Assembly: GCA_015075635.1 (NCBI GenBank)
Contig: JABTUA010000003.1
Coordinates: forward strand, 1,488,001 to 1,552,000
From: Polyangiaceae bacterium
GTDB lineage: Bacteria > Myxococcota_A > Polyangia > Polyangiales > Polyangiaceae
Direction of reading: 5' to 3'
DNA length: 64,000 nt
The notes under the pieces are model-generated. The model ran no database searches. It was given only the letters and a program-made list of their open reading frames with translations, and was not told where the DNA came from. Of the stretch, positions 1-64,000 are shown one piece after another. Both the position numbers and the translations under genes were made by a program. Numbering within the stretch: position 1 is the first letter of the stretch; each line of letters starts with the position of its first letter.

Positions 1-380
1 GGGCGCACGAACAACCCAGTGAAGAGCGACACGCGGGAGCTCTGGCCCTCGCGCCAAACCAGGCCTCGCCCGAGGCGCTTCGCCAGCGCCCCCTGTGGCG
101 GCAGGAGCCCCTCGACCGTGAGCCTGGGCACGCTGCCCCGCAGCAATCGAACCAAGCGCTCGGGCGGCTCGCGGAGCGTGACCCTGCCGAGGGTCTTGGC
201 GAGCTCCAGGCGCTGGCCGAGCTCGAGCTGGAAGCCCGCGCGGTTGCCTTCCAGGAACGGAGTGCAGGCCTGCGCCGCGCGCAGCGGGATGGAGCCGTCG
301 AGCGTGGGGCTCGCCCGGGTGAGCGTGAACAACCCGCCCAGCGTGTCGAGCACCTCGAAGCAGGGGCTAGCTGCAGCCAC
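1..380 (-). CDS. Unrecognised fourth gene of the MNIO cassette (3' part beyond the window)
   Basis: The minus strand is open from a GTG at 380-378 to the window edge, giving at least 126 residues that begin MAAASPCFEVLDTLGGLFT. The GTG lies inside the last codons of the TIGR04222 gene in another frame, a 14-base overlap, so translation is probably coupled. There is no Shine-Dalgarno sequence because the upstream bases encode the Gly-Cys tail. Composition is that of a normal soluble protein (mixed Leu/Arg/Glu, no membrane segment), with Cys at about residues 7 and 41. I do not recognise the family. Its position as the last member of a tightly overlapping cassette suggests it serves the same process as the MNIO enzyme and the Cys-tailed membrane protein. 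The next in-frame GTG is at codon 10 of this reading. Confidence 0.6.
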   Translation of the reverse strand, partial: MAAASPCFEVLDTLGGLFTLTRASPTLDGSIPLRAAQACTPFLEGNRAGFQLELGQRLELAKTLGRVTLREPPERLVRLLRGSVPRLTVEGLLPPQGALAKRLGRGLVWREGQSSRVSLFTGLFVR

Positions 381-1515
381 CGCCGCCGCCGCAGCCACCG
401 CCGCCGCCGCAACCGCCGCCGCCGCCGCAGCTGGACGACGAGCAGCTGGACGACGAGCAGCTCGACGAGCTGCCCGACGAAGAGAACGACGAGGCCACCC
501 ACTTGCCTGCGCCGGTCGTCCCAGTCGCGATGTCGCCCGGCGAGAGCAGGCGCTCGCCCAGGATGGCGGGCTGGAGCGCGGCGAAGACCGGCACCGCAGC
601 CAGCGCGGCCGCGCCGCCGACCGCAACCGCGAGGCCGACGTCGGCTGCCCCGTAGCGCCGGCCGCCGCTCACGTCCGCGCGCAGCGAGAGCGTCGCGTCA
701 TCGAGCCAGGACAGGTAAGGCGCCGCCAGCGTGCTCTTCTTGCGGCCGATCAGCGACAGGACGAAGCCGACCGCGAAGACCACCACCATGGCGACGAACA
801 GGTTGCCGAAGGGGCGATCGATCTCCATCAGCCAGCCGATGCGCAGAGCCGCCACCAGCACCAGGAAAGCGACCGGCACCAGCATCAGCAGCACGTACGC
901 GCCGATGCGACCTGCCGTGCGGATCAGGCCCGCGCGAGCCAGCACGTCCTGGAGCGCGCGTTCCTGCGAGGCGGCGACGGCCTCGGAGGTCTGACTCAGC
1001 GTGGAGGACGTGAGCTGGCTGCCGGGCGCGCCGAGCGCCCGCAAGAAGGCCTGCCCGAGCGGCGTGCTGGGCGCCGCAGCGGCGTTGACGACGTACACGG
1101 TCTGCGGCGTCCCGGTCGCGTCGGGGATCGGAGTACCGGTCGCGAGCCAGCCTTCACCCAGAGCCTGCGTCACCAAGAGGTTCGCAACACCCGGCACGCC
1201 GCGCCGGAGGTAAGCCACCGCGGCCAGCTCGTCGCCTTGCGGTACGAAGCCCTTGGCCAGGCCCCGCACCGCCGCCATCGGCTCGGCCGGCAGCGGCGCC
1301 TGCATGCGATACGGTGAGCCGGCGGCCTGCGCCCACATCACGGGCGACGTCCGCGGCGTGGCCAGCGGCGGCGCCGCGTCGAGCAACACGCGGGCGGCGA
1401 TGGCGCGCACGATCAGCGCGCCCGCGAAGGTCAGGAAGGCCAGGACCAGGTAGAAGTCCAGGAACGGTCCGCCCGGTGGCAAGTTGAACGGGAAGAAGTC
1501 GAGGAGATCTTGCAT
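367..1515 (-). CDS. TIGR04222-type membrane protein with Ser/Gly-Cys repeat tail (putative MNIO substrate)
   Basis: 382 residues. Hydrophobic segments lie at about 19-39, 205-228, 238-256 and 295-315, with a soluble loop of some 150 residues after the first. The C-terminus changes to pure low complexity: three Ser4-Cys units, then three Gly5-Cys units, then a final Ser. An integral membrane N-terminus with a repetitive Cys/Gly-rich tail is the hallmark of the TIGR04222 family, whose genes are known to occur beside DUF692 (MNIO) genes. The ATG at 1515 lies 3 bases after the nucleotidyltransferase stop. From the family of the neighbouring enzyme I infer that the regularly spaced cysteines are modified after translation and then displayed at the membrane. 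The chemistry and the purpose are unknown. Family call fairly sure; function inferred. Confidence 0.8.
   Translation of the reverse strand: MQDLLDFFPFNLPPGGPFLDFYLVLAFLTFAGALIVRAIAARVLLDAAPPLATPRTSPVMWAQAAGSPYRMQAPLPAEPMAAVRGLAKGFVPQGDELAAVAYLRRGVPGVANLLVTQALGEGWLATGTPIPDATGTPQTVYVVNAAAAPSTPLGQAFLRALGAPGSQLTSSTLSQTSEAVAASQERALQDVLARAGLIRTAGRIGAYVLLMLVPVAFLVLVAALRIGWLMEIDRPFGNLFVAMVVVFAVGFVLSLIGRKKSTLAAPYLSWLDDATLSLRADVSGGRRYGAADVGLAVAVGGAAALAAVPVFAALQPAILGERLLSPGDIATGTTGAGKWVASSFSSSGSSSSCSSSSCSSSSCGGGGGCGGGGGCGGGGGCS
370..471 (-). repeat. Ser4-Cys / Gly5-Cys coding repeat
   Basis: These bases encode the last 34 residues of the TIGR04222 protein. Six cysteines recur with a period of 5 then 6 residues, first in Ser4-Cys units, then in Gly5-Cys units. 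On the plus strand the Gly part appears as CCGCCGCCG runs broken by CAGCCAC. It is in-frame protein low complexity, not an intergenic repeat. Confidence 0.85.
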
Positions 1516-1518
1516 CGC

Positions 1519-2244
1519 CTAGCTCTCCATCCGATCGACCTCTTGGATCGCTCGGTCCAAGAGCTGTTGCAGGGCGTCGTGCGCCGCTTCGGGGTCCTTG
1601 CGCACGTTCGAGAGCGCCGAGGTGTCCACGCCGTAGACCTCGGCGGCCTTCTCGAGCAGCACCGGCAACGTGTCGCTCGCTGCCGGAGTCCGGCGCAGCC
1701 CGAGCAGGGCGTGGAGCGGACCACGGAGCTGTTTGACCTTGCGCTCGACGGCGCCCGCCAGCTGTGCGGGAGCGCCCAGGCCGTCCACCACGGCGCGGCG
1801 CAGTCGGATCTGCTCTTCTCGCATCTCCTGCTCGATGCGCAGGCGGCGGAACTGGTCCGAGATGGAGAGCCCTGCGAAGGGATCCTTGCCGGCGAGCACG
1901 ACGTGGCAGCTCTGGATGTCGTCGTAGAACAGCGGGAAGACGTCCGCTGCCCGCGGGATCTCTTCTGCCCCCAAGATCACCGCTTCGAAGCGGAACGCCG
2001 TGCGCGCGACGGTCAGCGTGTTGGCGATGGAGAGCAGCGCCTCGCGCTTCGGGTCCTTCAGCACCAGCACGAGATCGACGTCGCTCGTGCCTTCGCGCCA
2101 GCCGCCGCGCACCGCGCTGCCGAACACGAGGAGCGCCGCCAGGTTGTCGCCGAGCTGGGCGCCGAGCGTGGTCGCCAGCTCGCTCAGGCGCGCCCGCACC
2201 GGCTCCGGGAGCGCTTCGAGGTTCTTCGCAGGGGTCTCACTCAT
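1519..2244 (-). CDS. Small nucleotidyltransferase-fold protein of the MNIO cassette
   Basis: 241 residues. An N-terminal minimal nucleotidyltransferase motif is present: G42-S43 in FGSAVRGGW followed by D55 and D57 in SDVDLVLVL, the GS-x-DxD signature of the NTP_transf_2 / MNT group. Residues 60-140 continue as a small alpha/beta domain. The C-terminal half (about 140-241) is helical, rich in Arg/Glu/Leu, and resembles a substrate or partner-binding helical bundle. The ATG at 2244 overlaps the MNIO stop as ATGA and the stop sits 3 bases before the TIGR04222 start, so it is co-translated with both. Members of this fold transfer AMP or other NMP groups to proteins, RNA or small molecules. Whether this one adenylylates the Cys-tailed protein, the enzyme or something else cannot be told. 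No HEPN antitoxin partner is adjacent, which argues against a simple MNT/HEPN toxin pair. Confidence 0.75.
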   Translation of the reverse strand: MSETPAKNLEALPEPVRARLSELATTLGAQLGDNLAALLVFGSAVRGGWREGTSDVDLVLVLKDPKREALLSIANTLTVARTAFRFEAVILGAEEIPRAADVFPLFYDDIQSCHVVLAGKDPFAGLSISDQFRRLRIEQEMREEQIRLRRAVVDGLGAPAQLAGAVERKVKQLRGPLHALLGLRRTPAASDTLPVLLEKAAEVYGVDTSALSNVRKDPEAAHDALQQLLDRAIQEVDRMES

Positions 2245-3605
2245 GGTTGGGCTCGGGTCCTTTCGAGGGTTCGCACGCGGGCGCGGGAGCCGGGGCCTTT
2301 GAAGGCCCAGACTCGGCTGCCGTCGCCCAGCGTCTCGCGTCCCACGAACGGGGCGCGGCGGGGCTCGAGCAGCGAGGTCCTGTCGTCGCGGGTGAAGCGC
2401 GAGCGGAAGAGCAGGCAGTCGCGCCGCGCGTCGTCCGCGAGCGCCGGCACCGCGAGCGCGCGCTCCGCGATCTGCCAGGCGTCCGAGATCGCAGAGAGCC
2501 GCGGCAAACGAGGCGTACTCTCGACCACGGTGCGGGCGAGCGCCTCGAGCTCGGGCTTGCGCCGCGAGAGCGAGCTCAACAGGGGCAGCGCCTCGTCCAC
2601 GCGCTTGCGCTTCAGGATGGAGCGCGAGCGCGCGAGCGGCTCGGCGCCGAAAAGCGCCAACCCCTCGGCCGGCGGCTCGTCGAGGTCGGTCAGATATCGC
2701 GCGACGGCTGCTTCCATTTGCGCCAGCTGTGAGCGCGTCGCTTCGTCGACCGAGCCCGTGGGCTCCGGCTCGCCCGGCTCGCAGCGAGCATGCCCGACCG
2801 CGCGCTGCGCGCTCCGGCAGCGGGCGAGCTCGCGCTCGAGCTCGCCGAACTCCGGGAACAGCGCGTCGCGCTCGATCAGGATGGGCACCTGCCCGATCTC
2901 CGAGAGCACCTGGTCGAGCAGCTCGAAGACCGGCTCCGGAACCGCGTGCGCGTGGTCGTCGAAGTAGAAGCCGTGCTCGAGGACGCCTCCGGCGAGGTGG
3001 AGCATCCCGACCCGGTCCAGCGGGTAACGGCGGGCGAATGCCCAGGGATCCTCGCCGGAGTTGACGGCGTTGGCGTAGACGTTCCCGACGTCGAAGAGCA
3101 GAGGGCAGCCCGTGCGCCGGGCGATCTCCGTGTAGAAATCGCCTTCGTGCATCTCCTGATCGGGCCACTCGAACGACCACGCCACGTTCTCGAGCAGCAA
3201 GGGCAAGTCGGGGAGCAGCCTCCTGGCACGAGCCACGTTCCCGACCACGACGTCTAGCGCGGCCCGCGTGTGGGGCAGGGCGGTCAGGTGCCCGATCTCG
3301 CGGTCGGCGCTGCGCACGAAGGCGACGTGCTCGCTGACGAGCGGCGCGCCGAGCTCGCGCGCGAGGGCACCCAAGGCCCGGGCGCGCTCCGGGTCGATGC
3401 CCTCCGCGGAGCCGAGCGAGAGCTTCACGCCGTGCGGCACCACGGGCCAGAGCGCGGTCAGCGCCAGGGCCTCGCGCCGGGCGGCGGGCTGCACGAAGCA
3501 GGTTTCGGCGACCACCTCGACGAAGTCCACGACTCCGGGCGCGCGCAGCAAGTCCGCTGCGAGCTCGGGACGAAAGCCGAGCCCGACGCCACCTGACCCC
3601 AACAT
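2241..3605 (-). CDS. DUF692 / MNIO multinuclear iron oxygenase with C-terminal extension
   Basis: 454 residues. Residues 1-260 form the DUF692 TIM barrel. Expected metal-binding residues can be seen in order: H58 (VPHGV), H93 (SEHVAF), E139 (LLENV), D172 (FDVGN), H203 (LHLAGG), H218/H220 (DDHAHAV) and E245 (IERD). Known family members (MbnB, TglH, ChrH) use two or three irons to oxidise Cys or Asp residues of precursor peptides. Residues 260-454 are an added, mostly helical Arg-rich domain, which could replace the separate partner protein that usually presents the peptide. It is the first gene of the minus-strand cassette and overlaps the nucleotidyltransferase by 4 bases. A 19-bp inverted repeat lies just upstream of the ATG. 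Family assignment is firm. The substrate, inferred to be the TIGR04222 Cys tail, is not shown. Confidence 0.88.
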   Translation of the reverse strand: MLGSGGVGLGFRPELAADLLRAPGVVDFVEVVAETCFVQPAARREALALTALWPVVPHGVKLSLGSAEGIDPERARALGALARELGAPLVSEHVAFVRSADREIGHLTALPHTRAALDVVVGNVARARRLLPDLPLLLENVAWSFEWPDQEMHEGDFYTEIARRTGCPLLFDVGNVYANAVNSGEDPWAFARRYPLDRVGMLHLAGGVLEHGFYFDDHAHAVPEPVFELLDQVLSEIGQVPILIERDALFPEFGELERELARCRSAQRAVGHARCEPGEPEPTGSVDEATRSQLAQMEAAVARYLTDLDEPPAEGLALFGAEPLARSRSILKRKRVDEALPLLSSLSRRKPELEALARTVVESTPRLPRLSAISDAWQIAERALAVPALADDARRDCLLFRSRFTRDDRTSLLEPRRAPFVGRETLGDGSRVWAFKGPGSRARVRTLERTRAQP

Positions 3606-3610
3606 CGGCC

Positions 3611-3629
3611 GCGAACGCTAGCCGTTCGC
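3611..3629. promoter_or_regulatory. 19-bp inverted repeat upstream of the MNIO cassette
   Basis: The arms GCGAACG (3611-3617) and CGTTCGC (3623-3629) are perfect complements around a 5-base centre. The repeat ends 6 bases before the MNIO start codon and lies about 120 bases upstream of the divergent sensor-kinase gene. It may be an operator or a 5'-leader hairpin. There is no T-run, so it is not an obvious terminator. Confidence 0.4.
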
Positions 3630-3746
3630 AGACGACGCTGCAACGAGCCTGTCCCGCGTGGGAACATTCCTCCTCCGTCGCGGGTTCTCGCGCTCGTGCG
3701 GCGGCTCTTGCTCGAGGCCCCGCTGCCCCATGCTCCCTTCACGGCG

Positions 3747-5204
3747 ATGCGACTGACGCAGAAGATCACCCTCTCCATCACCGGCGCCATCGTGCTGCTG
3801 ATGGCGGCGCACGCCTGGCTTCGCATCGAGCGCGAGGCGAGCTTGTTCGAGCGGGACATCCGCCACGACACGCGCATCTTGGCGGCGTCGGTCGCCCGCG
3901 TCGCCGCCAAGACCTGGCGGGTGGACGGAGAGGCCGAAGCCGTGCAGCTCGTGCAGGACGCCAACGAACGGGAGGCGCACGTCGGGATCCGCTGGGTGTG
4001 GCTGGACGCCCCGGCGGTCAGCCGGGACCAGGCCGCGCTCGGTCGCGACGAGCAAGCGGCCCTCGACGCCGGGCGCACGGTGACGATTCGAGGGCGACCG
4101 CTCGGTCACGCGGTGGATGCCATCTACAGCTATTCTCGGATCCCGGGGCCGCGCCCAGCGGCCGTCGAGGTTCGTGAGTCGCTGGACGAGGAGGTCGCTT
4201 ACGTGCGGCAGACCGCCTGGCGTGCCTCGATCGAGGCCGCGAGCCTGGTCCTCCTTTGCGGCGCGCTGGTGTTGGGGTTCGGCGCGGTCTTCGTGGGGCG
4301 GCCGGCGCAGAAGCTCGCCGCGCAGGCGCGTCGCATCGCGGACGGCGAGCTCTCCGCTCGCTCCGAGCTCGATCAGCGCGACGAGATGGGGGAGCTCGGC
4401 CGAGAGCTCGACCGGATGGCGGAGCGCCTCGCCGCCGCGCGCGACTTCGCGGACGAGCAGGTCCGCGCGCGAATCGCGGCGGTGGAGCAGCTGCAGCACG
4501 CCGAGCGGTTGACCACGGTGGGCAAGCTGGCGGCCGGCGTCGCGCACGAGATAGGCACTCCGCTCAACGTGATCACCGGTCACGCCCAGCTCATCACCGG
4601 CGATTTTCCGCCCGAGAGCGCCGCGCACAAGAGCGCGGGCATCATCGCGGCGCAGGCCCAGCGGGTCGCCGCCATCGTCCGACAGCTCCTCGACTTCGCG
4701 CGCCGCAGGGCCCCCAGCCGGGCGCAGCACGACCTGGTCGCGCTGGTGCGGCAGACCGCAGGTGTGCTCACCGCGCTGGCCAAGAAGCAGAGCGTCGAGA
4801 TCGAGCTCGCGCTGCCCGACGCGCTGCCGGCCCAGGTGGACGCCGTGCAGATCCAGCAGGTCTTGACCAACCTCGCCGTGAACGCCATCCACGCCATGCC
4901 GAACGGCGGGAAGCTCACGATCGGCGCGGAGCGCTGCGAGGCGGAACCCCCGCCGGGCCAGGACGGGGCCCGGGGAGAGCTCGCGCGGATCTCGGTGCGC
5001 GACCAAGGGACCGGGATCCCTGCGGAGGCACTCGAGCACATCTTCGAGCCCTTCTTCACGACCAAGGACGTCGGCGCGGGCACCGGCCTCGGGCTCTCGG
5101 TGGCCCACGGCATCGTGAAGGAGCACCAGGGCTGGATCAGCGTGGAGACCCGGCCCGGTGAGGGCAGCTGTTTCCAGGTATACCTGCCGCTGGAGGCAGC
5201 ATGA
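3747..5204 (+). CDS. Membrane sensor histidine kinase (NtrB/AtoS-like)
   Basis: 485 residues from the ATG at 3747. An upstream in-frame GTG at 3696 would add 17 residues, but the ATG directly precedes the first membrane segment (about residues 6-23). A periplasmic sensor of roughly 130 residues follows, then a second membrane segment near 160-180, HAMP, a HisKA H-box with H267 in VAHEIGTPLN, an N-box NLAVNAIHAM, and a catalytic ATPase domain with DQGTGIP and GTGLGLSVAHG. It is the usual layout for kinases paired with sigma54 activators. Its stop overlaps the start of the response regulator (ATGA at 5201-5204), so the pair is co-translated. The signal is unknown; the surrounding ion-transport and stress genes suggest ionic or envelope stress (inference). 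Confidence 0.9.
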   Translation: MRLTQKITLSITGAIVLLMAAHAWLRIEREASLFERDIRHDTRILAASVARVAAKTWRVDGEAEAVQLVQDANEREAHVGIRWVWLDAPAVSRDQAALGRDEQAALDAGRTVTIRGRPLGHAVDAIYSYSRIPGPRPAAVEVRESLDEEVAYVRQTAWRASIEAASLVLLCGALVLGFGAVFVGRPAQKLAAQARRIADGELSARSELDQRDEMGELGRELDRMAERLAAARDFADEQVRARIAAVEQLQHAERLTTVGKLAAGVAHEIGTPLNVITGHAQLITGDFPPESAAHKSAGIIAAQAQRVAAIVRQLLDFARRRAPSRAQHDLVALVRQTAGVLTALAKKQSVEIELALPDALPAQVDAVQIQQVLTNLAVNAIHAMPNGGKLTIGAERCEAEPPPGQDGARGELARISVRDQGTGIPAEALEHIFEPFFTTKDVGAGTGLGLSVAHGIVKEHQGWISVETRPGEGSCFQVYLPLEAA

Positions 5205-6547
5205 CGACCGCGCGCATCCTGATCGCCGACGACGACGCCAGCATGTGCTCCATGTTGAGCGCTCACCTGACCAAGCGAGGATTCGAAGTGGAGACGTTCA
5301 CTTCCGCGCAGGCCGCCTTCGACGCTCATCGCAGCCGAGACTTCGACGTCGTCGTCACGGATCTGAACATGGCCGGCATGGACGGGCTCGAGCTCTGCGA
5401 GCGCGTGGTCCAGAACTCTCCGCAGACGCCGGTGGTGTTGATCACGGCCTTCGGGAGCCTGGAGACCGCCATCGGGGCCATCCGGGCGGGGGCCTACGAC
5501 TTCGTCCCGAAGCCCTTCGAGATCGAGACCTTCCTGCTGGCCATCGAGCGCGCCGCGCGCCACAGAGAGCTCCAAGCCGAGGTCACCCGGCTACGCAGCG
5601 TCGTCGCCGGGGCGTCGCGCTTCGACGACATGCTCGGCGAGAGCGCGGCCATGCGCCGCGTCTTCGAGCTGATCGAGCGCGTCGCGGACTCCGACACCTC
5701 GGTGCTGGTGACGGGTGAGAGCGGCACCGGCAAGGAGCTGGTCGCTCGGGCGCTGCACCGCCGGAGCGCGCGCCGGGACGGTCCCTTCGTCCCCGTCAAC
5801 TGCGCGGCCGTGCCCGAAGCGTTGCTCGAGAGCGAGCTCTTCGGTCACACCCGCGGCGCCTTCACGGACGCCCGCACGGCCCGATCCGGGTTGTTCGTCG
5901 AGGCGTCGGGGGGAACGCTGTTCCTGGACGAGCTCGGCGAGATGCCGCTGGGGCTCCAGCCAAAGCTCCTGAGGGCGCTCGAGGAGCGTGTCGTGCGGCC
6001 GATCGGCGCGAGCGCCGAGGTCCCCTTCGACGTTAGGCTCGTGGCAGCGACCAACACCGACCTGGAGTCCGCCGTCGAGGAAGGACGCTTTCGCGCGGAC
6101 CTCTTCTATCGGATCAACGTGCTCCAGATCGATCTCCCGCCGCTCCGCCGCCGCGACAACGACACGCTGCTCTTGGCGCAACGTTTCGTGGAGCAGTGCG
6201 CGGAGCGCAGCGGGAAGCGCGTCACGGGGCTCTCGGCGCCGGCCGCGCAGAAGCTCCTGGCGTACGCCTGGCCCGGGAACGTCCGGGAGCTGAAGAACGC
6301 CATCGAGCGCGCGGTGACGCTGGCTAGGTACGCCGAGGTCGTGGTCGAGGACCTGCCGGAGAAGATTCAGGACTACCGGCGTTCCCGTAGCGATGGCGAC
6401 GAGCCCCTGCTTCCCATGGCGGAGGTGGAGCGCCGCCATGTCGGGCGCGTGCTCGAGGCGACGGGGGGTAACAAGGCCGAGGCGGCGCGGATCCTGGGCT
6501 TCGACCGCACCACGCTCTACCGCAAGCTCCAGCGCTACGACCTGTAG
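5201..6547 (+). CDS. NtrC-family sigma54-dependent response regulator
   Basis: 448 residues: receiver (phospho-acceptor D54 in VVTDLNM, acidic pocket D10-D12), an AAA+ sigma54-interaction domain from about residue 140 (Walker A GESGTGKE at 172-179, Walker B LFLDELGEM), and a C-terminal Fis-type HTH (NKAEAARILGFDRTTLYRKL). The sigma54-contacting loop reads GAFTDA instead of the usual GAFTGA, a variant seen in some natural activators. The upstream kinase is its likely phosphate donor. Four sigma54-type promoter matches within the next 6 kb make this the obvious local activator. Probable targets are the receiver protein, the P-type ATPase, the Usp protein and the small membrane protein (inference from promoter sequence). 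Confidence 0.92.
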   Translation: MTTARILIADDDASMCSMLSAHLTKRGFEVETFTSAQAAFDAHRSRDFDVVVTDLNMAGMDGLELCERVVQNSPQTPVVLITAFGSLETAIGAIRAGAYDFVPKPFEIETFLLAIERAARHRELQAEVTRLRSVVAGASRFDDMLGESAAMRRVFELIERVADSDTSVLVTGESGTGKELVARALHRRSARRDGPFVPVNCAAVPEALLESELFGHTRGAFTDARTARSGLFVEASGGTLFLDELGEMPLGLQPKLLRALEERVVRPIGASAEVPFDVRLVAATNTDLESAVEEGRFRADLFYRINVLQIDLPPLRRRDNDTLLLAQRFVEQCAERSGKRVTGLSAPAAQKLLAYAWPGNVRELKNAIERAVTLARYAEVVVEDLPEKIQDYRRSRSDGDEPLLPMAEVERRHVGRVLEATGGNKAEAARILGFDRTTLYRKLQRYDL

Positions 6548-6621
6548 CGCGGCCCAACGCGGCGTTGCAGATCGCGACACGCGAGCGCATCGCTCCTGCG
6601 ATATCGGCGCCTTCGAGCACC

Positions 6622-6637
6622 CGGCACGCGGATTGCA
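6622..6637 (+). promoter_or_regulatory. sigma54 (-24/-12) promoter match before the receiver gene
   Basis: The sequence CGGCACGCGGATTGCA fits the sigma54 consensus TGGCACG-N4-TTGCA with one -24 mismatch. The invariant GG and GC are exactly 10 bases apart. The predicted transcript start is about 6648, only 3 bases before the ATG at 6651. That implies a leaderless message or a start further inside the gene. Confidence 0.6.
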
Positions 6638-6650
6638 GCACCGGCGCGCG

Positions 6651-7106
6651 ATGACCAAGAAACCCACCCCTGGCCGCGGCACACCCTTGTTCGAGCTGCA
6701 CGTGGCGGAGTCCCGGCCGCGCGTCCTCTTGGCCGAGGACGACGACGAGATGAGAGCGCTGCTCGTCGCCGGTCTCCGGAGCGACGGCTTCGATGTAATC
6801 GAAGCCAAGGACGGCGCCGAGCTCCTCGAGCGTCTCGGAGACCTGTTCAGCGAGGCCGGCGGGGACGAGGGCGTGGACCTCGTGATCTCGGACATCAAGA
6901 TGCCGTTCTTCGACGGGCTCAGCGTGCTGGCGGGGCTCCGTAGGAACAGCGTCAAGACTCCAGTGATCCTGATCACCGCGTTTGGTGACCAAGAAACGCA
7001 CGACAAGGCTCGCTCGCTCGGGGCCAGCGCCGTGTTCGACAAGCCCTTCGACCTGAACGACCTCCGGACCTCGGCCTTGCACTTCGCTCGGGTGCGCGCC
7101 GCGTGA
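6651..7106 (+). CDS. Single-domain response regulator (receiver only)
   Basis: 151 residues. A 20-residue tail (MTKKPTPGRG...) precedes a complete receiver domain: acidic pocket E29-D32 in LLAEDDDEM, phospho-acceptor D81 in LVISDIKMP, Thr in LITAFGD, and the switch Lys in VFDKPFD. There is no output domain, so it should act through protein contacts or as a phosphate sink or relay for the kinase/NtrC pair just upstream. The open frame extends upstream to 6393, but that part only shadows the end of the NtrC gene. The ATG at 6651 is preferred because the sigma54 match ends just before it. No good Shine-Dalgarno sequence is present. Confidence 0.85.
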   Translation: MTKKPTPGRGTPLFELHVAESRPRVLLAEDDDEMRALLVAGLRSDGFDVIEAKDGAELLERLGDLFSEAGGDEGVDLVISDIKMPFFDGLSVLAGLRRNSVKTPVILITAFGDQETHDKARSLGASAVFDKPFDLNDLRTSALHFARVRAA

Positions 7107-7313
7107 AGCGTTCGGTCATCCGCGCGTCGGCAGCAGCGGGCCGCGAACTAGGAGCTCCCACGCGAGCGGCGCGAGCAAGGCGACCGCGACCAACCTGGCC
7201 TCCGTGCGCAGGACCGAGCTGAGCCCGCAGGTCACGAGGGCTGCGACGAGGATCGAAAGAGCTGCTTCGTGCCGGCCCGAAGTGGTATGCGGTGAAACCC
7301 CAGGAGGAGCGGG

Positions 7314-8636
7314 ATGAAGGAAGGGGCAGAAATCAGGAGCGTCCTGCCGGCCCGGCCGATCGAGAAGCTCGTCGGACCCATCGAGCGCTTCCTGCACGTG
7401 CAATCGGCGAGCGGGCTGGTGCTGATGGCGTGCACCGTCGTGGCACTCGTGCTGGCAAACTCGCGCTTCGCCCCAGCGGTCCAGGCGTTCTGGGACCAGC
7501 GACTGGTCGTCTCCGTCGGCAGCATCGGGCTCGATTACCCGCTCTGGTACTGGGTCAACGACGGCCTGATGACGCTGTTCTTCTTCGTCATCGGGCTGGA
7601 GATCAAGCGAGAGATGGTGGCGGGAGAGCTCAGCGAGGCGAAGAACCTCGTGCTCCCGGTCGCCGCCGCCATCGGCGGGGCGCTCGTGCCGGTGCTGGTC
7701 TTCCTCTTGTTCCTCCGCGGCGGTCCGGGTGCCCGGGCCTGGGCCGTACCCATGGCCACCGACATCGCCTTCGTCGTGGGGTGCCTGTCGCTCCTCGGTG
7801 ATCGCGTGCCGCGCGGCCTCAAGGTCTTCGTGCTCTCGCTGGCCATCGTGGACGACATCCTGGCGGTCCTCGTCATCGCGGCGTTCTACTCGTCCGGCCT
7901 GAAGCTCCTCGCGCTCGTCGGCGCGGGAGTCGGGCTCGGCGTGGTCGTCGCGCTGAACCGCCTGGGTGTCCGCGCGATCTCGGTCTACGTGTTCGTCGGC
8001 GCCATCTCCTGGCTGTTCATGTTGAAGTCCGGCATCCACCCGACGGTCGCCGGCGTGGCGCTCGGCCTCCTCACTCCGGCCTCCGCGTGGACCCCGGATG
8101 GCTCGCTTCAGCGAGTGCTGTCGGCGGCGGCGGACGCCGTCGAGGCCGAGAGCGACGCGGCCCGCAAGCAGACGCTCCAGACCGCGCGCTTCGCGGTGCG
8201 CGAGGCGGTGTCGCCCCTCGACCGCCTCGAGGCGGGGCTCCACGGGTGGGTGGCCTTCTTGATCATGCCCGTGTTCGCCCTCGCCAACGCCGGCGTCGCC
8301 TTCCGGGCCGAGACCTTGGCCTCGCCGCTCGCGCTGGCGGTGGCAGCGGGGCTCGTGCTGGGGAAGCCGATCGGGATCGTGGCCGGCACGCTCCTGGTCG
8401 TGAAGGCCGGCTGGTCCAGTCTCCCCGAGGGCACCAGCGCTCGCGCGCTGGTCGCTGCCGGCGCGCTCGCCGGGATCGGCTTCACCATGTCGTTGTTCGT
8501 CGCGTCGCTCGGCCTCGAAGGGCAGCTGCTCCAGGAGGTGAAGGGCGGCGTGTTGGTCGGCTCCGCGGTGAGCATGGCCGTCGGCCTGGGTTTGCTCTAC
8601 CTGTTCCTGCCCAAGGCTCCGGCGAGCTCGGCCTGA
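7314..8636 (+). CDS. nhaA: Na+/H+ antiporter NhaA
   Basis: 440 residues. The protein exchanges cytoplasmic Na+ for external H+ in the inner membrane. About eleven to twelve hydrophobic segments are visible, and the essential Asp pair occurs as D180-D181 in LAIVDDILAVLV, next to the family signature VVGCLSLLGDRVPRG. Length is slightly above the E. coli protein, with a longer loop near 245-275. The ATG at 7314 follows a perfect Shine-Dalgarno sequence AGGAGGA at 7302-7308. It stands in a plus-strand position after the two-component genes and converges on the P-type ATPase gene with a 2-base gap. I saw no sigma54 match in the 207-base upstream gap. Confidence 0.95.
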   Translation: MKEGAEIRSVLPARPIEKLVGPIERFLHVQSASGLVLMACTVVALVLANSRFAPAVQAFWDQRLVVSVGSIGLDYPLWYWVNDGLMTLFFFVIGLEIKREMVAGELSEAKNLVLPVAAAIGGALVPVLVFLLFLRGGPGARAWAVPMATDIAFVVGCLSLLGDRVPRGLKVFVLSLAIVDDILAVLVIAAFYSSGLKLLALVGAGVGLGVVVALNRLGVRAISVYVFVGAISWLFMLKSGIHPTVAGVALGLLTPASAWTPDGSLQRVLSAAADAVEAESDAARKQTLQTARFAVREAVSPLDRLEAGLHGWVAFLIMPVFALANAGVAFRAETLASPLALAVAAGLVLGKPIGIVAGTLLVVKAGWSSLPEGTSARALVAAGALAGIGFTMSLFVASLGLEGQLLQEVKGGVLVGSAVSMAVGLGLLYLFLPKAPASSA

Positions 8637-8638
8637 GG

Positions 8639-11377
8639 TCACGCCAGCCGCGCGTCGCGCCTGCGCACGACGAGCTTCCGGAGCTCCTCGACCCAGAGCA
8701 CCAGGCTCGCCACGGCGCCGATCGCGAACGCTTGCCAGATGCTGATTGTCACTGTGTGGAAGACGTCGCCGAGCGGACGGAAATAGATCACGCTCGCGTG
8801 CAGCAGGTTTCCGAGCACGAGGCCGCCGATCAACCAGGGGTTCTTCAGCAGACTGGACCCGAGCGCCGAGCGCTTCTCCGAGCGGCAGCTCAGCACGTTG
8901 AACCACTGGCAAACGGCGAGGACCGTGAACGTCTCGGTCTGGGCCACCGCAAAAGGCACGCCGTTCGACAGGCGGTAGGCGAACCAGCCCAGGGTCGAGA
9001 TGGCGATTGCGGGCACCATGAACGCCATCCGGGAGAGCAGCGCTCGGGTGAGCAGCGGCTCGGTCGGGCTGATGGGCGGCTGATTCATCTCGTCGCCCTC
9101 GGCAGGATCCATGATCAGCGTGGCAGTGAGCACGCCGTCGGTGACCAGGTTGATCCACAAGATCTGCACCGCGGCGAGCGGCGGTGGGTACCCGAGCACG
9201 AGCGCTGCGAGCAGGAGCAGCACCTCCGCCATGGACGTCGAGAAGAGATAGAGGATCAGCTTCTTGATGTTGCGGTAGACGACGCGCCCTTCCTCCACCG
9301 CCGAGACGATGGTGGCGAAGTTGTCGTCGCCGATCACCACCTTGGCCGCCTCCTTGGCCACCTCGGTGCCGGAGAGCCCCATGGCCACGCCCGCGTCTGC
9401 TTTGACCAGCGCCGGGGCGTCGTTCACGCCGTCGCCGGTCATCGCGACGACGGCGCCGCGGCTCTGGTAGGCCGAGACGATGCGGAGCTTCTGCGCGGGG
9501 TGCACTCGGGCGAAGACCGAGACGCTGTCGATCCGACGCCCGAGCTCGGCATCCGACATCGCCTCGAGCTCGCGTCCGTCGACGGCGATGTCCCCTTCCC
9601 GTGCGATGCCGAGCTCCAGCGCGATGGCGTGGCCCGTGACCTTGTGGTCTCCGGTCACCATGACCGGGCGGATGCCCGCCGCTCGACACTGCGCCACCGC
9701 CTGCTTGACCTCGAGGCGTGGCGGGTCGATTTGCCCGACCAGTCCCAAGAGCGTGCAGCGGCCCCGGAACCCGGCGAACCCGAGGCGCCCGTCCACCGTG
9801 CCCTCGGCGACGGCGACCGCGAGCACGCGCAGCGCGCGGGCGGCCATGTCGTCCACCGCGCGGTGGAACGCCAGGCGTTCCTCGTCGCCGAGCTCGCCCC
9901 CGCCCTCTGCGGAGCGGCACAGCTCCAGCACTGCCTCGGGGGCTCCCTTGATGAAGACCCGCGGCCCCTCGGGGGTGTCGTGTTGGGTGGCCATCAACTT
10001 GGCGGCGGAGTCGAACGGGATCTCCGCGCGCCGAGGGAGCCGCTCTCGGAGCTGGCTCGGGATGACCCCGGCCTTGAGCGCCAGCACGATCAGCGCGACC
10101 TCCGTGGGATCACCGAGCGGCTTCCAGCGTGGCTCGGAGTCCTCGGGACCGATGAGCTCCGCGTCGTTGCACAGGGCCACTGCCTCGACGAGGGCCCGGA
10201 GCTCGGGCTCGGCCGCGAGCTCGAGCTCACGCTCGCCGTCCAAGAGCTGGCCTTCGGGCTCGTAGCCGACGCCCGTGACCGCGACCTCCCGCCCGTCCGG
10301 GAAGCAGAGGCGGGTGACGGTCATCTCGTTGCGGGTCAGCGTGCCGGTCTTGTCGCTACAGATGACCGTCGTCGAGCCCAGCGTCTCGATGGCGGCCAGG
10401 CGTCTGACTACGGCGCGGCGGCGCGCCATGCGCTGGACGCCCACCGCGAGCGCGACGGTGACGGCCACCGGCAAGCCCTCGGGGATCATCGACACGACTT
10501 GACTGATGCCCACCATCACGATCTGAGCGAAGGACAAGCCGCGCAGGAGGCCGACGGCGAGGATCAACACGAAGATCCCGGCAGCCGCCAACATGATGTA
10601 GCGCCCGAACTGCGCGATGCGGCGCTCGAGCGGCGTCTCGAGCTCCTCGGCGCCCTCGGCCAGCGTCGCGATGTGTCCGATCTCGGTGGCCAGGCCCGTA
10701 GCGACGACCACTGCCCGCGCACGGCCGGCGGTGACGTGAGTCCCGGCGTAGGCCATGTTTCGCCGATCGGCGAGCGGCGTGTCGGGAGCCAGCGGCTGGA
10801 GCGCCTTGGTCACCGGCACCGACTCGCCGGTCAGCGCGGCCTCGGCGATCTGCAGGGCCGTCCCGTCGAGCAGCCTGGCGTCGGCCGGGACGGCGTCGCC
10901 CGCCTCGAGCACCACGATGTCGCCCGGGACCACGCTCCGGACGTCGGTCTTGGTCTCTCGGCCGTCGCGCACGACCCGCGCCTCGTGCGTCGCGAGCTTC
11001 CGCAGGGCCTGGAGGGAGCGCTCCGCCCGACCTTCCTGAAACGAGCCGACGAGCGCGTTGAGCAGGACCACGGCCAGGATGACGGCCGAATCGCTGGTGT
11101 GGCCCAGCAGGAACGCGACGCCGGCCGCCACGAAGAGCAGGTAGATGAGCGGGCTCTTGAACTGATCGACGAACACGGCGAGCACGGAGCGCTGCTTCGG
11201 CTCCGGCAAGGCGTTCGGGCCGAAGTGAGCGAGCCGGCGACGGGCCTCCGCTTCGCTCAGGCCGACGACGGCGTCCGCGTCCGCGGCTGCCAGGGCTTCT
11301 TCATCGTGCAGCGCGTGCCAATGGCGGTGCTCGGTCTCGCCTCTGGGCTCTGCGCTCACGGCATTGATCCCTGGCAT
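8639..11377 (-). CDS. P2A-type (Ca2+-like) cation-transporting ATPase
   Basis: 912 residues from the ATG at 11377. N-terminal cation-ATPase domain, actuator, phosphorylation motif CSDKTGTLT with D342, nucleotide-binding domain, hinge motif TGDGVNDAPALVKAD and a four-helix C-terminal domain. The metal-site residues of SERCA are retained: Glu in PEGLP (segment 4), Glu in STSMAEVLLL (segment 5), and Asn/Thr/Asp in LWINLVTDG (segment 6). Ca2+ export is therefore the best guess, with Mn2+ also possible. The frame is open to 11506, but a sigma54 promoter match at 11411-11426 lies inside that extension and places the transcript start near 11399, which supports the start at 11377. It is divergent from the Usp gene. 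Confidence 0.9.
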   Translation of the reverse strand: MPGINAVSAEPRGETEHRHWHALHDEEALAAADADAVVGLSEAEARRRLAHFGPNALPEPKQRSVLAVFVDQFKSPLIYLLFVAAGVAFLLGHTSDSAVILAVVLLNALVGSFQEGRAERSLQALRKLATHEARVVRDGRETKTDVRSVVPGDIVVLEAGDAVPADARLLDGTALQIAEAALTGESVPVTKALQPLAPDTPLADRRNMAYAGTHVTAGRARAVVVATGLATEIGHIATLAEGAEELETPLERRIAQFGRYIMLAAAGIFVLILAVGLLRGLSFAQIVMVGISQVVSMIPEGLPVAVTVALAVGVQRMARRRAVVRRLAAIETLGSTTVICSDKTGTLTRNEMTVTRLCFPDGREVAVTGVGYEPEGQLLDGERELELAAEPELRALVEAVALCNDAELIGPEDSEPRWKPLGDPTEVALIVLALKAGVIPSQLRERLPRRAEIPFDSAAKLMATQHDTPEGPRVFIKGAPEAVLELCRSAEGGGELGDEERLAFHRAVDDMAARALRVLAVAVAEGTVDGRLGFAGFRGRCTLLGLVGQIDPPRLEVKQAVAQCRAAGIRPVMVTGDHKVTGHAIALELGIAREGDIAVDGRELEAMSDAELGRRIDSVSVFARVHPAQKLRIVSAYQSRGAVVAMTGDGVNDAPALVKADAGVAMGLSGTEVAKEAAKVVIGDDNFATIVSAVEEGRVVYRNIKKLILYLFSTSMAEVLLLLAALVLGYPPPLAAVQILWINLVTDGVLTATLIMDPAEGDEMNQPPISPTEPLLTRALLSRMAFMVPAIAISTLGWFAYRLSNGVPFAVAQTETFTVLAVCQWFNVLSCRSEKRSALGSSLLKNPWLIGGLVLGNLLHASVIYFRPLGDVFHTVTISIWQAFAIGAVASLVLWVEELRKLVVRRRDARLA

Positions 11378-11410
11378 GACACCGCTCGCTTTCGTTCGCG
11401 CATGGTCCTC

Positions 11411-11426
11411 AGCAGGTTCCGTGCCA
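11411..11426 (-). promoter_or_regulatory. sigma54 (-24/-12) promoter for the P-type ATPase
   Basis: Read on the minus strand the bases are TGGCACGGAACCTGCT. This gives a perfect TGGCACG -24 element, an exact GG-N10-GC spacing and CTGC for TTGC at -12. The predicted transcript start is near 11399, about 20 bases ahead of the ATG at 11377. Confidence 0.7.
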
Positions 11427-11520
11427 CTCGTCACTGCGCGTGTGCGTGCACACCGCGCCGGCGCGGACGCAGGCTTTGCGTTCGGGTGCGTGGGTTCGGC
11501 AGGCACTGCGGTGCGCGCCC

Positions 11521-11536
11521 TGGCACGCCGGATGCT
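11521..11536 (+). promoter_or_regulatory. sigma54 (-24/-12) promoter for the universal stress protein
   Basis: TGGCACGCCGGATGCT has a perfect TGGCACG, exact GG-N10-GC spacing and ATGC for TTGC. The predicted transcript start is at about 11547, directly at the ATG at 11548. The message would therefore be leaderless, or translation starts later (for example GTG at 11582). Confidence 0.65.
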
Positions 11537-11547
11537 AGGTGACGGGC

Positions 11548-12456
11548 ATGCGAGAGACGAAGGCCGCCCGTCCTTTGAGCAGGGTGCTCGTGCCCGTGGA
11601 CTTCTCCAAGAACGCGGAGCACGCGCTCCGCCGAGCGCTGCTCATGCCGCTCGCCCCGCGCGCAACGCTGTCCGTCTTGCACGTGATCCCGCCAGGCCTG
11701 CCGGCGAAGCTCCGCGCGCGAGCCTGGAGCGACGCCGATCGCGCGCTCACCGAGCTCGTGGCGCGGGTGAGCGCGAGACATGCGGAGCAGCACGTCACTT
11801 TGACCCCGGAGCTCTTGACCGGCGAGCCCTTCGTCGAAATCATCCGCCGCGCTCGGCAGTTGCGCGCGGAGCTCATCGTGCTGGGGCGACGTGGTGCCCG
11901 ATCGATACGCGGCATGGTCCTCGGGACGACGGCCGAACGCATCGTCCGCAAGGGGGATGTCCCGGTGCTCGTGGTGAGCTCGAAGCCCATCCAGCGCTAT
12001 CGAAGGCCGCTGATCGCGACGGATCTCGAGGACGCCGCGCCGCGGACCTTCGACCTCGCGCTCCGGGTGTTGGGGTCAGAGGTGCCGACTGTCCACGTCG
12101 TGCACGCCTACCACGTGCCCTTCGAGGGGCTAGTGACGCCGACCTTGACGATCCGGGAGGTGAGCGGGTACCGGCGGTCGTTCCACGCCAAGGCCAAGGC
12201 CGGGCTCGAGTCGATGCTGGCAGAGCGCCAGGGCACCGGACAGCGCTGGAGCGGTGAGGTCGCCGCGGGCGACGCCCGCGGCGTCATCCTCGCTGCGGCC
12301 GCGCGCCGGCGCGCGGATCTGATCGCGCTGGGCACGCACGGCCGGAGCGGGCTGGCGCGTGCGCTGGTAGGCAGCGTCGCAGAGTATGTGATCCACGCTG
12401 CGCGCTGCGACGTGCTGGTCTCGCGCCCGGTACGCTTCTCCTTCGCGCTGCCTTGA
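11548..12456 (+). CDS. Tandem-domain universal stress protein (UspA family)
   Basis: 302 residues from the ATG at 11548; a GTG at 11539 is also possible. There are two UspA folds: the first opens with SRVLVPVDFSKNAEH and ends with GMVLGTTAERIVRKGDVPVLVV, the second begins at about residue 152 and ends with GTHGRSGLARALVGSVAEYV. The G-x2-G-x9-G(S/T) ATP-binding motif is clear in the second half and near-complete in the first. Cytoplasmic; such proteins bind ATP and accumulate under starvation or energy and ion stress. It is divergent from the P-type ATPase, with back-to-back sigma54 matches in the shared 170-base region, so the two are probably induced together. Confidence 0.9.
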   Translation: MRETKAARPLSRVLVPVDFSKNAEHALRRALLMPLAPRATLSVLHVIPPGLPAKLRARAWSDADRALTELVARVSARHAEQHVTLTPELLTGEPFVEIIRRARQLRAELIVLGRRGARSIRGMVLGTTAERIVRKGDVPVLVVSSKPIQRYRRPLIATDLEDAAPRTFDLALRVLGSEVPTVHVVHAYHVPFEGLVTPTLTIREVSGYRRSFHAKAKAGLESMLAERQGTGQRWSGEVAAGDARGVILAAAARRRADLIALGTHGRSGLARALVGSVAEYVIHAARCDVLVSRPVRFSFALP

Positions 12457-12567
12457 GGTGCCGCCCACCGACCGGCGTGGTGTAGCAACTTGCATCGCAG
12501 GTGGGACAATGCCTCGCAACCCTGGTCGTTGCGCGTGCTCCGGCCGACGACGCGGAAGGTCGGGCCT

Positions 12568-12583
12568 TGGCACGGCGAGTGCA
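12568..12583 (+). promoter_or_regulatory. sigma54 (-24/-12) promoter for the 46-residue membrane protein
   Basis: TGGCACGGCGAGTGCA matches TGGCACG-N4-TTGCA with one mismatch and exact GG-N10-GC spacing. The predicted transcript start is near 12594, followed directly by the Shine-Dalgarno sequence AAAGGAG (597-603 of this kilobase, i.e. 12597-12603) and the ATG at 12609. This is the best-spaced of the four matches. Confidence 0.75.
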
Positions 12584-12608
12584 ATTCGTCGGCTCGAAAG
12601 GAGTCGCC

Positions 12609-12749
12609 ATGGCCCATCCTCATCACGACGACATCCGTCGTCCGCCCCCGCTGTGGCCGACGTGGACCACTTGGGTCTACATGGCCTTCGCACTCGCCGT
12701 GGCCGTCGGCACCGTCGTCGGCTTCTGGTACTGGTCGCAGCTGCATTGA
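12609..12749 (+). CDS. 46-residue single-span membrane protein
   Basis: The protein starts MAHPHHDDIRRPPPLWPTW, a His/Pro/Trp-rich cytoplasmic head. A single hydrophobic helix follows (about residues 21-41, VYMAFALAVAVGTVVGFWYW), then SQLH and the stop. The frame is open upstream to 12501, but a perfect AAAGGAG six bases before the ATG at 12609 fixes the start, and a sigma54 promoter ends just ahead of it. I know no family for it. The His-rich head (three His in the first six residues) could bind metal, and the small size suggests a regulator or subunit of a larger transporter such as the nearby P-ATPase or phosphate transporter (inference). Confidence 0.75.
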   Translation: MAHPHHDDIRRPPPLWPTWTTWVYMAFALAVAVGTVVGFWYWSQLH

Positions 12750-12756
12750 CTCGCGC

Positions 12757-14382
12757 TCACGTCATGTCGTGGCTCTCCTCGGTTCGCCGCCCGCGGGACT
12801 CCGGCGCGGGCGGCGGCGCGGCAGGCACTTCGTGGTCCATCACGTCGAGGTGGTGGCTCGTGCGCCAGAAGTGATACGCGAGGCGATCGACCCAGCGCAG
12901 CGCCTCGAGCAGGTTCTCTGCCGCCGCCGGGGAGAGCGCGCCTTCCGCGGTGCGGGTCAGGAGCAGTGGACGGGCGTCGCGCCGCAGCTGGGCGATCTCC
13001 CTCGAGGCCGCCTCGAGATCGGGCTCTTCGGCCCCCGGCGCTCGGAGCCACGCCGTCAGGTCGTCCAGGCAGCCGCGCAGCCGCTCGGTGGCGTCACCGC
13101 ACTCCTCGGACTCGAGCGCGCGGCGGGCGTTGCGAGTCTCGGCGAACGCCTCCACCAGCCGGTGCAGGTGATCGACGGCGTGCAGCACCGCGACGTGTTG
13201 GCGGCGCTCGTGGGCTGCGACGGGATCGGATTGGAGCGATGTGAGGCGCTCCCGAACTGCTCCGAGCGCCATCCCGACCGCCTCCGTTCGTGCGGTCACG
13301 TCGCGAGTCGCGCCGACGGAGACCAGCTCCCGCGCGGCCGTCGCTGCCTCCAGCGTGATGTCCCGCAGCGTGAGCCGGGCCGCCTCCAGCAGCACGGTCG
13401 GTTGAGACGTCTGCCCCACCGCCAGGTGTCGGGTCAGCGCCTCGCCTCGCTCGGGCACGCGGCGCTCGATGAAACGTCCCAGCGGGTCGGCCAGGGGAGC
13501 GAAGATCAGCACGCCCAGCAGGTTGAATGCCGTGTGAAATGCCGCGAGCTGCATGGCAGCGTCCAGCTCCTCGGTCGCGGACCTCACCAGCCAGACGAAC
13601 AACGGCAGCATCAGCAGCGCCACGACCGCGGTCAGCAGGTTGAAGGCGACGTGCGCGAGCGCGGTGCGCTTCGCCGCCGCCGAGCCGCCGAGGGAGCCCA
13701 CCACGGCGGTGACCGTCGTCCCGACGTTCTGGCCGATCACCAGCGCCGCCGCGTGATCGAGCGTGATGCTGCCTGACGCGATCGCCGCCAGGGTGGTGGC
13801 GACGGCGGCGCTCGACGACTGCATGATCACGGTCATCACGATGCCGATCAGTACGAGCAGCGCGTAGCCGAGCACGCCGACGTTGGCGAAGCGCGCCGGG
13901 TCGAAGCGGGTGGTCAGGCCCTGCATGCCGAGTTGGAGCACGTCGATGCCGACGAACACGAGACCGAAGCCCGCGAGCGCGGTCCCGATGGGAACGAGCT
14001 TGCCCCTGCCGAACAGCCTGCTCAGCGCGCCGAGTCCCACCATCGGCAGCGCGAAGACGTTCATCTGCACCTTCAGCCCGATGCCTGCGACGATCCACGC
14101 CGTGGTCGTCGTCCCCAGGTTGGCGCCGAACACGATCCCCAGGGACTGGCGAAAGGTGAGGAGCCCCGCGCCGACGAAGCCGATGACGGCGAGCGTGGTG
14201 GCGCTCGACGACTGCACCAGTCCGGTCACGGCCGCTCCTGTTCCGATGGCCGACAAGCGCGTCCGCGTGTAGCGGCGGAGCGCGGATCGCAAGCCGTCGC
14301 CGGCCAGGGCCTGAAGCCCCTCGGTGAGCAGGAGCATTCCCAGGAGGAAGAGCCCCACCCCGCCCAGCAGCGTTCCGAGCAT
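12757..14382 (-). CDS. Na+/phosphate cotransporter (NptA/PNaS family) with PhoU-like tail
   Basis: 541 residues. The membrane part (1-310) contains the inverted-repeat signature of the family: GLVQSSSATTLAVIG in the first half and MQSSSAAVATTLAAIASG in the second. The C-terminal 220 residues are soluble and helical, like the PhoU domain of bacterial NptA/YjbB proteins. It should move inorganic phosphate with Na+ across the inner membrane. A Na+ gradient partner, NhaA, is coded 4 kb away. It converges on the 46-residue membrane protein with a gap of 7 bases. No sigma54 match was seen in the 190 bases upstream (14383-14575), which hold no gene. Confidence 0.9.
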   Translation of the reverse strand: MLGTLLGGVGLFLLGMLLLTEGLQALAGDGLRSALRRYTRTRLSAIGTGAAVTGLVQSSSATTLAVIGFVGAGLLTFRQSLGIVFGANLGTTTTAWIVAGIGLKVQMNVFALPMVGLGALSRLFGRGKLVPIGTALAGFGLVFVGIDVLQLGMQGLTTRFDPARFANVGVLGYALLVLIGIVMTVIMQSSSAAVATTLAAIASGSITLDHAAALVIGQNVGTTVTAVVGSLGGSAAAKRTALAHVAFNLLTAVVALLMLPLFVWLVRSATEELDAAMQLAAFHTAFNLLGVLIFAPLADPLGRFIERRVPERGEALTRHLAVGQTSQPTVLLEAARLTLRDITLEAATAARELVSVGATRDVTARTEAVGMALGAVRERLTSLQSDPVAAHERRQHVAVLHAVDHLHRLVEAFAETRNARRALESEECGDATERLRGCLDDLTAWLRAPGAEEPDLEAASREIAQLRRDARPLLLTRTAEGALSPAAAENLLEALRWVDRLAYHFWRTSHHLDVMDHEVPAAPPPAPESRGRRTEESHDMT

Positions 14383-14575
14383 CTGGGGGGACTCTAAGAC
14401 ACTGCCGCAGCGGAGGCTCTCACTCGTTTCCCGCCGTTCGCTCCAGAGCCGAGCAGGAAGCGCCGGGCGAGAGGTCCAACCTGACGCGGGAGTGCGCCGG
14501 CCGCGCCGGTATTCGCGTGGGCCTTGCCCTCCGTGGCGGCTCGCGATCCGCTTGCGTGAGGCCGCGAACGTCGAG

Positions 14576-16255
<1,680 letters not shown>

Positions 16256-16296
16256 GACCGGCTCAGTCTAGCCCCAGCGGCGGGCGCTGACGAGGC

Positions 16297-17622
16297 TCAG
16301 AGCCGCGTCGCGACTCCCGCCCCCCACCAGGAGTTGCTGGTGGTCTTGAGCAGCGTGGTCGCGCCCGTCTTGATGTCGATCTCGAGCACCGCGCCGGAGG
16401 CGTCGAAGCCGAACACTTTTCCCTGCCAGCCCGCCAGGCCGTAGAGGCTGCTGTAGCCGGTGACCGTGCCGACCTCTCCAGTGACCTTGCCGGTCATGGG
16501 ATCGACCGACACGATCACGTCCGACGCCGAGCCGGTCTTGTCCACCGAACCGTAGGTGCCGACGCCTTCGATCGAGAAGGCGTCTCCGCTCGAAGAGTAG
16601 CCTGCGCCGTAGCTGCCGAGCGAGGTGAGCTGCGCGGTGCCGCTGCCCGAGAGCGTGACCTTGTACCAGGCGCCGCTGTTGGCGATGGCCACCAACGTGT
16701 CGAGATACGGGTGGTGCGTGCCGGGCGGCAACATGGTCAGCCCGTTGAAGCTCTGCGGAAGTGTCGCGAGCGGGTAGCAGGTCGCGGTGTCGGCGTCGCA
16801 GGTGTAGAGGTCCGTGAAGGTGACGCCGTAGAGCACGCCCCATTGATCGACCGCCAGGTCGGTCATCGAGCCCGAGTAGCCCGAGCCCTTGAAATTCCCG
16901 ATCTCCGTGATGGCGTAGCTCGTGACGTCCATCGTGAAGAGCTTGCTCGAGGTGTGCGGGTAGACCACGTTCGCCATCGCGATCTTCGGCTTGGTGGCGT
17001 CGTTGGGGAAGGGGTCGGCCACGTCCGGCACGCCGTCTTTGTCCGAGTCCACGAGCTCGCAGCTCACGGCGACGTTGGTCACGTCGGCGGTACCCACGGT
17101 CCCGCTTCCGTTCTGCACCGTGCAGCTCTGCGCGGGGTTGGTCGGTTGCGCGGAGACGCTGACCGCGTAGGGATTGCCGGTGTTGACCTGCGTCGGAAAA
17201 GTGAACGGGCCGCTCTTGGCCACGGCGATCTCGTCGGTGCCGTTGTTCTGGAGCTTGAGCCCGGTCCCGAACAGGCCGACCACCGCGCCGCCGATGGTGT
17301 GCGGTCCGCTGGTGCCGCCTCCCGAGCCGCCGGTACCCGAGCCGCCGGTACCCGCGCCGCCGGTGCCCGAGCCGCCGGTGCCCGCCGCGCCGCCGCTGCC
17401 GGCCGCGCCGCCGCTCCCGCTGGCGCCGCCAGCGCCCGCCGCGCCACCCACGCTCGAGCCGCCGCTGCCTGATGCCCCACCGCTGCCGCTCGTGGCGCCG
17501 GTGCCCGAGCCACCGCCGCCGCCAGTCCCCGGCTTCGAGCCGCCGTCGTCGCTGGTGCTCCCGCACGCGAAGACTCCGAGAGAAAGCAGCGTTCCGCAGA
17601 GTGCAAAGCCCAGTCGCGCCAT
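16297..17622 (-). CDS. Gly-rich secreted lipoprotein
   Basis: 441 residues from the ATG at 17622; the frame opens 17 codons earlier, but this Met starts a clean lipoprotein signal, MARLGFALCGTLLSLGVFAC. The lipidated Cys is followed by GSTSDD and then about 90 residues of Gly/Ser/Ala/Thr low complexity (GTGGSGTGG units). The rest (130-441) looks like a beta-propeller-type surface protein: repeated blocks with VDQWGVLYGVT, YGSVDKTGSASDVIVSVDP and LYGLAGWQGKVFGFD. A short DSDKDGVPDVADPFPND stretch is a thrombospondin-3-like Ca2+-binding segment. Exported to the outer membrane or cell surface; role unknown. Common in myxobacterial genomes. Confidence 0.75.
   Translation of the reverse strand: MARLGFALCGTLLSLGVFACGSTSDDGGSKPGTGGGGGSGTGATSGSGGASGSGGSSVGGAAGAGGASGSGGAAGSGGAAGTGGSGTGGAGTGGSGTGGSGGGTSGPHTIGGAVVGLFGTGLKLQNNGTDEIAVAKSGPFTFPTQVNTGNPYAVSVSAQPTNPAQSCTVQNGSGTVGTADVTNVAVSCELVDSDKDGVPDVADPFPNDATKPKIAMANVVYPHTSSKLFTMDVTSYAITEIGNFKGSGYSGSMTDLAVDQWGVLYGVTFTDLYTCDADTATCYPLATLPQSFNGLTMLPPGTHHPYLDTLVAIANSGAWYKVTLSGSGTAQLTSLGSYGAGYSSSGDAFSIEGVGTYGSVDKTGSASDVIVSVDPMTGKVTGEVGTVTGYSSLYGLAGWQGKVFGFDASGAVLEIDIKTGATTLLKTTSNSWWGAGVATRL
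17310..17540 (-). repeat. Gly/Ser/Thr low-complexity coding repeat
   Basis: Imperfect units such as GCCGCCGGTACCCGAGCC recur in this stretch. It encodes the Gly-rich stalk of the lipoprotein. The length is probably variable between strains by slippage. Confidence 0.7.
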
Positions 17623-17685
17623 GCCCGTGCACCTACTCGGGACCGCCAGGGCGGGCAAGGCGCAGCGCGGCAATTTCAGGAGCTT

Positions 17686-18693
17686 TCAGCCCCCAAGGTG
17701 CATCAGCCCGCGCAGGCCCACGAAGTACACCTGCGTCGCCCGCGCGTCGTAGCCAAAAAACTTCTGCACGTAGCCCGCTTCCACCGAGAGGTGTTCGCTG
17801 ACGAGGAAGTACGGCAGGAGCGCCACGGCGAAACGGGCAGCCCGGATGCGGTCCCGAGACTGCTCCGGTGTGCCACCTGGCTGAGGCAGCACGGCCGGGC
17901 TGTAGGCCCGGTCGTAGCGTTCGTCGAAGCGCTCGTGGATGTCACCTTCGACGTACGGGCCGAGCTTCACCCCAGCCTTCCACGGCAACAGCCAGCGTCG
18001 GGTCTTGAAGTCGAACAGGCTCGAGAGCGCAGCGGCGCCGTTCTGCTCCTTGCCGAAGGGCCGCGTTCCGGAGCCCAAGTAGAACGTGGTCTCGAAGCCG
18101 AGCCACGTCTGGAGCTCGACGCCGACGTTGAAGCCTCCCGCGATGTAGTCGATGCGGGGGTTCTCGAACTTCTCCAGGTCCATGCCGAAGGGCACGCTGC
18201 CCTTCAGGAAGAAGCCCAGGGCGAACTTGGGATCGTGGATCACGGCGAACGAGATCGTCGCGCTGGCGATGGTGCCGCGGTCCTCCGGGTAGAATTCGCA
18301 CACGCCGCCGCCCAGGTACCTCGCGCCTGCGGCGCACTCGGAGCCAATCGTTCCCGGTGGGGACGAGCCCGGCGGGCCGACCTGCCACTCGTCCGGATCG
18401 TTCCTCTCCGCAGGGGTCTGAAAGTGGGTCGCCTCCAGGCGCGCCGAGAAGAACTCGAGCGGCCCCACGTCGCCGAAGGTGTAGCCCACGCCGAGCTTGT
18501 ACTCGTACCAGCCCCGGGTCTTCATGAACGACGCCTGGTTCTCGTTCGGCTCGGTCTTGCCGCGCTCGGCGGTGACCACCGCGTTCAGGTCGAGCTCACC
18601 TGGATGCCCGCCGACGGGTGTGCCGACGAAGGCGGAGGCGTTCGACGGGCTTTGTGCCCAGGCGACGATCCCGAGTGCCAGCAGCTTTCGCAT
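17686..18693 (-). CDS. Putative outer-membrane beta-barrel protein
   Basis: 335 residues from the ATG at 18693, which begins MRKLLALGIVAWAQSPSNASA, a signal peptide with probable cleavage after ASA. The mature part has the alternating pattern and aromatic girdle residues of a barrel: YEYKLGVGYTFGDVGPLEFF, FAVIHDPKFALGFFLKG, GFNVGVELQTWLGFET, and a C-terminal strand region VYFVGLRGLMHLGG. The final residue is Gly, not the usual Phe/Trp. Two Cys (about residues 123 and 134) could form a loop disulphide. I cannot name the family. It is divergent from the ether-lipid gene with a 108-base gap. Confidence 0.65.
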   Translation of the reverse strand: MRKLLALGIVAWAQSPSNASAFVGTPVGGHPGELDLNAVVTAERGKTEPNENQASFMKTRGWYEYKLGVGYTFGDVGPLEFFSARLEATHFQTPAERNDPDEWQVGPPGSSPPGTIGSECAAGARYLGGGVCEFYPEDRGTIASATISFAVIHDPKFALGFFLKGSVPFGMDLEKFENPRIDYIAGGFNVGVELQTWLGFETTFYLGSGTRPFGKEQNGAAALSSLFDFKTRRWLLPWKAGVKLGPYVEGDIHERFDERYDRAYSPAVLPQPGGTPEQSRDRIRAARFAVALLPYFLVSEHLSVEAGYVQKFFGYDARATQVYFVGLRGLMHLGG

Positions 18694-18801
18694 CCCGCCC
18701 TTTACGCCGCGGAGCACTCGCGGGTTACGGCACCGGGACGACGCGACGCAGCAAGCCTTGACTCCCGCGCCGGCATGGGTGACCGAAGGGACCCTTTACG
18801 C

Positions 18802-21800
18802 ATGCCCAAGCACCCGCCGATCGTTCCGAGAGCTCCCGCCAGCCCGAGTCCGCTCGACCTGGGGCGCGTGCTCTCGGGCCGCCGGCTGGTGGTGGTCGGC
18901 GGCACGGGCTTTCTGGGCAAGGTCTGGTGGACGTTCCTGCTCTACCACTACCCGGCGCTCGAGCGGATCCACCTGGTGGTGCGGCCGCGCGGCAACCAGA
19001 CGGCGGAGCAGCGCTTCTGGAAGGACGTCGTCGGCAGCGAGCTGATGGCCCCGCTCCGGGAGCGCCACGGCCCGGGCTTCGACGCCTTCATCCGCGAGAA
19101 GGTCGTGCCCGTCGGCGGCGACGTGGTGCAGCCGTTCTGCGGCCTCGACGCCTCGCTGCGCGACGAGCTGCGTGGCTCCGTGGACGCCGTGGTGAACGCC
19201 AGCGGTGTCGTGGACTTCGACCCGCCGCTGGACGAGGCGCTCGAGGTCAACGCCTTCGGCGTGCAGAACCTGGTGGCGCTGGCTCGGGACCTCGGCTCCG
19301 TGCCGTTCCTGCACACCAGCACCTGCTTCGTCGCCGGCGCGCGCACAGGCTTCATCGAGGAGCTCGATCCGCGCGAGCACCCGTTCCCCCGGGCCGGCGA
19401 GCTGGAGCGAGCGCACTGGGAGCCGGACCGGGAGATCGCCGAGTGCCTCGACGTGATCGAGCAGGCGCGGCATCGCTCGAGCGACGCCTTCCGGCAGAGC
19501 CGCTTCCTGGACGAGGCCAAGAAGAACTTGGCGAGCCGCGGAGAGCCCGCGCGCGGCAGCTCGCTGGAGGCCGAGATCGAGCGCGTAAAGCGCAAGTTCG
19601 TCGAGGCGCGGCTGGCCGAGATGGGCATGGAGCGCGCGAACTTCTGGGGCTTCCCCAACACGTACACGTACACCAAGGCCATCGGCGAGCAGATCGTCGC
19701 GTCCTCCGCGCTGCCCCACACCATCGTGCGTCCCGCCATCGTCGAGAGCACGGTGAAGTTCCCGTTTCCCGGCTGGAACGAGGGCATCAACACCAGCGCG
19801 CCGCTGATCTATGCGCTGCGCGAGGGGCAGACCCAGATCCCGGGCGGCGACAACTACCTGGACATCATCCCCTGCGACATGGTCGCCGGCGGCATGACGC
19901 TCGCGCTCGGCGAGCTGCTCGAAGGCACGCAACCCCCCGTCTACCAGCTTGCCTCGAGCGACACGAACCCGATGACCATGCGCCGGGCCTTCGAGCTGTC
20001 GGGCCTCTACAAGCGCAAGTACTACCAGCGCACGGGGCGTGGCGGGCCCATCCTGAGCGCGCTCCAGGCGCACTTCGAGGGCGCCTTGCTCGACGACAAG
20101 CAGTTCGACGCCTACGGCCCGAAGAAGATCGCGGAGGGCGTGAGCCTCGCCGCGCGCTTGTTGAAGAAGGCGGCCATCGGACCGGCGGCGCCGCTGCTGA
20201 CTCCCACGGCAAAGGCGCTCGAGAGCTTCGCCGACGGGCAGCGCAAGGTCGGCGACGTGCTCGGTGCCTTCGTGCCGTTCACCGCCGTCTACGACTACGT
20301 GTTCCGCTGCGACAATACGCGGGCGGCCTACGCGCGCCTCTCGGACGGCGACCGCGCGAAGATCTTCTGGGAGCCCGAGAGCATCGACTGGCGCAGCTGG
20401 TTCCTGGACGTCCACATCCCCGCCCTCGAAAGATGGGTGTTCCCGCAGATCGACGACCGACTCAAGCGCCCGCGCCGGGCGCCCGAGCCGCACGCCACGC
20501 TGACCGCCCTGCTCGACGAGATGGCCGATCGCTTCGAGCTGGCGGTGGCCCTGCAACGCACGGAGTCCGCGGGCCTGTCGCGCATCAGCTTCCGCGACTG
20601 GCAGGAGCGCGCCCTCGCCTGCGCCGCCCGTCTGCGCGAGGAGGGCGTGGCGCCGGGCGATCGCGTGCTGCTCGCCGGGTCGAACCACCCGGCGTGGCCG
20701 ATCGCGTTCTTCGGCGTCCTGTACGCCGGCGCGACCGTGGTGCCGCTCGAGGCCGGCGTCGAGGCGGACGTCGTCGAGAACCTGCGCCAGGCCTCCGGCG
20801 CCAAGCTGTTTCTGGCCGATCACGCCGTGACCGAGCGCGTGCGCCCGCTCGCGTCGCGGGACCTCGCCTGGATGGACCTTTGGCAGGCATCGAGGCCGGG
20901 TGAGCCGCTCGCCGAGCCCGCGGAGCCCCGCTCGGATCAGGTCGCGGCGTTGATCTACACCAGCGGCACCACCGGCGTGCCCAAGGGCGTGATGCTGTCG
21001 CACGCGAACCTCACGGCGTTGGTCGCGTCGCTGGCGCCGCTCTTCCCGCTCGGCAAGGGCGATCGTGTGCTCTCGGTGCTGCCGCTGCACCACACCTTCG
21101 AGCTGACCTGCGGCATGCTGCTGCCGCTCTCGCGCGGCGCGCGCATCGTCTACCTCGACGAGCTCACCGCAGAGCGCCTGGAGCTGGGCCTGAAGAGCGG
21201 GCGCATCACCGCCATGATCGGCGTGCCTGCGCTGTGGGACATGCTGGAGCGACGCGTGAGCGCCAAGGTCGCCGAGCGCGGGCGCTTCGCGTCGCAGGTC
21301 TTCGACGTCGCGGTGGAGCTGAACCGCTCGCTCGGCAAGTCCCTGGGCATCGACGCCGGCAAGCTGCTGTTCGGCCCGGTGCACGAGGGCCTGGGCGGTC
21401 ACCTGCGCTACCTGGTCAGCGGCGGCGCCGCGCTGCCCGAGAAGACGCACCACCTGTTCGCGGGCCTCGGCCTACACCTGGCCGAGGGCTACGGGCTCAC
21501 CGAGGCTTCCCCGGTGCTGACGGTGGCGTCCGGCGGTCCCAAGGCGCGCGCCGGCCACGTCGGCAAGCCGATCCCCGGCGTCGAGATCCGCATCCACGAG
21601 CCCAACAACCAGGGCGTGGGCGAGGTGCTCGCCCGCGGCCCGAACGTGATGCTCGGTTACTCCGACGACGAAGAGAGCACGCGCCGCGTGATCGACGCGG
21701 ACGGTTGGCTCCACACCGGCGACCTGGGCAAGCTCGACAAACACGGGCAGCTGGTCATCGTCGGCCGCGCCAAGGACGTGATCGTCGCGTCGAACGGCGA

Positions 21801-23502
21801 GAACGTGTACCCGGACGACGTCGAGGCGCGTCTCGGCAGCGTCGAGCACGTGGCGGAGCTCGCCATCCTGGGCATCGACGACCCGCGGGGCGGCGAGCGC
21901 GTGGCCTGCGTGGCGGTGCCGGCGGAGGACGACGGCGTCCCCCGGGCGGAGCGGCACCAGCTCGCCAAGAGGTCGCTGGACAAGGCCCTGGCGAAGCTCC
22001 CGGCCTCACAGCGACCCGCCCTGGTCACTCTGCTCGACGCCAAGCTGCCGCGCACCACCACACGCAAGGTGAAGCGCAACGAGGTGCGGCGACTGATCGA
22101 GCGTGTGGCGCCGCTGTCGGAGCGACCGCCACGGCTGCGCGACGCGAGCCACCTGGACGGCCCCGCTCAGAGCGTGCGCGCGGCCGTGGCGGCCATCACC
22201 CGGCGCGAGCCGGGCACGCTCGACCCCGGCATGGGCCTCCGCGCCGATCTCGGCTTCGACTCGCTCATGCTGCTCGAGCTCCTGGTGGCGCTCGAGGCGC
22301 AGCTGGGGGGCTCGGTGGACGCCGAGCGCCTGAACGCCTGCGTCACCATCGGCGACGCCGAGGCGCTGGTGCGCGAGACTCGGGCGGGCCGTCGCGCCTC
22401 GCGCACCGCGAGCATCGAGTCGCTGGACGAAGAGCCGCTCACGCTGCCGCCGCCGATGCGCGAGGCCGCCATGCACTGGCTCGGCCGCGCGCAGATGGGC
22501 TTCTACGACCGCGTGCTGCACACCGAGGTCACCGGCCGCGCCTTCATCCCCCACAACCGCAACGTGCTAGTGGCGGCGAACCACGCGAGCCACCTGGACA
22601 TGGGCCTGGCAAAATACGCGCTGGGCAGCTACGGCGACGGGCTGGTCTCGCTCGCGGCACAGGACTACTTCTTCGAGGGCAACCGCTGGCGCAAGGCCTA
22701 CTTCGAGAACCTGACGAACCTGGTGCCGATGTCGCGCAGCGGCTCGTTGCGCCAGAGCTTGCGCCAGGCCGCGGAGCTGCTCGAGCAAGGCAAGACGCTG
22801 CTGATCTTCCCGGAGGGGACGCGCAGCCCCGACGGCGAGGTGAAGGAGTTCAAGAGCGCGGTTGGCTACCTCGCGCTTCAGAACCGCGTGGACATCTTGC
22901 CGCTCTACCTGGGTGGGACCTTTGCTGCGCTGCCCAAGGGCGTCACGCTCCTGCGCCGACGTGACGTCTCGGCCCGCATCGGCCCGCCGCTCGAGAGCCA
23001 CGACCTCGAACGACTGACCCGCGGCAAGGGCGCGAGCGAAGCCTCCCGCGTGGTCGCCGACCTCGCGAGGCGAGCCGTGACCGCGCTGTCGCGCGGGGAG
23101 ATCTTCGACATCTCGAAGGTCGATTCGCTCGACGCGCTGCCCGAGTCGGAGCACGACGACTCGCTGGCTCCGGTGTTCGGCGAGCTCGAGCGGCGCTTCG
23201 TGCCGAACGCCGTGGAGGAGCCGGTGAGCTTCTATTTCTCGCTGGGCGAGAGCGAGCGCTGGACGCTGCGCATCGAGCCCGAGCGCTGCCAGGTGACCCC
23301 GGGCAAGGCCGTCGAGAGCGCCGACTGCGTGCTCAAGACCACGCCGGGGATGTTCCGGCGCATCGTGCGCGAGGCCTACACGCCGAGCCCCCAGGAGTTC
23401 ATCTCGGGCGCCGTGAAGAGCAACAACATCGAGCTCCTGATGGTGTTCCAGCGCGCCTTCCGGCTCGACAGCCCCAGCGACGAGCTCCGAGGTGAGGCGT
23501 GA
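18802..23502 (+). CDS. elbD: ElbD-like multidomain ether-lipid enzyme: reductase, AMP-ligase, carrier, acyltransferase, SCP2
   Basis: 1566 residues. In order: (a) a fatty-acyl reductase-type Rossmann domain, GGTGFLGK from G33, active Y288-x3-K292, with its C-terminal region to about 540; (b) an acyl-CoA/ACP synthetase, LIYTSGTTGVPKG near 717-729, GYGLTEASPV, GRAKDVIVASNGENVYP; (c) an acyl-carrier domain with phosphopantetheine Ser1154 in LGFDSLMLLEL; (d) a PlsC-type acyltransferase, H1261-x4-D1266 and FPEGTRS 1336-1342; (e) an SCP2-like lipid-binding domain from about 1460. This is the architecture reported for ElbD of Myxococcus xanthus, which is needed for alkyl ether lipids in development; the SCP2 end may be an addition. 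ATG 18802 follows CGAAGGGA. The frame is open upstream to 17698, but that part is antisense to the barrel gene. Confidence 0.9.
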   Translation: MPKHPPIVPRAPASPSPLDLGRVLSGRRLVVVGGTGFLGKVWWTFLLYHYPALERIHLVVRPRGNQTAEQRFWKDVVGSELMAPLRERHGPGFDAFIREKVVPVGGDVVQPFCGLDASLRDELRGSVDAVVNASGVVDFDPPLDEALEVNAFGVQNLVALARDLGSVPFLHTSTCFVAGARTGFIEELDPREHPFPRAGELERAHWEPDREIAECLDVIEQARHRSSDAFRQSRFLDEAKKNLASRGEPARGSSLEAEIERVKRKFVEARLAEMGMERANFWGFPNTYTYTKAIGEQIVASSALPHTIVRPAIVESTVKFPFPGWNEGINTSAPLIYALREGQTQIPGGDNYLDIIPCDMVAGGMTLALGELLEGTQPPVYQLASSDTNPMTMRRAFELSGLYKRKYYQRTGRGGPILSALQAHFEGALLDDKQFDAYGPKKIAEGVSLAARLLKKAAIGPAAPLLTPTAKALESFADGQRKVGDVLGAFVPFTAVYDYVFRCDNTRAAYARLSDGDRAKIFWEPESIDWRSWFLDVHIPALERWVFPQIDDRLKRPRRAPEPHATLTALLDEMADRFELAVALQRTESAGLSRISFRDWQERALACAARLREEGVAPGDRVLLAGSNHPAWPIAFFGVLYAGATVVPLEAGVEADVVENLRQASGAKLFLADHAVTERVRPLASRDLAWMDLWQASRPGEPLAEPAEPRSDQVAALIYTSGTTGVPKGVMLSHANLTALVASLAPLFPLGKGDRVLSVLPLHHTFELTCGMLLPLSRGARIVYLDELTAERLELGLKSGRITAMIGVPALWDMLERRVSAKVAERGRFASQVFDVAVELNRSLGKSLGIDAGKLLFGPVHEGLGGHLRYLVSGGAALPEKTHHLFAGLGLHLAEGYGLTEASPVLTVASGGPKARAGHVGKPIPGVEIRIHEPNNQGVGEVLARGPNVMLGYSDDEESTRRVIDADGWLHTGDLGKLDKHGQLVIVGRAKDVIVASNGENVYPDDVEARLGSVEHVAELAILGIDDPRGGERVACVAVPAEDDGVPRAERHQLAKRSLDKALAKLPASQRPALVTLLDAKLPRTTTRKVKRNEVRRLIERVAPLSERPPRLRDASHLDGPAQSVRAAVAAITRREPGTLDPGMGLRADLGFDSLMLLELLVALEAQLGGSVDAERLNACVTIGDAEALVRETRAGRRASRTASIESLDEEPLTLPPPMREAAMHWLGRAQMGFYDRVLHTEVTGRAFIPHNRNVLVAANHASHLDMGLAKYALGSYGDGLVSLAAQDYFFEGNRWRKAYFENLTNLVPMSRSGSLRQSLRQAAELLEQGKTLLIFPEGTRSPDGEVKEFKSAVGYLALQNRVDILPLYLGGTFAALPKGVTLLRRRDVSARIGPPLESHDLERLTRGKGASEASRVVADLARRAVTALSRGEIFDISKVDSLDALPESEHDDSLAPVFGELERRFVPNAVEEPVSFYFSLGESERWTLRIEPERCQVTPGKAVESADCVLKTTPGMFRRIVREAYTPSPQEFISGAVKSNNIELLMVFQRAFRLDSPSDELRGEA

Positions 23503-24560
23503 GCCGGAGCAACGGCAACGGCCGGCGCTCGACGCCGCCGAGCGCGCGCGCCGTGGAGCAAGCGGGGCGCCGCTTCTGGGTGGGCGGCGCCACCGGCTTT
23601 CTGGGCTCGCACCTCGCGCACTTGCTCCGCGCCCGCGGCCACGAGGTCGTCGCGATCTCGCGCCGGGGCGGAGAAGGCGTGACGGCCCTGGACGTCGGCG
23701 ACGCGAGCGCAGTCGCCGCGAGCGCTCGCGGGTGCGACGGCGCGTTCCTCTGCACCGGCAAGGTCTCACGGGACCCGGCGGATGCCGAGGAGCTCTTCCG
23801 GCAAAACGTCGTCGCCACGCGGGCGGCGCTCGCCGGGCTCGAGCAGGCTGGCGTGCGGCGCGTGGTCTACGCCAGCACCAGCGGCACCATCGCCGTCGGC
23901 GAAGACTCGACGCGCATCGCCGACGAGGAAGACTCGGCTCCGATGGATCTCATCGCGCGCTGGCCGTATTACCGATCGAAGTACTACGCCGAGCGTGAAG
24001 CGCTCGCTGCGAATTCCCCGCCCGGCTTCGAGGTCGTGGTGGTGAACCCGAGCCTGCTCCTCGGCCCCGGCGATCTCCACGAGTCCTCCACCGGGGACGT
24101 GGTGCGCTTCCTGGAGCGCGCCGTCCCAGCCGTTCCCGCGGGAGGCCTGGCCTTCGTGGACGCGCGCGACGCGGCGCTCGGCATGCTGCTCGCTTTCGAG
24201 CACGGGCGCGCCGGCGAGCGTTACCTGCTCAACGCGCAGAACCTCACGCTCGCGGCGTTCTTCCAGCGCCTGTCGCGCCTCACCGGCGTGAGCGCGCCGC
24301 GCTTGCGCTTGCCCAGCTCGCGCCCGCTGGCCCTGGGCCTGAACGGCCTGTTCTCGCGCGCGGTCAGGGCCATCGGCGGCGAGCCGCCCGTGGACGAGAC
24401 CAGCGTCGAGATGGCGCAGTACTTCTGGTACTGCTCCAGCGAGAAGGCGGAGCGAGAGCTCGGCTGGGTCGCCCGCGACCCCGGCGAGACCTTGCGAGAC
24501 ACGGTGGCCGACCTCGTCGAACGCGGCGTGGCGTCGCCGAAGACCTCGCTTTCATTGTGA
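23499..24560 (+). CDS. NAD(P)-dependent epimerase/reductase of extended SDR type
   Basis: 353 residues. The GTG at 23499 overlaps the stop of the ElbD-like gene (GTGA). An 26-residue Ser/Arg tail leads into a Rossmann domain, GGATGFLGSHLAHLL, with YASTSGT and an active-site Y-x3-K in WPYYRSKYYAE. The sequence resembles 3-beta-hydroxysteroid dehydrogenase/dihydroflavonol reductase-like enzymes. The coupling to ElbD implies action on the same lipid intermediate, perhaps reduction of a keto or aldehyde group during ether-bond formation. M. xanthus elb clusters also contain an SDR-type gene, but I cannot assign which elb letter this is. The codon usage matches that of the neighbour. Confidence 0.82.
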   Translation: MSRSNGNGRRSTPPSARAVEQAGRRFWVGGATGFLGSHLAHLLRARGHEVVAISRRGGEGVTALDVGDASAVAASARGCDGAFLCTGKVSRDPADAEELFRQNVVATRAALAGLEQAGVRRVVYASTSGTIAVGEDSTRIADEEDSAPMDLIARWPYYRSKYYAEREALAANSPPGFEVVVVNPSLLLGPGDLHESSTGDVVRFLERAVPAVPAGGLAFVDARDAALGMLLAFEHGRAGERYLLNAQNLTLAAFFQRLSRLTGVSAPRLRLPSSRPLALGLNGLFSRAVRAIGGEPPVDETSVEMAQYFWYCSSEKAERELGWVARDPGETLRDTVADLVERGVASPKTSLSL

Positions 24561-24589
24561 TACTTCGCGTTGCAGGCGGTGCTGAAGTA

Positions 24590-24606
24590 CTGTAGTTTTG
24601 TTCAGT
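24590..24606 (+). promoter_or_regulatory. LexA (SOS) box upstream of the family-Y polymerase
   Basis: CTGTAGTTTTGTTCAGT fits 14 of 17 positions of the Myxococcus xanthus LexA box as I recall it (CTRHAMRYBYGTTCAGS), and is CTGT-N8-TCAG, one base from the E. coli form CTGT-N8-ACAG. It ends 6 bases before the ATG at 24613. Arms CTGAA (24582) and TTCAG (24601) also form a wider inverted repeat. Confidence 0.6.
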
Positions 24607-24612
24607 GCCGCC

Positions 24613-25860
24613 ATGCCTGCGCGGATCTGCTGCCTCGACCTGGACACCTTCTTCGTGTCCGTGGAGCGCCTGTTCGATCCCAGCCTCGAGGGCAAGCCCG
24701 TCGTGGTCGGCGGCGCACGCGGCTCCCGCGGGGTGGTGACGGCCGCGAGCTACGAAGTGAGGAGCTTCGGCGTGCGCTCGGGCATGTCGATGCGCGACGC
24801 CAGCCGGCTCGCGCCGCCGGACGCGGTGTTCCTGCCGACGCGCCACGGCGTGTACGGCGAATACCAGAAGCGTGTGCGCGCGGTGATCGAGCGCTTCTGT
24901 CCCGAGGTGCGCACCGCCAGCATCGACGAGTTCTACCTGGACTTCACCGGTTGCGATCGGCTCTACCAGCGCGCGCCCGACGAGGACGGCGACCACGCCA
25001 TCGAGCGCACCGTGCGCCAGATGTGCCGGTCCATCCGCGACGAGATCGGCCTGCCTGCCAGCGCCGGCATCGGCGGCACCCGCGTCATCGCCAAGGTCGC
25101 GAGCGGGCGCGCGAAGCCCGCCGGCGTGCTGCTGGTTCCGGTCGGCACCGAGCGCGAGTTCTTGCTGCCGCTGCCCGTGCGCAAGCTGCCCGGCATCGGA
25201 CCCAAGGCCGAGGTGCGCCTGGCCGCCGACGGCATCCTCACATTGGGCGATCTGGCAAGCCTGCCCGCCGGTCCGACTCGGGAGCGCTACGCGCGCGTGC
25301 GCGGCTCGCTCCTCCGCGAGATCGAGGGCGCAGGGAGCCGCGCGCCGCTCGCCCGCGAGCGCCCGGCGTTCACCGAGCACGATCCAGTAGGCCTTCGCGT
25401 CGGCAGCATCTCCAACGAGCGCACCTTCTTCGACACGCTGCGCGACGACACGAAGGTGCTGGCGCAGCTCCTCTGGCTCTCGGAGCGGGTGTGCTGGCGC
25501 GCGCGGAAACGCGAAATCCGCGCCCGCACCATCACGCTGAAGCTGCGTTATTCGGACTTTCACACCATCACGCGCTCGCGCAGCGTCGAACCGACCGCCG
25601 ACGAAGCGCTCGTGCTGCGGACCGTGACCGAGCTCTTCCGTGAGGGCAGGACGCGCAAGCTGCCGATCCGCCTGCTCGGCGTCGCCCTGTCCGGCCTGGT
25701 GGGTCCCGAAGACCCGGAGCAGCTGCGCCTGCCGTTCGAGCGGCCGCGACCGGTCGGCGAGCTGATGGACCAGGTCCGCACCAAGTTCGGCTACGACTCG
25801 GTGCACCTGGCGGGAGCGGTGCGACGCTCGCGCGTCAAGCGACCACCCGTGGCAGACTGA
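24613..25860 (+). CDS. dinB: Family-Y DNA polymerase (DinB / Pol IV type)
   Basis: 415 residues from the ATG at 24613. The catalytic palm motifs are intact: CLDLDTFFVSVERLF at residues 7-21 gives the first metal Asp, and SIDEFYLDFTGCDRLY gives the second acidic pair. The fingers, the helix-hairpin-helix thumb (LPVRKLPGIGPKAEVRL) and the little-finger domain follow. There is no obvious beta-clamp QxxL(F) end; the tail is RSRVKRPPVAD. It copies damaged DNA in translesion synthesis. A LexA-type box directly upstream means SOS induction is likely. The ORF also starts 5 codons earlier (24598), inside the LexA box, which is unlikely. The gene is followed by the NFACT-R gene after 6 bases. Confidence 0.93.
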   Translation: MPARICCLDLDTFFVSVERLFDPSLEGKPVVVGGARGSRGVVTAASYEVRSFGVRSGMSMRDASRLAPPDAVFLPTRHGVYGEYQKRVRAVIERFCPEVRTASIDEFYLDFTGCDRLYQRAPDEDGDHAIERTVRQMCRSIRDEIGLPASAGIGGTRVIAKVASGRAKPAGVLLVPVGTEREFLLPLPVRKLPGIGPKAEVRLAADGILTLGDLASLPAGPTRERYARVRGSLLREIEGAGSRAPLARERPAFTEHDPVGLRVGSISNERTFFDTLRDDTKVLAQLLWLSERVCWRARKREIRARTITLKLRYSDFHTITRSRSVEPTADEALVLRTVTELFREGRTRKLPIRLLGVALSGLVGPEDPEQLRLPFERPRPVGELMDQVRTKFGYDSVHLAGAVRRSRVKRPPVAD

Positions 25861-25866
25861 GCCCGC

Positions 25867-26238
25867 ATGGCGAGCAAGGGCCGTCCCTACCGCAGCGTCG
25901 AGATCGACGGCTATCAGGTGCTGATCGGGCGCGGCGAGGAAGAGAACGACGAGCTCACCTTCCGCATCGCCGAGCCGCACGATCTGTGGCTGCACGTCGG
26001 CGGTGGAACGCCCGGCAGCCACGTCGTGATCAAGAACCCGGCGCGCCGCGAGGTGCCCCGCGAGGTGATCGAGAAGGCTGCGGCCGTGGCGGCTTGGTAC
26101 TCCAAGGCCCGGAACGCCAGCCGAGTGGAGGTTCACGTGTGCCGCGCGTCCGACGTGTCCAAGCCGCGAGGTGCTCCCGCTGGTTTGGTGCAGATCCAGC
26201 GCGAGAAGCGCCTGAAGGTGTGTCCCGAGAAGCTCTAG
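25867..26238 (+). CDS. Stand-alone NFACT-R (DUF814) RNA-binding protein
   Basis: 123 residues. Nearly the whole protein is one NFACT-R domain: YRSVEIDGYQVLIGRGEEENDELTFR at the start, then the core HDLWLHVGGGTPGSHVVIK, EVIEKAAAVAAWYSKARN and a C-terminal VHVCRASDVSKPRGAPAGLVQ. In RqcH/Tae2/NEMF this domain binds tRNA and the peptidyl-tRNA-obstructed large ribosomal subunit. The NFACT-N and coiled-coil parts are absent, and the length leaves no room for them. The ATG at 25867 follows the polymerase gene by 6 bases, so it is probably in the same transcript. A role in ribosome rescue or RNA handling is inferred from the fold only. Its stop overlaps that of the convergent S1 gene in CTAG. Confidence 0.9.
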   Translation: MASKGRPYRSVEIDGYQVLIGRGEEENDELTFRIAEPHDLWLHVGGGTPGSHVVIKNPARREVPREVIEKAAAVAAWYSKARNASRVEVHVCRASDVSKPRGAPAGLVQIQREKRLKVCPEKL

Positions 26239-27527
26239 CGCTTGCGCCGCACCACGCCGTCGGGATCGGGTCGGCGCTCCGACGGCGGGCTTGCCACCGG
26301 CGCCGCGGTCGGTGCTGCCGCGGCGACCGCAGGCGCCGCGCTCCCGCTCTCGGCGGGAGGTTCGGGTGGCGCCTCCGGCAACCCGAGCTTCTTGCGCAAC
26401 ACGTCGCCCAGGCTGCCGAGGGAAGCTCCGCCTCCACCGGCGAAGTCGCGGTAGTTCTTGCGCTCCTCGACGCGAGCCACGCCGACCGCGGAGAAGCGCA
26501 GCCGACCCCGCGCGGCGTCGCGCTGCACGACCACGACCTTGAGCGCACGCCCGGCGGGGAAAGCGCGGCGATGATCCGAGCCCGGCGGCAGCCCCAGCTC
26601 GCTCATCGGTACCATGCCTTCGCCCTTGGCCGTGCTGACGATGACGCCGCCGCCGGTGGTCTTGACGACCACCGCGTCGAGCACCTCGTCCACCTGAATC
26701 ACCGGGGCCTCCGGGGCGTCCGCCCGCGCCTTCATGCTCAACCGCACGCGCAGGCCCTTGTCGCCTTGCTCCACCGCGAGCACGCGCACGGCCACGCGAT
26801 CGCCGACGTTGACCACGTCCTCGGCGCGATCCACCCGTCGGTGAGCCAGCTCCGAGAGGTGGACGAAGCCGTCGATGCCGCCGATGTCCACGATGGCGCC
26901 GTGGCGGGAGGTCGAGCTGACCGTCCCCTCCATGTCCATGCCGACCACCAAGGTCTCGCGCAGCGCGTCTTCGCGCTGGCGCCGCTCGACCTCGAGCAGT
27001 GCCCTGCGGGAGAGCACGACGGAGCGCCCGCCGTCCTTGAGCTCGAGCACCTTGAACTCGAAGGTCTGACCTTCGTAGGGCGCGAGATCCGCCGTGTAGC
27101 CCAGCTCGACCTGCGACGCCGGGCAGAACGCGCGCACGCCGCCCACGTCCACCTCGAGCCCGCCCTTGACCGCCTTCGTGACCTTGCCGGCGACGGGCGT
27201 CCCGGTTTCGAGGGCGGTCTGGAGCTGGCCGAGGTCGATGCCCGTGCGCCCGAGGGCAGTGGCCAAGAGCGGTGTGTCGGCGCTCAGATCGATCACGGTG
27301 GCGCGCAGCTTGTCGCCGACCTTCACGCGCACGTTGCCCTCTCGGTCCTCGAGTTCGCTGCGTGGGACTCGCGCTTCCTTGGTGGCGCCGACGTCCACGA
27401 AGACACTGTCGCCGCTGATCTGGACGACGGTGCCTTCCACGACCTCCCCGGTCTTCAGCCGGCGGCCGGTGCCGCGCCCGGCCTTGACCGAAGCCTCCAT
27501 CAAGGAAGCGAAGTCCTCTTTGCTCAT
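26235..27527 (-). CDS. Four-repeat S1 RNA-binding protein (ribosomal protein S1-like)
   Basis: 430 residues from the ATG at 27527. S1 units: about 27-85 (GEVVEGTVVQISGDSVFVDVG), 110-180 (GTPVAGKVTKAVKGGLEVDVG), 195-270 (GMDMEGTVSSTSRHGAIVDIG) and 280-345 (DEVLDAVVVKTTGGGVIVS). The third has the best-kept binding surface, with FVHLSELAHRRVD. A Pro/Ala-rich tail ends in RRPDPDGVVRRKR. True S1 of proteobacteria has six units, so this is a shorter paralogue or an equivalent of the four-unit S1 of other phyla. It is cytoplasmic and probably acts in translation initiation or mRNA binding. The ORF continues upstream to 27719, but that segment is the GC-rich divergent region. Confidence 0.85.
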   Translation of the reverse strand: MSKEDFASLMEASVKAGRGTGRRLKTGEVVEGTVVQISGDSVFVDVGATKEARVPRSELEDREGNVRVKVGDKLRATVIDLSADTPLLATALGRTGIDLGQLQTALETGTPVAGKVTKAVKGGLEVDVGGVRAFCPASQVELGYTADLAPYEGQTFEFKVLELKDGGRSVVLSRRALLEVERRQREDALRETLVVGMDMEGTVSSTSRHGAIVDIGGIDGFVHLSELAHRRVDRAEDVVNVGDRVAVRVLAVEQGDKGLRVRLSMKARADAPEAPVIQVDEVLDAVVVKTTGGGVIVSTAKGEGMVPMSELGLPPGSDHRRAFPAGRALKVVVVQRDAARGRLRFSAVGVARVEERKNYRDFAGGGGASLGSLGDVLRKKLGLPEAPPEPPAESGSAAPAVAAAAPTAAPVASPPSERRPDPDGVVRRKR

Positions 27528-27634
27528 GGGGCGCGGAGCATGCCACCCCGGCCAGGGCCTGCAAAGCCGTGGGTTTCCCCGGCGAGCACCCCGCCCGAAC
27601 GCCGCGAACTTGCGCGGATCGGGGCGCGCGGCGC

Positions 27635-28018
27635 ATGGTTTCTCCGATGCAGCTCTCGGTCTTCGGTGTCCTCGCAGCGGTCGCGCTGCCGCTCTACTTC
27701 GGTTCGGGGCCGACCGCACCGGAGCGTGAGCCGGCGCCGCTCGCGGACGCCGGTCCGGACGCCGCCAAGCCGCCGCCGCCGGTGCCCCCCTGCGTCAAGG
27801 TCCAGAGCCAGGCGATCTTCTCCGGCAGCGGCTACGACCACGTCGTCAGCATCGAGAACGGCTGCGAACGAGAAGCCGACTGTACGGTCAGCACCGACGT
27901 CAGCGAGGAGACGCTCGAGGTGAGCGTCCCCGCCGGCGAGAGCCGCGACGTCGTGACCTACCGCGGCTCGCCGGCCTCAGAGTTCAAGGCCACGGTGAAG
28001 TGCACGTTGAAGAAGTAG
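27635..28018 (+). CDS. Small secreted protein, four-cysteine
   Basis: 127 residues from the ATG at 27635 (a second ATG is at 27647). The N-terminus MVSPMQLSVFGVLAAVALPLYFGSG is a signal peptide or anchor. A Pro/Ala/Asp linker with PPPPVPPC leads into a beta-sandwich-like domain of about 80 residues with Cys in PPC, GCE, DCT and KCT, likely two disulphides. The pattern (CVKVQ..., HVVSIENGCE, EVSVPAGES, FKATVKC) fits an Ig-like or CARDB-type fold. I do not recognise a family. It is divergent from the S1 gene and precedes the SprT gene by 23 bases. Confidence 0.65.
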   Translation: MVSPMQLSVFGVLAAVALPLYFGSGPTAPEREPAPLADAGPDAAKPPPPVPPCVKVQSQAIFSGSGYDHVVSIENGCEREADCTVSTDVSEETLEVSVPAGESRDVVTYRGSPASEFKATVKCTLKK

Positions 28019-28041
28019 CCCTCTCGTGAGAAGACTCCGCG

Positions 28042-29136
28042 GTGGACTCGAACGCCGAGCTGCCCCGCATGTCCGCCGAGCTCGAGCGCCTGGCGCTCCG
28101 GGCCGTGCGTGACGCTTGGGAGGACCTGAACGCGACGTTCTTCCGGCGCCAGCTGCGCCGCCCGGTGCTGTCGTTCTTGGACGGCCTCGGCCAGCTCGGG
28201 CGCTGGTCCTCGCCGGAGCGCACGCTGTGGCTCTCGCGAGACCTGCTCGCGCGCCACGGCTGGGGGGTGGTCGTCGAGGTGCTCAAGCACGAGATGGCGC
28301 ACCAGTTCGTGGACGAGGTCCTGGGCTCGAGCCTCGAAGCGGCGCACGGCCCGGCTTTCCGCCAGGTCTGCGCCGAGCGCGGGATCGACGCGAGCGCGGC
28401 GGGCGTGCCAAGCGCCGCGCCTTCCCGAGCCGCCGACCACCGTATGCTCGAGCGCGTCGCGAAGCTCCTGGCCCTGGCGGAGAGCCCGAACGAGCACGAG
28501 GCGCAGGCCGCCATGGCGGCTGCGCAGCGCTTGATGCTCAAGCACAACATCGAGAACGTCACGCGGCGGAACGGGGTGGTCTACTCGTACCGCCACCTCG
28601 GCAAGCCCAGCGGGCGCGTGGCAGAGCACGAGCGCATCCTGGCGGCGATCATCGGCGACCACTTCTTCGTCGAGGTCATCTGGGTGCCGGTGTGGCGGGC
28701 GCTGGAGGGCAAGCGCGGCAGCGTGCTCGAGATCTGCGGCACGCTGGAGAACCTGGAGCTCGCGGAGTACGTGCACGGCTTCCTGCTCCAGACCTCGGAG
28801 CGCATGTGGCGAGACTACCGGCGGGCGCGCCGCCTGGGCGCGAACGCAGAGCGCCGCACCTTCATCGCCGGGGTGATGGCCGGGTTCCGCGACAAGCTCG
28901 CCCGCGAGAGCAAGAAGCACCGAGCAGAGGGCCTCGTCTGGGTCGGCGACGGGGATCTGGAGCGCTTCTTCCGGCACCGTCACCCGCGAATCCGTTGGAC
29001 CCGCTACTCGTGTGGGCAGCGCTCCGACGCCTACTCACACGGCCGCGAGGCCGGCGGGCAGATCGTGTTGCACCGCGGGGTCAAGAGCGGTCCAGGTAGC
29101 AGCACGAAATTGCTGCCTTCCGCCCGGCGGAGCTAG
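28042..29136 (+). CDS. SprT-like zinc metallopeptidase fused to DUF2786
   Basis: 364 residues from the GTG at 28042; an ATG at 28069 is also possible. Residues 10-120 form a SprT-like minigluzincin: zinc site HEMAH in EVLKHEMAHQFVDE, with the third ligand supplied by HGPAFRQVC. A linker leads to DUF2786 (about 133-190, MLERVAKLLALAESPNEHEAQAAMAAAQRLM), and the rest belongs to the family region with VHGFLLQTSERMWRDYRRARR. SprT/Spartan proteins cut DNA-protein crosslinks, but function in bacteria is little studied. The fusion is also found in other bacteria. It is cytoplasmic. The closeness to the LexA-box polymerase, 2 kb away, would suit DNA repair, though this link is only by position. Confidence 0.85.
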   Translation: MDSNAELPRMSAELERLALRAVRDAWEDLNATFFRRQLRRPVLSFLDGLGQLGRWSSPERTLWLSRDLLARHGWGVVVEVLKHEMAHQFVDEVLGSSLEAAHGPAFRQVCAERGIDASAAGVPSAAPSRAADHRMLERVAKLLALAESPNEHEAQAAMAAAQRLMLKHNIENVTRRNGVVYSYRHLGKPSGRVAEHERILAAIIGDHFFVEVIWVPVWRALEGKRGSVLEICGTLENLELAEYVHGFLLQTSERMWRDYRRARRLGANAERRTFIAGVMAGFRDKLARESKKHRAEGLVWVGDGDLERFFRHRHPRIRWTRYSCGQRSDAYSHGREAGGQIVLHRGVKSGPGSSTKLLPSARRS

Positions 29137-29219
29137 CCCGGATCTGACCGCTCGACGCGCGCCTCTGGGCTCGCCACAATGCCTCGGGACCCGCGTGGAA
29201 GACTTCTCGGAGGCAGCGT

Positions 29220-31199
29220 TTGGGCAGCACCCTGCGTGAAGGCGCGGCGCCGGACGTCGTGAAGGGTGGAGCCGCCGCCGGCAGCACGTCGGAGGAGCGT
29301 TCGCTCGTCGGCGAGCTGCTCGCCGGGCGCTACCGCATCGACAAGGAGCTGGGTCAGGGCGGCATGGGCGCGGTGTACCTCGCCGAGCACGTGCACATGC
29401 GCAAGGTGGTGGCGGTCAAGGTGCTGCACCGCGAGATGACCTACCTGCCGGAGGTGGTCGCCCGCTTCGAGCGGGAGGCGGTCGCGGCGGCGCGCATCGA
29501 GCATCCCCACGTCGCTGCCGCCACCGATTTTGGCCGACTCGAGGACGGCGCGTTCTACCTGGTGCTCGAGTACGTCGAAGGCAAGAGCCTGCGCCAGCTG
29601 CTCGACGAGGGCGGCCCGCTCCGTCCCGACATCGCCGTGCACGTAGCAGGGCAGATCGCCGACGCGCTCTCGGCAGCGCACGCGGCGGGCATCGTTCACC
29701 GCGATCTGAAGCCCGACAACGTGATGTTGATCCAGCGCGACAGCGACGCCTACTTCGTGAAGGTCCTGGATTTCGGCATCGCGAAGGTGGAGCTCGGCGA
29801 CGCACAGAGCCAGCTCACTCAGATGGGCAGCGTCTTCGGCACACCGGAGTACATGGCGCCGGAGCAGGCCGCGGGGACGCCGGTGGATGCGCGCGCCGAT
29901 CTCTACACGCTCGGCGTCATTCTCTACGAGATGCTCACCGGCCGGACGCCGTTCGCCGACGACGACATGGTGGTGGTGCTCACCCGTCAGATGACCGCGG
30001 ACCCGCCGCTCCTGCCTCCGGAGATCGACCCCAATGTCGCGTCGCTGGTGATGCAGCTCCTGGCGAAGGATCCCGACCAGCGCCCGCAGACCGCTGCGGA
30101 AGTCCTGGCGCGGGTCGAGGCGTGCGTCGCCGTGGCCATCGGCTCGTCTCCGCTCAGCGCCATGGCGCCGGTCACGCCGTCGCCGACCAGCGCGAGCGTG
30201 GCGACCTCGGCTCAGAGCGGCGACGTTGCGTACGGCGAGACGGTGCTGAGCCTGAGCGGGGAAGACATGGCGCGGCTCTCCGCGGCGAAGGCGGAAGCCG
30301 TCGCGAAGCGCCCGAGCCCGATCAGCCAGCTCTTGGGCCCGCTGTTCGCGAAGGCGCCAGTGCTGAAGAAGCCGGTGAACCTTGGCGGCCAGCCGGTCCC
30401 GCTCTGGGCGCTCGCCGGCGTCGGCGTGGCGCTCACGGGGTTCCTGTTCTTCGTGGTGTTCGGGCTCTTGGTCGCGAGCGGGGTCTCCGCGTCGGGGTCG
30501 AGCCCGGCGGCGTCGGGCAGCGCGCGCACGGCGGCGGTGCCGCGGGACGACACGGACGTGCTGATCCAGCGCGCCTCGGCGGGGGACCGCGAGGCCATCA
30601 GCAAGCTCCAGGAGCGCCCGGACTCCGGTCGTTCGGCAGCGGAGTGGAAGGCCCTGGCGCGAGGCCACTCCGTCGTCGGCAACGTCAAGCCCAGCCTTGG
30701 CGCGTACAAGAAGGCGCTGGCCTTGGAGCCCGCGCTGGCCAAAGAGCCAGAGCTGCTCCGCGACGTGCGCCGCGCAGCCCTGAGCTCGGCGACGACCGGG
30801 GAGGCGCTCGAGCTGGCGCTCGCGCACCTGGGCTCACGCGGTGCGGATCTGGCGTACGACGTCTGGAGCTCCACGCGCGGCAACAAGGACCAGGCGGAGG
30901 TGACGCGCATCGCCAAGGGCGTGCTGGACGGGCCGGCGATTCGGGCCAAAGCGTCGCCGGCGCTGCTCGTCGCGCTCGACCTCTCGAAGGCCAAGACCTG
31001 CCCCAACCTGAAGGAGCTCTTGCCGCGAGCGAAGCAGTCCGCCGACGCGCGCTCGCTCGGCAAGTTGAAGAGCCTCTCGGGGAGGAGCGGCTGCGGCTTC
31101 CTGGGCCTCGGCGATTGCTTCGCCTGCCTGCGCACCGGCACTGGCCTCGCGGAGGCGACCAAGGCCGCCGAGAGCCGACCGGCGCCGAGCTTCGAATGA
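29220..31199 (+). CDS. Transmembrane Ser/Thr protein kinase
   Basis: 659 residues. It starts with TTG at 29220, chosen because of the Shine-Dalgarno GGAGGC at 29209-29214 and the lack of an in-frame ATG nearby. Kinase domain 38-300: GQGGMGAVYLAEHV, VAVKVLHREM, HRDLKPDNVML, DFGIAKVEL and GTPEYMAPEQ. A linker with DMARLSAAKAEAVAK follows, then one membrane segment at about 398-425 (VGVALTGFLFFVVFGLLVA), then an outer domain of roughly 230 residues with alpha-helical TPR-like repeats (EWKALARGHSVVGNVKPSLGAYKKA) and a C-terminal Cys cluster, CGFLGLGDCFACL. Its stop overlaps the start of the Mur-type ligase (ATGA), so kinase and ligase are made together. Confidence 0.9.
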   Translation: MGSTLREGAAPDVVKGGAAAGSTSEERSLVGELLAGRYRIDKELGQGGMGAVYLAEHVHMRKVVAVKVLHREMTYLPEVVARFEREAVAAARIEHPHVAAATDFGRLEDGAFYLVLEYVEGKSLRQLLDEGGPLRPDIAVHVAGQIADALSAAHAAGIVHRDLKPDNVMLIQRDSDAYFVKVLDFGIAKVELGDAQSQLTQMGSVFGTPEYMAPEQAAGTPVDARADLYTLGVILYEMLTGRTPFADDDMVVVLTRQMTADPPLLPPEIDPNVASLVMQLLAKDPDQRPQTAAEVLARVEACVAVAIGSSPLSAMAPVTPSPTSASVATSAQSGDVAYGETVLSLSGEDMARLSAAKAEAVAKRPSPISQLLGPLFAKAPVLKKPVNLGGQPVPLWALAGVGVALTGFLFFVVFGLLVASGVSASGSSPAASGSARTAAVPRDDTDVLIQRASAGDREAISKLQERPDSGRSAAEWKALARGHSVVGNVKPSLGAYKKALALEPALAKEPELLRDVRRAALSSATTGEALELALAHLGSRGADLAYDVWSSTRGNKDQAEVTRIAKGVLDGPAIRAKASPALLVALDLSKAKTCPNLKELLPRAKQSADARSLGKLKSLSGRSGCGFLGLGDCFACLRTGTGLAEATKAAESRPAPSFE

Positions 31200-32473
31200 C
31201 CGAGGTCCGGCTCGATCTGCACTCTGCGTTCTCGACCGCGGCGGTTACCGGCACCAACGGCAAGACCACCACGACCAGCATGATCGAGGCCATCGTGGCC
31301 ACGAGCGGGGAGCCGCACGCCCGAGTGACGACGCTCGGCGCCTGGGTCTCGGGCGAGCCGGTGGTGGAGGGGCCGACGCTGGAGGCCTTCGCGCGCGCGA
31401 TCGAGCTCGGCGCCGCGGCAGGCATCCGCACGCTGGCGCTCGAGACCACGTCGCGGGCGCTGGCGGAGGGCTTCGCGCACCGCTGGCCCGCGAGGGTCGC
31501 GGTGTTCACCAACTTGTCGCGGGATCACCTCGACTACCACGGCGATCCGGAGCACTACCTCGCCGCCAAGGCGCAGCTCTTCATGCTCCTGCCCCCGGAC
31601 GGCTGCGCCGTGCTCAACGCCTGCGATCCGGCGAGCGCGCTGCTCGACGAGGTCACGCCGAAAGGCGTCCGGCGGCTCGCCTACGCCGGGCAGCGCTCGC
31701 GAATCGTCCCGGAGTGTTCAGCGCTTCCGCTCGCGCTCGCGGCGGCGCGGGTCGAGGTGACACGTGCCGGCACCCGCGCCGTGCTCGAGCCCGGTGAGCT
31801 GGCGGGCGCGCTGGGCGGGGAGCTGTCGCTCGCGGTGGTCGGCGAGCACAACGTCGACAACGCGCTGGCGGCGGCGCTGGCGGCCCACGCCCTCGGCTAC
31901 GAGGCGCCAGTCATCGCCCGGGGCTTGGCGAGCTTCGCCGGCGTGCGCGGGCGCTTCGAACGGGTGTTCGGCGATCCGGCAGTGGTGGTCGACTACGCAC
32001 ACACCCCCGACGCCCTTGACCGCACGCTCGAGCTGGCGCGGCGGCTGGCCGGAGCAGGGCGTGTGGTCTGCGTGTTCGGCTGCGGCGGGGGCAGCGACCC
32101 GGGAAAACGCGCGGAGATGGGCCGGGTGGCAGCGCACTGGTGCGACGACGTCATCGTCACCAGCGACAATCCCCGGGACGAGGACCCGGCGGAGATCGCC
32201 CGAGCCATCGTCGCCGGGGCGGCCGGGGAAGGAGGCGCGGCCCGAGGCCGTAGACAGGTAGATAGAGAGGTTTGCTTGACGACCGAGCTCGACCGAGGCC
32301 TGGCGATCCGCCGGGCGATCGAGATTGCCGAGCTGGGTCGGGGTGATATCGTCGTGATCGCGGGAAAGGGTCACGAGACGACGCAGTGGATCGGGCAGAG
32401 CACTTTCCCGTTCGATGACGCGGAAGTCGCGCGTGTCGCGTGTCGTGACCGCTTCGAAAGGCAGGATGGGTGA
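31196..32473 (+). CDS. Mur ligase family enzyme, MurE-like, without the N-terminal UDP-sugar domain
   Basis: 425 residues. It begins almost at the ATP loop: VTGTNGKTTTTSM at 17-29, whereas in MurE about 100 residues come before this. The central ligase domain has ETTSRAL, FTNLSRDHLDYHG, and the carboxylated-Lys region KAQLFML. The C-terminal domain has VDYAHTPDALDR and DNPRDEDP; DNPR is the diaminopimelate-recognition motif of Gram-negative MurE. It ligates an amino acid or peptide to a carboxyl group by an acyl-phosphate. Lacking domain 1, it should use a different acceptor from UDP-MurNAc-dipeptide, or a recycled one. It overlaps the upstream kinase gene by 4 bases and is followed by a lipoprotein at TGATG. 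A paralogue to the genuine MurE is likely but not seen here. Confidence 0.85.
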   Translation: MTEVRLDLHSAFSTAAVTGTNGKTTTTSMIEAIVATSGEPHARVTTLGAWVSGEPVVEGPTLEAFARAIELGAAAGIRTLALETTSRALAEGFAHRWPARVAVFTNLSRDHLDYHGDPEHYLAAKAQLFMLLPPDGCAVLNACDPASALLDEVTPKGVRRLAYAGQRSRIVPECSALPLALAAARVEVTRAGTRAVLEPGELAGALGGELSLAVVGEHNVDNALAAALAAHALGYEAPVIARGLASFAGVRGRFERVFGDPAVVVDYAHTPDALDRTLELARRLAGAGRVVCVFGCGGGSDPGKRAEMGRVAAHWCDDVIVTSDNPRDEDPAEIARAIVAGAAGEGGAARGRRQVDREVCLTTELDRGLAIRRAIEIAELGRGDIVVIAGKGHETTQWIGQSTFPFDDAEVARVACRDRFERQDG

Positions 32474-32853
32474 TGAAGATCGATCGTGAGAGGTTCTTGG
32501 CCGCCGCGATGCTGACCGGCCTGGTCGGCGCTGCGGGCTGCTATGTCGAGAGCGGACCGCCGCGCAACCAGCAACCACCGCCGGGGCAGCCGCCGCCGGG
32601 CGCGCCGCCACCGGCAGCGCAGCCCGCGCCGCAACCCGGGGCGCCGCAGGCCGGTCCCCCTGCGCAGCCTGGCGCGCAGCCCGGCGCGCCCGCTGCGCAG
32701 CCGAGTGCCGGAGCGCCGTTCCCGTTCCCGCCCGGGTTCCAGCCGCCTCCGGGCTGGCAGCCTCCCCCCGGCTGGACCCCGCCTGCCGGAGGGTGGACGC
32801 CGCCGGCCGGCGAGGGCGGGACGCCGCCGCCGCCCCCTGCGGGCGAGAAGTAG
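32473..32853 (+). CDS. Pro/Gln-rich lipoprotein
   Basis: 126 residues from the ATG at 32473, which shares its A with the upstream stop (TGATG); AGGATGG upstream gives a ribosome site. The start MKIDRERFLAAAMLTGLVGAAGC is a lipoprotein signal with Cys near 23. The rest is Pro/Gly/Ala/Gln low complexity (QPPPGQPPPG, then WQPPPGWTPPAGGWTPP), a flexible periplasmic or surface stalk. It is the third gene of the kinase/ligase unit and ends at a terminator. Confidence 0.75.
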   Translation: MKIDRERFLAAAMLTGLVGAAGCYVESGPPRNQQPPPGQPPPGAPPPAAQPAPQPGAPQAGPPAQPGAQPGAPAAQPSAGAPFPFPPGFQPPPGWQPPPGWTPPAGGWTPPAGEGGTPPPPPAGEK

Positions 32854-32876
32854 CCGGGAAAGCCCGCCAGAAGGCA

Positions 32877-32905
32877 GCCCGGAGGCCGCAAGCCTCCGGG
32901 CTTTT
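32877..32905 (+). terminator. Rho-independent terminator of the kinase/Mur ligase operon
   Basis: A perfect 10-bp stem, GCCCGGAGGC (32877-32886) with GCCTCCGGGC (32892-32901), closes a CGCAA loop and is followed by TTTT. It lies 24 bases after the lipoprotein stop. Confidence 0.9.
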
Positions 32906-32933
32906 CTGCGCCCGCGGCTTGACCCGAGGCCCA

Positions 32934-32961
32934 ATATCCGGTCATCCTGATAGACGGATAT
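32934..32961. promoter_or_regulatory. Inverted repeat overlapping the start of the ArsR-type regulator gene
   Basis: ATATCCG (32934-32940) and CGGATAT (32955-32961) are perfect complements 14 bases apart. The second arm covers the ATG at 32960. This is a plausible autoregulatory operator for the ArsR-methyltransferase protein controlling itself and metH. Confidence 0.55.
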
Positions 32962-33891
32962 GCCATCCGTCGACTCGACCGTCGAGCTCCTGCACCTGTT
33001 CGGGGACGTTACCCGGGTGCGGCTGCTCGCGCTCTTGAGCGACGAGGAGCTGAGCGTGGCGGAGCTGACCCAGATCACCGAGCTGCCGCAGTCCCGGGTC
33101 TCCACCCACCTCGGGCGCCTGCGCGAGGCCGGCTTGCTCCGCGATCGCAGGGTCGGCGCGTCCACGAAGTACGTGCTGAACGACGCCTCCATGCCGGGCG
33201 AGGCCCGCCGGGTATGGGAGCTCGTGCGCTCGGATCTCGACGACACGCTGCTCGAGACGGACCGCGCGCGTCGCGAGCGCCTGCGCGCGTCGGGCGCGTC
33301 GTCCTGGCCGGACTCCATCGCCGGCGAGATGGAGCGACACTACTCACCCGGACGAACCTGGGAAGCGACCGCGCGCAGCTTGCTCGGCTTCGTGCGCCTT
33401 GGCGACGTGCTCGACGTCGGGTCGGGAGATGGCGCCATCGCGGAGGTCCTGGCTCCCCGGGCCAAGAGCGTGACCTGCGTCGATCGTAGCGAGCGGGTGG
33501 TGGAGGCCGCGCGCGCGCGACTGCGCCGTCACCAGAACGTGCGCGTCGTCGCCGGCGACATGCACGCGCTCGGCCTGACTGACCAGAGCTTCGACCAAGT
33601 GCTGCTGTTCAACACGCTCACCTACGCCGAGCACCCGGCGCGGGTGCTGGCGGAGGCGGCGCGCGTGCTCCGCTCCGGCGGCACCCTCGCGCTGGTCACC
33701 CTGGCCGCCCACTCCCATCGCGACGTCACCGCCGCCTACGGCCACGTCCAGGCCGGGTTCGACGTGGTCGAGCTCCGGCGCTGGCTCCGCCAGGCAGGGC
33801 TCTTCGTCAGTGAGTGCGGCGTCACCTCCCGGGAGCGCACGCGACCGTATTTCGAAGTCATCACCGCGTTTGCGGAGAAGAGACCCGTTCA

Positions 33892-33895
<4 letters not shown>
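32960..33895 (+). CDS. ArsR-family HTH regulator fused to a SAM-methyltransferase domain (SahR type)
   Basis: 311 residues. The N-terminal winged helix (about 8-85) has the ArsR core, [20 protein letters not shown] and [18 protein letters not shown]. The C-terminal methyltransferase fold (about 140-300) has motif [22 protein letters not shown] and the post-motif [12 protein letters not shown]. In Proteobacteria, SahR is an ArsR regulator that senses S-adenosylhomocysteine and represses methionine-cycle genes; some homologues carry this methyltransferase-like domain. Here it overlaps metH by 4 bases (ATGA), a direct operon link. The domain may bind SAH/SAM as an effector without catalysis. Cytoplasmic. 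Identification by architecture and neighbour; ligand inferred. Confidence 0.85.
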
Positions 33896-37635
<3,740 letters not shown>

Positions 37636-38133
37636 AGCGCGTGACGCACCCTTCGCAACAGAAGTGATACGTCTTGCCCGCGTGCTCGGTCTTCGGCGAG
37701 TCGGTCTTCACCACGAACACCGAGTTGGTGACCGGGCAACGCGTGCGGTCGCCGAGCTTCGCCTCGGTGATGGGCACCACGGGCTTGTCGGCGCTGCCCG
37801 TGTCGTGACCCGCGCAGCCGCAGCCGCCCGGCGCGGCCGCCTTGGCCATGGAGCCACAGCCGCCGCCTTGCTCCTTCTGCGCCTCCTCCGGCGAGCCGCA
37901 AGCGCCGGCTTGGGGGTTCGCGGCGGCGGCCACGGGAGCCGCCGCTGCGGGCGCCTGCTTTGCGGCCGGCGCCGGCTTCACCGGCTCGGCCTTGGGTGCG
38001 TCGTTCTCGCAGGCGAGCACGGCGCAAGCGGACAGCATGATGGCGACGAGGGCCGGAAAGCGCGACGAACGGGCCATGGGAAGCGGTTTCCTAGCACCGC
38101 TCCCCGGGGCTTTCGAGCCCCGCTGCCCTGGGC

Positions 38134-38437
38134 TCAGGGAACTGTCGGGGATTGCGGCAGTTTTGCCTTGGGGTGGTTGAACCCCCAGCCCAGCTCGAAG
38201 GCCGCGAGGAAGGCCGGCGCCGAGGGCCGATCGAAGTCCTTCTCCTCGCCGGTGGTGCAGGTTCCAGCGTTGCAGATCCCGGTGACGCGCCCGCCGAACG
38301 CGCGCCCGATGTCGATCTCGAAGCCGAAGCGCGCGCCGTCGTCGGTGACCCACTCGAAGGGCATCGCCAGGGTCAGCCGGGGCGAGGACGGGGACGACCA
38401 GGGCCAAGGCCAGCGCGGATCGGGCCAGAGCGAACAT
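38134..38437 (-). pseudogene. Small secreted protein gene with an apparent frameshift
   Basis: From the ATG at 38437 the frame reads a clean signal peptide MFALARSALALALVVPVLAP, then turns into Arg-rich nonsense. The reading frame one base over resumes as LTLAMPFEWVTDDGARFGFE, ending at 38134. Joined, they give about 100 residues with a signal peptide and a mature domain with FGFEIDIGRAFGG, two Cys (GICNAGTC) and LAAFELGWGF. A single-base indel near 38370-38385 would explain this. It may be a decayed gene, a programmed shift or a sequencing error. An internal ATG at about 38363 could still give an 80-residue cytoplasmic product. Family unknown. Confidence 0.5.
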
Positions 38438-38506
38438 GCGCCGAGGATACCCTCTCGGGACGGGCGGCCGGGCAGCGGTGATCCGCCGGAAAAACCCCTC
38501 CCCCGA

Positions 38507-38526
38507 CTGTCAGGATGAAATGACAG
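38507..38526. promoter_or_regulatory. Inverted repeat upstream of the desaturase gene
   Basis: CTGTCA (38507-38512) and TGACAG (38521-38526) are perfect complements 8 bases apart. They lie 43 bases before the desaturase ATG, a usual operator position for a TetR-type lipid regulator. No regulator gene is adjacent. Confidence 0.4.
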
Positions 38527-38569
38527 AGATGTGGCCGCACCCTGACGGCGCATTTCCTATCAAGGTCGG

Positions 38570-39481
<912 letters not shown>

Positions 39482-39652
39482 GGCTGCCTCGAGCCGAAGG
39501 CCGCGCGCCAACGGGCCCGGAGCGAAGTGTGAGTGCGAGGCCCCCGCTCGGAGGCAGGCGCCTACCACCCCGCGCTCGCGAAGACTGCCATTCCGTAGGT
39601 TGACTTCGGAAGGAGCTCGATTTCGGGGTGCGTCACGCGGCTGCGGCCGGGC

Positions 39653-42112
39653 TCAGTCCGGGAGCAACGTCCGGCTCTCGACGCTCGCGGCCTTTACCTC
39701 CTCCGCCCGGAAGCGGAGCGGGTGGAACGCCCCTTCCACCCAGTCCTCGGTCTTCCCTGCATTCGCGGCGGGCACGGCGAAGGTGGCTCGAGGAGTGCCG
39801 TCGTCGTCGAAGCCGTAGACCACGCGATACACTGCGCCCGCGGTGGAGCGACAGTGCTCGCCGATTCCGCCCTTGTCCCAGCACCGACTCTGCGCGACGT
39901 TGAGCGTGCTGTCGTCGCCATCGGTGGCGATCAGCGTCTCGCCGACGTCCGGCTTCTTGAACACGGCGCGGTGCAGGTCGCCCCAGGTGAAGCTCGCGTC
40001 GGTGCCCTTCTTCTTGGTGGTCTCGGCGAGGGCGTCGGAGAGCGCGGTCACCAGGATCAGGTCGCCCCGGCCCTGGAGGATGGGTTGGAGGTCGAGCGTG
40101 TGGACCAAGAGGGCCATCTTCTGGATGGTCACCGGCTGCGCCTCGTCGACGCCGTCGAAGAGGAACGCGAGGCTCGGCTCCAGCGTCGCTTTGCTGGCGA
40201 AGGCGAGCAGTACGCGAAACAGCGCGGCTTCACTGGAGCTCCGCGTCATGCGGCCGTCCCACGCGGAGAGCTCGGCCGCGGCGGCGGCGAGCTCGGGGCG
40301 GCCGACGAAGGGCGCGAGCAGCGGATCCTTGCCGATGGCCGCGACGGCTGCCGCGATGCGCGGCACCCAGTCCGCAGCCAGCGTGCTCGCGACGTCCATC
40401 TGCAGCTCGTGCATGCGCGCGCGACCGAGCGCGCCCTGCGCCGTCTCGTCGGCGAGCACATCCATCAGGCGCCGCGCGCGGAACCCCGGAGCGAAGAAGC
40501 TCCCGTAGTAGAACTCGTCGTTCAACGGATCGTTGTCCGCCGTGTGTCCCCATGGGTCGTTGTTGGCGGTCACGATGAACGAACGCGCGCCGTCGAGCCG
40601 AGGCAATCGCTCTGCCGGCAGGAACGCTCCGCCCCAGAGGTTCTCGGGAGCGGCGCCGTCCATGATGCGGTTCGCCTTCGGACGACCCTCCGCGGCGCCG
40701 CGATCCGGCACCAGTCCGTGGACCTGGAGGCGAATGTCGTCGCGGCTGGCCGAGAGCCAGTTCTGCATCCCGGTGCGACCGAGGCCGACGGCCGCCTCGA
40801 GCTCGTCGAGGTTCTTCGCTCGGTTCATGCCGAAGAACATCGCGAGCTCGTCGGTGCCCTCGAAGCCGGGCCATCCGAGCAGGAGATCGCGGCTCGAGAT
40901 CAGCGCCTTCGGCACCGGCAGGACCTCGGCGGGCAAGAGCACGCCGTGTCCGGGAACCTCCCGCACGTCGAAGGGCAGCTCCGACATGCTGCCGTCCGCG
41001 TTCCTCAGCCGGATCACCTCCGAGCGCGTCGCGAGCGTCACGCTCGCTCCGCCGAGCGAGACGCTCTCCCCGTCCACGTCCACCTCCCAGAGGTCGGTGG
41101 CGTCTGCGAAGCTGGTGGTCGCGCCCCAGGCCACGAAGGAGTTGTGACCGACGTGGACGCCGGGCAGGCCCAGGAACGAGAACCCGACCGCGTCGATGGT
41201 CCCTTGCTCCGCCGAGACGTGGCAGACGTGCATGCGGTTCGGATCGGTGAAGCCCGCATGCGAGTCGTTGGCCAGGTACGGGCGCCCGTTGTCCGTGTGC
41301 GCACCGGCGACGGCCCAGCTGTTGCTGCCCTCGCCCATTCCGTGGCGCAGGTAGAGCAGCGTCATCGCGTCGAACAGCTGCCGGGCCTGGGTCTCCGAAA
41401 CGACGCCCGCCAGGGGCGCGGGGGTAGCGCCCGGCAGGACCCACTTCGCCTGCTTCGGCGGCCCCATGATGAAAGCGTCCCCGTAGGTCTTGAAAACTGG
41501 CAGCGTCGCCGCGTTCTTCACCAGGCGTTCCACCAGCGTGTAGAGCAGGTCGAAGGAGAGCGTGCTCGAGAACCCGAGCTGGATCCGGATGCCGATCGCT
41601 AGGGCGTCGGCGGGTGTCCACGGCTCGAGCTCGAGCGCGTAGCTCGCGAGCTCGGCAGGCGCCGGCTGCTCCCCGGCTTCGACTTCGGCGATGCGGCGGT
41701 TGATACCTGCCACATAGGCCACGAGCAGGTTGTGGTCCGCCGGGTGCTTCTCGCGCATCAGCTTGCGCGACGCTTCGCCGAGTCGCGAGAAGCCGAAGGT
41801 GCGAGCTTGCCGGTCGCCCTGCAGCGCCGACTCGCCCAGCACCTCCGCCAACGTCCCGCGCGCGCTCCGGCGCGTGACCTCCAGCATGAAGAGCGCGTCG
41901 GTCGCCTGCTGGTAGCCCTGCGCGTAGATGGCATCGAGATCGGTCTGGGCGAGCAGATGGGGCACTCGTTGCTCGTCGAGGCGCACCTCGACGGGTGCCG
42001 CGAGGGCGTAGTCGTCGATGGGAGCCACTGTTCCCCCTGCTCGAAGCTCTTCGTCGTCTCCGCAGCCCGCACACGCGAGCGCGAGCAGCATCACCATACG
42101 TCGACCGGTCAT
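39653..42112 (-). CDS. Penicillin acylase family (Ntn-hydrolase) lipoprotein
   Basis: 819 residues. The signal MTGRRMVMLLALACAGC carries a lipobox, with Cys near residue 17. Penicillin acylase precursors self-cleave before a Ser that becomes the nucleophile; here the site is GEGSNSWAVAGAHT (Ser after GSN). The alpha part with LDAIYAQGYQQATDALFMLE and the beta part with FVAWGATTSFADATDLW match the family. Substrates range from beta-lactams to acyl-homoserine lactones and acylated peptides; this one is not assignable. It is periplasmic or surface exposed. It is downstream of and overlaps tetR by 4 bases (ATGA), so it is under that regulator. Confidence 0.88.
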   Translation of the reverse strand: MTGRRMVMLLALACAGCGDDEELRAGGTVAPIDDYALAAPVEVRLDEQRVPHLLAQTDLDAIYAQGYQQATDALFMLEVTRRSARGTLAEVLGESALQGDRQARTFGFSRLGEASRKLMREKHPADHNLLVAYVAGINRRIAEVEAGEQPAPAELASYALELEPWTPADALAIGIRIQLGFSSTLSFDLLYTLVERLVKNAATLPVFKTYGDAFIMGPPKQAKWVLPGATPAPLAGVVSETQARQLFDAMTLLYLRHGMGEGSNSWAVAGAHTDNGRPYLANDSHAGFTDPNRMHVCHVSAEQGTIDAVGFSFLGLPGVHVGHNSFVAWGATTSFADATDLWEVDVDGESVSLGGASVTLATRSEVIRLRNADGSMSELPFDVREVPGHGVLLPAEVLPVPKALISSRDLLLGWPGFEGTDELAMFFGMNRAKNLDELEAAVGLGRTGMQNWLSASRDDIRLQVHGLVPDRGAAEGRPKANRIMDGAAPENLWGGAFLPAERLPRLDGARSFIVTANNDPWGHTADNDPLNDEFYYGSFFAPGFRARRLMDVLADETAQGALGRARMHELQMDVASTLAADWVPRIAAAVAAIGKDPLLAPFVGRPELAAAAAELSAWDGRMTRSSSEAALFRVLLAFASKATLEPSLAFLFDGVDEAQPVTIQKMALLVHTLDLQPILQGRGDLILVTALSDALAETTKKKGTDASFTWGDLHRAVFKKPDVGETLIATDGDDSTLNVAQSRCWDKGGIGEHCRSTAGAVYRVVYGFDDDGTPRATFAVPAANAGKTEDWVEGAFHPLRFRAEEVKAASVESRTLLPD

Positions 42113-42738
42113 CGCCCACTCCTTCCTCGTCGCCGCCCCGCCCGCGCCGGACCAGCCTCGAGCAGCGCGAAGGCGCGCTCGCCGAGGCCCACCAGCTCGA
42201 CCCGCCCGTTGGCCTCGAACCAGGCGCCGAGGGCGGCGCGGATCACGCCGAGGACCGCGCCGGCAAGGATGCGTGCGTCGAGCTTCGGCAAGTCCTTGGC
42301 CAGGACCTGCTCGATGGCAGCGAGCCAGCCGCGATCGAGGTCCAGCTCGTAGGCCGTGAGCGCCGGCGAGCGCCGAACGATGCGCTGCTGCCGGAGCAAC
42401 GCCGACGCCTCGCGGTCGTAGCCCTTGGCCACCTCGAGACAGGCCCGCCGCACCGCCCTGAACGCGCTGCCGTCCTCCGGAAGAGGCCTCGCCAGCTCGC
42501 GGAAGCGCGCCAGGCGCTCCGCGTAGCCTTCGAAGACGACGGCCTCTTTGGTGGCGAAGTAGCGGAAGAAGGTGCGGCGCGATATCCCCGCTTCGGCTGC
42601 GATGGCATCCACCGTCGTGGCTTCGAAGCCGTGCCGTTCGAAGCGCGCGAGCGCCACCGTGTTGAGCTCACCCCGGAGCTCGCGCTTCTTGCGCTCGCGT
42701 AGGGACAGCGCGGCGGGCTCCGTCCGTAGTCGGGGCAT
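42109..42738 (-). CDS. TetR-family repressor of the acylase operon
   Basis: 209 residues from the ATG at 42738. N-terminal HTH at about 20-65: ARFERHGFEATTVDAIAAEAGISRRTFFRYFATKE in its usual helix pattern. The C-terminal ligand-binding bundle (70-209) resembles the TetR_C family with ALLRQQRIVRRSPALTAYE. It overlaps the acylase gene by 4 bases and is therefore a self-regulated operon with it. The open frame extends to 42924, but the operator at 42758-42792 lies inside that stretch, which supports this later start. The effector may be the substrate or product of the acylase (inference). Confidence 0.88.
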   Translation of the reverse strand: MPRLRTEPAALSLRERKKRELRGELNTVALARFERHGFEATTVDAIAAEAGISRRTFFRYFATKEAVVFEGYAERLARFRELARPLPEDGSAFRAVRRACLEVAKGYDREASALLRQQRIVRRSPALTAYELDLDRGWLAAIEQVLAKDLPKLDARILAGAVLGVIRAALGAWFEANGRVELVGLGERAFALLEAGPARAGRRRGRSGR

Positions 42739-42757
42739 GCGGCGAAGATGAGTCCAT

Positions 42758-42792
42758 TTGGCACCGAGTGTCAATATGGCACTTAATGCCAA
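42758..42792. promoter_or_regulatory. Nested palindromic operator for the TetR repressor
   Basis: The inner inverted repeat is AGTGTCA-ATA-TGGCACT (42767-42783), one mismatch from perfect. An outer repeat TTGGCA (42758-42763) and TGCCAA (42787-42792) brackets it. The element lies 20 bases upstream of tetR and 15 bases upstream of a divergent small ORF, the usual position for TetR autorepression. Confidence 0.75.
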
Positions 42793-42807
42793 TCCTGGAG
42801 TGGGCGG

Positions 42808-43038
42808 GTGCTGACTCGGCTGCTTCGCGGCGCGAACGTCGCGGTCGAGCGCCAGCTGGTCGTCGGGGACTCGTGCTTCGCGGTACCCTCGGCGAGCGTC
42901 ATCGAAGTCGATGAGGCGTGGCACGTCGCCCGAGGCGGGGCCGATGCGCCAGCCGTCGCGCTGGCGATCGTGCGGGAGGCGCTCGGGCGAGCGCGCCTCA
43001 ATCCAGCTTCGCGCCCGCCTTGGCCAGGAGCTCCTTGA
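42808..43038 (+). CDS. Possible small hypothetical protein divergent from tetR
   Basis: A GTG at 42808 has a Shine-Dalgarno sequence CTGGAG (42795-42800) at a good distance and opens a 76-residue frame: MLTRLLRGANVAVERQLVVG..., then EVDEAWHVARGG, ending Pro-rich. The last 41 bases overlap the convergent PilT gene end. It sits exactly where a second TetR-controlled gene would be. No family recognised; the high GC content makes random ORFs of this size common. Confidence 0.35.
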   Translation: MLTRLLRGANVAVERQLVVGDSCFAVPSASVIEVDEAWHVARGGADAPAVALAIVREALGRARLNPASRPPWPGAP

Positions 43039-44488
43039 ACGACTGCTTGTCGTTCGACTTCATGTAGGCCTCCTTCGGCTCCACGAGCCCGTTCTTCACG
43101 TGCTGGAGCAGGTGGTCGTTCATGGTCTGCATGCCCAGGGCGCGGCCGGTCTGGAGCAGGCTGGCGATCTGGTAGGTCTTGCCCTCGCGGATCAGGTTCG
43201 ACACCGCGGGCGTGGTGATCAGGATCTCGTAGGCGGCGACGCGGCCGCCGCCCTTCTTCTTGCACAGGACCTGCGCGATGACGCCGCGCAGCGACTCGCT
43301 CAGCATGGTGCGGATCTGAGCCTGCTGCTCCGGCGGGAACTGGTCGATGATGCGGTCGATGGTGCTGGTGGCGCTGGTGGTGTGCAGCGTGCCGAAGACC
43401 AGGTGGCCCGTCTCCGCAGTCTCGACCGCGATGGAGATCGTCTCCAGGTCGCGCATCTCGCCCACCAGCACGATGTCCGGGTCCTCGCGCAGCGCCGCGC
43501 GCAAGGCGGCCTTGAAGGTCTTGGTGTGCACCCCGACCTCGCGCTGGTTCACCAGACAGCGTTTGTTCGGGTGCACGAACTCGATGGGATCTTCGATGGT
43601 GATGATGTGGTCGGCGCGGTTCTGGTTGATGTAGTCCACCAGCGTGGCGAGCGTGGTGCTCTTGCCGCTGCCGGTGGGGCCGGTGACCAGCACCAGGCCC
43701 TTGGTCAGCCAGCACAGGTCGAGGACCTTGGGCGGCAGGCCGAGCTTCTCGACCGGGACGATGTCGAAGGGGATCTGGCGGAAGACGGCGCCGGGGCCGT
43801 TCTGGTCCATGAAGTAGTTGGCGCGGAAGCGCGCCACCCCCTGGATGGCGTGCGCGAAGTCGGAGTCCCAGTCCTGCTCGAACTCGGGCCGGTTGCGCGC
43901 GGGCAGGATCTCGTAGAGCAGCGCGCGGAGCTCCTCGGCGCCGAGCTTGCCGTGGCGCTCGAGCGTGGTCATGGCGCCGCTCAGCCGCACCATGGGCTCG
44001 ACGCCGGTGGTCAGGTGCAGGTCGCTGGCCCCGAGCCGCACCATCTCGCGAAGCAGCAGGTTGATGCGCGGCTCGCCGGGGGTCGCCTGGACCTGGGGCG
44101 GGGCGATGGACGCGCGGATCTGCGGCACGCGCGGCATGGGCGGCTCGAGCAGAGGCGGGCGGGGGGCGGCGGCGAGCGCGGCCTCGTCGCCGCGCTTGGG
44201 GATCAGGCGGATGCGCCACTTGTCCGCGCGCTCCGTCTCGATCTCCACGTCCACCTGCACGCCCTCCGAGTCGTGGGTGAAGCGGACCTTGCCTTGCTGC
44301 TTGAGCGCCTGCACCTGGTCGGTGCTCATGCACTCCTGGAGCATCGCGAGCAGCTGCTTGTGATCGACCCGGTTCGTGGTCAGGCGCTCGCCGGTCTCGA
44401 ACAGGAAACGCGCGACCTGGTCGCTCTGGAGCTCCAGCGCCTGAGCGCCGTGGCGCAGGAGGTGGCGGACGTAGACGTCGATCTGCAT
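42998..44488 (-). CDS. PilT/PilU-type twitching-motility ATPase with N-terminal extension
   Basis: 496 residues. Residues 1-135 are an extra domain (MQIDVYVRHLLRHGAQALEL ... KQQGKVRFTHDSEGVQVDVEIE), a PilZ/FimV-like or T2SSE-N-type module I cannot name. The PilT ATPase follows from about 140: RLGASDLHLTTG, Walker A GPTGSGKSTT, Asp box ITIEDPIEF, Walker B ILVGEMRD, His box FGTLHTTSATSTIDRII. PilT ATPases drive type IV pilus retraction; myxobacteria have several paralogues. The ATG at 44488 is one base after the GH31 stop, so translation is coupled to a glycosidase, an unusual partner. The active-site residues are complete. Confidence 0.88.
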   Translation of the reverse strand: MQIDVYVRHLLRHGAQALELQSDQVARFLFETGERLTTNRVDHKQLLAMLQECMSTDQVQALKQQGKVRFTHDSEGVQVDVEIETERADKWRIRLIPKRGDEAALAAAPRPPLLEPPMPRVPQIRASIAPPQVQATPGEPRINLLLREMVRLGASDLHLTTGVEPMVRLSGAMTTLERHGKLGAEELRALLYEILPARNRPEFEQDWDSDFAHAIQGVARFRANYFMDQNGPGAVFRQIPFDIVPVEKLGLPPKVLDLCWLTKGLVLVTGPTGSGKSTTLATLVDYINQNRADHIITIEDPIEFVHPNKRCLVNQREVGVHTKTFKAALRAALREDPDIVLVGEMRDLETISIAVETAETGHLVFGTLHTTSATSTIDRIIDQFPPEQQAQIRTMLSESLRGVIAQVLCKKKGGGRVAAYEILITTPAVSNLIREGKTYQIASLLQTGRALGMQTMNDHLLQHVKNGLVEPKEAYMKSNDKQSFKELLAKAGAKLD

Positions 44489-44489
44489 G

Positions 44490-46991
44490 TCAGCGGGTGA
44501 CTATCGCGGTCTTCGTCCCGGCCGGCAACTTGATCCAGAGCGTCCCGCCCTCGAACGCCCAGCCGCTCGGCGCGGCGTCGAGCGCGGCGGCGCTGCCCGC
44601 GTCGGCGAGCGGCGAGCCGCCTTCGGTCACGCTCTTTGGCGCGTCACCTAGGCCGAGGATCTCGAACACCACGCCGTATTTCAGCTCGCTGCCGTCCTGC
44701 TTCGAGAGCTCGAAGCTCGCGCCCAGGTCCTTCTGCGCGAGCTCCGCGCCGTCGAAGAGCTTGAACGTGCTCGCCGGCCCAGGGGCGACGCGCGCCCAGA
44801 GCACGCCGGGGGTGGTGGCGTAGGAGTCCACCGAGGGATCGGTGGTGGGGCTCATCGTGTCGATGGTCGGGCGCAGCATCGGCACGATGCCGCCCACCCG
44901 GAGGAACAGCGGCAACGTGTCGAGGGGCGCGCTCACGCTGACGGTCTTGCCGCCGGTGTGGAGCTTCCCCGTCCACCAGTCGAGCCAGTCGCCCTCCGGG
45001 AGCAGCACGTCGCGCGAGGTCTTCCCGCGCTCGACCACCGGTGCGGCCAGGAGGTGGTCGCCGAGCAGGAAGGTGTCGTCCGGGTGCTCTCCGAGCTCCG
45101 GATGGGCGAGTCCGAGCGCGCGCTGAATGGGGCGACCGTCCGTCTTCAGGCGCTTGGCGTAGGTCCAGATGTAGGGGAAGAGCCGGAGGTGGAGCCGAGT
45201 GTACGTCCGGTACCAACTCAGCATCTCCTGGTCGAAGCCGTTCTCGGCGGTCGGCTCCCAGGCCACGTCGTTCGTGCTGGTGCCGATCTGCATCACCGGC
45301 GAGAGCGCGGTGATCTGGAACCAGCGCGTGAACAGCTCCTTGTCCGGTGGCGAGTGCCGGTAGCCGCCGGTGTCGGAGCCGAAGAAGGGGAAGCCCGAGG
45401 GCCCGAGGGAGAGGCCGGCGATCAGGGCAGCCGGCAGGCCGCCGACGGCGGAGTAGGTCTCGCCCTTCTCGGTGACCTTCTCGCCGTGCCGGGCGAAGCT
45501 CGCGTCCAGGTCGCCCGGCCAGATCACCGAGACGTTGACCTGATCGCCGTAGGTGCCGCGGCGGCAGAGCAGGAAGTTGCCCTCGTCCTCCAGGAGCTCG
45601 GCGTAGACGGAGTGATAGAAGAGCGTGTAGCGCGCGTGCATGGTGCGCTCGTCGCTGCCGTCGGCGAACTTCCAGACGTTTCGCGCCCCGAGCAGGCCCG
45701 GCACCACGTCCTCGCCGTAGTCGAGCTTGAAGCCCTCGATGCCCATGTCCACGTACTTCTGGATCAGGGCCTGCCACCAGGCGTAGGCGTCGGGGTTCGT
45801 CAGGTCGATGAGCGGCCCCCACTTGTTGAGCATCAGCCCGCGCTCCTTCGGGTAATAGCCCTTGGCCGTGGCCTCGTCGCGCAGGCTCTCGGTGCTCGGA
45901 TCCTTCTCGTCCAGGTAGGGGGTGTGCCAGAGCGACATGCGGAAGCCCAGGGCGTGGGCCTTGTCGATCATCGCCTTCGGATCGGGGAATTTCTTCGGGT
46001 CGAAGTCGAAGGTGTTGACCCCGGTGGCGTAAGGGCGGTCGATCCAGACGGCGCTGGTCGCGAGATCCAGGCTGCGCATGGCGTCGAGATCCGCCTCGAC
46101 CTGCGCCTGGTCGTCGTTCTCGTCGCGCCAGACCAGAGGGCCCAGGCCCCAGCGCCCCGGCAGCCGCGGGTAGCCCGTGACGTCGTAATAGTGGCGGGTC
46201 ACGTCGAGCGGGTGCGCCGCCGCGAACAGGTGGAAGTCGAGCCCTTGCTCGCTGGCGAGCCCCGTGCCGAAGGTCGCGGCGATGCGCTCCGGATCGGCCT
46301 TCGCCACGTCGAACGCCGCAGGGTAGGGGTTCTCGACGAAGAAGCCGAAGCCCCGCGTGCCGGTCACGAACGGAATGGGGACGTGCGCCTCGTTGTTGCT
46401 GCTCTCGATGGCGCTCGAGACCTCGAGCTGCATCGCGCGCAGCTTGCCCCGGTGGTTGACGCTGTCGAAGTACTCGCCGAGCCCGTAGAACGCCTCGTCG
46501 GCGCCGACCTTGGGCGCGAGGCCCAGGTACGCGAGCCGGGTGGCGTCGGCCGGCGTGAGCTTGCCAGTGAGGCGATCGTCCGCCGCGACGCCGAGCTCGA
46601 CGGTCGAGACGAAGCCGCCGTCGTGGCTCACGCGGAGCGTGACGGCGGTGTCCGTGCTCTTCACGATCGAGAAGCTCTTGCCGGCGTTCCAGGCCAGGCC
46701 CTCCGGCTCCTTCGCGATGGGCTCGCCGGCGAGCAGCGGCGCCGGGTCGTAGTTCGCCTCGTCGGTCACCTCCGCCACGCTGCCGAGCACGAAGGCGTCC
46801 GCGGGCAGCGTCAGGACCAGGCTGTCGCCGCGCCGGAGCTCGAGGACACCCTGCTTCGCGTCCGCGACCAGGCTAGTCTCACCCGCGATCAGCGTCGCGC
46901 TCTCGGGACCAGGGCTGCCGCTGCCCTCTTCTCCGTCCGAGCAGCCGAGGAACGCCAGAGGGACGAGGGGGTAGAGGAGCCGGGCGCGCAT
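44490..46991 (-). CDS. GH31 glycoside hydrolase lipoprotein (alpha-glucosidase/alpha-xylosidase type)
   Basis: 833 residues. N-terminal lipoprotein signal MRARLLYPLVPLAFLGC followed by an Asp/Glu-rich linker. The N-terminal beta-sandwich (about 40-240) precedes a TIM barrel with the catalytic nucleophile Asp in GFKLDYGED and the acid/base Asp in FFGSDTGGYRHSP, and the substrate-region WPGDLDASFARHGE. Two beta domains close the protein. GH31 enzymes remove alpha-linked glucose or xylose; YicI-like residues favour alpha-xylosidase, but this needs a test. Exported and lipid-anchored, so it acts on external or periplasmic oligosaccharides. It precedes the PilT gene at a 1-base gap and follows the amidohydrolase by 21 bases. 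Confidence 0.9.
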   Translation of the reverse strand: MRARLLYPLVPLAFLGCSDGEEGSGSPGPESATLIAGETSLVADAKQGVLELRRGDSLVLTLPADAFVLGSVAEVTDEANYDPAPLLAGEPIAKEPEGLAWNAGKSFSIVKSTDTAVTLRVSHDGGFVSTVELGVAADDRLTGKLTPADATRLAYLGLAPKVGADEAFYGLGEYFDSVNHRGKLRAMQLEVSSAIESSNNEAHVPIPFVTGTRGFGFFVENPYPAAFDVAKADPERIAATFGTGLASEQGLDFHLFAAAHPLDVTRHYYDVTGYPRLPGRWGLGPLVWRDENDDQAQVEADLDAMRSLDLATSAVWIDRPYATGVNTFDFDPKKFPDPKAMIDKAHALGFRMSLWHTPYLDEKDPSTESLRDEATAKGYYPKERGLMLNKWGPLIDLTNPDAYAWWQALIQKYVDMGIEGFKLDYGEDVVPGLLGARNVWKFADGSDERTMHARYTLFYHSVYAELLEDEGNFLLCRRGTYGDQVNVSVIWPGDLDASFARHGEKVTEKGETYSAVGGLPAALIAGLSLGPSGFPFFGSDTGGYRHSPPDKELFTRWFQITALSPVMQIGTSTNDVAWEPTAENGFDQEMLSWYRTYTRLHLRLFPYIWTYAKRLKTDGRPIQRALGLAHPELGEHPDDTFLLGDHLLAAPVVERGKTSRDVLLPEGDWLDWWTGKLHTGGKTVSVSAPLDTLPLFLRVGGIVPMLRPTIDTMSPTTDPSVDSYATTPGVLWARVAPGPASTFKLFDGAELAQKDLGASFELSKQDGSELKYGVVFEILGLGDAPKSVTEGGSPLADAGSAAALDAAPSGWAFEGGTLWIKLPAGTKTAIVTR

Positions 46992-47012
46992 CGAGAGCGA
47001 GCTTATCCGAAC

Positions 47013-47921
47013 TCAGGCGATGCGGTGGAACGCGCGGGCGTTTCCGCCCAGGATCGCGGCGAGCTGGGCGTCACCCAGCCCGCGCGCCGCGATGCGCCGG
47101 AGCTCGCGGTCCCAGGCGAAGGGCAGGCTGGGGAAGTCGGTGCCGTAGAGCACGCGATCCGGCCGGCGCTCGACCAGCTCCCAGGGATCCGCGACCGGGA
47201 AGTAGCCAGCCAGCGACATGGTGGTGTCCAGCCAGAGGTTGTCGTGCTCTTCGAGCAAGCGCGCGTGGGCCTCGAACTCGTCGGCGCCCAGGTGCGGCAC
47301 GCACACGCGCAGCTTCGGGTAGGAGCGGAGCAGCGCGCGGGTGTGATCGGCCGAGCAGAGCCGGTGCGGGTCACAGCGGTAGGCGGGGCTCTTGGGCTCG
47401 CGGCCGGCATGGATCACTAGGGGCAGGTCCCGCGCCTCGAGCGCTCGATAGACCTCCTCGAGCTCCGGCGCGTCCGCGGAGAAGCACTGCACGTGGCAGT
47501 GGAGCTTCACCCCCCGGAGCCCCAGCGCGAACGCCTCTTCGACGATCTCCCGGGCGCCGGGCTCGCCCGGGAACACCGTCGCGAGGCCGGTGAGCCGCGG
47601 CTCGCCGGCGCACAGCTCCGCCATGAAGGCGTTCATCGCCCGCGCGATGCCGGGTTTGTGCGCGTAATGCAGCGCGACCAGGTGCTCCACGCCGCGCGAG
47701 AGCTGGAAATCGATCACCTGTCGGGCGTGCAACCGATAGCGCACCGGCCAAGCGTGCGCTTCGAACCAGCGCCAGATGGCCTCGAACATGCGGTCCGGAA
47801 ACAGGTGCACGTGGGCGTCGATCACCGGCGGCAGCGACGCCGGCACGCGCGCGCCTTCGGCGTCACCGAGCGCCGGCAGCGTTTCGGAGAGGAAGCCTCC
47901 GTGCTGGCAAGGCGCGAGCAT
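47013..47921 (-). CDS. TIM-barrel amidohydrolase (Amidohydro_2 / ACMSD-like)
   Basis: 302 residues. Metal ligands HxH in IDAHVHLF (about 34-38), His in LHCHVQ and IHAGRE, and the C-terminal Asp in YGTDFPS. The layout is that of the amidohydrolase-2 group with decarboxylases and lactonases. It probably needs one zinc or similar metal. The N-terminal 30 residues are a Pro/Ala-rich addition. It precedes the GH31 gene with a 21-base gap and follows the alpha/beta hydrolase by 72 bases. Substrate unknown. Confidence 0.82.
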   Translation of the reverse strand: MLAPCQHGGFLSETLPALGDAEGARVPASLPPVIDAHVHLFPDRMFEAIWRWFEAHAWPVRYRLHARQVIDFQLSRGVEHLVALHYAHKPGIARAMNAFMAELCAGEPRLTGLATVFPGEPGAREIVEEAFALGLRGVKLHCHVQCFSADAPELEEVYRALEARDLPLVIHAGREPKSPAYRCDPHRLCSADHTRALLRSYPKLRVCVPHLGADEFEAHARLLEEHDNLWLDTTMSLAGYFPVADPWELVERRPDRVLYGTDFPSLPFAWDRELRRIAARGLGDAQLAAILGGNARAFHRIA

Positions 47922-47993
47922 GGCTCAGGCTCGACCTTCGCAGTCTCGGCACGAGCAGATGCAGCGAACGCGGGGCATGAGGTGAAACCCGAG

Positions 47994-48779
47994 TCAGATC
48001 GCGCCGAGGAACGCCGTGAGCGCCCGGGTGAAGGCCTCCGGGCTCTCGATGCAGGAGATGTGGCCGGCGCCCGGGATGGTCACGAGCCTCGCGTTCGGCA
48101 CGCCAGCGGCGAGCTTGTCGGCCTCGGCGGTTGGGGTCAGCGTGTCCTCCTCGCCTACCAGCACCAGCGTGGGGCAACTGATGCTGGCGAGGGTGGGGAA
48201 CGAGTCCGGCCGGCGCGCCATGCCCCGCTGCGCGGCGGCGACACCCTCCACCGTGCCCTCCCCGATCAGCGAGCGCAGCTCTGCCACCGCTGCGGGATCG
48301 GGCACGGGCTTGAGCAGCTTCGGCACGAGCTGGTCCGCTACCCAAGAGAGGCCCCGCTCCAGGGCGTCTCTCGCGAACTGCTCGCGACCTGTCTTGCCTT
48401 CCTCCGTGTCTGCACCCGCCCTCGTATCGGCCAGCACGAGACCGCGGAACAGCGCCGGCGCTTGCCGGTAGAGCTCGAGGGCCAGGTACCCACCCATGGA
48501 CAAACCGACCACCGCCGCGCGTTCCACGCCCAGGTGTGCGAGCAGCGCGAGCATGTCCCGAGCGAGCAGGTCCATGCTGGACGCGTCGGTCACGCCGCGA
48601 CTCTTGCCGAGCCCGCGGTAGTCCGGCGCGATCACCCGCTGGTCCTTGGCGAGCTCCGGGAGCTGCCGCGACCACATGCCGGAGTGCAGCGGAAATGCGT
48701 GCAGGAGCAGCACGACGCGCTCGCCGCGCCCCGTGTCCAGGTAGTGCAGATCTGCGCCGTTCAGGCTCACGCTGGGCAT
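47994..48779 (-). CDS. Alpha/beta-hydrolase (PcaD/3-oxoadipate enol-lactonase-like)
   Basis: 261 residues from the ATG at 48779. The nucleophile elbow is GLSMGGYLALE (Ser near 98), an oxyanion motif HAFPLHSGMW, and the catalytic His is in GAGHISCIESP; the acid Asp is probably in VGEEDTLTP. The sequence is typical for soluble esterases/lactonases. The ORF extends to 48911 but that part is antisense-like and Cys/Ser-rich. It is on the same strand as the amidohydrolase, and both may serve one small-molecule route (inference). Confidence 0.85.
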   Translation of the reverse strand: MPSVSLNGADLHYLDTGRGERVVLLLHAFPLHSGMWSRQLPELAKDQRVIAPDYRGLGKSRGVTDASSMDLLARDMLALLAHLGVERAAVVGLSMGGYLALELYRQAPALFRGLVLADTRAGADTEEGKTGREQFARDALERGLSWVADQLVPKLLKPVPDPAAVAELRSLIGEGTVEGVAAAQRGMARRPDSFPTLASISCPTLVLVGEEDTLTPTAEADKLAAGVPNARLVTIPGAGHISCIESPEAFTRALTAFLGAI

Positions 48780-48810
48780 GGCCGGAGGCTTCAACGTCGC
48801 CCCGCCGGGG

Positions 48811-49371
48811 TCAATCGTCGGCGACGCGCGGCGGCAGGCGCCCGCGGAAGCGATCGACGCCCCGCGCCACGACCCACAGCAAGACGAACAGCTCGAGCAA
48901 GGCCGCGACACCGAACAAGCCCGCCACCACCAGCGGCGGCCACGCGCGTTCGACGCGGAACTTCGGCGCGAACTCGGCCGCGTAGTCCGGGTCGATGCGC
49001 AGCGGGACGTTCTGCGGCGGGGTAGCGGCGTCGTAGAAGGCCTCGTTCACGTCGAAATCGTCCTCGAAGCCCTTGAACTGCACGGCCACCTTGAAGCTCG
49101 TGCTGTCGTCGCCCTCGACCAGCCACTTCCTGGCCAGGACGCCGGTGGCGTCGGTGCCGACGGTGTCGAGGTAGTGGACCCGAAGGTCCTGGGCGCTGAT
49201 GATCAGCGCAGCGGCCGCGATGCCCGCGCCGACGGCCACCGCCCAGTCCTTCAGATCCCAGCCGCCGCGACCGAGCTTCAACAGCGCGAGCACCCCGAGC
49301 GCGAGCGCGAGCGGCGCGACCTGGCCCATGGCCAGGAGGACGAACCAAGAGATCGGGCCCGCGCCGTCCAC
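48811..49371 (-). CDS. Three-span membrane protein of unknown function
   Basis: 186 residues. Hydrophobic helices at about 8-30 and 42-60, then a polar domain (65-140, HYLDTVGTDATG, SFKVAVQFKGFEDDFDV), and a third helix at about 143-168. The middle part is probably periplasmic. The start lies 4 bases after the ECF sigma stop on the same strand, so it may be the membrane partner of that sigma/anti-sigma protein. No family recognised. Confidence 0.75.
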   Translation of the reverse strand: MDGAGPISWFVLLAMGQVAPLALALGVLALLKLGRGGWDLKDWAVAVGAGIAAAALIISAQDLRVHYLDTVGTDATGVLARKWLVEGDDSTSFKVAVQFKGFEDDFDVNEAFYDAATPPQNVPLRIDPDYAAEFAPKFRVERAWPPLVVAGLFGVAALLELFVLLWVVARGVDRFRGRLPPRVADD

Positions 49372-49375
49372 GGAT

Positions 49376-50212
49376 CTAAGCGCGCTCCGGGGCCAGCTCT
49401 CTCAGCACCGCCCGCATCTGCCGCGCGACCAGCTCGCGGATCTCCTTGGACACCTCGGGCGCCGGTGAGGCCTGACACAGCGAGAGCGCGCGCCTGAGCG
49501 AGTCGCACCGGGCGCCGCAGCGCGGACAACCGGCGACGTGTTGCTCCATCTCCCGGCACACCTCCGGGCTCACGTCGTCCTCCAGGTGGCGAGACAAGAG
49601 CTCGACCACGTCGGGACAGCCAGCGTGGGGCGCCGGCGGCTCCGGCGCCAAGAGCGGCGAGATGCGCTCGCGCACCTGGGCGCGGGCGCGGTGGAGGCGG
49701 CTCTTCACCGCCTCGACGCTGAGCTCGAGGACCTTGCCCACCTCCGGGGCGGTCAGGCCCTCCACGTCGCGCAGGATCAGCACCTCGCGGTACATCGGCT
49801 CGAGCTCGTCGATGGCGCGCTCGAGCGCGGCCTCGATCTCGCGCGAGGCCGCCTGCTCGTCGGGGGCGCGCGCGTCCACCAGCTCCGGAACCCCCTCGGC
49901 GCGGAGCTCGTGGAGCGGCTCGTGGACGCTGGGCTCGCCGACGTTCCGGCGCCGGCGCTTGATGCAGTAGCTGCGCGCGATGGTGTAGAGCCAGGTGGAG
50001 AGCGAGCTCTGGCCGCGGAAGTCCCGCAGGTTCCGCGCCGCTGCCAGGAGCGTGTCTTGCACGATCTCCTGGGCGTCCTGCTCGTGGCGGCACATCTTCA
50101 TGCCGAAGCGGTAGATGCTGGGCGAGTAGCGGTTGATCAGCTCCGTGAGGGCGTCGTCGTCTCCGCGCTGCGCCGCCTCGAGCAGCGCTCGCTCGTCCAT
50201 CTGGGCAGCCAT
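49376..50212 (-). CDS. ECF sigma factor with fused zinc-binding anti-sigma (ZAS/zf-HC2) domain
   Basis: 278 residues from the ATG at 50212. Sigma region 2 (about 12-80) has RYSPSIYRFGMKMCRHEQDAQEI and FRGQSSLSTWLYTIARSYC; region 4 (about 125-180) has LEPMYREVLILRDVEGLTAPEVG and SVEAVKSRLHRAR. Residues 190-235 add a zinc motif H-x3-C-x2-C (HVAGCPRCGARC) preceded by CPDVVELLSRHLEDDVS, the anti-sigma zf-HC2 pattern. A sigma factor carrying its own inhibitor is rare, reminiscent of CorE-type sigma factors of myxobacteria with Cys-rich tails that sense copper. It is divergent from nadE and precedes a membrane protein by 4 bases. Confidence 0.88.
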   Translation of the reverse strand: MAAQMDERALLEAAQRGDDDALTELINRYSPSIYRFGMKMCRHEQDAQEIVQDTLLAAARNLRDFRGQSSLSTWLYTIARSYCIKRRRRNVGEPSVHEPLHELRAEGVPELVDARAPDEQAASREIEAALERAIDELEPMYREVLILRDVEGLTAPEVGKVLELSVEAVKSRLHRARAQVRERISPLLAPEPPAPHAGCPDVVELLSRHLEDDVSPEVCREMEQHVAGCPRCGARCDSLRRALSLCQASPAPEVSKEIRELVARQMRAVLRELAPERA

Positions 50213-50231
50213 GGGCGGGAAGCGTGCCAGC

Positions 50232-50260
50232 TTGACAGCCTCCGCGGAAGGGCGACGATG
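50232..50260 (+). promoter_or_regulatory. Weak sigma70-type promoter candidate for nadE
   Basis: A perfect -35 TTGACA (50232-50237) is followed after 17 bases by ACGATG, a poor -10. The predicted transcript start is about 15 bases ahead of the nadE ATG. It is weak evidence because of the -10. Confidence 0.3.
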
Positions 50261-50283
50261 GGGCACCCGAGCCCGAGCCCGTC

Positions 50284-52278
50284 ATGCGCCTGGTCAAAGT
50301 CGCCGCCGCCACGCTGAATCAGACGCCGCTCGACTGGGAGGGGAACCGGCGCAACATCGTCTCGGCCGTCGACGCGGCCCGCGCTTCGGGCGTCGGCATC
50401 CTGTGCCTGCCGGAGCTCTGCATCTCGGGCTACGGGTGCGAGGACATGTTCCTGTCGCCGAGCGTGCTCGCGACCTGCCAGGACGTGCTGGCGGAGGTCA
50501 TGCCGCACACGCGCGGCCTGGTGGTGAGCCTGGGCCTGCCGATCCGGCACAACAAGGCCGTCTTCAACTGCTGTGCGTTGGTCGCCGACGGGCACCTGCT
50601 CGGCTTCGTCGCCAAGCGCGCGCTGGCCGGAGACGGCATCCACTACGAGCCTCGCTGGTTCAAGCCCTGGCCGCGCGGCAAGCGCGGAGTCACGGGGGTG
50701 GCGGGCGCCAGCGTCCCCATTGGCGACATCCACTTCGACTGCGGAGGCATCAAGATCGGCTTCGAGATCTGCGAGGACGCCTGGATCGCCCACCGACCGG
50801 GAGCGGAGCTGTCGCTCGACGCGGTGGACGTGATCTTGAACCCTTCGGCGAGCCACTTCGCGTTCGGAAAGAAGGAGGTGCGGCGCCGGCTGGTGCTGGA
50901 GGGCTCCCGGGCGTTCGGCGTCACCTACGTCTACTCGAACCTGGTGGGCAACGAGGCCGGGCGGGCCATCTACGATGGCGACGCGCTGATCGGCTCCGGC
51001 GGCCAGCTCCTCGCGTCGTCGCCGCGCTTCTCGTTTGCCGACTTCTCGCTGGTCACCGCAACGGTGGACGTGGACCTCACCCGCAGCCGACACGGTTGGC
51101 TGTCGAGCTTCCAGCCGCAGGTGGACGCCGAAACGGGGGAGTGCGTGAGCGTGGCGCACCAGTACCCGGAGGCCCACATCGAACCAGTCGGTCTGTCCGA
51201 GGCGGCATGGGAGTCGAGCCCGGAGCTCAAGGAGGAGGAGTTCGCGCGCAGCGTGTCCTTGGCGCTGTTCGACTACCTGCGCAAGAGCCGCTCTCAGGGC
51301 TTCGTCATCTCGCTCTCCGGCGGCGCGGACTCGAGCGCGGTCGCGTGTCTGGTCGCCATGGCGGTGCGCTTCGCGGTCCGCGAGCTCGGGCTGCCGCGGG
51401 TGGCGGAGAAGCTCGCGCACGTGAAGGGCGCGGCAGACTGCAAGGACGAGCGCGCGCTGGTGGGGCTCCTGCTCACCACGGCCTACCAGCCCACCAAGAA
51501 CAGCGGCAGCGTGACCCGAGACGCCGCCCAGGCGGTGGCCGACGCGCTCGGCGCGCGGCACCTCACGCTCGACGTGGACGCCCTGGTCGAGGGCTACGTG
51601 AAGCTGGGCGAACGCGCGGTGAGCCGGCCGCTCTCGTGGGAGCGCGACGACATCGCGCTCCAGAACATCCAGGCCCGGGTGCGGGCACCGAGCGTCTGGC
51701 TCTTGGCCAACATCCTGAACGCGCTCTTGCTCTCGACCAGCAACCGCTCCGAGGCCGCGGTCGGCTACGCCACCATGGACGGCGACACGGCGGGCGGCCT
51801 CAGCCCCATCGCCGGCATCGACAAGGCCTACCTCCGGCGCTGGCTGGTCTGGCTCGAGAAGGAAGGCCCTGCTGGGCTCGGGCCCATCCCTGCGCTCGAG
51901 GCGGTCAACGTGCAACAGCCCACGGCCGAGCTCCGCCCGGCGGCATCGCACCAGACGGACGAGGGCGATCTCATGCCCTACGTATTGCTCGACGCCATCG
52001 AGCGCGCGGCGATCCGCGACAAGCGCTCACCGCTCGAGGTCTGGCAGCTGATGCGGGCCGAGTTCCCGGACTACGGCGACGAGCAGCTCGTCACCTGGAT
52101 CGAGCGCTTCTTCCGCCTCTTCAGCCGCAACCAGTGGAAGCGCGAGCGCTACGCGCCGAGCTTCCACGTCGACGACGAGAGCCTGGACCCGAAGACCTGG
52201 TGCCGCTTCCCGATCCTGAGCGGGGGCTTCGAGCGCGAGCTCGCCGAGCTCAGAGCGCGGGTCGGGAAGGGGTCGTGA
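50284..52278 (+). CDS. nadE: Glutamine-dependent NAD+ synthetase
   Basis: 664 residues. N-terminal glutaminase of the nitrilase family: Glu in LPELCISGYGCED, Lys in FVAKRALAGDGIHY, Cys in GFEICEDAWIA. C-terminal ATP-pyrophosphatase: SGGADSSAVACLV and a C-terminal region SNRSEAAVGYATMDGD. It makes NAD from deamido-NAD and glutamine. Length is as in the bacterial two-domain enzymes. It starts the operon with the Nudix regulator and HD protein (GTGA overlaps at 52275 and 52952). The ATG at 50284 is close to the divergent ECF gene. Confidence 0.96.
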   Translation: MRLVKVAAATLNQTPLDWEGNRRNIVSAVDAARASGVGILCLPELCISGYGCEDMFLSPSVLATCQDVLAEVMPHTRGLVVSLGLPIRHNKAVFNCCALVADGHLLGFVAKRALAGDGIHYEPRWFKPWPRGKRGVTGVAGASVPIGDIHFDCGGIKIGFEICEDAWIAHRPGAELSLDAVDVILNPSASHFAFGKKEVRRRLVLEGSRAFGVTYVYSNLVGNEAGRAIYDGDALIGSGGQLLASSPRFSFADFSLVTATVDVDLTRSRHGWLSSFQPQVDAETGECVSVAHQYPEAHIEPVGLSEAAWESSPELKEEEFARSVSLALFDYLRKSRSQGFVISLSGGADSSAVACLVAMAVRFAVRELGLPRVAEKLAHVKGAADCKDERALVGLLLTTAYQPTKNSGSVTRDAAQAVADALGARHLTLDVDALVEGYVKLGERAVSRPLSWERDDIALQNIQARVRAPSVWLLANILNALLLSTSNRSEAAVGYATMDGDTAGGLSPIAGIDKAYLRRWLVWLEKEGPAGLGPIPALEAVNVQQPTAELRPAASHQTDEGDLMPYVLLDAIERAAIRDKRSPLEVWQLMRAEFPDYGDEQLVTWIERFFRLFSRNQWKRERYAPSFHVDDESLDPKTWCRFPILSGGFERELAELRARVGKGS

Positions 52279-52955
52279 GCGAGTACCCCAGGCCGATGTT
52301 CGCGGCCGACGTCGTGGCGCTGGGCTTCGACGGGGCAGAGCTCCGGGTGCTGCTCATCCAGCGCGGACACGAGCCGTTCGCCGGCCGCTGGGCGCTGCCG
52401 GGCGGCTTCGTCGAGCCGACGGAGAGCGCGGAGCAGGCCGCCGTGCGCGAGCTCCGGGAGGAGACCGGGCTCGAGGGCGTCGCGGTCGAGCAGCTCCACA
52501 CCTTCAGCCAGCCCGGGCGAGATCCGCGCGGCTGGGTGGTGAGCGTCGCGCACCTGGCGCTCCTGCGCCTGCCGGAGCACACACCGGCCGCGGGGGACGA
52601 CGCGCGACGCGCGGAGTGGCTGCCGGTGAGGAAGGCCAAGGACTTGGCCTTCGATCACGACGAGGCGCTGCGGCTGGCGTTGGCGCGCGTGCGCGCGCGC
52701 GCGGAGCGCTACCCGTTCGGCGCGGAGCTCCTGCCTCCACGCTTCACGCTGCGGGAGCTCCTGGCGCTCCACAGCGCCGTCGTCGGCGAGGGGCTCGACA
52801 AGCGCAACTTCCAGCGCAAGGTCCTCGCCTGGCCGGCGCTGGTGCCGCTCGACGAGCGCGAGAGCGGCGTCCGCCACCGCCGCGCGCGCTACTACCGCTT
52901 CGACGGCCGGCGCATGCGCCCCTTCGCGCGGGCGGAGACCGGGGAGAGCTCGTGA
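52275..52955 (+). CDS. Nudix hydrolase with NrtR-type winged-helix C-terminus
   Basis: 226 residues, GTG start overlapping nadE. The Nudix box is intact: GGFVEPTESAEQAAVRELREETGL pattern with REL and EE in place (about 39-61). The C-terminal 80 residues form a winged helix (FTLRELLALHSAVVGEG, KRNFQRKVLAW) as in NrtR, the Nudix-related repressor of NAD genes, which senses ADP-ribose. NrtR often has a degenerate box; this one still looks able to hydrolyse ADP-ribose or NADH-like compounds. Being coupled to nadE supports a role in NAD control. A regulator or an enzyme cannot be decided from sequence. Confidence 0.85.
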   Translation: MSEYPRPMFAADVVALGFDGAELRVLLIQRGHEPFAGRWALPGGFVEPTESAEQAAVRELREETGLEGVAVEQLHTFSQPGRDPRGWVVSVAHLALLRLPEHTPAAGDDARRAEWLPVRKAKDLAFDHDEALRLALARVRARAERYPFGAELLPPRFTLRELLALHSAVVGEGLDKRNFQRKVLAWPALVPLDERESGVRHRRARYYRFDGRRMRPFARAETGESS

Positions 52956-53617
52956 GCGCCGAGGCGCTCGCCGAGCGCGAGCTGCCGGGACTCTTGGCCG
53001 AAGCTCGCGCCGCCCTCGGCGACGATCCCGGGCACGACCTGCAGCATGCCTTGCGCGTGGCGAGCTGGACCTTGCGCTTGGGCGAGGGCGCCATTCCGCC
53101 GCGCCTGGCGTTGGCGGCGGCGCTCCTGCACGACGTGGTCAACCTGCCCAAGGACTCACCGGAGCGCGCGTTGGCCAGCACGCGCTCCGCGGACGTCGCC
53201 CGCGAGACGCTGCCGCGGCACGGGTTCTCGGCCGAGGAGGTCGAGCTCGTGGCGGAGGCCATTCGCGACCACAGCTTCAGCCGCGGCGTGACGCCGAAGA
53301 GCCTGCTCGGCCAGGCGTTGCAGGACGCCGATCGCCTGGAAGCGCTCGGAGCGCTGGGCCTCATGCGCTGCATCTCCACCGGCGCGCGAATGGGAGCGCG
53401 CTACTTCCACCCCCAAGACGTGTGGGCAGAAACGCGCCCGCTCGACGACAAGCGCTACTCCGTCGACCACTTCTTCACCAAGCTCCTCGCACTGCCGGCC
53501 AGCATGACCACCGAAGCGGGGAGGCGCGAGGCGGAACGGCGCGCGGAGTTTCTGCGGGCTTTCCTGCGAGCGCTGGCCAGCGAGCTCGACGAGCCGCTGC
53601 CGGACGGGCGGCGGTAG
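52952..53617 (+). CDS. HD-domain phosphohydrolase (YedJ-like)
   Basis: 221 residues, GTG start overlapping the Nudix gene. HD motif in LLHDVVNLPKDSP with a preceding HDLQHALRVASW and a third Asp in ALQDADRLEALGALG. This is the HD family of cytoplasmic phosphohydrolases/nucleotidases. Third gene of the nadE operon. A nucleotide substrate is likely in this context (inference). Confidence 0.85.
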   Translation: MSAEALAERELPGLLAEARAALGDDPGHDLQHALRVASWTLRLGEGAIPPRLALAAALLHDVVNLPKDSPERALASTRSADVARETLPRHGFSAEEVELVAEAIRDHSFSRGVTPKSLLGQALQDADRLEALGALGLMRCISTGARMGARYFHPQDVWAETRPLDDKRYSVDHFFTKLLALPASMTTEAGRREAERRAEFLRAFLRALASELDEPLPDGRR

Positions 53618-53640
53618 AACGGGGAGCGCATCGACCGCGC

Positions 53641-53973
53641 TCAGTGCAGACGCAGCGACCAATGGCACTGGCGGCTGAGCAACGGCTCGAGCTCGCGCCC
53701 CTCCTTCGCGTCCACGGTCCGCGCCGTGCTCGGCCAGTTGAACGTGCGGCCGAGCGTTGCGTTCCGCATGCACGCGCACATCCAGTCACCGCCCGGGCCG
53801 TCGCGCGTGCACGCGACCTCGCGCCGGTGACCATCCGAGCACGCGTCCAGCGAGAGAGTGCCGGGGATCTGGCCCGTCAGCGTGGCACAGCGCGGGTCCG
53901 GGTCGCTGCAGGCAAGCAAGGCCGCGATGACCGCGAGCCCAGCCAGCACGACGGAAGCGCGACGCGAGGACAC
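53641..53973 (-). CDS. Small lipoprotein, Cys-rich
   Basis: 110 residues. Signal MSSRRASVVLAGLAVIAALLAC gives a lipidated Cys at 22. The mature part has six further Cys (CATLTG, DACSDG, VACTRD, MCACMRN, QCHW), suggesting three disulphides. No known family. It converges on the nadE operon with a 23-base gap. Confidence 0.7.
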   Translation of the reverse strand: MSSRRASVVLAGLAVIAALLACSDPDPRCATLTGQIPGTLSLDACSDGHRREVACTRDGPGGDWMCACMRNATLGRTFNWPSTARTVDAKEGRELEPLLSRQCHWSLRLH

Positions 53974-54050
53974 GCGCGTACAATAGACGAGCTCGGGCGC
54001 GATGCGCTGCGGGTTCGGAGGTCGAGCCCGCCGCCTGGTATGCTCCGGGC

Positions 54051-54119
54051 GTGTTCACCTGCCCGGTCTGCGCGCGGGTCTACGCCAAGCCAGGCAGGGA
54101 GTCCCCCGACGACTGCTGA
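54051..54119 (+). CDS. 22-residue zinc-ribbon-like micro-ORF
   Basis: A GTG at 54051 opens MFTCPVCARVYAKPGRESPDDC followed by a stop. The CPVC knuckle with a later Cys resembles half a zinc ribbon. No Shine-Dalgarno sequence is present. Such short frames arise by chance in this base composition. Confidence 0.2.
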   Translation: MFTCPVCARVYAKPGRESPDDC

Positions 54120-54122
54120 GGG

Positions 54123-54269
54123 TCAGAGCGCGTCCACCTCGAAGCAATCGAGGCCGAGCTCGACCGCTTCGAACGTGTCTTCGTCCTCGTCGTCTGGGAC
54201 CGGCAGCACCAGCCCGGGCTCGTCGTCGGCTTCGAAGCGGAGGGCCTGGGTGGGAGGTCGTCGGGTCAC
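54123..54269 (-). CDS. 48-residue acidic protein
   Basis: From the GTG at 54269 (Shine-Dalgarno GCGAGG six bases upstream) the frame reads MTRRPPTQALRFEADD, then a run of Glu/Asp (PVPDDEDEDTFEAVEL) and GLDCFEVDAL. The net charge is strongly negative. Codon usage fits the strand. No family is recognised. Confidence 0.4.
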   Translation of the reverse strand: MTRRPPTQALRFEADDEPGLVLPVPDDEDEDTFEAVELGLDCFEVDAL

Positions 54270-54365
54270 ACTGCACCTCGCCTCACCGGCATGCCTCGAC
54301 TCGGCGCGATGGGCCAAGAAATCGACGTTCCGGCGCCGGCGCCGGCCCCGGTGTATCATTGCGGA

Positions 54366-55676
54366 GTGGTGCGGGCGCTGCTCGGATTCGTTCTCTTCGC
54401 GCTGTTCTGCGCCTGCTCGGCCACCGAGGAGCAGGCCGAGCCGGGAGAGCCCACGGACGGCGGCAAGTCGGACGCGGGGGATGGCGGCTCGACGTGTACA
54501 CCGAGCTGCAAGGACAAGGCGTGCGGGCCGGACGGCTGCGGCAACCTGTGCGGCACCTGCTGGGGCGACGCGTTCTGCGCGGCGGACGGCACCGTGTGTC
54601 AGCCCACCTGCGCCGGGTCGTGCGCGGGCAAGCAGTGCGGCGACAACGGCTGCGGGAGCTCCTGCGGTACCTGCCCGAAGTTCTGCGCGCTGGGCGCTTG
54701 CGTGGACGTCTGTTTGCCGAGCTGTACCGGCAAGCAGTGTGGCGACGACGGCTGCGGCGGAAGCTGCGGCAGCTGTCCCAGCGGGCAGGCGTGCGTCAAC
54801 GGCCAGTGCAACTCCACCTGCGCCCCCAAGTGCAGCGGCAAGACCTGCGGGCCGGACGGCTGCGGGGGCAGCTGCGGGACCTGTTCCAGCGGCCAGGTCT
54901 GCAACACCAGCACGGGCGTGTGCGGCGCGAGCTGCACGCCGTCGTGCTCGGGGAAGGTCTGCGGGTCCGACGGCTGCGGCGGCCTGTGCGGCACCTGTCC
55001 CTCCGGGCAGGGGTGTAGCGGCGGGGCCTGCCTCTGCGATCCGCAGTGCGGCACCAAGAAGTGCGGGCCCGATGCCTGCGGCGGCTCGTGTGGCTCGTGC
55101 GCGTCGGGACAGACGTGCACCAGCGGCACCTGCACCTGCGTACCCCAGTGCAGCGGCAAGCAGTGTGGGTCGGATGGCTGCGGAGGCTCCTGCGGCAGTT
55201 GCTCGGCGACCCAGGCCTGTTCGAACGGCACCTGCGTCTGCGCGCCGCAGTGCAGCGGCAAGGAGTGCGGCTCGGACGGCTGCGGCGGGTCGTGCGGCAG
55301 CTGCCCCAGCGGCAAGACCTGTAGCGGCAGCAGCTGTGTGTGCAGCGCAACGCTCCAGGCGGGCCAGTCGCTCGGGGCGGGCCAAACGCTGACGAACTGC
55401 AAGGGCAACGTGACCCTGGCGATGCAGGGCGACGGGAACCTGGTCGTCTACGGTCCGCCCGGCGCGCTCTGGTCGTCGAACACCGCGGGCACGCCCGCCA
55501 ACGTCGCCGTCATGCAGGGGGACGGCAACTTCGTGCTGTACTCCGGGAGCACGCCGTATTGGTCGTCCAACACCGCCGGCTATTCGGGTGCGTACCTGGT
55601 CGTGCAGGACGACGGCAACGTGGTCATCTACGCCGGCAGCACCGCGGTCTGGTCCACCGGCACCTGCTGTTACTGA
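54366..55676 (+). CDS. Lipoprotein with eight Cys-rich repeats and a C-terminal B-lectin domain
   Basis: 436 residues from the GTG at 54366 (a second GTG is at 54369). Lipoprotein signal VVRALLGFVLFALFCAC. Residues 40-335 hold eight copies of a unit of about 33-37 residues with the core KxCGxDGCGGxCGxC (variants GPDGCG, GDNGCG, GSDGCG). About eight Cys per unit suggests stacked disulphide domains. Residues 340-436 form a bulb-type mannose-binding lectin: all three sites QGDGNLVVY, QGDGNFVLY and QDDGNVVIY keep Q-D-N-V-Y. It is exported and lipid-anchored, with the lectin away from the membrane. Binding of mannose-containing surface glycans is inferred. Similar Cys repeats occur in other myxobacterial surface proteins. 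Confidence 0.82.
   Translation: MVRALLGFVLFALFCACSATEEQAEPGEPTDGGKSDAGDGGSTCTPSCKDKACGPDGCGNLCGTCWGDAFCAADGTVCQPTCAGSCAGKQCGDNGCGSSCGTCPKFCALGACVDVCLPSCTGKQCGDDGCGGSCGSCPSGQACVNGQCNSTCAPKCSGKTCGPDGCGGSCGTCSSGQVCNTSTGVCGASCTPSCSGKVCGSDGCGGLCGTCPSGQGCSGGACLCDPQCGTKKCGPDACGGSCGSCASGQTCTSGTCTCVPQCSGKQCGSDGCGGSCGSCSATQACSNGTCVCAPQCSGKECGSDGCGGSCGSCPSGKTCSGSSCVCSATLQAGQSLGAGQTLTNCKGNVTLAMQGDGNLVVYGPPGALWSSNTAGTPANVAVMQGDGNFVLYSGSTPYWSSNTAGYSGAYLVVQDDGNVVIYAGSTAVWSTGTCCY
54495..55350 (+). repeat. Eight tandem Cys-rich coding repeats
   Basis: Units about 100-111 bases long encode the Cys modules of the lipoprotein. The centre, GACGGCTGCGGCGG, recurs with few changes. The units are alike enough for recombinational copy-number change. 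Confidence 0.75.
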
Positions 55677-55794
55677 ATCGGCGCCCGCGGAACCGATTGC
55701 CCGGTACGAGCCGCTCGGCGGTCAGCCGAGCCCCAGGACTAGTGAGCAGTCTTGCCATGATCAGATCGCGATCCGCCGCTGAGACCGGAGTGTG

Positions 55795-55825
55795 AGAACC
55801 GGCCGGGACCGGCGCCGGCCGTTCT
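55795..55825. terminator. GC-rich hairpin between convergent genes
   Basis: AGAACCGGCCGG and CCGGCCGTTCT pair with one bulge over a short loop. It lies between the lectin gene and the convergent L,D-transpeptidase gene. No T-run follows on either side, so termination is probable but not certain. Confidence 0.45.
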
Positions 55826-55875
55826 GACAGAGTGGAAGTGTCGCGTGGCGGTTGCTGTCGTCAACGGAGTGAGAA

Positions 55876-57399
55876 CTAGTTGTGCACCACGAACGTGGTC
55901 GCGGGCTCCACGTTCGGCCGCCAGCGCACCCCGTGCCAGCCCTCCGGGATCGGGGGCTCGGTGAACTCGAACAGCCATTTGCCGTCGATGGGCGAGACGT
56001 TCACGCAGCCACCGCTCTTGCGGTCGCCCCAGTCGTCGTGCCAGTAGGCGCCGTGCAGCGCGTGGGGGCCGCTGAAGTTCTGCGCCCAGGGCACGTCGGA
56101 GTGGACGAACTCGCCGGGCGCCACCATGGTGGCGGTGGCGAACTTGCCGGTGATGGGGAAGGTGCCGACCGGCGTCGCGGCCGTGTCGATGGGATCGACG
56201 CCCTTCTGCGGCGTGCCGCCGCGGCCCGGCGCGATCAGCGTCGCGAAGACCGGGCGCGTGCCCTCGTAGGCGATCATCCAGCCTTCCCACACGCTCGACT
56301 CGATCCAGGTCCGGCGCCCGGCCGGGCCTTCCTTCGTGTCCTCGCCGTTCACCGGCGCGCCCCAGGGCGTCTTCTCCTGGGGGGTCGGCACCACGGCGTC
56401 GGACTTCTTCACCCAGATCCCCGGCTGGCGGGTCTCGAGGAAGACGGCGCCGTCTTGGCTGCGCTCGGCGGCCGTGAGCTCGACGAAGCTCAGGCGCTCG
56501 AAGCGCTCGGCCGTCTCGACCAAACGACCGCCCTCTTCCTTGAACTTGCCGCGGTCCTTGCTCCTGAAGAACGCTAGCGGCAGCTTCGCGTCCCTTCCCA
56601 GCTGCACGCCGCGGAAGGTGACCTGCTTGTAAGGGACGACGCGATCCTTCGGCACCCACAGGAGATCTGCGCTGAGCAGCCAAGTGCGATCTTCGCCGGC
56701 GACCTCGGCGCTGTACGCGACGGTGGAGAGCGGCGTCAGGCGCTTGCGCGGCTCGTGCACGGTGGACGGCAGCTTGCCCAGCGTGAAGGCGGGGCTGGTC
56801 GCGGGGGTCAGATCGACGCCGACCAGCGACTCGTGGCGCGCTTCGCCGCGCTTGGCCGCTTCGACCCGCGACAAGTGGTCGGCCAGATCCCACTCGCGCA
56901 GGCGCTGCTCGGCGTGCTTCGGGATCTCGGCGTAGCGAAACACGCCCCGCGATTCGGCGTAGCGGTGGGGCCAGGGGCTCGACACGTCCGGGGCATAGGG
57001 GCGCATGGCCCGGAGCTCCGGGTCGTTCGGGTCGAGCGTTGCGCGCACGCCGTCGGCGCACACGTAGCCGCGGGGCTCGATGGCGTACCACTTGGTGCAG
57101 CCCGAGCCGGCCTTGGGCTCCGGGTCCTTGAGCTTCGCGGAGCCGCCGAACCAGAGGAACCCGGTCCAGCCGACCCCGTTGGGCTCCGGGTGGATCCAGA
57201 CGAAGCGGGTCTTGGCGTAGACCCGCGGCTCGTCGGCGACGGCTGGCGGCGACGGCGCCGGGGACGCGCTCGGGTCGGGCGCTGCGCTCGCGGGAGCCGG
57301 CGGGGGCTCGACGGGCTTCGCCGGGGCTTGCCCTTCCGGTTCGCGGCTGGCGCAGGCGAGCGCGGCGGCGAAGAGGAGCGGCGACAAACCCGGGCGCAT
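55876..57399 (-). CDS. L,D-transpeptidase (YkuD) lipoprotein
   Basis: 507 residues. Lipoprotein signal MRPGLSPLLFAAALAC. A Pro/Ala/Ser linker leads into a long N-terminal part of unknown fold (about 60-360). The YkuD domain is at the C-terminus (about 370-480): GTFPITGKF, HALHGAYWHDDWGD with catalytic His, and KSGGCVNVSP with the active Cys. The enzyme crosslinks peptidoglycan or attaches proteins by D-amino-acid exchange in the periplasm. The N-terminal half is far longer than in usual family members and may recognise the substrate. It is convergent with the lectin protein. Confidence 0.88.
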   Translation of the reverse strand: MRPGLSPLLFAAALACASREPEGQAPAKPVEPPPAPASAAPDPSASPAPSPPAVADEPRVYAKTRFVWIHPEPNGVGWTGFLWFGGSAKLKDPEPKAGSGCTKWYAIEPRGYVCADGVRATLDPNDPELRAMRPYAPDVSSPWPHRYAESRGVFRYAEIPKHAEQRLREWDLADHLSRVEAAKRGEARHESLVGVDLTPATSPAFTLGKLPSTVHEPRKRLTPLSTVAYSAEVAGEDRTWLLSADLLWVPKDRVVPYKQVTFRGVQLGRDAKLPLAFFRSKDRGKFKEEGGRLVETAERFERLSFVELTAAERSQDGAVFLETRQPGIWVKKSDAVVPTPQEKTPWGAPVNGEDTKEGPAGRRTWIESSVWEGWMIAYEGTRPVFATLIAPGRGGTPQKGVDPIDTAATPVGTFPITGKFATATMVAPGEFVHSDVPWAQNFSGPHALHGAYWHDDWGDRKSGGCVNVSPIDGKWLFEFTEPPIPEGWHGVRWRPNVEPATTFVVHN

Positions 57400-57453
57400 G
57401 GCGGTTCCACGGGATATCGTCGAAGCGCGCGCAGCGCAACCAAGCGGCAGCCC

Positions 57454-58149
57454 GTGGTGATTTCGCGTCCCGTCCCCCGCACCGAGGCGGACCTCCTGAC
57501 CCGGGCCCGCGCCCTTGCGGGCCGTTCGGTCGGAGAGCTCGCCGCTGAGCTCGGGGCCGCCTGTCCGCCCGACCTCCGGCGGGCGAAGGGCTTCGTCGGG
57601 GGCCTGGTCGAGCGCGCCCTGGGGGCCGATGCAGGCTCCCGCGCCCTGCCGGACTTCTCGGGGCTCGGGGTCGAGCTCAAGACCCTGCCGGTGGATGCTC
57701 GAGGTCGCCCCGTCGAGTCCACCTTCGTCTGCACCATTCCACTCACCGAGGTCGCGAGCCTCGAATGGGAGGACTCACCCGTGTTTCGCAAGCTGCGCCG
57801 GGTGCTCTGGGTCCCCGTACAGGGCGAGCGCTCGCTGGCACCGGCGCTGCGTCGCTTCGGTGAGCCGCTGCTCTGGAGCCCCAGCCCCGCCGAGGAGGCG
57901 GAGCTCCGTTTCGATTGGGAGGAGCTCGCTGGGCTGATCGGGCGGGGTGACGTCGAGAGCATCACCGGGCACCTGGGCCAGAGCCTTCAGATCCGGCCGA
58001 AGGCGGCGGATTCCCACGCCCGGCGCCGAGGCACCGATCGCGACGGCGCGGTCTTCGCCGCGATGCCCAAGGGGTTCTACTTGCGGGCGAGCTTCACCGC
58101 GCGCCTCTTGAGCGAGCACTTCGTGCTGCCCGCGGCGTCAGCCCCGTGA
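57454..58149 (+). CDS. mutH: MutH-type DNA mismatch repair endonuclease
   Basis: 231 residues from the GTG at 57454 (a second GTG follows at 57457). Aligns along its length with E. coli MutH: TEADLLTRARALAGRSVGELA, then GFVGGLVERALGADAGS, the catalytic core D67 in DFSGLGVELKT with E74 and K76 (E. coli Asp70, Glu77, Lys79, same spacing), STFVCTIPLTEV, RRVLWVPVQGERS, LLWSPSPAEEAEL, LQIRPKAADS and the C-terminal KGFYLRASFTARLL. MutH nicks the unmethylated strand at hemimethylated GATC in Dam/MutHLS repair and is otherwise known mainly from gammaproteobacteria. Sau3AI is a related fold, but no methylase gene is beside this one. The last 12 bases overlap the convergent CBS gene. Confidence 0.9.
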   Translation: MVISRPVPRTEADLLTRARALAGRSVGELAAELGAACPPDLRRAKGFVGGLVERALGADAGSRALPDFSGLGVELKTLPVDARGRPVESTFVCTIPLTEVASLEWEDSPVFRKLRRVLWVPVQGERSLAPALRRFGEPLLWSPSPAEEAELRFDWEELAGLIGRGDVESITGHLGQSLQIRPKAADSHARRRGTDRDGAVFAAMPKGFYLRASFTARLLSEHFVLPAASAP

Positions 58150-58581
58150 CACGTGCACGGGCCGGGATTTCTGGGGGAATCGCCCCTCCAGAGCCTGCGC
58201 ATACAGCCGGCACACGTCCGTGAGCGTGAGGATGCCGGCGAGCTGGCCGCGGTGATCCACCACCACCGCTGAGGAGAGCTGGCGGTCTGCCATCTCGAGG
58301 AGCACGACGTCCAGCGGGTCCGCCGCGTCGGCCACGTAGGCCGGCATGTGGCAGACCTCCCTCACGAGCAGCGCCCCGTCGCGCTCCGGAGGAGCCAGCG
58401 ATCCGGCCACTTGGATGTCGCGGACCGTGATGACTCCTGCGATCTTTCCGCTGCTCGTCACCGGCAGGTGGTGCACCCCGTGCTCTTCCATCAACACCCG
58501 GGCGGTGACCACGTCCTCGCCTATGTCGATGGAGTGCGGCAGCGGCGTCATGACGGTCCCGATCGTCGGCATGGCGCTCAT
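58138..58581 (-). CDS. CBS-pair protein
   Basis: 147 residues from the ATG at 58581 (second ATG at 58572). Two CBS domains: TVMTPLPHSIDIGEDVVTARVLMEEHGVHHLPV region with GKIAGVITVRDIQ, and VREVCHMPAYVADAADPLDVVLLEM with QLAGILTLTDVCRLY. CBS pairs bind adenosine nucleotides and often regulate partners. There is no attached enzyme or transporter domain. It overlaps the 3' end of mutH by 12 bases on the opposite strand. Confidence 0.85.
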   Translation of the reverse strand: MSAMPTIGTVMTPLPHSIDIGEDVVTARVLMEEHGVHHLPVTSSGKIAGVITVRDIQVAGSLAPPERDGALLVREVCHMPAYVADAADPLDVVLLEMADRQLSSAVVVDHRGQLAGILTLTDVCRLYAQALEGRFPQKSRPVHVSRG

Positions 58582-58706
58582 GGGGAATCGCCCCGTGCAC
58601 AGGCCGTACCAGGTGAGATCTTGGCGATCGTTGCAGAGCGCGGCAGGACCTGAACGCACGCCCTGCGCCAGTCCGCCGAATTCGCGAAAGAGTTGCGACC
58701 GCGCGT

Positions 58707-59756
58707 CTATGACGCAGCCGGACGTGCGCGCTTGGCCGCCGGTCTGTGCCCAGCGGGCCGCGTCGGCGCGTGCTTCGGTTTGGCCTTGGCCCTGGCCGGT
58801 TTCGTCTCGGGCTTGGCCGGCGGTGGGGCCTCCTCCGGCCAGGGCTCCACCGTGGGCTCGCCGTCGTCGGGCGCGGGCGCTGGCTCGGGCGCGAGCGCTG
58901 GCTCGGGCGCGGGTGCTGGCTTGGGCGCCGGCTTGGGCGCGCTCTTCGGCTTGGGCCTGGCCGGCTTCGGAGGCTTGGCAGGCTCGGCCTTCGGCGCGTC
59001 CACCGGCGCGATGGCCAGGTGGAAGTGGTTGTGGTGGTCCGCGTCGTAGTCCGGAGTGAGCAGCTCCTTGAACAGGTGCGTCGCGCGCAGGCGGCAGCCG
59101 AGCTGGTTCAGGAGCGGGCTCTGGGCGGCGCAGCCGTCCGGCAGCCCGCGAGCAAAGTCGCGCTCGACGGACTGCCAGCTCGTGCCGAACTGGACCTCGT
59201 GGACGTCCAGCGCGAGCCCGTGGGCGTGCAGGCTCAGGCGCCCCACCCGGCTCATGCGATACGAGTAGGCGCCGGAGAAGCGCACCGTGGTCACGCCCAA
59301 ATCCGAGAGCACCGGCGCCACGCGGTGGAGCGCGAGCACCAGCCGGCAATCCGCCAGCATGTACGTCGAGGTGCCGGACTGGTAGCGGATGCCGTTGATC
59401 TTGCCGACGACCTCCACCGGCGTCGCGATCCCGCGCTTCTCGTCGAGGCGGCTGAACCCGACGCCGAGGCGAGTGAGCTCGGCGACGCAGGCATCTCCGC
59501 TGGGGAGCTCCGAGCTCTGGAACGTGGGCACGTCGGGGCGAGAGGCGGCAGGCGCGGGAGCCGAGGCCGGGGTGAACGCGGCGGGTGGTGGCGGTGCGAG
59601 CGACGCGTAGTGTGGCCCGCTGGGCATCGCTGGCGCGACCCAGCCGTAGGCCGTGACCGGGTGCGCGTACGCCGGCGCGTGCTCCGGTCGAGTCTCGCGC
59701 ACGCAGCCGGGCGCCCCAGAGAGGGCCAGCACGGTGAGGCAGAGCGCGCGCTTCAC
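58707..59756 (-). CDS. Extensin-like/VanY-type peptidase lipoprotein
   Basis: 349 residues from the GTG at 59756; the ORF extends to 59936 but this start opens a lipoprotein signal, MKRALCLTVLALSGAPGC. A Pro/Ala linker is followed by an extensin-like domain: CVAELTRLGVGFSRLDE, SGAYSYRMSRVGRLSLHAHGLALDVHEV (metal His/Asp) and DADHHNHFHLAIAP (His). This domain is related to D-Ala-D-Ala carboxypeptidases of the VanY/MepA fold, so peptidoglycan cutting is probable. The last 100 residues are a Pro/Ala/Lys tail with repeats. It is exported. Confidence 0.8.
   Translation of the reverse strand: MKRALCLTVLALSGAPGCVRETRPEHAPAYAHPVTAYGWVAPAMPSGPHYASLAPPPPAAFTPASAPAPAASRPDVPTFQSSELPSGDACVAELTRLGVGFSRLDEKRGIATPVEVVGKINGIRYQSGTSTYMLADCRLVLALHRVAPVLSDLGVTTVRFSGAYSYRMSRVGRLSLHAHGLALDVHEVQFGTSWQSVERDFARGLPDGCAAQSPLLNQLGCRLRATHLFKELLTPDYDADHHNHFHLAIAPVDAPKAEPAKPPKPARPKPKSAPKPAPKPAPAPEPALAPEPAPAPDDGEPTVEPWPEEAPPPAKPETKPARAKAKPKHAPTRPAGHRPAAKRARPAAS
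58750..58970 (-). repeat. Pro/Ala/Lys low-complexity coding repeat
   Basis: It encodes the C-terminal tail of the extensin-like protein, with PAPAPEPALAPEPAPAPDD and lysine-rich KPAPKPAPKP units. At DNA level GGCTCGGGCGCGAGCGCT-like blocks recur. Confidence 0.65.
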
Positions 59757-59853
59757 GCGCCCATGTGTTCCATGAGCCGCGGGATTCGCCCAAGCAATCG
59801 TCGAAATTTCCTGGCTGACCACTGCACGTCTGGCTCTTCGGGCTGGGCGCACC

Positions 59854-60741
59854 GTGGATCCAGCACTACTCTTGTTCAGCATGCTCGCCCGACCGAGCTT
59901 CACGAGCGTGATGGTGCTCGGGGCGATCGCTGGCACCGCTCTCGTGGGCTTCGTCGCCGAGCGCGCCTACGACGCGCGGGAGGCGCGCGCCGAGATGCTC
60001 GCGGACGCGGATCGGAGCGCTCGCGACGAGCTCTTGGCGCTGGGGTTCACCCCGGCGGGTTCGGCGCGCGCGCGACGCCTGAACGTCGAGCGGGGTGTGG
60101 AGCTGATGACCGCCGCTCGAGGCTTCGAGCTGCCCCTCGGGAACGACCCGGTTGCGGGGCGCCCGCCCGCCGCCGCGCCGCGCGCGCGGGCCGAGGTGAT
60201 CGTGAGCGAAGAGCTCGACCGCTACCCGCGCGAGCTCCTTTCTCGCGCGCGCCTCTACCGGGTGCTCCTCTGCGAAGGGCTCAGCGAGGCCGGAAGGCCC
60301 ATCCCGTCGCTGCCGAACTTCCAGCGCACGCTGCTCCTCGACGTGGACGCGGAGCCCGGGTTCCTGCGCCGGCTGGTGCACCACGAGCTGTTCCACTTCG
60401 CCGACTACGCCGACGACGAGCAGGTGCTCAGGGATCCGGAGTGGGCGGCGCTCTCCGGCAGCGACTTCGTCTACGGCTCCGGCGGACGCTTCTTGCGCGA
60501 CCCCAAGAGCTCGCTGCCCGGCTCGGCCCCGCCGGGGTTCGTCACGCGCTACGCCACCTCGGCGCTCGAGGAGGACAAGGCGGAGACCTTCGCTTTCATG
60601 ATGACGGCGCCTGGCACCCTGTCCGAGCGAGCCCGGACGGACCCGGTGCTGGCGGCCAAGATCGCGCGCATCGAGCGGCAGCTCTTCAGCCTGTTCCCCG
60701 AGCTCGACCGCGAGCTCCTGCGCCCCGATGGAGCGCGCTGA
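59854..60741 (+). CDS. Putative zinc metallopeptidase, membrane-anchored
   Basis: 295 residues from the GTG at 59854 (an ATG at 59881 is possible). An N-terminal hydrophobic segment (about 19-37, VMVLGAIAGTALVGFVAER) anchors or exports it. The zinc motif HHELFHFADYADD (HExxH) is at about 178-185, and a downstream ALEEDKAETFAFMM gives the third ligand Glu. This resembles the putative zinc-binding metallopeptidase group (gluzincin). The final 14 bases overlap the radical-SAM gene, so the two are co-translated. Confidence 0.78.
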   Translation: MDPALLLFSMLARPSFTSVMVLGAIAGTALVGFVAERAYDAREARAEMLADADRSARDELLALGFTPAGSARARRLNVERGVELMTAARGFELPLGNDPVAGRPPAAAPRARAEVIVSEELDRYPRELLSRARLYRVLLCEGLSEAGRPIPSLPNFQRTLLLDVDAEPGFLRRLVHHELFHFADYADDEQVLRDPEWAALSGSDFVYGSGGRFLRDPKSSLPGSAPPGFVTRYATSALEEDKAETFAFMMTAPGTLSERARTDPVLAAKIARIERQLFSLFPELDRELLRPDGAR

Positions 60742-61822
60742 CCCGATGGCCAACCTCGGCTACATCCAGGTCGTCCGCCACTGCAACCACTTCTGCGGCT
60801 TCTGCTCGAACCCCAGCACGCCCTTCGTGCACACCTTCGAGACCATGCGGGTCCTGGTGGACGATCTCGCGCGGCGCAATTACTTCGGCGTGATCCTCAC
60901 CGGCGGCGAGCCCACGCTGCACCCGGAGCTGCCGCGCATCGCGGCCTACGCCCGAGAAAAGGGCCTGCACGTCCGCATGATCACCAATGGGTCGCGGCTC
61001 GCCGAGCCCGACTTCGCCCGAGCGCTGGCCGAGGCCGGCGTCGAGCTGGTGCACGTCTCGGTCTACAGCGTGCGTCCCGAGGTCGAGGAGGGACTGCGTG
61101 GCGTGCCCGGCACCCTGGGGCGGGCGTTCTCGGCCCTCGAGGCGGCGCACGCCGCCGGCATCGAGCTGAACGTCAACTGCGTGATCAACCGCGACAACGC
61201 CGATCACCTCGACGAGAACGTGCGCTACTTCGTCGAGCACCACCCGTACGTGCGCCACTTCGTCTGGAACAACCTCGATCCATCCATGGGCAGGGCCGAG
61301 CACGACAAGGCGCGGTTCACGCCGCGCCTCGCCGACTTCGAGCTGTCGCTCCACCGCGCGCTCACGTTCTTGCAGCGCTCCGGGCGCACGTTTCGCGTCG
61401 AGAAGGTCCCGCTCTGCTACATGGCGGATTTCGCCTGGGCCAGCACCGAGACCCGCAAGATCGTCAAGGCGGAGGAGCGCATCGTTCACTTCTTGGACGA
61501 AAAGCAGACGGTGCGGCAGACCGAGTGGGAGCACGTCTACAGCTCGGCCTGCGAGCCCTGCGCGCTGCGCTCCATCTGCGGTGGCCTCTTCGACCGCGGC
61601 AACGGCTACGACCCGGCGGAGCTCCACCCCGTGTTCCTGTCGAAGCAGGCCATCGTGCGCAGGATCCTGGAGGACCCGGACGATCCGAGCGTCTCGGGCA
61701 GCGTGGAGCCGGACGAGGCGCCGCTGATTCCGGTCGGGCGGGTCACCGCCGAGAGCGCGAAGAAGCACGCCGCGCTCGAGCGGGCGGAGGCCCGCCGCAA
61801 AGCGGCTCGGGAGCGCGGCTGA
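60728..61822 (+). CDS. Radical SAM enzyme with SPASM/twitch-type C-terminus
   Basis: 364 residues from the ATG at 60728 (a second at 60746). The [4Fe-4S] motif CNHFCGFC (C-x3-C-x2-C) is at about 19-26, with TGGEPTLHPE. C-terminal Cys (PLCYMADF and CEPCALRSICGG) look like an auxiliary cluster of the SPASM/twitch kind. Such enzymes modify peptides or small molecules. Coupling with a peptidase suggests peptide processing (inference). The stop TGA is followed directly by the stop of the convergent terB gene (TGATCA). Confidence 0.85.
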   Translation: MERADPMANLGYIQVVRHCNHFCGFCSNPSTPFVHTFETMRVLVDDLARRNYFGVILTGGEPTLHPELPRIAAYAREKGLHVRMITNGSRLAEPDFARALAEAGVELVHVSVYSVRPEVEEGLRGVPGTLGRAFSALEAAHAAGIELNVNCVINRDNADHLDENVRYFVEHHPYVRHFVWNNLDPSMGRAEHDKARFTPRLADFELSLHRALTFLQRSGRTFRVEKVPLCYMADFAWASTETRKIVKAEERIVHFLDEKQTVRQTEWEHVYSSACEPCALRSICGGLFDRGNGYDPAELHPVFLSKQAIVRRILEDPDDPSVSGSVEPDEAPLIPVGRVTAESAKKHAALERAEARRKAARERG

Positions 61823-62248
61823 TCAAGCGGGCGACAGCTTGCGCACCAGATCGGCCGCCTCGTCGCGATCGATCTCGAGGGCTTCGGCCGTGTCCAGGAT
61901 CAGCTCGCGCTCGCTGGTGCGGATGATGCCGTCCGCCGCCGCCACCTGGATGGCCAGCGACAGGGCGACCTTGCGCGCGCCGGCCTCCGGGAGCCGCTCC
62001 TTGACCGCGGCCAGGCGCGCCTCGCGGCCGTGGGTGTCGAGGTCGGTCTTTGCCCGCTCGAGCAGCGCGTCGAGCTCCGCCGGGTCCAGGCGCGTGCTGG
62101 TCAAGGACTCCAGGCTCTTCTTGAAGTGAGTCTGCTCTTCGTCGCTGAACTCGCCGTCGGCGGACGCGGCCAGGAACATCATCTCGACCAACGCCTCCAG
62201 CTTGGGCTGCGGCAGGTCGTGGGCGGCGGTCATGTCGAAGCGGCTCAT
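61823..62248 (-). CDS. TerB-family protein
   Basis: 141 residues from the ATG at 62248. TerB fold helices: ALVEMMFLAASADGEFSDEEQTHF and LSLAIQVAAADGIIRTSEREL, the two acidic metal sites of the family. TerB proteins occur in tellurite resistance and as stand-alone cytoplasmic or membrane-linked factors. Downstream of truD by 13 bases. No Ter partners are near. Confidence 0.8.
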   Translation of the reverse strand: MSRFDMTAAHDLPQPKLEALVEMMFLAASADGEFSDEEQTHFKKSLESLTSTRLDPAELDALLERAKTDLDTHGREARLAAVKERLPEAGARKVALSLAIQVAAADGIIRTSERELILDTAEALEIDRDEAADLVRKLSPA

Positions 62249-62261
62249 GGGGAGGGGGAGC

Positions 62262-63362
62262 TTATCCCGGGCCCGGCGCCATGCCAACGGAGGGAGGCGC
62301 CTCCCTCGGCGCGAAGAAGGGCGTGCGAGTCAGCTCGCGGCAGAGCTCCGTCGCGTAGGAGCCGGCCGGCAGGAAGAACGACAGCTCGAGCTCCCCGGGC
62401 GCGGGCGCCGAGACGCTCAGGTCGCTCGGGAACACCACGAGATCGCGGCGAGCCCCGTCCACGAAGCGGCCTAGTTTCTCCAACAGCCCCGCGTCGATGC
62501 CAGCCTCGCGCGCCGCGCGCTCTTCGAGCTCGAGCGCGTGCCCGCTCGGGCGGCGCATCTTCGGTCCGGGCATCGGCCCCGTCAGGTGGATGTCGTGCTG
62601 GTCGAGCCGCGGCTGCTCGCGCGCGGGGTCTTCCACCACGAAGACCGAGCCGGTGCCGTCGAGCCGCACCACCTCGCCGGCGATCAGCCGCCCGAGGCCC
62701 TCCGCGCCGCGGAGCTCGAGGTAGTGGTTGAAGATCTCCGACTGGATCACGCTCGGGTAGAGCTTGGTGTAGAAGCGCCCGCGCTTCCGGTCGCCTCGAG
62801 CGCCGGACTCGAGCCACGAGATGGCGCGCCCCAGGTTGGCGCCGCCGATGCCGAAGCGCTGCGCGCCGAAGTGATTGGGCAGCCCTCGCTCGCGGATCTG
62901 GGCGACGATGGCAGACGCGCGCTCGGCGCCGCCGTCCGGCACCGACACCAAGCGGATCGTGAAGCGGTTGCCAGCGAGCTGCCCGGTGCGGAGCTTCTTC
63001 TGGTGCCGCGTGGCCTCGAGCACGACCAGGCCCTCGGGGAGCTGCCAGGTCTCCGGCGCGCTGGCGTTCCCCGGCAAGGAGAGCCACTGCGAGGTGATCG
63101 CGTGCTTGTCCTTCATGCCGGCGCTGCCGATGTCGCGACCCCGCACCCCGGCGGCCCTCGCGATGATCTCGATGGCGTCCTGGGTGTTGAGCAGGCGCTT
63201 CTGCACCCGCACCCAAAGGTGCTCGCCCGTGCCCGTGAGCGGCCAGTCGAGCACCTCCTCGACCCGGAAGTGTTCCGGCTCACGCCCGATGGCGCCGCCG
63301 GCTCCGGGCAGATCGGCGGTGCAGAACCCGGGCTCGTGCACCCGATGGCCTTCCGGTTCCAT
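62262..63362 (-). CDS. truD: tRNA pseudouridine(13) synthase
   Basis: 366 residues from the ATG at 63362. Catalytic Asp in SAGMKDKHAITSQW, with HLWVRVQKR before and RRFG-type FGAQRFGIGGAN after. The TruD insertion and the C-terminal LPAGSYATELCREL are present. It modifies U13 of tRNA-Glu. Starts 2 bases after the PP2C stop, so it is coupled to that gene. Confidence 0.92.
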   Translation of the reverse strand: MEPEGHRVHEPGFCTADLPGAGGAIGREPEHFRVEEVLDWPLTGTGEHLWVRVQKRLLNTQDAIEIIARAAGVRGRDIGSAGMKDKHAITSQWLSLPGNASAPETWQLPEGLVVLEATRHQKKLRTGQLAGNRFTIRLVSVPDGGAERASAIVAQIRERGLPNHFGAQRFGIGGANLGRAISWLESGARGDRKRGRFYTKLYPSVIQSEIFNHYLELRGAEGLGRLIAGEVVRLDGTGSVFVVEDPAREQPRLDQHDIHLTGPMPGPKMRRPSGHALELEERAAREAGIDAGLLEKLGRFVDGARRDLVVFPSDLSVSAPAPGELELSFFLPAGSYATELCRELTRTPFFAPREAPPSVGMAPGPG

Positions 63363-63364
63363 GC

Positions 63365-64000
63365 TCACTTTCGGATCAGGCGGGCCAGCACCTCGCCGAG
63401 CTCGTCCACGTCCACGTTCACGATCTCGTCCAGCGGGATCTCCTCGATGCCCAGGAGCAAGAGCTCCGGCTCCGACGAGCGGTGCTCGGGTGAGATGTCG
63501 ATGCTCGAGCGATCGTAGACCGGCACCGCGGCCCGACGCGGGCCGTGGCAGTCGATGACCACGACGGAGACGTTGTCCGGCGCGCCCTCGGCCTTGGCCA
63601 GGTCGATCAGCGCCACCACGGTCTCCGCCGGGGGATCGCGGCGGGCGAGCGTTTCGGCGATGGTCTCCGGCGTCACCTCGCCGGTGAGGCCGTCGCTGCA
63701 CAGGAGGAAGCGATCCCCGTCCACCACCTGGTGTGACGTCATCGGGATCCGCAGCTTGTCTTCCATGCCCAGCGCTCGGGTCACCGCGTGCTGCGGCAGG
63801 CTAGACAAGACGTCGTCGTCCAGATCCGGACGCTGCTCGATGACGTCGTTGATCATCGAGTGGTCCACCGTGAGCTGCTCCAGGTTGCCGGCGCGAAGGC
63901 GATAGCAGCGGCTGTCGCCGGCGTGCGCCACGTGTACCAGCGACGAGCGGTGCGAGAACAACAGCGCGACGGCGGTGGTGCCCATGCCGCGCTTGCTCCG
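63365..64000 (-). CDS. PP2C-type protein phosphatase (N-terminus beyond the window)
   Basis: The open frame runs from the window edge to the stop at 63365. It contains GMGTTAVALLF, HAGDSRCYRLRAGNLEQLT, DRFLLCSDGLTGEV and GAPDNVSVVVID, the metal-dependent PPM motifs with the key Asp residues. At least 212 residues are seen and about 30 to 50 are missing. A tail of about 60 residues after the catalytic domain has an acidic Ile/Glu stretch. It likely reverses Ser/Thr kinases of this genome, such as the two in this window. Confidence 0.9.
   Translation of the reverse strand, partial: RSKRGMGTTAVALLFSHRSSLVHVAHAGDSRCYRLRAGNLEQLTVDHSMINDVIEQRPDLDDDVLSSLPQHAVTRALGMEDKLRIPMTSHQVVDGDRFLLCSDGLTGEVTPETIAETLARRDPPAETVVALIDLAKAEGAPDNVSVVVIDCHGPRRAAVPVYDRSSIDISPEHRSSEPELLLLGIEEIPLDEIVNVDVDELGEVLARLIRK

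Follow-up and report, generated by a model that had tools for sequence, protein, structure and literature searches.

A five-gene operon, transcribed on the minus strand in the order MNIO-NTase-TIGR04222-gene 4-TauD, lies across one edge of the window (the whole stretch of 64,000 nucleotides that was analysed, G000:C3:1488001-1552000 in the 9.47-Mb genome of a soil myxobacterium, whose phylum, Myxococcota, was judged from the relatives found). Taken as a whole, the operon is best explained as a membrane-tethered, RiPP-like metallophore system comparable to bufferins, a reading that we hold with moderate confidence. Within this reading it is probable, from sequence comparison, that the C-terminal Cys tail of the TIGR04222 membrane protein is the substrate of the MNIO oxygenase.

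Organization and conservation of the operon

Positions 1-3605 of the window contain the first three genes and the start of gene 4, which is itself cut by the window edge. The features are listed below; the off-window part is given in L009 coordinates.

2241..3605 (-): MNIO (DUF692) oxygenase, 454 aa; PF05114, 2.8e-76
2244..2780 (-): C-terminal extension of the MNIO, most likely a fused partner-protein domain (PME-like); AlphaFold2 model with structure and profile matches
1519..2244 (-): nucleotidyltransferase (NTase)-fold protein, 241 aa; PF01909
367..1515 (-): TIGR04222 membrane protein, 382 aa, proposed precursor
370..471 (-): Ser4-Cys/Gly5-Cys tail, proposed modification sites; G5-C repeats conserved
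1..380 (-), on to about G000:C3:1487112: start of gene 4, DUF6065-like, 422 aa; dUTPase-like fold
L009 9112-10380: gene 4 complete; GTG start at window 380(-)
L009 8141-9115: gene 5, TauD/TfdA oxygenase, 324 aa, wholly off-window, after gene 4

An earlier note on this DNA had described a unit of four overlapping minus-strand genes. The strand, the four genes and two of the overlaps (MNIO/NTase, 4 nt; TIGR04222/gene 4, 14 nt) were found as described, but the NTase and TIGR04222 genes are separated by a 3-nt gap and the conserved set is larger, since a fifth gene, TauD, which overlaps gene 4 by 4 nt, lay outside that reader's view. Its family assignments were borne out: the DUF692 oxygenase matches PF05114 (MNIO superfamily; 256.7 bits against a cut-off of 25, residues 6-267), the small nucleotidyltransferase matches PF01909 (29.9 bits, cut-off 21), and the protein with six evenly spaced tail Cys matches TIGR04222 (54.6 bits, NCBIfam cut-off 43).

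The MNIO served as query against 379 Myxococcota genomes and against 84,980 species genomes. Full-length MNIO orthologues are about 43-57% identical. The complete five-gene order was found in 13 distinct Myxococcota genomes, the window included, among others in Minicystis rosea, Sorangium cellulosum, Paraliomyxa miuraensis and Labilithrix, and neighbouring genes in these loci mostly overlap or sit a few bases apart. Shorter gene sets are carried by L033, L034 and L035, and the sets of L056 and L059 end at contig ends. Because the order is kept in 13 distinct genomes and the flanking genes are common to close relatives only, the operon is beyond chance; the earlier note had made its reading depend on the four genes staying together in relatives, and they do. 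The cassette is accessory, being absent from the other two genomes of the window's genus.

Two border candidates were set aside. A CmpB-like membrane protein (L009 7097-7987), considered as a sixth gene, had no match in any relative, and a divergent histidine kinase with a sigma-54 regulator (window 3696-6547) is not common to the other loci and was placed outside the unit. The gaps on either side of the operon showed no further small ORF that resembled a Cys-rich precursor, and no copper gene is conserved adjoining the operon.

The MNIO, its extension and the Cys tail

The catalytic TIM barrel of the MNIO spans approximately residues 5-267. The protein scores under the cut-off of every characterised NCBIfam equivalog, the best being BufB (198.7 bits against 310), with HvfB at 161.3 bits against 360; therefore, its reaction is not readable from its family. 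Ten residues (H58, H93, E139, N140, D172, N175, H203, D216, H218 and E245) are invariant in 12 MNIO orthologues, and several of them line up with 3bww, TglH and MbnB. Which of these His, Asp, Glu and Asn residues bind iron was presumed from general knowledge. In a tree, the MNIOs of the five-gene loci make up one side of a branch with support 97/98, separate from the genome's other two MNIOs, and their sister group consists mostly of actinobacterial TIGR04222-linked MNIOs (support 95/86).

The last 179 residues of the MNIO were modelled with AlphaFold2 (pLDDT 90.4) and the model was aligned with 1000 chains. TglI ranked first (8hi7_A, Z 8.0 over 150 residues) and MbnC second (7fc0_C, Z 4.2 over 135 residues), the next unrelated row being at 3.3; a Z of 8 alone can approximately be reached by models without true relatives, and the weight lies in these two proteins taking the first two ranks. 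Plain Foldseek with the extension returned nothing below E 0.37 and placed MbnC only at rank 50, and it was the second aligner that resolved the match. The extension matched no Pfam family and hence has no DUF2063 signature. In actinobacterial TIGR04222 loci, stand-alone partner genes directly follow the MNIO; the profile of these partners scored 29.8 against the extension, and shuffles and unrelated families at most 19.6. As the probability of this profile comparison was just 41%, the fused-partner reading leans on structure as well. Since the extension is predicted to fold like TglI and MbnC and matches the stand-alone partners, enzyme and partner are most likely fused in one chain. The extra C-terminal domain pointed out earlier is thus present and, by its predicted fold, is most likely a fused MNIO partner protein.

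The TIGR04222 protein has four predicted TM segments. Hydropathy and positive-inside charge predict that the N-terminus lies outside, the large domain in the cytoplasm and the C-terminal tail outside; the published TIGR04222 topology also puts the tail outside, but describes large periplasmic domains (PMC12452194). The tail, the last 34 residues, consists of three SSSSC units, three GGGGGC units and a final Ser. Its Cys spacings (5, 5, 6, 6, 6) were equalled in evenness by 115 of 100,000 shuffles of the tail. All complete orthologues end with a Ser/Gly-rich tail of three to seven Cys, usually one SSSSC unit followed by three GGGGGC units, and G5-C units are retained in at least 15 of 17 orthologues. 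The whole protein is just 30-38% identical among orthologues, and the G5-C tail is its most conserved part.

In a Myxococcota sample, Cys-tailed TIGR04222 genes neighbour an MNIO or, once, the radical-SAM maturase SbtM. A maturase was nearby at all 11 Cys-tailed loci and at none of the 3 tail-less ones (Fisher p = 0.0027, on counts compiled by hand from related loci, so that p overstates independence). One match, G353 (L209), was a spurious frame and was left out of the count. The minimal case is L175, where the NTase and then the MNIO come after a 93-aa protein that has a single hydrophobic segment and the tail SSCGGCGGCGGCGGCG. At L179 the NTase-TIGR04222 pair is accompanied not by an MNIO but by SbtM (474 bits against 350, TIGR04082), whose NCBIfam name is 'thio(seleno)oxazole modification radical SAM maturase'. 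It points to thiooxazole chemistry, at one TIGR04222 locus and with the chemistry taken from the family name. A protein with the tail GGSSCGSSCGGGCGGGY precedes SbtM in each of the other two genomes of the window's genus; in the window's own genome SbtM is absent at the threshold used. Searches of the literature for SbtM and SbtA returned unrelated uses of these letters only. Because Cys tails and Cys-oxidising maturases co-occur, and because no other part of the protein is as conserved as the tail, the tail is the likely substrate.

Relation to known systems and proposed reaction

The pairing of MNIOs with TIGR04222 proteins, with Ser/Gly-rich periplasmic Cys tails as putative substrates, has already been published (Antoine 2025, PMC12452194). 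In those clusters, as here, an MNIO lies beside a TIGR04222 protein whose Ser/Gly-rich Cys tail is predicted to be outside and is the proposed substrate. In contrast, the partner here appears fused to the MNIO, and NTase-fold, dUTPase-fold and TauD proteins are fixed members. The earlier proposal that the tail of a membrane protein is the substrate is therefore strengthened by comparison (tail/maturase co-occurrence and tail conservation) but falls as a novelty, since the Cys-tail pairing appeared in print in 2025. In its main text PMC12452194 mentions neither nucleotidyltransferases nor Myxococcota, and no paper joining DUF692 and TauD was found. Judged by that main text and by literature searches, four features appear to be undescribed: the fusion of partner and enzyme, the set of five genes, the exchange for SbtM and the wider NTase pattern.

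With bufferins and captophorins, which are copper-binding 5-thiooxazole RiPPs, the operon shares an MNIO with a partner domain, recurring Cys with a small residue after each, and a product predicted to be extracytoplasmic (PMC12452194, PMC12668002). Their precursor, however, is a small secreted peptide, whereas here it would be a polytopic membrane protein, and the partner here is fused and without the DUF2063 signature (PME-type 1). Because the MNIO does not reach the cut-off of BufB or of HvfB, the partner is not a DUF2063 protein and the precursor is polytopic, the operon is, by its sequence, not a bufferin system by definition. In the TglHI and MbnBC pairs the partner domain has the same fold as the predicted model of the extension, but enzyme and partner are separate chains instead of one and the substrates differ. 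SbtM systems have Cys in Gly-rich repeats as the likely target and adjoin an NTase-TIGR04222 pair in L179, although SbtM is a radical SAM enzyme of a family unrelated to MNIO.

We propose that the TIGR04222 protein would serve as precursor and anchor at once, and that the MNIO with its fused partner would oxidise the tail Cys before the tail crosses the membrane. By analogy with bufferins and captophorins the Cys would most likely become 5-thiooxazoles, a product about which we are evenly divided. In captophorin systems the MNIO forms 5-thiooxazoles, with a preference for a small residue after Cys (PMC12668002), and the tail offers such a residue. Among the variants tested with FonBC, an MNIO pair that makes 5-thiooxazole, only those with Gly or Ala at this position were accepted (PMC12668002). 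In the window tail Gly or Ser follows each Cys; the residues that FonBC was shown to accept do not include Ser (PMC12668002). The finished tail would take up soft metal ions, most plausibly copper; this metal binding is put forward tentatively. The NTase-fold protein would probably assist or modify the TIGR04222 protein, and the dUTPase-fold protein and the TauD oxygenase would contribute clade-specific steps; the roles of these three proteins are guesses.

Most of what is known of RiPP enzymes comes from small secreted peptides. If the proposal is true, MNIO chemistry would work on a tail that belongs to an integral membrane protein and would thus also yield lasting components of the cell envelope. 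With its fused enzyme and simple repeat tail, the operon would be a handy test case for MNIO substrate choice. The apparent exchange of MNIO and SbtM on one chassis predicts a chemistry that is directly testable, and it offers a first lead on NTase-fold proteins that neighbour Gly-tailed membrane proteins. An extended version of the proposal seems to us unlikely: that TIGR04222 and NTase-fold proteins form a chassis on which MNIO or SbtM makes tail thiooxazoles, and that in Polyangia a catalytically working NTase, together with the dUTPase-fold and TauD proteins, adds a further nucleotide-dependent modification, giving a chemically new type of membrane-bound metallophore.

Companion proteins and alternative readings

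Gene 4, formerly put down as an unrecognised protein, is present with a GTG start, and a dUTPase-like fold was seen in the model of its Minicystis orthologue (pLDDT 86.6). The top 50 rows of the structural search with this model were all dUTPases (Z 8.7-9.3), the EBV dUTPase 2bt1 being aligned over 219 residues. A sequence search of the PDB gave nothing useful, a Pfam scan of 11 members of the gene 4 family at E 0.1 gave no dUTPase family, and catalytic motifs were compared by eye only. The similarity of gene 4 to DUF6065 (E=5e-4) is below the cut-off; through it the DUF6065 family may share the dUTPase-like fold. No mention of DUF6065 was found in the literature. Gene 5 matches PF02668 (81.9 bits against 27) and has the HxD...H and Arg residues (H84, D86, H208, R218 and R222 invariant); it is only distantly like gamma-butyrobetaine and TmpA dioxygenases.

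These extra enzymes suggest more than plain thiooxazole formation. The tail might be the substrate and the product a different one: an oxazolone-thioamide as in methanobactin, a Cys cross-link, or a thiooxazole hydroxylated or nucleotidylated by TauD and the NTase. Two unrelated iron oxygenases and an NTase with intact catalytic residues in the clade speak for such a product, and the MNIO products in the literature differ widely. However, Actinomycetota TIGR04222 loci have the MNIO and its partner without the extra genes, which are therefore not needed for the core step, and replacement by SbtM points to a thio(seleno)oxazole. We regard a different product as somewhat unlikely.

The NTase has a GS...SDVD motif, a Glu as third acid and a conserved helical C-terminal domain. 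In the five-gene clade D55 and E87 are invariant and D57 is kept in 90% or more. A phylum-wide search placed its relatives in rearranged TIGR04222/MNIO loci (L038, L175, L177, L179, L182, L186-L189), beside TIGR04222 proteins without Cys tails (L178 and L183, the latter scoring a little below the family cut-off), and in LemA/TPM operons where the TPM protein ends in Gly/Phe-rich repeats (L181, L185, L190). By these sequence neighbourhoods the fold is a general companion of Gly-tailed membrane proteins. Outside the five-gene clade most relatives have lost the DxD motif, so nucleotidyl transfer cannot be assumed and the protein may be a partner or adaptor rather than a nucleotide-adding enzyme; in the five-gene clade the active site looks intact and real transfer is possible. 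The remark in the earlier note that a nucleotidyltransferase is built in thus holds for the fold, a constant companion, but not for the catalytic residues of most relatives outside the clade.

The NTase could even be the main actor, adenylylating the Ser-rich tail or the TIGR04222 domain, with the tail Cys as metal or redox ligands. At L178 and L183 it stands beside a TIGR04222 protein though MNIO and Cys are both absent, and the SDxD and Glu are conserved in the five-gene clade; yet most relatives that retain this linkage no longer have the catalytic Asp, and Cys tails track the maturase, not the NTase. We consider this quite improbable. The same low probability is given to an unmodified tail, in which the Cys would be plain thiol metal ligands and the MNIO would target a peptide encoded elsewhere. 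The two further MNIOs of this genome have their own Cys-bearing precursor-like genes, and more than a quarter of TIGR04222 proteins are without C-proximal Cys (PMC12452194), both of which fit that alternative. It is opposed by the co-occurrence of Cys tails with two unrelated maturases, and by the operon and its surroundings, where no other Cys-rich precursor was seen.

That the tail is a drifting GC-rich triplet repeat beside unrelated enzymes is hardly credible and already contradicted: its DNA does resemble GGC-rich DNA at dozens of other sites in the genome, but distant genomes retain the Cys spacing and the G5-C units while using all four Gly codons and both Cys codons. Synonymous choice varies freely, and therefore selection acts on the tail peptide, not on a DNA repeat.

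A radical SAM maturase in place of the MNIO

At locus L179 (4070-6755; G039:C28), consecutive genes encode a nucleotidyltransferase (NTase)-fold protein, a Cys-tailed TIGR04222 protein and SbtM, a radical SAM maturase (NCBIfam 'thio(seleno)oxazole modification'). This gene row is a version of the operon's system without the DUF692 oxygenase (MNIO). The window's genus is represented by two more genomes (L205, 5340-9272; L206, 1941-5754); in each of them SbtM is preceded by a protein that ends GGSSCGSSCGGGCGGGY and shows no similarity to TIGR04222.

Other candidate precursor loci and MNIO loci

A possible minimal precursor was found at another locus:

L175 3480-3758, minus strand: 93-aa protein with a single hydrophobic segment and C-terminal end SSCGGCGGCGGCGGCG, preceding an NTase-MNIO pair

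At L186-L188, where TauD is absent, the NTase gene is followed in an unbroken row by genes for a membrane protein with a Cys tail and for a distant version of gene 4; L186 and L187 also have an MNIO in divergent orientation. The operon's own genome (G000) encodes two further MNIOs, each immediately preceded by one small, secreted-looking, Cys-containing protein:

L043, C1 ~1.010 Mb: MNIO
L044, C3 ~1.637 Mb: MNIO

Solitary and altered NTase relatives

At L172, L173 and L174, close relatives of the NTase have changed active-site motifs (SGVDA, SNVDA and TGG); these are solitary, MNIO and TIGR04222 genes being absent from their vicinity. LemA/TPM-domain operons (L181, L185, L190) contain NTase-fold relatives lacking the catalytic Asp, and their TPM protein carries a GGGGFGGGG-like tail.

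Genes flanking the operon

Neither flank is conserved with the operon; in relatives, the first gene pair is not kept next to it.

Window 3696-6547, plus strand: gene pair for a histidine kinase and a sigma-54 response regulator, transcribed divergently to the operon
L009 (the operon's own locus) 7097-7987, minus strand: CmpB-like membrane protein, downstream of TauD
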